Shown piece after piece: positions 1 to 28,249 of a DNA stretch of 28,249 nucleotides; the stretch's first letter is position 1, and each line of letters starts with the position of its first letter. The notes under the pieces are model-generated. The model did not search any database and was not told the origin of the DNA. It worked only from the letters and a program-made list of their open reading frames with translations. The stretch spans positions 5,362 to 33,610 of the forward strand of contig RSEH01000372.1 of the NCBI GenBank assembly GCA_006503475.1, read 5' to 3'. Made by a program: the position numbers and the translations under genes. This DNA is from Stentor roeselii (taxonomy: Eukaryota; Ciliophora; Heterotrichea; Heterotrichida; Stentoridae).

Positions 1-40
1 CACAGATTTCAGCAAATGAATTAAATTATCTTAGACCTAC

Positions 41-904
41 CTAAAATATTGAGCAGTCTTCACAACAGCTTGCTCGATCTTTTCTCTTTCTAACAAGAGA
101 AGCAAAGCACTGATCATGTTCATTATAAAAAATTCCAAGAGATGTCATCAAGTCATTATAAACAATAACATCAGGATTTGTTTCATTAATCAACTTATCA
201 AGTTCGCTATTTCTTTTAGAAAAAATCTGCAATCTTTCTTTAACTGATAATTTCAATCGAATTTCCATGATGACTTCATAATCAACTCCTTTTTTCCTTA
301 TTTCATGTTTGATCTCTGCCTTCTGCATTGCACTCAAATAGTAAGTCCCATTAATCACCTCAGAAACTGAAAGAGAATGTGTTTCAATCACGTCATTTTT
401 ATCCCCATCATCCAAGAACATCTCAATCACAATATTTTCATTCAAACTAAGTAAACATGCAGCATCTTCCGTTTCTTCCAACAGAAACTCTTTCCCATTC
501 GATTGTTTAACCCTCACAGTAAGAGGTCCTCTATGACTTTGACTTTTTTTTACTTTGATTGCGGCACTCGTTGAAGAAATTTGGATATTTTTTACTACTG
601 AAAGCGCTTCTTCAATATCAAGACTTTCTTTAATGTAAGAAGCTCTTGACATGTTGTAGTTTGTTTCAAGGTTTTTAAACTTCAACACTAACTTAGCCGC
701 TTGTTTCGAGAAATCTTTTCTGTCAAATGATGACCGTTTTAGCAGGTCTTTTAAGATTGAAGTAGCTGAATTCGGGGACTGTAAAAACCAGGGATCATCA
801 GGCAAATCATTGAAACCGTGATACTTTTCACAGATGTCTTGAATAATCTCAGTTAACTCTTTCATTTCAGCTTTTAGAGTCTCTTCAACATCCTGATCTG
901 CCAT
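41..904 (-). CDS. Unrecognised 287-aa protein with CaaX-like C-terminus
   Basis: I do not recognise the family. The N-terminal 110 residues are charged and predicted helical. Residues about 120-215 alternate hydrophobic and polar in a way that suggests a small beta-rich domain, possibly C2-like, but no diagnostic motif is visible. The protein ends CCEDCSIF: the last four residues fit a CaaX prenylation box, and the two cysteines just upstream could be palmitoylated, so membrane anchoring without a membrane helix is plausible (inference). The stop is TAG. The ATG lies only 7 bases after the stop of the RING-array gene on the same strand. A second in-frame ATG at codon 14 (base 865) would widen that gap to 46 bases, so the true start is uncertain. 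No 15-base intron that would join it to the upstream gene was found. Confidence 0.7.
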   Translation of the reverse strand: MADQDVEETLKAEMKELTEIIQDICEKYHGFNDLPDDPWFLQSPNSATSILKDLLKRSSFDRKDFSKQAAKLVLKFKNLETNYNMSRASYIKESLDIEEALSVVKNIQISSTSAAIKVKKSQSHRGPLTVRVKQSNGKEFLLEETEDAACLLSLNENIVIEMFLDDGDKNDVIETHSLSVSEVINGTYYLSAMQKAEIKHEIRKKGVDYEVIMEIRLKLSVKERLQIFSKRNSELDKLINETNPDVIVYNDLMTSLGIFYNEHDQCFASLVRKRKDRASCCEDCSIF

Positions 905-911
905 TAATTAC

Positions 912-2759
912 TTAATTGGCCCATTTAAATCTAACTAGGTGTTTCCATGTCTTTTTCCATAGACTTCGAGGAGCGCAGAGGCAGAGACAAAAGAAAGACT
1001 TAAATCGTTTTCTGTTGTTTTTAGAAAATCCGAAACAAAAGTTGTAGAACCAGCCAAAACAACAGAACAAGGTCATGATATAGAAAAGTAAAAGTAAGGC
1101 AAATTGATAACTACAACTGCATAAGTTGAGTTTTTTTTTAGACGGTTTTTTGAGAAAAGGCTCTTCTTCTTCGATTCCTGAGATTTGGATTACTCCTAAG
1201 TTGCTTTTTTCTTCAGAGTGATTTTGATTGGAGATTGAGTAGTTTTGGTTGATTATTTGAGTGTTTTCGAGGTCAGTTTGGTGTTCTTCTTGTTTTAAGC
1301 TGAGGCCTGAGTTTTCCAAGGATTCTTTCTCGTTGTTGATAACAGGTTCCGATTGGTTTTGATAGGAGATGACTGGAAGGACTTCTTGTTGTTGTTTTTC
1401 TTCAGAGTTTTTTTCAAGGTCTTTGCAAGTGGGACAAAGAAAGACACCTGAGCACTTCGAGCAGAAATCATGAAGACAACCAGCTTTCACATATCTTAAA
1501 TGTTTGCATCTTCTGCAGGTGAAGCTTTTTCCGCACTTGATGCAAGAAGATTCTCCTTTTTCATAACAATCTTCACAGATTTTATGTTTTTCACAGTAGT
1601 TCGGGTTCTTATAATTTTTTTGACTTCCACAGTTATCACAAATGAAACAACTATGAACAGATGAACATTCAGAGCAAACAACATGTCCACAAGGCATTTG
1701 ATTAAAAAAGTACTTGACTTGAACACAAGAAGAACATTCGACTTGCCCTAAACAAACAGTGCAGTTTTTATTACTTTTTTTTAAACAAGCTTTACAGACA
1801 TGATGCTTTCCACAGGACTTGCTGAGCTTAACATGATGGTCTGAATTGCAAACTTCGCATTTGAAACAAGAATGATTCGAAGTACATTCATAACAAATGA
1901 CATGGCCACAGGCAAGTCTCGAGCGAAAGAAACCAGTCAAGTCACAAGCCTGACAAAGAAACTGCCCGACACAAGCAGTGCAATGATTGAAGCTTTTTTC
2001 ATAACAGGTCTTACAAAGAATATGTCCACACGAGTTCATTGAAAAAACGTCTTTTTCATTAGAACAAACTTGACATTTATAACAATTGTGACTTTTTTCA
2101 CATTCAAGGCAAACTAAATGTTTGCAGTTTAGTTCAATATGAAAGTAAGTTGTATTTAAACAGTCTTGGCAAGGTAAAGGTCCTACACAAACTGGACATT
2201 TTTTTGAACTTTTTGTGGAACAAGTTAAACAAATTTGATGATTTCCGCAGGAATGAAGACTTACATTTTCGATTGACATGCAAAGCTGGCAGGTGGCTTT
2301 TGGCTTTTCCTCACATTCCATGCAACGTTGGTAATACTGCCAGCATTCTAAGCAGATTGAATGCCCGCATTGTAAAGTGTATTTCTGGGGCTTTGGTGAT
2401 TTGCAGACTGGACATTTGTATTGGGATGGATTGCAGATATTGCAGGTTTCATAGTGATTTAGGATGCAGTTTGTGCAGTGGATCGACTTGCAAGGGACTT
2501 TCTTTAGGCTTGATATCAAGGAGTCCTCGGGTGAAGATTGGAAAGGGTAGGTGGAAGCGTCGACTGAGAGGAGGTAGTTCTGGGAATTGCAAGTACCGCA
2601 GTTCCTTCCAATAACCGGAGTAGTCGTTTTACAATGCTGACACCTAGAAATAAACCCACTAAATTTGCAGTGTTCTAAACAAGTTCCATGAAAATTCGAG
2701 TGATTAATGAAAAAAATTTTAGGTTCCTCACAAAGCATACAAGTAGTACTGCACTTCAT
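912..2759 (-). CDS. Membrane protein with nine or more tandem RING-like zinc fingers
   Basis: The 615-aa protein has an N-terminal Cys/His module (residues 3-43, with NHSNFHG) followed by back-to-back RING-like fingers at about 116-149, 157-191, 197-229, 229-263, 269-301, 301-336, 342-374, 374-409 and 415-445. Each fits C-x2-C-x(9-11)-C-x(1,2)-H-x(2,3)-C-x2-C-x(4-7)-C-x2-C. A divergent tenth may lie around 54-109. From residue 157 two alternating finger types repeat with a period of 72-73 residues. A Gln/Asn/Glu-rich linker (450-540) leads to one hydrophobic segment (about 551-578) and a basic tail containing CLCLC. There is no signal peptide, so the fingers probably face the cytosol. RING fingers generally recruit E2 ubiquitin conjugates or scaffold proteins; which applies here is unknown. 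The next gene upstream (2775-3323) is a short relative, 15 bases away. Confidence 0.88.
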   Translation of the reverse strand: MKCSTTCMLCEEPKIFFINHSNFHGTCLEHCKFSGFISRCQHCKTTTPVIGRNCGTCNSQNYLLSVDASTYPFQSSPEDSLISSLKKVPCKSIHCTNCILNHYETCNICNPSQYKCPVCKSPKPQKYTLQCGHSICLECWQYYQRCMECEEKPKATCQLCMSIENVSLHSCGNHQICLTCSTKSSKKCPVCVGPLPCQDCLNTTYFHIELNCKHLVCLECEKSHNCYKCQVCSNEKDVFSMNSCGHILCKTCYEKSFNHCTACVGQFLCQACDLTGFFRSRLACGHVICYECTSNHSCFKCEVCNSDHHVKLSKSCGKHHVCKACLKKSNKNCTVCLGQVECSSCVQVKYFFNQMPCGHVVCSECSSVHSCFICDNCGSQKNYKNPNYCEKHKICEDCYEKGESSCIKCGKSFTCRRCKHLRYVKAGCLHDFCSKCSGVFLCPTCKDLEKNSEEKQQQEVLPVISYQNQSEPVINNEKESLENSGLSLKQEEHQTDLENTQIINQNYSISNQNHSEEKSNLGVIQISGIEEEEPFLKKPSKKKLNLCSCSYQFALLLLFYIMTLFCCFGWFYNFCFGFSKNNRKRFKSFFCLCLCAPRSLWKKTWKHLVRFKWAN

Positions 2760-2774
2760 ATTTATTCATTAATC

Positions 2775-3323
2775 TTAATCCCGATGGTCTTCAGTCCTCT
2801 TCACCTTCGGAGCACTTTCCGTGCTTTTACAATCAAGACAACAAAGACTCGAGAAGAATTCAGAGATTAAGTCCATAAAGTCCTGATCCTCTGAACTCTC
2901 TTTATTCAAATTCAATTCAACAGGTTTCCTATTCTCAAACTTCGGCATTTTTTGCTTTTCTTCAAAAGGTTCTAAAGACGGTGTAGTCCCAAGTTGCCTT
3001 TCCGGAATTTTATTAAGATTTTTCATTCTAACACTGCAGACTTTCAATTCAATTTTCTTTAAATTCGGCTCCATATCAACCAAAGGACTGTCTTTATTTC
3101 CACAGGTTTGAATATCGTCGTCTAAAGTCTCAGTCTGGTCAGTTTTCAATGATTTGACATAGTAAAACACCATCGCTTTACAATGACTGCAGATAAATTT
3201 CGTCCCTACTGCTGATGTCGAACCATGCAAAGTGCAAAGTCCATGAAATTTTGAGTGATTCACATGAAAAAATAGAGGTTTTTCACATAAAAGACAACTT
3301 TTTCGACAATCAAATCTTTGCAT
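2775..3323 (-). CDS. Short paralogue of the RING-array protein's N-terminal module
   Basis: The 182-aa product starts with a Cys/His module (residues about 3-50: CLLC, NHSKFHG, C-x2-H, CSHC) that matches the first 43 residues of the 912-2759 protein (CMLC, NHSNFHG, C-x2-H, CQHC). It is therefore a probable tandem duplicate that lacks the RING array and the membrane segment. The rest is low-complexity and acidic, with a CCLDC cluster near the end. I chose the ATG at 3323 because the spacing from Met to the first Cys pair then resembles the paralogue, and because the upstream alternative (3356) would overlap the start of the divergent kinase-like gene. The frame ends TAA GAT TAA TGA, a triple stop. 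The module probably binds zinc; its role is unknown. Confidence 0.78.
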   Translation of the reverse strand: MQRFDCRKSCLLCEKPLFFHVNHSKFHGLCTLHGSTSAVGTKFICSHCKAMVFYYVKSLKTDQTETLDDDIQTCGNKDSPLVDMEPNLKKIELKVCSVRMKNLNKIPERQLGTTPSLEPFEEKQKMPKFENRKPVELNLNKESSEDQDFMDLISEFFSSLCCLDCKSTESAPKVKRTEDHRD

Positions 3324-3335
3324 TTTTCTATAATT
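3324..3335. promoter_or_regulatory. 12-bp divergent intergenic spacer
   Basis: Only TTTTCTATAATT separates the chosen ATGs of the minus-strand gene (start 3323) and the plus-strand gene (start 3336). It contains a TATAAT-like element. Any bidirectional promoter must extend into both coding regions, or one of the start choices is wrong. Confidence 0.4.
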
Positions 3336-4904
3336 ATGGAAAATTCGATTCAACACTTAAGAGGGAAATTTTTTGATTGTCGAGAATTTCCGATAATCAC
3401 GGTGAAAATTGGAGAACTTTTATATTATTTTCAATGCGAAATCCAGGAAAAAGGTGAAGGTTTTTCGGTGTTTTTAAGGACTTCTGAGATTTTTGATGAA
3501 ATTGGAGATGCTCAGAAGTTTTTAGATCAGAGGTTCGTGAAAGTCAGGTTTTTGGAAAGTACTGAGAAAATCACTGAGTTTTCATTGGAGTTTAAAGGGT
3601 TTCAAGTGGCTGAAATCTGTGAAATTGAATGGATTCAGTTTTTTGAGAAGATTGTTTTTTGTATTATTAGAATCCAGCTTAATAATGCAAGGGTCTCTTC
3701 TTCTGAAATGAAAATTTCTTGGATACCGGAAAAAGTAGAAAATCTTGACATTCGAACAGCTTCATTTATGGTTTTTAATATTTTTTCTTATTCTTACACG
3801 AATCCTGTCGAGTTCCAGTACAAGAATCATGAATTTTATGAACAAGATAAAAACTTGCTAAAGCAACTTCAGAATAACAGCAAGACTGAAGATTTGTTTT
3901 GTCTTTATGGAGCTGTTTTTGATGATGAGGCTTCAAAAATCACTTTTCAAGAACCGATTGAAAGTAATGATCTTGAGATTATCATTGAAAGTTTAAAGAG
4001 AATGATGAATACTGATAAAAATTTTGGAATTGGTAACATTGTTGCATTCACACAAACCTGTTCGAAGTTCTTAAAAGTCAGTGTTGAAAATTTCGTGTTT
4101 TTCAGCATAAGTCTTGTAAAACAATCTGAAAACACTTTTTCTGATTTACTTTCAGTGACTTCAAATGAAAATAGAAAAAGTTTTCCTGAGATTATTCAAG
4201 ATAAAATAAATTCACTCAATAAAATCAGCTTTTCAATGTTAGCCCCTGTTGAAAAAATAAAAAATCACGACAACTTTTGCATAAAAACCTGTTTTTCTAA
4301 AGAAAATTCATCCCAATTTCTTCATAATTACCACAAATTTCGAGCCCTGAGGCATAAAAACCTGGTAAAAGTAATCGGAATTCAAGAATTAGAAGAAAAA
4401 TACGGACTAGTGACTGAAAATCTAGAAAGAATATCATTTGAAGACCAAATAAAACCTTTAAGCGAGAAAGAAAAGTTAAAAATCTTGAAAACTCTTGCAA
4501 GTTTACTCGACTTCTGCCAAGCAAGGGGTTATTTTTTCATAGGACTAGACCCAAACAACCTATTTTTCGACAAAAATAGGAAGATAAAGGTGGGTTTATG
4601 TTATTTTGAAAGACTTTCAGATGATAATTTGAATTCATATGAAGAAATGTTAGGACTAGTTGCGCGAAACACGGAAAACTACAGACTTGGCTTGATGATT
4701 AAGAAGATGTTTCTAGAAAAAGACCCGGGCACCCCAGTGACTGTTGATCATGACTCTTGGTTAACTGGATCTATCCCTGTTTTTACCGAAGAAGTCCTTA
4801 GAGAGAACCCGTTTATGTGCCAGATGGTCACTGAACTCACTAATATCGACCCAGCTAGAAGACTAGAATGCAAAAATCTTCTCGAAAACTTAGAAAATAG
4901 GTAA
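3336..4904 (+). CDS. Protein pseudokinase with a novel N-terminal region
   Basis: The 522-aa protein has about 290 N-terminal residues that I do not recognise and a C-terminal protein-kinase-like domain (about 295-520). The VAIK-type lysine is present (K317 in FCIKTC), followed by a kinase-like RALRHKNLVKVIG stretch. No glycine-rich loop is visible. The catalytic loop reads FIGLDPNNLFF (401-411) in place of HRDLKPEN, so G403 replaces the catalytic Asp while N408 is kept. The DFG position reads GLC (420-422), so the metal-binding Asp is also lost. It should therefore be catalytically dead and act as a scaffold or allosteric partner (inference). The ATG at 3336 was chosen over 3318 because the latter overlaps the divergent gene. 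It ends 9 bases before the end of the convergent receptor gene, so the 3' ends must overlap. Confidence 0.8.
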   Translation: MENSIQHLRGKFFDCREFPIITVKIGELLYYFQCEIQEKGEGFSVFLRTSEIFDEIGDAQKFLDQRFVKVRFLESTEKITEFSLEFKGFQVAEICEIEWIQFFEKIVFCIIRIQLNNARVSSSEMKISWIPEKVENLDIRTASFMVFNIFSYSYTNPVEFQYKNHEFYEQDKNLLKQLQNNSKTEDLFCLYGAVFDDEASKITFQEPIESNDLEIIIESLKRMMNTDKNFGIGNIVAFTQTCSKFLKVSVENFVFFSISLVKQSENTFSDLLSVTSNENRKSFPEIIQDKINSLNKISFSMLAPVEKIKNHDNFCIKTCFSKENSSQFLHNYHKFRALRHKNLVKVIGIQELEEKYGLVTENLERISFEDQIKPLSEKEKLKILKTLASLLDFCQARGYFFIGLDPNNLFFDKNRKIKVGLCYFERLSDDNLNSYEEMLGLVARNTENYRLGLMIKKMFLEKDPGTPVTVDHDSWLTGSIPVFTEEVLRENPFMCQMVTELTNIDPARRLECKNLLENLENR

Positions 4905-4913
4905 TTTTAGCTA

Positions 4914-7900
4914 TTAAACTGAATTATTCACCTCAGTCGAAACGTTCATCGACTTAGACACAATTTTTCTTAACACCCTGAATCTTTTCAACGCGAAGTA
5001 CTGAACCGAAATCGAAAAAACCTGAACTAAAAAATGATCAAATCCTAAAGTTAAAAGAAAAATCTTCCAAAAGTGCAGGTCTTTCAAAAGAATCTCTCGA
5101 AAAGTCCCAATGCAAAGTCCTAAGATAAAAATAATTCCTATAAAAATTCCAAATTTTCTATATTTTAATTCACTTTCATATGAAAAATTCGTGTCGTTTA
5201 CCGGGTTTGACTCGCTGAAGTTTCTCACATAGGAATACTTTGCTTTTACTGTAAGCTCCGGTAGTTTTATCGTCGGCGAATAGCGAAGGTCTGGAGGGTC
5301 TGGAAGCTTTTTGATTGAAAATTTTTTGAACTTTTTAAGCAGGGCTGTCATCATTTTGCCCAAGAAGAATGAAAAAGATTCACTTGTCACTATCAAAGGA
5401 AAAGGACTTAAAAAGAACTCAAGTTTCATGATTGTAAAAATCATTGATAAGAGGCGACAGTTGTAGATTATTATTCGAATGTGTCTTGGCTTTTCTGCAT
5501 CGAATCTTAGAAAAATGCTTAGAAGTGAATGGCAGTTTTTTAAAGATGATGGAAAAGATGTTGAAGTCGCTTGTAAAAGTTCAGGAAAAACGGATTTAGA
5601 CTGTTTTTTATCTTTAAATATTCCCCATAATAGCCAAAGTGTATTGATAACCAGAAAAATAATTATAAATATTATGCTTTTCAGGGAAATTCCTGTGGTT
5701 TCAGAGGGATTTGATGAGGAAATATTGAAAATCTCTAAGAAAAGTTTATCAGAAGAGTTAAAATCGCACCAAATCATCGAGTCCTGAACTTTTCCTTCAA
5801 ATTTTTGATGAATTGAATGACATTCACTGTTCATTAAAGAGTCAGAAAAGGTCATCGAGACCATTCCTCGAACTTTTCCTTTGCTTTCGACCTGAACAAC
5901 GACTGAAGAGTTGGAAAACTTGACAAGTGCTTCATCAAGATAGTTGATTACTGCGAAATTCACCTCAGAATCAGAGTTTATAACGAAAAGTGAATGATTT
6001 TGGGAAATTGAGGTCTTTTTTGCCTGTGAAAAAAAGCTACCAGGGGGACACTTAACTATTTGAACCACGAATTTTTCATTTTCAATCATTTTTACCGGAT
6101 CATAAGCAAAAGTCCTTCCAAAGCTGAGGGAAATCCTAAGAAGTAATTCTTCAAGTTGATGAAACAGGTTTTTACTTAGATTTTCGTGATTTTTTAGTAA
6201 AATATCGAGAATTTTCATTACTTTCAACTTGATTTCTTCATTTAAAAAGTCATCATATCGTTTTCTGAGAATGAGACAGTTAGCGACTAGTTCTTTATAA
6301 GTGAAGGTTTCCTGAGTAGTGATAAGTTTAAAGAGCATCTCGAGGATCATTTCATTCAGTTGTTCATTTGTAGGGAGGTACAAAGATGCTAAGTCCAAGA
6401 TGCGGTTTAAATGATTCCTGAAGAACCTGCCTTCCAACTGATTAACTCCCGAACCTATCACAGTCCTTTCATCAATTTCTTCATAAACAAGATGCATCAT
6501 CAAAGCCCCTATCTGAAGTAATCCTTCATAATCATTATTTTTCACATTTTTCATTAAAAAGTTAAAAACACTTGTTTTATTATCTTCATTTTTTTCTAAT
6601 ATCACTTGAGTAAAGCTTTCAATGTAACTTCTACCCAAACCATAAACCCTTACTTTCACTTCAAGTCTTTCAGAATAAGGCAAAACCGATCGAAATGACG
6701 AGAAATGCAACAAATCAGTCAAACGTTCATATTTTTCATCAACTTTTACCCAGAACTCGAAAAGATGTCCCTCTTCCCACCCGACTGCCTTGAATGTGAA
6801 GAAAGTCTTCCAAGCTGTTCCTTTCTTTGGAAAGACTTGAAGAGACCCTCCTGAAGGTTGAATTATTTTCTTTAAGTTCACTTTACAATCGTTGCTTGTT
6901 CCCACCCAAGGATTTTTTAAAGCTGAAGGACTTAAAAACTTGCCGAGAGTTGAGGACTTGCTTGACTTTAACTCCGTGTTTGTCCTCCAGGAAGACCTGT
7001 TTTCACTTTTTGTAAAAAAAAGGGATTCGCCTGTTCGGAATTTTAAAGTTTCTGAAGAAATCCAAGTGTTTTGTTTAGAAAAATTCACAAATGTTGAGTC
7101 TTCGTCTGATACTCCTGATTTTGAAACTTTTAGAGATACTTGATAGGATGAACCGTCGTTTTTTAAGAGGACTTCAGAGGAGGTGCTGTTTAATATTACT
7201 TGATTTTTGGTGGAAATGACCCAGTTGTAGGAAAGTTTCTCTACTTTTCCTGCATAGGTACTTTTATTAGCATTTAAAACAATTTCTGAATTATTAGAAA
7301 AAATACATCTTTTATCAATAACAGCTTCTATCTCAGAACTTTCATAAATTAAAGTAACTGTCTTAAGCACCTTCTCATTCCCAATCCAAGCAGAAACATT
7401 AACCAAAATTTTATCTCCTTTATCAAACTCCCCATTCACAACTTTCACAATATTTCCATATTTCTCTATTTTCGTCACATTTTCATGAAGCACTTCCCAG
7501 TCAAAAAAACTTTCACTGAAATCTTGACAAGCTTCCACCTTGGCCCTGATAAAAACCGGAAATTTTCTTTCAACTTTCAAATACCCAGGAACAATAACCG
7601 TTAAATTCGACAAGTTAAAAAAATTCCTGAAAAATTCTCCAGTTCTCGTCTCACCCAAGAAGTTTTGAACAGTTAAAAAGAAGTGAAAAGCTGAATTTTT
7701 CAGTAAAAAAACAGGAATGGAAGGGTTCAAATTAGTTAAAAATTTTGAAATTTCTTTGTTTTCTGGAGAAACTGTCCAGTTGAAGTGTTTTATTGAAGTG
7801 GTTGAGGAGAGATAAGTTGAAAGTTCAAAGTGAGTGCTGCAGGTTGTCAGGTCTTTTAAAGGAAAGATTTTAAGACTGAAGGCTGGGTCTGACCCGCTGA

Positions 7901-8921
7901 GTGTTAAAAGGATTTCTTCGTTGCAGGTCCCTAAAGCGTTTTTTACGAGTTTAAGGCTTGACTGGTAGTTCCAAGTGAAATCCTTCCCGAACTCAACTAT
8001 TAATTGGTAATCTTCGCAATAACAAAAAGGGTTCTCACCGAGTTCAGTTAAATTTTCAAATATTTCACAATTTTCACAGGAAACTTTTCTATCAAAATTT
8101 AAAAAAAAACCTTGAAAATCGTGAAAATAGGATTTTTTTAAGATTTCTGGAGATGAACAAGTGACTATCTTGCAATTTTGACAGTTTTCATGGTTTTCGT
8201 CGCATTCTTCATCTTCATTTAGGATACCATCTCCACAGAATCCTTTTTCACAAGAGCCTTGGTTGAAGGTGAAGCCTTTTGCGCAGCGAAAGCATTGGTT
8301 TTCATTGTTGAGACACCCGTCACAGGTGATGGAGCAGTTGAGACAAGATGAGCCATTCCAAAATTGATTTATTGTGCAATAAACTTTTTTGCATTCGAAG
8401 CAGTTGGAATCTATGGCGTCATCACATTCTTCCGACCCGGAGACGAAACCGTCTCCACAAGATTGTTTAATGCACAGGCCTTGATGTTTTTCATACCCAT
8501 CTTGACAATCATAACACCCAGCATTTCCAGCTTCCAAGCACCCTGAGCAGCTCTTATCACATGGCAAGCATTGCGACCCATCAGCGAAGAACCCAAACGG
8601 ACAGAACTCAACACACCCTGGGAAGAAAAGCAGGTAAGGACTGAAGCACTGAATACATTGTGACATTGTGCAAACTTTACATTGTAACCCGCATATTTCG
8701 CAGTTTTTTAACAGAAGGCAGGGAGGGATACAGTTCCCTGAGTTCTCAATTTTCATTGGGTCTTTGCAGGCGACACAGTTATTCGATGAGTCATCTGGGG
8801 ACCCAGTGCATTGCGAGCAGTCATCAAAGCAAAGCTCACAAAGGCCTCTGTTCACATCAAAATACATCCCATCAGGGCATTGAGCCAAAGTCTTCCCCAT
8901 CACAGCCAGTAAAAAAATCAT
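4914..8921 (-). CDS. REJ/polycystin-1-like Cys-rich membrane receptor
   Basis: The 1335-aa protein starts with a short signal peptide (about 1-14). A Cys-rich ectodomain (15-270) has furin/growth-factor-receptor-type repeats and two CGDG...EECD motifs. Residues about 300-780 form PKD/REJ-like beta-sandwiches: IVLNANKS...LSYNWVIS is the REJ/PKD signature, and a later Cys plus P-x-G-G and GW motifs fit REJ. A helical stretch precedes a degenerate GPS-like segment and a first membrane helix near 1080-1100. HSLLSIFLRF...RHIR (about 1130-1150) resembles the segment that precedes the second helix group in polycystin-1 proteins, and about three more hydrophobic segments follow. No PLAT domain or full 11-helix set is visible, so this is a shortened polycystin-1-like protein. 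It is a likely cell-surface or ciliary sensor (family-based inference). An in-frame TAA lies just upstream of the chosen ATG. Confidence 0.75.
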   Translation of the reverse strand: MIFLLAVMGKTLAQCPDGMYFDVNRGLCELCFDDCSQCTGSPDDSSNNCVACKDPMKIENSGNCIPPCLLLKNCEICGLQCKVCTMSQCIQCFSPYLLFFPGCVEFCPFGFFADGSQCLPCDKSCSGCLEAGNAGCYDCQDGYEKHQGLCIKQSCGDGFVSGSEECDDAIDSNCFECKKVYCTINQFWNGSSCLNCSITCDGCLNNENQCFRCAKGFTFNQGSCEKGFCGDGILNEDEECDENHENCQNCKIVTCSSPEILKKSYFHDFQGFFLNFDRKVSCENCEIFENLTELGENPFCYCEDYQLIVEFGKDFTWNYQSSLKLVKNALGTCNEEILLTLSGSDPAFSLKIFPLKDLTTCSTHFELSTYLSSTTSIKHFNWTVSPENKEISKFLTNLNPSIPVFLLKNSAFHFFLTVQNFLGETRTGEFFRNFFNLSNLTVIVPGYLKVERKFPVFIRAKVEACQDFSESFFDWEVLHENVTKIEKYGNIVKVVNGEFDKGDKILVNVSAWIGNEKVLKTVTLIYESSEIEAVIDKRCIFSNNSEIVLNANKSTYAGKVEKLSYNWVISTKNQVILNSTSSEVLLKNDGSSYQVSLKVSKSGVSDEDSTFVNFSKQNTWISSETLKFRTGESLFFTKSENRSSWRTNTELKSSKSSTLGKFLSPSALKNPWVGTSNDCKVNLKKIIQPSGGSLQVFPKKGTAWKTFFTFKAVGWEEGHLFEFWVKVDEKYERLTDLLHFSSFRSVLPYSERLEVKVRVYGLGRSYIESFTQVILEKNEDNKTSVFNFLMKNVKNNDYEGLLQIGALMMHLVYEEIDERTVIGSGVNQLEGRFFRNHLNRILDLASLYLPTNEQLNEMILEMLFKLITTQETFTYKELVANCLILRKRYDDFLNEEIKLKVMKILDILLKNHENLSKNLFHQLEELLLRISLSFGRTFAYDPVKMIENEKFVVQIVKCPPGSFFSQAKKTSISQNHSLFVINSDSEVNFAVINYLDEALVKFSNSSVVVQVESKGKVRGMVSMTFSDSLMNSECHSIHQKFEGKVQDSMIWCDFNSSDKLFLEIFNISSSNPSETTGISLKSIIFIIIFLVINTLWLLWGIFKDKKQSKSVFPELLQATSTSFPSSLKNCHSLLSIFLRFDAEKPRHIRIIIYNCRLLSMIFTIMKLEFFLSPFPLIVTSESFSFFLGKMMTALLKKFKKFSIKKLPDPPDLRYSPTIKLPELTVKAKYSYVRNFSESNPVNDTNFSYESELKYRKFGIFIGIIFILGLCIGTFREILLKDLHFWKIFLLTLGFDHFLVQVFSISVQYFALKRFRVLRKIVSKSMNVSTEVNNSV

Positions 8922-8957
8922 TATTGAGTATCTTTGGCGAGATCTTCCAAGATACCA

Positions 8958-9932
8958 TTATGAAAATGTTAAACTAAGTTCTTTACTCTCAAAGATATTT
9001 TCAAACGATGAGAGTTTGACAGGACTCTGAGAATCAAGAGCAATAGAACTAGAGTCTCTCGCGTATTTGGCTTCAACATTTTGTTTTGTGTCAAAAATTC
9101 CTTTTTGACGTAGTTTTTCTTCGATGTACTCAGTCATCGCTGAATTTTTACAGAGGATTAAAGTCTCTTCGTAGTTCTTCGTAATGTCAAGTCCGACAAC
9201 TTCGACAAGGAAAGGCAGGACTGAAACTCTTGGCTTTCCTTTTGACCTGGGAACAAGGGAAAGGTTCAAAGCGGTTTCGCCGTATTTGTTTGAGATGTGA
9301 AAATTACAGTTCTGCTTATGCAGGTACTCGACTAGTGGTAAACTTCCGAAACGACATGAAAGAAGTGCACAGTTTTCACCTGTTTCTTCGTCGATTGAAT
9401 GGATGTTGAAACACTCGGGTGGCTGGCATTGTCGGAATTGGGATACTATGAACTTGATGAATGGCAAACTGTCGTGCTTTACTGCATAGCGTAAAGGATG
9501 GATTCTTTTGCATGGATTCAGGCTGAAACCACTAAAATCCAAAGACCTTTCCACTTCATTAAACCGATTTTTTGTTTCCGACTCAAGAAAAATCGGTAAA
9601 TAGTACTCCATAACCCCTTCGTTGAAGTGTTTTATAAAAACTTGTATAAGTTGTTTATTCTGGTTCCTCATCAGATCATCTAAAAAAGAAAAACTTGCTG
9701 AAAAATTTCTATGAAGAGTTTTCATGAGTTTCAAGTCAGAAACCAAGATGCTCAAGCCCAAAGCGTTATATTCGACTGTCTTTACCTTGAAAAAAGGTTT
9801 ATCAGGCTCGAATTTGTTGAAAGTTGAAATAATTGAGACTTGATCTGATGTAAACCTTTTACGAATGATGCTAGTCAAGGCCAGGTCAGGACTTGAAAGA
9901 AGTTCTTCTGTGTTACTTGAACTGCAGCCCAT
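8958..9932 (-). CDS. Ankyrin-repeat protein with N-myristoylation-type start
   Basis: The 324-aa protein begins MGCSSSNTEE, a classical Gly2 myristoylation context with Cys3 available for palmitoylation, so tethering to a membrane is likely. Residues about 140-235 hold degenerate ankyrin repeats (HPLRYAVKHDSLPFIKFIV, then ENCALLSCRFGSLPLVEYL and YGETALNLS). The N-terminal 130 residues are helical and not recognised. No catalytic domain is visible, so the role is probably protein binding. Its stop is 36 bases upstream of the receptor gene start, and 447 bases without an obvious gene lie on its 5' side. Confidence 0.8.
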   Translation of the reverse strand: MGCSSSNTEELLSSPDLALTSIIRKRFTSDQVSIISTFNKFEPDKPFFKVKTVEYNALGLSILVSDLKLMKTLHRNFSASFSFLDDLMRNQNKQLIQVFIKHFNEGVMEYYLPIFLESETKNRFNEVERSLDFSGFSLNPCKRIHPLRYAVKHDSLPFIKFIVSQFRQCQPPECFNIHSIDEETGENCALLSCRFGSLPLVEYLHKQNCNFHISNKYGETALNLSLVPRSKGKPRVSVLPFLVEVVGLDITKNYEETLILCKNSAMTEYIEEKLRQKGIFDTKQNVEAKYARDSSSIALDSQSPVKLSSFENIFESKELSLTFS

Positions 9933-10379
9933 TTTATAATCATTCAGCGAATAGATGAATTGTGCGGTTGTGGTTTAATTTAATGTCAAAAGTTTTATTT
10001 AGAACGTTAGTCAGAAGAGAATTTTATAATTAATGTTAGAGAGAATTTATTATGAAATAGAAAAACTCTTCGGTTATGAGGATTTTGCGAATTTGGATTA
10101 ATTGTTGTTTTATTTAAGTGAAATTTCAGAGGATTCGATATAATTTGGTTCTTGGTTCTCAGATCCTTGAAAATTTTAAGTTATAAGGAAATTATTGTCT
10201 GAATAGGAAAATTCTCTTTGAATACTTGATTCAAATAATCAATAAAGCCCCACTTAAAAGTTTGACTGAAAAAATATTCCAAAAAAAATGATAAAATCAC
10301 AAAACTATTTTCCTAAATGAAACAATCAAATTCCCTAAAACTTAATCCCTAAACCTCTTCTCAAATTCTTAACTTAAAA
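9933..10379. other. Intergenic, no gene seen
   Basis: This is an AT-rich gap between two minus-strand genes with no ORF, tRNA-like or repeat structure that I can support. It should hold the promoter of the ankyrin gene and the 3' UTR of the methyltransferase gene. Confidence 0.6.
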
Positions 10380-11834
10380 CTAAACCACCTTCTCCAAGAC
10401 ATAAACTCCAGTTTTTCCCCAAGTCATTTTAACTCGAGTGCTATGTCTAACCTCAAAGATCGAATTATGGGGAAAGTTTTTCAAAGTAATAAACCTAGTT
10501 CCCTTCTTCAACAAATGTGCTTTTTCAAGCATGCCATCAATCAACTCATTAGGAAAGCATATCGAGCTAGTAAAGATGATATCAGCATTAGACCAGTCAA
10601 CTTTAAGCATATCTCCATGATGCACTTCAACATTCGGACATTCTTTGACACTATCAACAAGTTGTTCCATTGTCGCCTTGCAAGTCTCAAAAAGCAGGTC
10701 CAAGAACTCAACTCCAGCAACTTTCGCAAGACCCGGATACAAAAGAGCAACAGCAGCCAAGCACTTCCCAGCGCCACATCCCAAGTCCCAAAAGACTTCT
10801 CCAGCTTTCGGTTTAACAAGTTCAAAAATCGGACTCATATGCACAAAATCAATTTCTCCATAAGTAAACTCAGACTTTCCCGAGCAATTCATTCTTTTCC
10901 GTTCATTCTGAGAAATTGAAGACCCTTCTACTTTTGAGAACAAATTTCTAAAGATTTCAAATTTTTCAGAAATATTTCCAATAAGAAGGTTTTCTTCAAG
11001 TACTTCTTTTTTTAAGACTTCTACTTGGACTGGGTGTTCTGCAAGGTTTTTAAGGGAAAGGTAGCAGGTTTGACTTGAGTATTTCCAATCATCAGTGTCG
11101 ATGCAGAACCTTAGGTCTTCATCAGTTGGTTCTTCGATCCGGTTAAGCCGCATCAGTTCTCTTCCAGTCGGCTTTCGCGTGTAGCTTCTTTTTAACACCT
11201 GGTCGTAAGGGTCAGGGTCGAAGTGGAAGTCCTTTGTCGGGTCGTCAGAGTCAGAAAGTGAGTCGACTGAAAAGACCCCTGCACTCCAAGTATGTTCATC
11301 TTCATTGGGAAAGAACAGACTTGGACTTGCGAATAATTCAAAGTGGCCTAGACCTGGCCTTACTTTCACTTCTAAACGACTTTCCCCTGCGAATTCAATT
11401 GGAAATTTGAAGTACTTCCATTTGTTGATAGTTCCTGAAAAGTGGTCTGTTAAAACTAGTGATTCTGGAATTGGGTCTTGACGGAAGATTAGAGAAAAAG
11501 TGTTTAGGTCTTGCTTGTACCCGAAGATCCCGATGAAGTAAGTCCCTGGTGTGAAGTTTGGGTCTTCTGGGTGGATTTGAAGCTTGTCGGCGCCGATGTT
11601 TGTTGACTTCCAGAGGAAGTTGTCTGTGTTGTTTTTACCTTGAGTTACTGGAAAAGTTTTACTGACGTAGATATCCGGGTCACTTTCTTCATTCTCAGGG
11701 GATGCGCTAGATGACTCTTACATGATAGTCAACATTTTAGAAGAGTCTTCTATTGAGAGAGAGTAGAAAGTCAGTGAGTTGCCGAGAACTGTGCCGATCA
11801 CTGGAGTCTCTGGGAGAAGAGGAATGTGTTCCAT
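10380..11834 (-). CDS. PPC-like domains fused to a DOT1-like methyltransferase (15-nt intron)
   Basis: Removing the 15-base intron at 11707-11721 gives one 479-aa frame from the ATG at 11834. Residues 1-240 carry two, perhaps three, beta-sandwich repeats resembling bacterial pre-peptidase C-terminal (PPC) domains (DPDIYVSKTF, then FTPGTYFIGIFGY). The C-terminal 170 residues are a class I SAM methyltransferase: TYGEIDF near 318, motif I DLGCGAGK near 346-353, GVEF after strand 2, and HHGDML before strand 4. The order YGE - DLGxGxG - GVE - GD matches the DOT1 histone H3K79 methyltransferase fold, but the DOT1 NNFAF motif is replaced by SSICFP. The substrate is therefore uncertain; it could be a histone or another protein. 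PPC domains fused to such an enzyme are unusual. Confidence 0.82.
11707..11721 (-). other. 15-nt spliceosomal intron
   Basis: On the minus strand the sequence is GTAAGAGTCATCTAG, with A at position 10. Splicing joins ATC AT to C GCA and opens the frame from the ATG at 11834 to the stop at 10380; unspliced, the frame stops at the TAA inside GTAA. The position is phase 2. Confidence 0.88.
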
Positions 11835-11892
11835 TTATTAGGAACTTTATGAAGACCTTTTATTCCAGAATCACTTAGTATAACTAAATCCT

Positions 11893-14775
11893 CTAATGAA
11901 TAATCGAAGCAAGAACTTTCTTTTCTCCATCAGTGAGCAAGGCTTTAGATTGCTCAAGTAAATCTGGAAAAGTCGTTGTTAGTATCGAGAAGATCTCTTT
12001 CACCAACTCATTTTGATTCATCACTTCAAACGGCGAGTCATAAAGATCATCAGGATCCGGAAAAGGACAGTCATCTTCTTCAAAGTCCTCATCATCATCA
12101 TTCGGGGTATTCCTCAATTTTTCCAAGATTTTCTGACATTGTGCATCAAGTACAACAGGAAACTTCTGATTTTCATCAAAGTCTTCCCCTTCCACTTCAC
12201 TTTCATCTTCACTATCAGCACAAAGTTGAACAATAGTCTTGAAAATACCAGGAAGAGTTTCTCTCATAGCAGCCGGAAGGCTGCTTATAAGATAAAAAAG
12301 TGCTCCACATCCAAAAATCACATGAGAACGTGCAAGACTCTCAGAGAAAAACTTGATATTCGTAAATGAAAACTTAAAAATATGCGAGACTTGAACACCA
12401 AAGGACAAAGTGACCATCGGCGAGTTCCACAAAGCGACGAATAAAGCCTGACAACAGGCGATTTTAAGCTTTTTAGAAGAGCAACTGTTGAAATGATTGG
12501 CGATTTCGTTTAAGATTGTCGGAAGGACTGAATCGATACGGCCTTTGTAGTTCTCCATGATTGAAATTAATAGTTTGCAACCTGTTAGAGCTTCTTGCTC
12601 GTTTTTATTTAGGAGAGAAGCGCTCATTGTTACTAAGTCGGACATGCTTGAAAGGGCTTGTTCTGGGTATTTTTTTATGAAGTTTCCTAGAGATGAGAAA
12701 ACTTCTTCTACGTGCTCGCTTGCGTATGGCTTTGTTTCTCCATTTCCGAGGATACTGGTTTTTAAGTGGGTTATTAAGTAGAATAGGTGCGGAAGGGAAT
12801 TGTCTGGAGCGTAGTATAAGAGACATGTAAGGAGGTTTAATGTTTCTTCGAAGTAGTCACATCCTGCCTCGCTTAGACAGTGATCAAAAATAGGTTTAAG
12901 TACATGACTGATCTTCACCAAATCATCCGGTTTTTCCTCCAACACATCAATAATCTTACTAATAGTATTCAAAGTCGAAACAGCCGCCATAGCACTTTCA
13001 CCTTCATCCTCATTCATATCCTTCTGAATCATCCTAGTAAAAGCAACAGTAAGATGCTGACTAAGTTCCATAGAAAAAGGTAAAATTTCTTTCGGAAAAG
13101 CAGAAACAATAGACTCAAGTGCTTCAACAACATCTTCAGAGTCAATTTCATTCATAAGTTTCAAATAAATCTCTAAAAGATTCTTCAATTCACTCCCCAA
13201 TCGAATTTTTGAAACTTCCCAAGAAAGAACCTTCGGCAAGGCAAGTGCGCCTTCATATCTAACAGGCAATTCAGAATCCATTAAAGTTTTACACAGTGCT
13301 TCTAAGACCTGCTGCAAGAAAACCGAGTCATTCAAAGGTGCAGAGGCATATCTCGCAAAGACCCACGCACATCGTGATCTAAGAAAGCCGATTTCATTTC
13401 CAAATTCATGAAAAATTAAATTTTGAAGAACAGTCTGAACATGTTCTTTCAAATCTTTATGATTTTTCACCTGCTCTGCAAGAGAGCCGAACATAAGCAT
13501 CAAGGCTTCTTTCTGAAGAAGGTCTGCCGGAGTTCTTAACTGGGTGGAAACGTATTCACAGACTCTAACAAGCCAGCCCTTTTCACAAAGTGTCAGCAGT
13601 AAGTCCACAGAAGAGCTTTTTGGAGAATAATAAGCTTTTCCTAGATCTGCTTCTTTTCGAATGAACTCAATCGGGTTTTCTCTCCAAAGCTCGTCGTCGC
13701 TGGGCACCCTGCTTAATATTGGGACTATCACGTTGACGAGAAGATGAGAAATCGCGTTTTCGTCGAGTAGAGGATAAGTCTTTGTGAACTTGATGCCTTG
13801 TGTCGTGTATTTTATTAGGTAGTTCAGGTAGAGACTTGGAATGAAGACCTCTCGAACACGGAAGAGCTCTGGAATCACGACTTTGAAGAACTCACCTGCC
13901 CAGTACTCTTGGAAGTACTGACCGATGAAGATGTTTTGCTTTTGAAGGTGAGGGATGTTGAAGTAACGGGTGAAAAAACGGTGCACTATTTGAGCAGCCC
14001 ACTTTTTACACATCCACTCTGGAAGCTTTTCTCGAATTTTTTCGTCTTCTTCGGATTGAGGCTTTGATTGGATTGATGAGTAGTCTTTCATTAGGATTGT
14101 TTGGAAACAGAGAAACCAGTCATTTAAAAAGTCTTTCACTGCGAAGTCTGCGGGTAGGTCGATGTAAATGAACACCCAAAAGATCTGCAAGATAAGCTGA
14201 ATATAACTGAAGCTATTTCCACTTCCCACTTGAATAAGCTGCTGAAGTAATCGAAGTAATTTATCAAAAAACTTATTCATAATATTCAGCAAGAAATTTC
14301 TCTTATCATTCATAGAAAACTCATAATTTCTAGCAATTTGATAAATCATGCTAATGCCAGCATAAATCTCTGACTCATTATTCAAAGCCATGCTAATCTG
14401 TTCCAAGACATCATTCCAAGGATAGTCAATTTTCGTGATGTTGAAAGCGATTTCTTCAAACTGGCTGCGGATTTTCTCAGGCAATGAAAAGTTCAGACAT
14501 TTGATAATATTTGACCTTAAAAAGGACTTGTCCTCTGAAGGAAGCCCGAAGTCCCTTAAGGAGTCTTTCCAGGTTTTTGTCAAGTTCTTCAGGAAGATCA
14601 CTGAGGTCTGTCGCAGGTCGGCACTTTGAGACTCGTCAAGCGAGAACTTCAACAAGACTGGAATCAGTCCAGGGGAAGATCGGATGCTTTGCAAGTACTC
14701 ATGAGCCCTGCTTCGTGCTTCGTTGTCTGCACCTAAACTCGCAGCGAAAGCTTGAAGAAGAATGTTTTCTTCCAT
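11893..14775 (-). CDS. Importin-7/8-type karyopherin beta
   Basis: The 960-aa, uninterrupted, HEAT-repeat-like protein is close to the usual importin-7/8 length (about 1,040 aa). An importin-beta N-terminal (Ran-binding) domain lies near residues 20-100. The family motif WRENPIEFIRKEADL corresponds to the conserved W-x3-P-x-E-[FY]-[IV]-R segment of the Ipo7/Ipo8/Sxm1/Nmd5 group. Two acidic stretches lie near 850-865 and 890-905, as in importin-7, and LYDSPFEVMN follows. It should bind RanGTP and cargo and carry proteins such as ribosomal proteins or histone H1 into the nucleus (family knowledge). The 112-base gap at its 5' side is shared with the divergent transporter gene. No intron is needed to explain the frame. 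Confidence 0.9.
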   Translation of the reverse strand: MEENILLQAFAASLGADNEARSRAHEYLQSIRSSPGLIPVLLKFSLDESQSADLRQTSVIFLKNLTKTWKDSLRDFGLPSEDKSFLRSNIIKCLNFSLPEKIRSQFEEIAFNITKIDYPWNDVLEQISMALNNESEIYAGISMIYQIARNYEFSMNDKRNFLLNIMNKFFDKLLRLLQQLIQVGSGNSFSYIQLILQIFWVFIYIDLPADFAVKDFLNDWFLCFQTILMKDYSSIQSKPQSEEDEKIREKLPEWMCKKWAAQIVHRFFTRYFNIPHLQKQNIFIGQYFQEYWAGEFFKVVIPELFRVREVFIPSLYLNYLIKYTTQGIKFTKTYPLLDENAISHLLVNVIVPILSRVPSDDELWRENPIEFIRKEADLGKAYYSPKSSSVDLLLTLCEKGWLVRVCEYVSTQLRTPADLLQKEALMLMFGSLAEQVKNHKDLKEHVQTVLQNLIFHEFGNEIGFLRSRCAWVFARYASAPLNDSVFLQQVLEALCKTLMDSELPVRYEGALALPKVLSWEVSKIRLGSELKNLLEIYLKLMNEIDSEDVVEALESIVSAFPKEILPFSMELSQHLTVAFTRMIQKDMNEDEGESAMAAVSTLNTISKIIDVLEEKPDDLVKISHVLKPIFDHCLSEAGCDYFEETLNLLTCLLYYAPDNSLPHLFYLITHLKTSILGNGETKPYASEHVEEVFSSLGNFIKKYPEQALSSMSDLVTMSASLLNKNEQEALTGCKLLISIMENYKGRIDSVLPTILNEIANHFNSCSSKKLKIACCQALFVALWNSPMVTLSFGVQVSHIFKFSFTNIKFFSESLARSHVIFGCGALFYLISSLPAAMRETLPGIFKTIVQLCADSEDESEVEGEDFDENQKFPVVLDAQCQKILEKLRNTPNDDDEDFEEDDCPFPDPDDLYDSPFEVMNQNELVKEIFSILTTTFPDLLEQSKALLTDGEKKVLASIIH

Positions 14776-14887
14776 CCTGTTTTATATCCATGTTTCAAGA
14801 GAGGACTGAATGAAGATAAGAAGGAAGGTTAAGGTGTTGATTTAATTGAATGAAATATTCTTTATATGATTATAATTATAGAGGAAT
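14776..14887. promoter_or_regulatory. Divergent intergenic region, importin/MFS
   Basis: These 112 bases, AT-rich toward the transporter, separate the two divergent ATGs and must carry both promoters unless these extend into the genes. A TTTATATGATTATAATTATAG-like stretch lies just before the transporter ATG. No defined motif can be assigned. Confidence 0.45.
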
Positions 14888-16267
14888 ATGACAAAGACTG
14901 TAAAAATCACTTTAAAACTTGCAGTGCTTTTTGTTGTGATCTCTGAACATACCTCGTTGTTTTTAATTCCGACGATTATTGTGTATCTTGTTGAATTTGT
15001 ATCAGATGATAAGAGTTTTAATACGGTTTCGTTTTATGTTGGGTTGCAAGAAGGACTTTTTAGACTTGTTGGGATTTTTGGAGCTATGGTCTGGTCGGTC
15101 GCTTCGGATCGATTTGGAAGGAAGAAGTGCTTGGCTGTCACTATGACTGGAATTGCTTTGTCATCTTTAGGGCAAGGGTTGAGTACTTCTCTTAATGTGC
15201 TTTTGGTTTGGAGGATTTTTGCTGGGTTTTTTTCTGCTACTATTCCTGTGTTGAAGGCACTTGTTGCGGATATTGCTGATGACTCTAATATTTCAGTGAT
15301 TTATAGTTATTTTGCTAGTGGATATGGGTTTGCTTCGATTTTTGGGCCTTTAATAGGAGGCTTTTGCTCAAAACCCTATAAAACCATGCCATTCCTCTTC
15401 AACAGTTCATTTTTCCATAGATTTCCTTACTTTTTGCCATTCTTCATTCAGTAAAATTTATTTAGCGCTCTGATATCATTTTCAGCTTTAATTTTTGTAT
15501 TGATCTTTATTCCTAACAAACCTTCAGCAGCGAAGAATAAAACAAGTCAAACTTCTCTATTAAAAAACAAGAAATTCCTTAAAATTACTGCAACCTTCTT
15601 TTTTCATGCTTGGGTGCAATTCTCGTATCGAACCTTAATTTCCTTGTGGATTAAAACTGATAAAAGCCTTGGAGGCATTGATTGGGCTGATGAAAGGAAG
15701 CCAGGAATTATGTGTTGCTTTAGTGGATGCATAGTTGCAACATTACCGTTTTTTATTAATAAAAGACTTAATACACTGCTTGGAGTAGGCAAATCGATCA
15801 TGTTTTGTGAAGCGGCTCTTATTCCTTTCCTGATTGCTATTCCTTTTTATAATCTCCTAAATGAACAGGCACTTTGGGTATTGCTGATATTAACTCATGG
15901 ATTGATTCTCTGTTTTATTACCATCTCTACCTCATTTATTTCTATAGGAATATCGAACGCTGTTGGTGATGGATCAGCTGGTGCTGGCTTCGGGATCTCT
16001 CAAGGAATAGTTTCTTTGTCTAGGTCATTTTCAGCTGCTGGTTCAGCAGAGATTTACAGAAAAACTATTGGAGGGGACTTCCCTTTTGACTCACGTTTTG
16101 CATTTTTTATTGATTCTCTTGTTTGCGTTGTTGTTGTTATTTTTGTTTGGATTACTATTGGAGAATCTCTGGATACCAAAGGCTTTATTCATGATACTGG
16201 AGATTTAGAATCGAATAGAAAAGAAGATAAAAATTTGAATCAAGTTTCAGAGAAAAATAATCAATAG
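14888..16267 (+). CDS. Major facilitator superfamily transporter (15-nt intron)
   Basis: With the intron at 15451-15465 removed the gene encodes 454 aa with about 12 hydrophobic segments, the normal MFS size. Motif A is visible after the second helix (SDRFGRKK), an arginine-bearing helix 4 follows (VWRIFAGFF), and the helix-5 motif reads FGPLIGG. The overall pattern resembles the TetA / ZIFL (zinc-induced facilitator-like) drug:H+ antiporter branch. The substrate cannot be read from the sequence; organic ions, metals or drugs are possible. The C-terminus is hydrophilic. It is divergent from the importin gene. Confidence 0.85.
15451..15465 (+). other. 15-nt spliceosomal intron
   Basis: The sequence is GTAAAATTTATTTAG, with A at position 10. 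It sits in phase 2 (CA^C) and joins the upstream frame ending at 15454 with the downstream frame that runs to 16267. The joined sequence continues a membrane helix. Retention gives an immediate in-frame TAA. Confidence 0.9.
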
Positions 16268-16390
16268 GATAGTAAATAAAAGTAGATCAGGAAGATGATT
16301 AAATCAAAAATTTGTTCATGACCAGCCTATGATATTGCCTTATTAGTTTTTCATTCTTATTCTGTCTTTAAATTTCAATTTCTCATATTC

Positions 16391-16492
16391 TCAACTTTGG
16401 TGCGTAAATATTACCTCGATTAAATGCAATACTTCCTGAAGTTTATAACTTAACTCAGCCAGCTGCTTATCTCTCTGCGCTTCTGGCTTCAT
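16391..16492 (-). other. Possible 33-aa coiled-coil ORF or gene remnant
   Basis: A small ATG-to-TGA frame encodes a charged helix with leucine heptads (KQLAELSYKLQEVLHLIE). The same frame continues for 15 coding-like codons past the TGA to a TAA. It has a less AT-biased start than the flanking DNA. It may be a tiny gene, a degraded exon or chance. Confidence 0.2.
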
Positions 16493-16578
16493 TTATTTAT
16501 TAAAAATGCATGGATTCTGGAAATCATTTACTTTTTTTCACTAACTAAGGAATTTCACTTCCCTTCAACGCCAAGTGA

Positions 16579-16716
16579 ATGGGAACTTTTCATGATCCAT
16601 CAAATCTTGGAACTGAGAAACTTAGAATAAGTAGTCCAATCATGACAAAAAATCAAGTGCTTTACTTTGAGAATTCAAGTAGACCTGTATCAAATGTGTC
16701 CTGGGTATTGCTTTAG
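16579..16716 (+). pseudogene. Probable relic of a LamG-type surface-protein gene
   Basis: This 45-codon frame includes YFENSSRPVSNVSWVLL, which lines up with FFSNSHLVSNTSWVLA in the first LamG-like module of the intact gene at 17747 (residues about 105-122), including an identical VSN-x-SWVL core. It ends at TAG and no longer frame continues on either side. I infer a decayed partial copy of the neighbouring gene family, about 1.1 kb upstream of the live copy. Confidence 0.4.
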
Positions 16717-17746
16717 CATTTCATAATCTTGTGTCTTCGAATTTTTAGCGAAAGTTTCACTTCCGCTTTAAATTTTTATTAGGGATTACCTCATTACTAT
16801 TCTATATTATTTTAATCAAGGAATCTAAATTTAGTATAAATATGCATTGAAATAATTTATTTTATGTACCTTATCATTAATTTAAAACAATATTTCTTTA
16901 TATTTTCAATGTAAATAGACTTTCACTTCAAAATTTACGACAAATAGGTCTGAGTAATAGATAAATCTTTTTATCATTTAACATTATTTTCTATTTATGA
17001 TTAATTATTTCATGCAGTTGAAGATGCTTATAAATTGAAGATTTATGATTTGCAGATGACCTTGAATTTGATTTATATATTCAATTAAGTAAGGATTAAA
17101 TTTATAGCAAATTTTATATTGATAAATTTTCATACTATTATATCGTCTAAACTTAGCATACGAATAAAATATTATTAGTTGTATTTAAAATTAAGAAATT
17201 TGAATGCAAGGTGAAAATATATCCAACTATTAATAAAATACCCAAAATCTTTCCTATACCATAAAAATATAAATTATTTAGATTTCTAAAAATATATAGG
17301 AATGCATTCTTAGTTAATAATTATGATATTCTGTATTTGGATTCTTTCTAATGTATTATGAAGTTAAGATCATTAAAGCTATTCACAGACCCTAAAACTT
17401 CTAAAAAATATTTAAGTCTTTCAAAACTTAATGTGTTAATCATTTATCAACCTAAATTACAGCATCTATAACAAGTTTCTTATAGAACATTTGATTTTGT
17501 TTTATTCATTTTGAAAAAATAACTTAGTATTTAATAAATCATTCTTATATATATAATCGCTCAAAGTTTTCTGTGAAGTTTTAAAGATAAAAACTAACTT
17601 CAAATTATTAGGATCCCTACAGTTATAAATTTTTATTGCACGGAAAATGCCAACAATATCAAGCCCAACTTTTGAATATTCTATTTGAAATAACCTAATA
17701 TAAACATATAATTTAACTTATTTCTAAAAAAGCCATAATATATATT

Positions 17747-20700
17747 ATGATGATCAAACTCATAATCTGTTTATTCGCCACCTCAATAGGAAACAAGTTC
17801 TGTCAATCAGTCGGCTGTTATTCATGCATTTCTGGATACTTCAACTTTGAAAATGTAAGCTGTTTAGTTCTCTGCCCATCAGGGTACCCTCCTGAAGGCA
17901 CAACTTGTAAATCAAGTCAATCTCAAGAGCTTTTTGTTTTAAATTTTTATTCCTATAGAAAATTTGGAGGAAATACGATAGAAACTTTTTCTCATCCTCT
18001 TCTTTACAGTTTTAGCAATGATTCTCATGAGACTCCAATTCCTTTGATGGATAGAGGATTTTACTTCTTTTCTAATTCTCATTTGGTTTCAAATACTTCT
18101 TGGGTTTTGGCTCCGAGATTTTGCATGGCGATGCTTGTTAAAGTAATGAAGATTGGGATGATATTCCAGATCACTGATGGAAATAGGACTTATTTCGAGG
18201 TTACTTATAATGGGAATTATAAGTTTAGCTTCCTTTATACAGATGGAATAAATGATCATATATATGTTGGGGAGTTGAACAATTCAAATACCTGGGTTAT
18301 GATTATTTTTAATGTTTATCAGTATGAGTATGGCTTTTATTACTACCATCCACCAAACACTTTGTGGACCTATATGGCAAGTAATGAGTTCAGGATGGAT
18401 TCTGAGAATGCTAAGTATACTATAGGTTCATCTAAAAATCAAGGATTTGAAGGTTTTATTAGTTATCTATGTGTAAAAAACGACCGTTTCTGTTTTAACA
18501 AATATCTTGCTGCTAACAACTGTTTGCATAATCAATATATCGATAATCTAAGTTGCTATGACTGTAACTGTTCATCAAATCCTTTTTGCATAGGTTCTCT
18601 CTGTCAAAGATGTCATCCTTCAAGTTGCACAAGTTGTAAAGGCTTCTTATATGATGATTGCGAGCAGTTTTCAAGTATTCCAAATCTCGGTAAAAATTGT
18701 ATTGAAGGCATAGGTTTAAGTTGCATTTTATGTAACCCAGGATTCACTTTAGACAATGGCCTATGTGTTTCACCCTCTAACTTTTCAACCCTTATACTGA
18801 GATTCGATTTATTTAATCAATTTAAAGGAGATCGGTTTCAAAGTGGAGAAAATCCTTTAACATATTCACCTTGGAACAGTCCAGAAGCAGATGATCCAAT
18901 AGCTTTAAGTTCCCGAGGTTATTGCTTCCTCTCCAACCAGTTCTTCATTTCTGATAACTTGACCCTGAATCATTCCTTTACAATAACACTTTGGATGGCA
19001 TCCAGATCGTTAATGGTGATCATTTGTGATAAGTTGTCATTAACTCATGACTCTTCTTTGATACTCACTTTGTCTAACTCAGAACTTTCTTACCTCGAAG
19101 TAGTAAACGGAGAATGCAATTCAGAACTCTGGAGATTCTCTGCAATTATTGTTCATTATTATGATGGATCAACACACTTCAAGTTAATCTGTGGGCAGTC
19201 GGTGATATCCACATTAACTGTTAAAGCTTTCGCATTTTATGACGTTCCAGGCCCTTTGAAAATCATTCCTTCTCAGGGATTACACAACTTTATATATAAA
19301 ATGACTTTCAGTCAATTCGCGCAGTTTGAATTTAACACAGAATCAAAAATTTGTCAAAATTCTGAATCAGCCTCTTGTCTGGCCTACCCAACCCTTGATT
19401 ATATCAGTATGTCTGGAAGAATAACCAAATGTCACTCGTCGTGTTCAAGTGGGTGTAAGACCTGGGGTACTTGCAACATGTGCTCTAAAATTCTGTGCGG
19501 ATTTTGCAATAATTTTGAAGAAAATTGCATAGAAGATATTAATTATGACCCTTGTCTTAGTGGATATCGTTTGGCTGATGATGGTCAGAGATGTTGCCAG
19601 GAGCGATGCTCTTTTTGCTATGGTCAGACATCATATATGTGTCTTAAGTGCGTTACTGGATTTGTGTTAGTTGGAAGTCTTTGTACTCAGAATTGTCCTT
19701 CTCGATTTTTTCTTGATAATGGAGTTTGCTTTAGTCCTGAAAATAAATATTTACTTGATGTTACATTTGATGTAATTGCTGATAGTTTCAATGATACATT
19801 TAATAATACTTTCTATACTGGAAGTACCATAGAATTTTACCCGAATCTCACTGAAAGTGACCCTATTCCTTCCAAGTCACGAGGATTTTACTTTACTGGG
19901 GTTTCTTATGTCACTACTTCAGAATTCGCAATTCCTAACAATTTTACGATTTCCTTTTGGATAAGGCAAACTTTTCCTGGAGTGCTAATGATTAAAAATG
20001 GCTTAAATTTTACTTCGGAGATCTCGTTTGTATATGGATCGTTTAATATGAAAATTAAAGAATTGCCTAGTGGCCAGTGGATTGTTTTGAATTTTATTGG
20101 GTATAATTTTTATGATTATTATTTTTTTGTGGTACAAGATTCACTTGGATTTTATGATTATCGATACCCTGATATACCTTTTGAGGATGTGGCCAGTACT
20201 ATTTATATTGGATCAAAAAATGCCGGATTTGTCGGATTTATATGGCGAGTCTTTATCTATTCCGGAGTTATTTATTCTTCACAACCAGTTATCTGTAGTC
20301 AAGAGATTCAAGAAAACTGTCTTTGGAATTGCGATCTGAATTACTTCTACATAAATTCCTCTTGCACACTCTGCCAGGATACCTGTAGTCAAGGCTGTGT
20401 AAGAAATTCAGACTGCAACCTATGCCAAGACCAAAAATGCTACGAATGTGAAAACTTTAACCAAGAATGCAAAACCTGCATAAAAAATTCCTCAAAACTT
20501 TCACAATGTGAGTGCAATCCAAGTTTTTATTATAATTCCACCAAAAGCCAGTGCACATCATGCAAAAATAACTGCTTAATTTGCACATCAGAGCTAAATT
20601 GTTTACTCTGCAAAAAAAATTTCATAATGATTGGAGGAGATTGCTTCTGTATCTCTGGATTTTTTTTAGAAAATGAAATTTGTAATCCTTGCAATGAAAT

Positions 20701-23446
20701 GTGTTTAAGTTGTAATGGCTCTGCTATAAATAATTGTTTATCGTGTTTTGATAATCAGAATCTGGTTAATGGCTCTTGTATTTGTAATGCAGGTTTCTTG
20801 TGGAATGGGTCAAAATGTGGAATTTGTAACGAAAATTGCCAGAAGTGTTCAGGATTTGAGTATTTTAATTGTGATTCATGTCAAGGTTACCTGTTAAATG
20901 GGATGTGTTTTGAAAAATGCCCGAGAGGGTACTTGGGACAAGATAATCAATGCAAAATAAATCAAAATCTTGCTTTTCTATTTCAGTTTCAAATGGATTA
21001 TCCTTTAATTGACAGTGTAAGTAATCAAAGTGCAAGTCTTTGTAATAATAAAACTGGAAATAATCCTTTTGTTTTACCCTCAAGAGGATTTTATTTCCCT
21101 GAAAATTCTGACTGCATTAAATTTGAGAGTGCGCCATATCCCCTTATTTCCTGGGTTTTTACTATTTCAATATGGCTGAAGATAAAACAAGATTCAAGCA
21201 TTTTTTCAGTCATATCTTCAGAATTATTCTACTTGAAATTCCAAGAAACTCATCAATTTTCTTTCAGTCTGTCAATTAATGATCTGTCAGAAGAGTTCAA
21301 CCTCGACACTTCATTAAATTTTTCAAATTGGCATCGAGTATTAATCAGTCTCTCTCATGATTCGTCATATTTTTTTTATGCGAAGTTAAATGATCAAGAA
21401 TTTTCCAAGAAAAATCTTCCGTTCTTTCCATACCAAGACTCTTTAAATTCAACTTTAATCTTAGGAGACTCGACAGTAGGTTTTATTTATTCATTTGAAA
21501 TATTTACCTCGATGATTCAGTATTTTCAAGACACTTTTCCTTCCTGTCCAAATCAAATCTGCCCTATTGAATGTAATGAAACTGAATTTATATCAGAAGA
21601 AAAGTGTGAAAAATGCCCGAATTATTGCAAGTACGGATGCTATAATGCCACTAATTGCATTAGTTGTGATGAAGAGTCATGTTTATTTTGTAATATTATT
21701 AAACCTGAGGTCTGTGAAGATTGTCCTTTTTCTTTTTATTTTTTTAATGGAAAATGTATAGAATGCCAAGATGATCAATTTTTTGATTCAACGGTTGGTG
21801 AGTGCTTGAAGTGCCCGTCACTTTGCACTCGATGCCTTGATGAAAAAAACTGTAAAAATTGTGTGGAGAATAGTATAATTTCTAATGAATTTTTGTGTGA
21901 ATGTGAGAATGGCTTTCAACAAATCGAAGATAGATGTAATTGCCCAGATGGATATTATTCAGAAAGTGGCATCTGTTTAAAGTGCTTAAGTGAGTGTGCA
22001 ACTTGTCAAGACGATGGCTCATGTGTAACTTGCAAAGATGAGAGTATGATGATTGATAGTGCTAAAAGATGCAAATGCAAAGAAGGTTTCACTAATTCCT
22101 CTGGACTTTGTTTAAAAATTTGCGATCTTGATCAAAAAGATAGTCAATGTTTATGTCCATCAGGTTATCTCAAAGTGGAAAATGATTGTCTAAAAGATTT
22201 CTTCACACTTAATATAACCATTCATAAAGATAACAGTCTTTATTTGAAATTCAGCGAAGATCTTAAAACAACTTTAAACTTTTCATCTTTTTCAATCGAA
22301 ACAGCTCTGAATGATTATTCATACAAAATAAAAAAGAAATCAAATAGTTTCTATATCATTATTTTCACCTTTAAAATTACTGTTCCAAACAATACAACTT
22401 TAAATTTGATTTTTGACCAAAACATTCAAAGTATTTCAAATAAAACCCTTGAAAATTCTAGTTTTTCACTGAACTTATACGAATTAGTAATAATTCAAAA
22501 GATTTTTCAAGAAATTATTGAAAATGTTGAATCTAGAGGACAATTGTGTAATATTATTGCAATTTTTTTCGCAATGTTTTCAAATCCTTCTGCTGGATGG
22601 GTTTTGATAAATACTCTTCAAATGATTTACTTTTTACCTTTAAGCCAAAAACCTTTGACTCCAGTAGCGAACAAATTTTGCAAGGCTTTAGGAAAATTCA
22701 ACTCAATAAATCTTCCTAAATTATTAATCAGTTCCAAAAATTCTGAAATTCCTTTTGAACAAGCTCGAAAAATAGGAATTGAAACAACAAATGTTTGGAT
22801 AAATCTTGGTTCAAATTTAACTATTTTGCTTGTGATGATTATTTTTTTACCTTTTATTTTCTTGATTTCAAATATTAAATTAGGAAATTTTGCGCAAAAA
22901 ATGAAGAATATATTGAAAAACTATCGATATTCTTTGTTTATTAGATTTTGGCTTCAGAGTCACTTGATATTTGGAGTTTATTCTTTACTTAATTTCGAAG
23001 ACAAAACAATTGAATCTAATATAGAATCAACAATCAATAAAATTTTTTCATTTGCTTTTATAATAATCTTTATATCAACACCTGCGATTATCTTCATCCA
23101 ACTTTGGGTCGATTTTAATCTTATTCAATCTAATGATACAATATATATAGGTAGATATGGGTCACTTTTTCAAGAATTTCAGTATGAAAAAGGACTTATT
23201 TATATTGTTTTTTATGTCCTTCTAGGAATTAGAAGAGTTGCTTTTGCTTTAAGTCAATTCTACCTGAGTGAATATGAATTGGTTCAAAAATGTTTAAATC
23301 TTGCTTCTAGTTTATGCATTTTCATATATCTTGCAAAGTTTAGGCCTTTTAGAGAGAAGATTATCATGATTTCTAATATTGTCATTGAGTTTTTGTTATT
23401 TTTAGTTTTTGCTTTGATATTGGGGATAGTTTGTTCGAATTTTTAA
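17747..23446 (+). CDS. Giant Cys-rich surface protein with four LamG-like modules and multi-pass C-terminus
   Basis: The 1899-aa frame begins with a signal peptide (about 1-20). Four LamG/concanavalin-like modules lie at about 61-240, 348-524, 668-848 and 1074-1258. Each contains a variant of DPIPxxSRGFYF (TPIPLMDRGFYF, DPIALSSRGYCF, DPIPSKSRGFYF, NPFVLPSRGFYF). Furin/GFR-type Cys-rich blocks separate them, and a longer block covers about 1265-1480. A beta-rich stretch (about 1485-1580) precedes about seven membrane helices (about 1600-1899) with FRPFREKI before the last one. The order resembles ciliate GFR-repeat membrane proteins and TRP-like membrane domains; the ligand is unknown. The stop at 23444-23446 falls in a T5A6 run, and coding continues in another frame to 23589 (next entry), so this C-terminus is probably truncated. 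Confidence 0.85.
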   Translation: MMIKLIICLFATSIGNKFCQSVGCYSCISGYFNFENVSCLVLCPSGYPPEGTTCKSSQSQELFVLNFYSYRKFGGNTIETFSHPLLYSFSNDSHETPIPLMDRGFYFFSNSHLVSNTSWVLAPRFCMAMLVKVMKIGMIFQITDGNRTYFEVTYNGNYKFSFLYTDGINDHIYVGELNNSNTWVMIIFNVYQYEYGFYYYHPPNTLWTYMASNEFRMDSENAKYTIGSSKNQGFEGFISYLCVKNDRFCFNKYLAANNCLHNQYIDNLSCYDCNCSSNPFCIGSLCQRCHPSSCTSCKGFLYDDCEQFSSIPNLGKNCIEGIGLSCILCNPGFTLDNGLCVSPSNFSTLILRFDLFNQFKGDRFQSGENPLTYSPWNSPEADDPIALSSRGYCFLSNQFFISDNLTLNHSFTITLWMASRSLMVIICDKLSLTHDSSLILTLSNSELSYLEVVNGECNSELWRFSAIIVHYYDGSTHFKLICGQSVISTLTVKAFAFYDVPGPLKIIPSQGLHNFIYKMTFSQFAQFEFNTESKICQNSESASCLAYPTLDYISMSGRITKCHSSCSSGCKTWGTCNMCSKILCGFCNNFEENCIEDINYDPCLSGYRLADDGQRCCQERCSFCYGQTSYMCLKCVTGFVLVGSLCTQNCPSRFFLDNGVCFSPENKYLLDVTFDVIADSFNDTFNNTFYTGSTIEFYPNLTESDPIPSKSRGFYFTGVSYVTTSEFAIPNNFTISFWIRQTFPGVLMIKNGLNFTSEISFVYGSFNMKIKELPSGQWIVLNFIGYNFYDYYFFVVQDSLGFYDYRYPDIPFEDVASTIYIGSKNAGFVGFIWRVFIYSGVIYSSQPVICSQEIQENCLWNCDLNYFYINSSCTLCQDTCSQGCVRNSDCNLCQDQKCYECENFNQECKTCIKNSSKLSQCECNPSFYYNSTKSQCTSCKNNCLICTSELNCLLCKKNFIMIGGDCFCISGFFLENEICNPCNEMCLSCNGSAINNCLSCFDNQNLVNGSCICNAGFLWNGSKCGICNENCQKCSGFEYFNCDSCQGYLLNGMCFEKCPRGYLGQDNQCKINQNLAFLFQFQMDYPLIDSVSNQSASLCNNKTGNNPFVLPSRGFYFPENSDCIKFESAPYPLISWVFTISIWLKIKQDSSIFSVISSELFYLKFQETHQFSFSLSINDLSEEFNLDTSLNFSNWHRVLISLSHDSSYFFYAKLNDQEFSKKNLPFFPYQDSLNSTLILGDSTVGFIYSFEIFTSMIQYFQDTFPSCPNQICPIECNETEFISEEKCEKCPNYCKYGCYNATNCISCDEESCLFCNIIKPEVCEDCPFSFYFFNGKCIECQDDQFFDSTVGECLKCPSLCTRCLDEKNCKNCVENSIISNEFLCECENGFQQIEDRCNCPDGYYSESGICLKCLSECATCQDDGSCVTCKDESMMIDSAKRCKCKEGFTNSSGLCLKICDLDQKDSQCLCPSGYLKVENDCLKDFFTLNITIHKDNSLYLKFSEDLKTTLNFSSFSIETALNDYSYKIKKKSNSFYIIIFTFKITVPNNTTLNLIFDQNIQSISNKTLENSSFSLNLYELVIIQKIFQEIIENVESRGQLCNIIAIFFAMFSNPSAGWVLINTLQMIYFLPLSQKPLTPVANKFCKALGKFNSINLPKLLISSKNSEIPFEQARKIGIETTNVWINLGSNLTILLVMIIFLPFIFLISNIKLGNFAQKMKNILKNYRYSLFIRFWLQSHLIFGVYSLLNFEDKTIESNIESTINKIFSFAFIIIFISTPAIIFIQLWVDFNLIQSNDTIYIGRYGSLFQEFQYEKGLIYIVFYVLLGIRRVAFALSQFYLSEYELVQKCLNLASSLCIFIYLAKFRPFREKIIMISNIVIEFLLFLVFALILGIVCSNF

Positions 23447-23589
23447 AAAATGATTTTATTTTTGATATGTGTTTTACTAGTTTCCTGATGGGAGGTCTTG
23501 CTTTTCAGTATGTTATAAGTTTGATTAGTTTTGGAATCAAGGTTAAAGAATTATTCCATAAACACTGCAAGAGGATAGATAGGAAATAG
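23443..23589 (+). other. C-terminal continuation of the surface-protein gene in the -1 frame
   Basis: Directly after the T5A6 run, the -1 frame encodes 48 residues ending at TAG (23587-23589): an acidic/aromatic start (NDFIFDM), a membrane-helix-like stretch (FLMGGLAFQYVISLISFGI) and a basic tail (KVKELFHKHCKRIDRK). This is what a final helix plus cytoplasmic tail should look like. The -1 frame is open from 23389. One extra T in the run would join the frames. The cause may be an assembly indel, a real mutation or -1 frameshifting. Confidence 0.6.
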
Positions 23590-24556
23590 TTAAGTATTAA
23601 TAATTGGTATTTTTTTGAAATTTTGAACTTCCAATGTGATAGAAAAGTAAGATGAAAATTACTTTAAGGGTAATTCTCTATTTATCTTAAGCTTCCTTTT
23701 ATCTCCAACCTATAGTTTTAACTAGATGCTGACTATTAAAATCTTCAAGTACTGCTTGATACTCAGTGGAAAAACCAAAAAATTTATTGAACCTATAGAA
23801 AATTTCTAATTTTCTACTAATGTCACTTTTGATACTTCTTTAAATATACCATGGATGTAATGCATAATTCTAATCAAACATAATTCACAGTTCTCTGATG
23901 AAAATCACGAGAACAGTGATAGTTGTAAATTTTAAGAAATTTACTGTGTTAATAGTTTAAATATTTTATTGGAAGTGAAGTACGACATATTAAGTTTTAA
24001 TTTAAATTTGAATTCATTTCTACGGTTATGATGAGCTTTATAATACATAAAATATTTACTTGAGAGTTTTTATTATAGGTTTCACTAGTTTTGTAAAATC
24101 CATTATTCATATTTAACTATTTACTAGTTAATTATAAACCTTCCAAAAGAACTAATGCTTCAGAATTGAGAATTCCTTGAATATAACCAAAACCTAATTG
24201 AAATCCAGAGGTTTAATCAAAAAGCAGAACTTGATCTGATTAGATTCAGAAGGTTTTTTAGACAATCGAAATAAATCCAGTCAAAGCAAGCTGAACTGAA
24301 TTATAAGAGTAATCATCCATAGAAAGGACATTAGAAGCGATGTGACTATGACAGCAGCTGAACACAGAAATACTTATTCGTAATTTCAAGGTTTGCACTG
24401 AATCAAGATTTCCAAATATAGATGAAACCTCAACACAAGCCAAGTTCTTTAGCAAAGGTGATCAGTATTTCTATTAAGAACAAAGGTAAAAGTCTTTAAG
24501 TGCCAATTCTATTTTATATTAAAAGCAACACACTCTAAATTAGCAGACAAGGGGTA
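23590..24556. other. AT-rich intergenic or decayed sequence
   Basis: No intact gene is seen. Short minus-strand frames look weakly protein-like (a 65-codon frame at 24258-24455, and a 40-odd-codon frame around 23,680-23,850), but they match no family I know and are broken by stops. Confidence 0.45.
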
Positions 24557-24906
24557 TTAATTTCGAGTTTGTACTTCAATCTCTTTAAAAACTTCTGAAA
24601 ATTCTAACTTTCTCAATTCCCTGACAGTCTTTCTTGTAATCCTATCATTAAAGTATTTGGTTTCAACTTCAGAAAGATAGAGACTCTGTAAATATTATTC
24701 AGCAAATGATCAAATTCTTATAAATGCAAAGTCAGACTTCTTCTAAAGATTACCGTAGCAGGAAAGAAGTCCATAAAAGTGATGATAAGGAACTCGTTAT
24801 TTTGAGGTTTTTCAGAAATTTCGAAGACTTGGATAAACAACTTAATTAAAACTCGATCAAAGTTTCTTTTCAGGAAAAAAAATTTTAGAAACTTCAGCTG
24901 ATTTTT
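24557..24906 (-). pseudogene. Unidentified decayed coding sequence
   Basis: Two coding-like minus-strand stretches lie end to end in different frames. One is open from 24906 to 24718 and contains LFIQVFEISEKPQNNEFLI. The other, 24691 to 24557, contains VETKYFNDRITRKTVRELRK. No 15-base intron links them. Family unknown; read as a broken gene, with low certainty because AT-rich frames can look coding by chance. Confidence 0.28.
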
Positions 24907-25199
24907 TCATTCAAACGATGTACAAAGAGTTTATTCATATTTCATCAGGAAGCCAGATTGCCCGAAATCCAGAACTCTTGCGACTTATCAGACAAGTTAA
25001 ATCGAGAAAAAACATCAGAGCAGCCATCTCCTGTTCGCTGATAGAAATTTTCTTTGCCCAGTTTGAAAAAACTACCAATGAACTTAGGAAGTGGTCACCT
25101 GCGGCCCTACTGTAACAGAGGAAAGTACTAAGAACTACCTGGATAATACCAGGATTGTACCCGGGCACATATGTACTTAAAATTCGTTTCGATATAAGA

Positions 25200-25920
25200 C
25201 TTGAAACTCTTATCCGCCCATCTCTAGATGTAGAGATAAACTTTTAATGAATTGCGAGAACTTCATTCACAATTTCATTATTAATTAATAGTTTCATTGA
25301 TTTTTTTTTCTGTTAATCCCAAACCACGATTAAAGTATTATCAGAAGATGAAATGACAATTGTTTCATTATCAGTAAAACATAGTGAATTTACAGTACTA
25401 TAATGTTCAAAGTTTACTGATCTAATTTTGAAATTTTATGTATTCCAAACTGTAACACTACCTTCTTGTGACCCTGCTCCAAAAATATTTTGCTTGCTGC
25501 TTATTCCGATGCAAGAGACTGGGTGGTCACGAGCTTGCTGCTTATGGATGTTCTTAAAGCTGGTTAAACTCCAACCCTTATTACTAATAATCGACGTTGT
25601 TAAAAGATATTTTCAGATACAAAGTCCTTTATGAATAGGATAACTCGAAAATATTTTTCTGAAACAAATTCTATCGAAATTTAAAAAAAAATCTCCTTCT
25701 CCATGCTCTTAGAAATCATAAAGCTTTCATCAAAGCTAAAAGTTATGAAGGTCGGAATTTCAGTGTAATCAAATCTGAAATATTGCAGAATACTATAGGT
25801 TTGATTATTAAGGCACATCTACTTAAATATAATAATCATAATTGATTTCTTGAAACGGGTTAAAATATTTGATTTTGAAATAATCATATACCTGTTAACT
25901 AAAATTGTAGCAATCTCAAT
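25200..25920 (-). pseudogene. Decayed WD40-repeat gene
   Basis: In one minus-strand frame (25600 down to 25200) three WD40 repeats can be read: a repeat ending IFGAGSQEGSVTVWN, a repeat ending ETIVISSSDNTLIVVWD, and a third with KFISTSRDGRIRVS. Three TAA codons interrupt this frame: after VWNT, after VVWD and inside the third repeat. An adjoining frame (25920 to about 25600) also reads like beta-propeller blades (FITFSFDESFMISKS) with one TAG and one TAA. At least one frameshift separates the two parts. The orientation is opposite to the intact WD40 gene at 27477. It is most simply a pseudogene of the same broad family. Confidence 0.55.
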
Positions 25921-26370
25921 TTAATATCTTTCTATATATTATAATATAAAAATTGATGCACTAATATCTAATGTTTTAATTAATACTCTAATTCTTAATC
26001 AAAAGAAAGTTTATTGTGTTTAGTGGCTTTAAAATTTTTACTAGTTCAAAATCAATTGAAATTTAACAATTTCTTTCTTTTTTGATATAAAAGCCGCATC
26101 TAATTTTCTCTTTTTAAAACTATTTGTAAATTTCTCTGTATGCTATTAAGATTTTAGCTTCAACTATATATCTCAAGGGTCTCTATAATTTCAGAAAATT
26201 TGTAATTTTACTCAGCTTGTAATCTTTATGTCACACATATTTGATAATTTTGAAAATTAAACTAATTCTGTCTAAATCTGATCATCCTCTCGGGCCTTGT
26301 CCAGCTCAAGCATTTATTTCCTTTTCTACTTTTTCTTTTTTGTCTCGTTCTTTTCTTTGCCTTTCTTCTT
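25921..26370. other. AT-rich gap, nothing recognised
   Basis: No gene, RNA gene or clear repeat is visible. Oligo-T and oligo-A tracts are frequent. Confidence 0.5.
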
Positions 26371-27411
26371 CAATCTTTTAAAGCGGATAATATTGTAATG
26401 GAATTGTTTTGAATGAAGTAGTTGGAGAGGTCTTCCAGCACAAGAACAGGTATTATGAAGGCCATGAATCAGGTGTAGATTTAAGATAATTTGAATAGAG
26501 CCTTGCATCTCATCTAAAATAGAGTTAGTCCCAGTGAGAAGCTTCCCAGTTGGTTCAAGGATCTGAATGAAGACTGGTCTGGGCTGTGCTTTATGAACTC
26601 GTGAATAATAATCGGTCTTATACTAATTATTATGATGCTGTTGGAATGAAAAGTCTGAAAGACTCTTGGCTCAGATAGATTTAGTCTTTAAAACTACTGC
26701 CTCATAGATTTACTACTATTTTAGACTTGCTCCCAATTTTAGGAATTGAATAATGCTTGAAAATTTATTAAGTTTTTACTACCGCAAAAAAGGTTTCAAA
26801 TTATTCAGAATCCTCAGACTGAGCATATGCTCTGTTGAATACGAGAAGGGCTTGAATGTTTTGATGAATGAGGAGAGGATGAGCAAGAAATATACCTTGA
26901 TGCAAAAAAGAATACATCATCGGACTTGCCAATAATCTTCGATATCTTGAAGACCTTCATCAATTTGCAGACGGTATCCCTGTGAAAAACATTCAATCCC
27001 CAAGGCCTTACTTTGGGATCTTACTTCTCTAAAGCACAATAAAGTCAGTTGTTCAAGAGATCCCTCAAAACCGAAGTTAGAAATCCATGCCATAGAAGGC
27101 TGGTTGAAAGATCTGAAGATCAGCCACTCCAGTCTATAAGGCGAGACCCTTTCCGAGTAAAGTTCAGTGAAAAGCTATGCGAAATAATCTCAGTGATAGA
27201 GACACACGACCTGAAATTTGTCCATCGATCAATCAACCCATCAGAAACAGCCCTTGCAAACGTCCGCAAAACTTTAAATTTTCTGTACAAAAAGCCTTAC
27301 TTTCCAGGTAAGTTCATGTACCTAGATGACCAATTCTTAATCGGCAACGGAAAAGTGATCATATCTCTGCTGGAAGCAATAATCACATTTTTGAATATTG
27401 ACCCGATTTGA
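26371..27411 (+). pseudogene. Broken gene ending in a calponin-homology-like segment
   Basis: Coding-like plus-strand stretches alternate between frames: FQHKNRYYEGHESGVDLR near 26,430, LYELVNNNRSYTNYYDAVG near 26,600, then EDEQEIYLDAKKN, FDILKTFINLQ and NPQGLTLGSYFSKAQ in the final frame, which is interrupted by TGA (26869-26871), TGA (26983-26985) and TAA (27040-27042). From 27043 it is open to 27411. That end contains ANVRKTLNFLYKKPYFPGK and NGKVIISLLEAIITFL, similar in layout to the C-terminal helices of calponin-homology domains that bind cytoskeletal or ciliary partners. No 15-base introns repair the frame. The last 120 codons could still be a live short gene, but the first codon of that frame is not ATG. 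Confidence 0.38.
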
Positions 27412-27476
27412 ATCTTTAACTTAATATTTTTCTTCTATTTTAAATCTTAGAATTCTAGAACTTCGATAATAAAAAA

Positions 27477-28249
27477 ATGAAATGTCAAGTTTGCTCAACT
27501 CAAGCTTTCTTCATCTGTCACTGCTCGAATGCTTATCTGTGTAAAGCCCACCTTGGTGAACACTTAGCAAAGAAAGCAAAGCATCAGCATGAACCATTGT
27601 TCGAAGAACTTGACTCAATCCAAAAATCAATGCTCAATGGCAAACTTCATTATTGGATCCAATCTCTCAAATGTTTAAAGAAACAAGTTCATCTTCAAAC
27701 TAAGGAGATAATCAAAACTATTAAAACATCCAGTAACTCAGTTATCAAACAAATCAACACTCTTGCCAAGTATTACCTCGACCTTATCACCATTTCAGCT
27801 TATCCAAAATCTCAGATTCAGCAAATTACATCAATACTTGCCACAGATATTTTCATTAATCAACTTAACTTGAATCATTTAAACCAAACTGCTTTGCAAG
27901 AATATTCTCAACAGCTCTATTGTTTCATTAATGATCCTGTAGAGGTGAAGCGATACAGATACAACAAATTCCTTCAAACTCACAACGGAGGATTCAAGTG
28001 TCTTGCGATTTCCAGTAATGGACGGACTCTTGTCACTGGCTCGGAGGACACTTCTGTGAGGGTCTGGGACATTCAGACGAAAAGTCAAGTAGCTTGCCTT
28101 CTCCACCATAAATCGGATGTTTGGTGCATAGTAATTTCTAAGGACGGAGCTATTGCAGTTTCTGGATCTTTTGATAAGACTCTTGCTTTATGGGACATTC
28201 AAAAGAAATGCTTTCAAAATTTGTACTGTGGACATTCTGGATCAGTTTA
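27477..28249 (+). CDS. B-box-like zinc finger / WD40-repeat protein (5' part)
   Basis: The frame starts at ATG 27477 after an A-run and stays open for 257 codons to the window edge, so the C-terminus is missing. Residues 3-40 form a B-box-like Cys/His finger (CQVC, FICHC, C-x2-H-x3-H). Residues about 45-155 are helical and lysine/leucine-rich, a likely coiled coil. WD40 repeats start near residue 170 (LVTGSEDTSVRVWD, then AVSGSFDKTLALWD, then a repeat beginning CGHSGSV). The order B-box, coiled coil, beta-propeller is TRIM-like but without a RING in the visible part. It is probably a cytosolic scaffold; partners unknown. The gap to the preceding broken gene is 65 bases. Confidence 0.85.
   Translation, partial: MKCQVCSTQAFFICHCSNAYLCKAHLGEHLAKKAKHQHEPLFEELDSIQKSMLNGKLHYWIQSLKCLKKQVHLQTKEIIKTIKTSSNSVIKQINTLAKYYLDLITISAYPKSQIQQITSILATDIFINQLNLNHLNQTALQEYSQQLYCFINDPVEVKRYRYNKFLQTHNGGFKCLAISSNGRTLVTGSEDTSVRVWDIQTKSQVACLLHHKSDVWCIVISKDGAIAVSGSFDKTLALWDIQKKCFQNLYCGHSGSV

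Follow-up and report, generated by a model that had tools for sequence, protein, structure and literature searches.

In this study, we describe a gene of the ciliate Stentor roeselii whose product, P0001, carries nine tandem fingers that are RING-like by sequence profile, and which is one member of a large multi-gene family of that genome and no lone oddity. RING domains are usually taken as ubiquitin-ligase domains, and one or two of them are expected per protein. Our reading of P0001, to which we give a probability of about 0.6, is that a RING-type fold has been reused as a zinc-stabilised repeat scaffold on the cytosolic face of a membrane. The protein would stay in the cytosol, where its C-terminal hydrophobic segment would fix it to the membrane, and it would expose an N-terminal zinc module followed by a head-to-tail series of nine RING-like fingers, with two zinc ions in every one. 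In a finger that abuts the next one, the last ligand pair would have changed from C-x2-C to H-x-C, which would leave every finger with eight ligands of its own. As the fingers are mostly devoid of the residues that contact E2~ubiquitin, the fold would serve as a scaffold offering many protein-binding surfaces at the membrane, with the variation among fingers sitting in the loops between the ligands. LIM and ankyrin arrays act as such multi-surface interaction scaffolds elsewhere.

The window, meaning the whole stretch of 28,249 nucleotides that was analysed, contains the P0001 gene on its minus strand as one uninterrupted frame in the standard code. This frame is open across positions 912-2765, with an ATG at 2757-2759 and a stop at 912-914, and the protein that it encodes counts 82 Cys and 28 His among its 615 residues. 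The parts of the gene and its closest neighbour are the following, in window coordinates:

912-2759, minus strand: whole P0001 gene, one open frame with 615 codons plus stop
2622-2759, minus strand: N-terminal Cys/His module, residues 1-46, from the alignment of members
2433-2600, minus strand: degenerate finger-like stretch, residues 54-109, from its Cys/His positions judged by eye
2313-2414, minus strand: finger 1, residues 116-149, the best Pfam RING match within P0001 (PF13920, under the cut-off)
2187-2291, minus strand: finger 2 (A), residues 157-191, retaining two of three E2-contact residues
2082-2171, minus strand: finger 3 (B), residues 197-226, ending in H-x-C
1971-2075, minus strand: finger 4 (A), residues 229-263, parsed as C3HC4
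1866-1955, minus strand: finger 5 (B), residues 269-298, ending in H-x-C
1752-1859, minus strand: finger 6 (A), residues 301-336, parsed as C3HC4
1647-1736, minus strand: finger 7 (B), residues 342-371, ending in H-x-C
1533-1640, minus strand: finger 8 (A), residues 374-409, parsed as C3HC4
1425-1517, minus strand: finger 9 (terminal B), residues 415-445, whose final pair is C-P-T-C followed by K, without His
1125-1424, minus strand: linker, residues 446-545, rich in E/S/N/Q/K (composition of residues 447-545) and probably disordered
1029-1109, minus strand: hydrophobic stretch at about residues 551-577, peaking at 553-571 with a mean hydropathy of 2.26, a predicted membrane-spanning segment
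915-1028, minus strand: basic C-terminal tail, residues 578-615, from the sequence
2778-3326, minus strand: neighbouring paralogue L010, which has the N-terminal module but lacks fingers and forms a tandem gene pair with P0001

Elsewhere in the window, a 15-base stretch, GTAAAATTTATTTAG (15451-15465, plus strand), interrupts the frame of a neighbouring transporter gene and is intron-like. Among the 67 candidate 15-mers of the window, no other joins two long open stretches, and the reversed intron motif gave 0 bridging candidates there. In Stentor coeruleus, the standard code and 15-nt introns with an adenine at position 10 have been described (PMC9505925), and the code and the stretch found here fit a Stentor-like heterotrich. 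Three other frames of the window can be mentioned: a Cys-repeat-rich open frame of 1909 codons with hydrophobic stretches near its end, by eye (17717-23446, plus strand); a frame that matches DUF4215 and, weakly, REJ, and which also has hydrophobic stretches and, by eye, a polycystin-like layout (4917-8957, minus strand); and a match to a DOT1-type methyltransferase (PF08123, 2.6e-12; 10383-11717, minus strand).

The nine complete C3HC4 fingers of P0001 start at residues 116, 157, 197, 229, 269, 301, 342, 374 and 415, and all nine present the eight ligands C-C-C-H-C-C-C-C in RING spacing, including the RING His. When residues 113-450 were shuffled 2000 times, complete fingers numbered 0.03 on average and 2 at most. 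A sequence-only reading of this DNA had proposed nine or more tandem fingers with a 72-residue period, and this is what is found: the A-type starts that it gave (157, 229, 301 and 374) and the B-type ones (197, 269, 342 and 415) recur in our parse, the finger starting at 116 brings the complete ones to nine, and internal repeat analysis places the strongest self-similarity at offsets 73, 72 and 145. A tenth finger-like stretch, the degenerate one of residues 54-109, is recognised by eye only. The B-to-A junctions are also as had been read, with C-x2-C-x2-C at 226/229/232, 298/301/304 and 371/374/377, preceded by SHNC, NHSC and VHSC; in these three fingers, the eighth Cys doubles as the first Cys of the next finger, and the H-x-C found there offers a substitute ligand. 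Compared with the first finger pair, the later ones show 45, 40 and 29% identity. At the nucleotide level, identity between repeats is 51-53% and dS is about 2.2 in the single comparison for which it could be computed, which points to an old repeat and to no recent DNA duplication.

On the P0001 protein, the Pfam models PF13920 and PF14447 score 20.9 and 16.4 bits, and the best P0001 stretches reach 26.0 and 20.4 bits in genome searches, all of these being below the curated cut-off of 27; nine relatives scanned as proteins are likewise all under the Pfam RING cut-offs. In genome searches, one stretch of the largest member, C237_174854, exceeds the PF14447 cut-off at 31.1 bits (the same stretch scores 20.9 in the protein scan), and one stretch of a family frame on contig C196 passes that of PF13920 at 27.2 bits for a cut-off of 27. 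A profile built from the nine fingers gives 87 matches at E<=1 against solved structures, led by BIRC7 at 1.2e-4, and the best 60 of these 87 all come from RING-containing proteins. A control profile, in which the ligands were kept and the other residues shuffled, gives 2 matches, both to the PML RING and the better at E 0.094. As the signal is nearly lost in this control, what the P0001 fingers share with RINGs is more than the spacing of their Cys. The part of the earlier claim that concerned RING-like fingers is thus upheld by the sequence profile and the shuffled control, while the scores of P0001 remain under the curated Pfam cut-offs.

Structure prediction adds a low-confidence picture. 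For residues 157-304 (2-row alignment), the best AlphaFold model has a mean pLDDT of 57 and the other four 27-31; for residues 229-304 (4-row alignment), the best has 62 and the other four 38-43. These low-confidence models contain strand-strand-helix units around a C3-H4-C5-C6 core in 3 of the 4 fingers of the longer construct and in both fingers of the shorter one. A fold search with the weak 229-304 model returned no match at E<=0.001; GATA and PHD-like fingers came out on top, and RINGs ranked lower, several of them over about 20-35 aligned columns. Patterns for LIM, FYVE, B-box and i-antigen found nothing in P0001 and three relatives, and that for PHD matched five times in the largest member and in none of the other three of these four proteins.

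The same observations bear on the idea that the array is mainly a buffer for zinc or other metals, which, if fully filled, would hold about 18 zinc ions in P0001 and more than 80 in the largest member. Cys is indeed very abundant (82 of 615 residues in P0001, 418 of 2478 in that giant), but the ligands stand in ordered RING spacing and the residues between them also bear the RING signal; moreover, the membrane anchors and the WD40 fusions of the family, detailed below, are unexpected for a buffer. We regard a metal store as quite improbable.

The genome (44.4 Mb, 522 contigs) was searched with P0001 and its relatives, and all the relatives discussed here come from this one genome. By a hand count, the family has about 38 open frames, spread over 21 contigs; some of these frames may belong to one gene, and the search counts are lower bounds. 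The count takes in frames that reached E<=0.001 in one search or more, together with a frame on contig C228 (E 0.02) in which the N-terminal module was read. Adjoining family frames are found on contigs C237, C102, C228, C24, C84, C178, C196 and C313. Family matches on C102, C98, C24, C228 and C481 hold in-frame stops, which may be tiny introns or mark decayed copies.

In the full analysis, 21 members were read out, and they contain 149 finger cores, of which 142 are complete, with a range of 0 to 43 per protein. Three members have none (L010, L011 and L053), eleven have 1 to 5, P0001 has 9, L046a and L063 have 10, C237_165 has 12, C237_170397 and C24_9 have 17, and the giant C237_174854, the largest member read (2478 aa), has 43. 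A version of the N-terminal module opens 18 aligned members as well as L053, C237_165 and C24_9, and its invariant columns, over 15 members aligned, are C3, C7, C10, N19, H24, C27, C40 and C43. Compared with solved structures, this module gave nothing clear (best E 0.55), and in Pfam it has no consistent relative, since eleven families are each matched by one of the 15 members. The tree of the 21 N-termini is mostly unresolved, with 1 of 18 inner branches starred.

On contig C237, three adjoining large family genes of 1435, 1031 and 2478 aa occupy G000:C237:165501-182600 (loci L066, L067, L068 and L070). The giant contains an internal block duplication that spans 590 residues or more and whose copies are 55% identical. 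Between two adjoining giant genes, identical columns number 153 of 163 for Cys, 26 of 39 for His and 264 of 722 for the remaining residues; dN is 0.46 or 0.53 and dS 3.3 or 1.2, depending on which of two methods is used. This retention of Cys columns, together with dN being lower than dS, indicates that the fingers are under selection.

We now turn to the joints between fingers. In the abutting type, the final Cys pair of one finger runs into the initial Cys of the following one, as at the B-to-A junctions of P0001 (C-x2-C-x2-C), and the sequence-only reading had proposed that a ligand is there either shared or replaced by the conserved His. Across the 21 members there are five such joints, which are not independent, three being in P0001 and two in C237 proteins encoded by neighbouring genes that are 47% identical. 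A His or Cys stands two residues before C7 in 5/5 abutting fingers against 3/134 of the others (Fisher 1.4e-7); the test was first made on His alone (3/5 against 1/108) and was extended to His or Cys once the C-x-C joints had been seen. The extra residue is a His in the three P0001 joints and a Cys (C-x-C) in the two C237 proteins. The terminal finger of P0001 (415-445), which has nothing abutting it, ends in an ordinary C-x2-C pair without this His. At residues 2040, 2275 and 2308 of the giant (loci L066 and L068), it is C7 and not C8 that coincides with C1 of the next finger, and these three joints were excluded from the count. As all five abutting fingers carry the extra residue, the pattern suggests that the last-pair ligand is replaced rather than shared; of the two options that had been proposed, the first is thus disfavoured and the second retained.

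We then come to the question of whether these fingers could engage an E2. Each finger was scored for three positions through which active RINGs contact E2~ubiquitin, placed as in c-Cbl: a hydrophobic residue (I, V or L) at C1+2, a Pro following C7, and an Arg or Lys following C8 (the linchpin, which is discussed in PMC11992055 and PMC5462532). Among 142 family fingers, 26 have the hydrophobic residue at C1+2, 16 the Pro and 18 the basic residue; at least two of the three contacts are combined in 6/142, and all three in 0/142. Two control sets from the same genome behave otherwise, bearing in mind that their RINGs were parsed by looser patterns than those of the family, for which C3HC4 fingers only were counted. 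In the 30 best PF13920 matches (29 parsed, L014 missed), at least two contacts are found in 24/29 and all three in 15/29; in 20 consecutive low-scoring matches of 28-31 bits (19 parsed with a pattern admitting RING-H2, L073 missed), the corresponding figures are 14/19 and 11/19. P0001 itself has two of three contacts in 2/9 fingers and all three in none: finger 157-191 combines the hydrophobic C1+2 with the Pro after C7, and finger 415-445 the Pro after C7 with a Lys at the linchpin.

This scarcity lends no support to a multivalent E2 or ubiquitin scaffold, which was the function first imagined for the array (at least two contacts in 6/142 fingers, compared with 24/29 and 14/19 in single RINGs), and the complete array probably does not act as a series of E2 docking sites. 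It is the absence of the E2~ubiquitin contacts from most fingers that leads us to read the fold as a zinc-stabilised repeat scaffold. One P0001 finger might nevertheless recruit an E2. The contact residues are an indirect guide to function: some active TRIM RINGs have no basic linchpin (PMC11992055), and the RING1s of RBR ligases bind E2 without it (PMC5462532).

A membrane-bound ubiquitin ligase, in which one or two fingers would recruit the E2 and the others would bind substrates or ubiquitin chains, is a rival reading. It draws on the two P0001 fingers that keep two of three contacts, and also on the architecture of two family members, C237_165 and C24_9 (loci L069 and L070), in which a single frame encodes the array, then a stretch judged coiled-coil-like by eye, then WD40 matches, both under the curated cut-offs (PF00400 at 7.7e-6 in C237_165, of which 1113 residues were scanned; a WDR3 propeller match at 1.1e-11 in C24_9). 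This layout resembles that of the RING ligases COP1 and TRAF7. Against a ligase stands the fact that the full set of three contacts occurs in not one of the 142 fingers, and we hold this possibility to be unlikely.

The scaffold that we propose would be cytosolic and held at a membrane. In P0001, L011, L053 and L059, the C-terminal part includes a strongly hydrophobic segment. P0001 had been called tail-anchored; a C-terminal single-pass anchor is indeed predicted, but it is not a strict tail anchor, if the term is kept for proteins whose one hydrophobic segment lies no more than about 30 residues from the C terminus, as the hydrophobic peak (553-571 of 615) is followed by 44 residues. Segments of this strict kind are found in L011, L053 and L059. 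Two other members end in CLIF (L054) and CLLL (L061), which are CaaX-like by the usual rule, and they could possibly have a lipid anchor instead of a transmembrane segment; the CaaX-like score of L047b was discounted, its frame running off the end of the fetched locus. By simple inspection, the C-terminal ends of the remaining members have no hydrophobic segment, CaaX or WD40.

Long repeats with periodic Cys, followed by a membrane segment near the C terminus, are also what one would expect of a Cys-rich surface antigen such as the immobilization antigens of ciliates or the VSPs of Giardia, in which disulfides would take the place of zinc, and weak Pfam RING hits have been reported in 36 of 218 Giardia VSPs (PMC2996952). 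P0001, however, has no N-terminal hydrophobic signal in a simple hydropathy scan, the top mean being 0.40 over 19-residue segments starting at residues 1-40. Neither GGCY, CxxCHxxCxxC nor the i-antigen spacing occurs in the four members tested, the RING His is kept in every P0001 finger, and the CaaX-like ends of two relatives indicate the cytosol. With the signal peptide missing and such ends in relatives, a surface antigen is disfavoured, and we consider it very improbable.

Coming back to the repeat scaffold, the family as a whole leads to a broader proposal, towards which we lean by a small margin: a ciliate lineage would have made the RING fold an open-ended repeat scaffold, carried by dozens of genes. 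Tandem and block duplications would have lengthened its arrays beyond 40 fingers in one chain, with joints rewired for packing without linkers, E2 contacts dropped, and membrane or lipid anchors, coiled coils or WD40 added at the end. If this is true, the RING fold can serve as a pure structural repeat in more than 40 copies, with its E2 face lost and its joints rewired, and this would be a caution against labelling each C3HC4 match a ligase. The family would also constitute a natural set of more than 100 finger variants from which to learn which residues the fold itself requires.

The suggestion that this architecture is undescribed has held up in the resources consulted. P0001 and nine relatives matched nothing in Pfam that models an array of this sort, NCBIfam gave no match in three proteins, and no description of long RING arrays was present among the matches listed in the open-access full-text literature. 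When viral contigs and prokaryote genomes (one for each species) were searched with the finger-pair alignment, they gave 46 and 17 pattern stretches, none of them confirmed as a relative. The same proteins may be deposited unnamed in other ciliate genomes or in protein databases such as UniProt.

Several known systems can be compared with this family. Giardia VSPs share with it the Cys-rich repeats, the weak RING hits and a conserved C-terminal membrane end, but they have a signal peptide, of which none is detected in P0001, and 83% of them contain GGCY, a motif absent from P0001 (PMC2996952 for the VSPs). RBR ligases (RING1-IBR-RING2) also have several RING-related fingers per chain and RING1s without the linchpin (PMC5462532); the P0001 array is however far longer and periodic, and no Pfam match to an IBR domain was found in it at E<=1. 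In TRIM proteins, including the TRIM pseudoligases, a RING-type finger is likewise combined with more zinc modules, two relatives of P0001 show the same order of a coiled-coil-like stretch and then a C-terminal propeller, and a loss of E2~ubiquitin contacts has been described in some TRIMs (PMC11992055). The B-box pattern is nevertheless lacking in P0001 and three relatives, and P0001 has nine RING-like fingers. TRIM proteins carry one RING. LIM-array proteins are similar in using tandem double zinc fingers as interaction scaffolds, but the LIM ligand spacing has 0 matches in P0001 and three relatives. Finally, RING domains themselves (PF13920, PF00097 and PF14447) share ligand order and spacing with the P0001 fingers, whose profile finds solved RING proteins; they differ from them in that P0001 has nine in tandem and a relative up to 43 cores, that the contacts are mostly gone, that P0001 scores under the curated cut-offs, and that the final pair at the abutting joints of the family is H-x-C or C-x-C.
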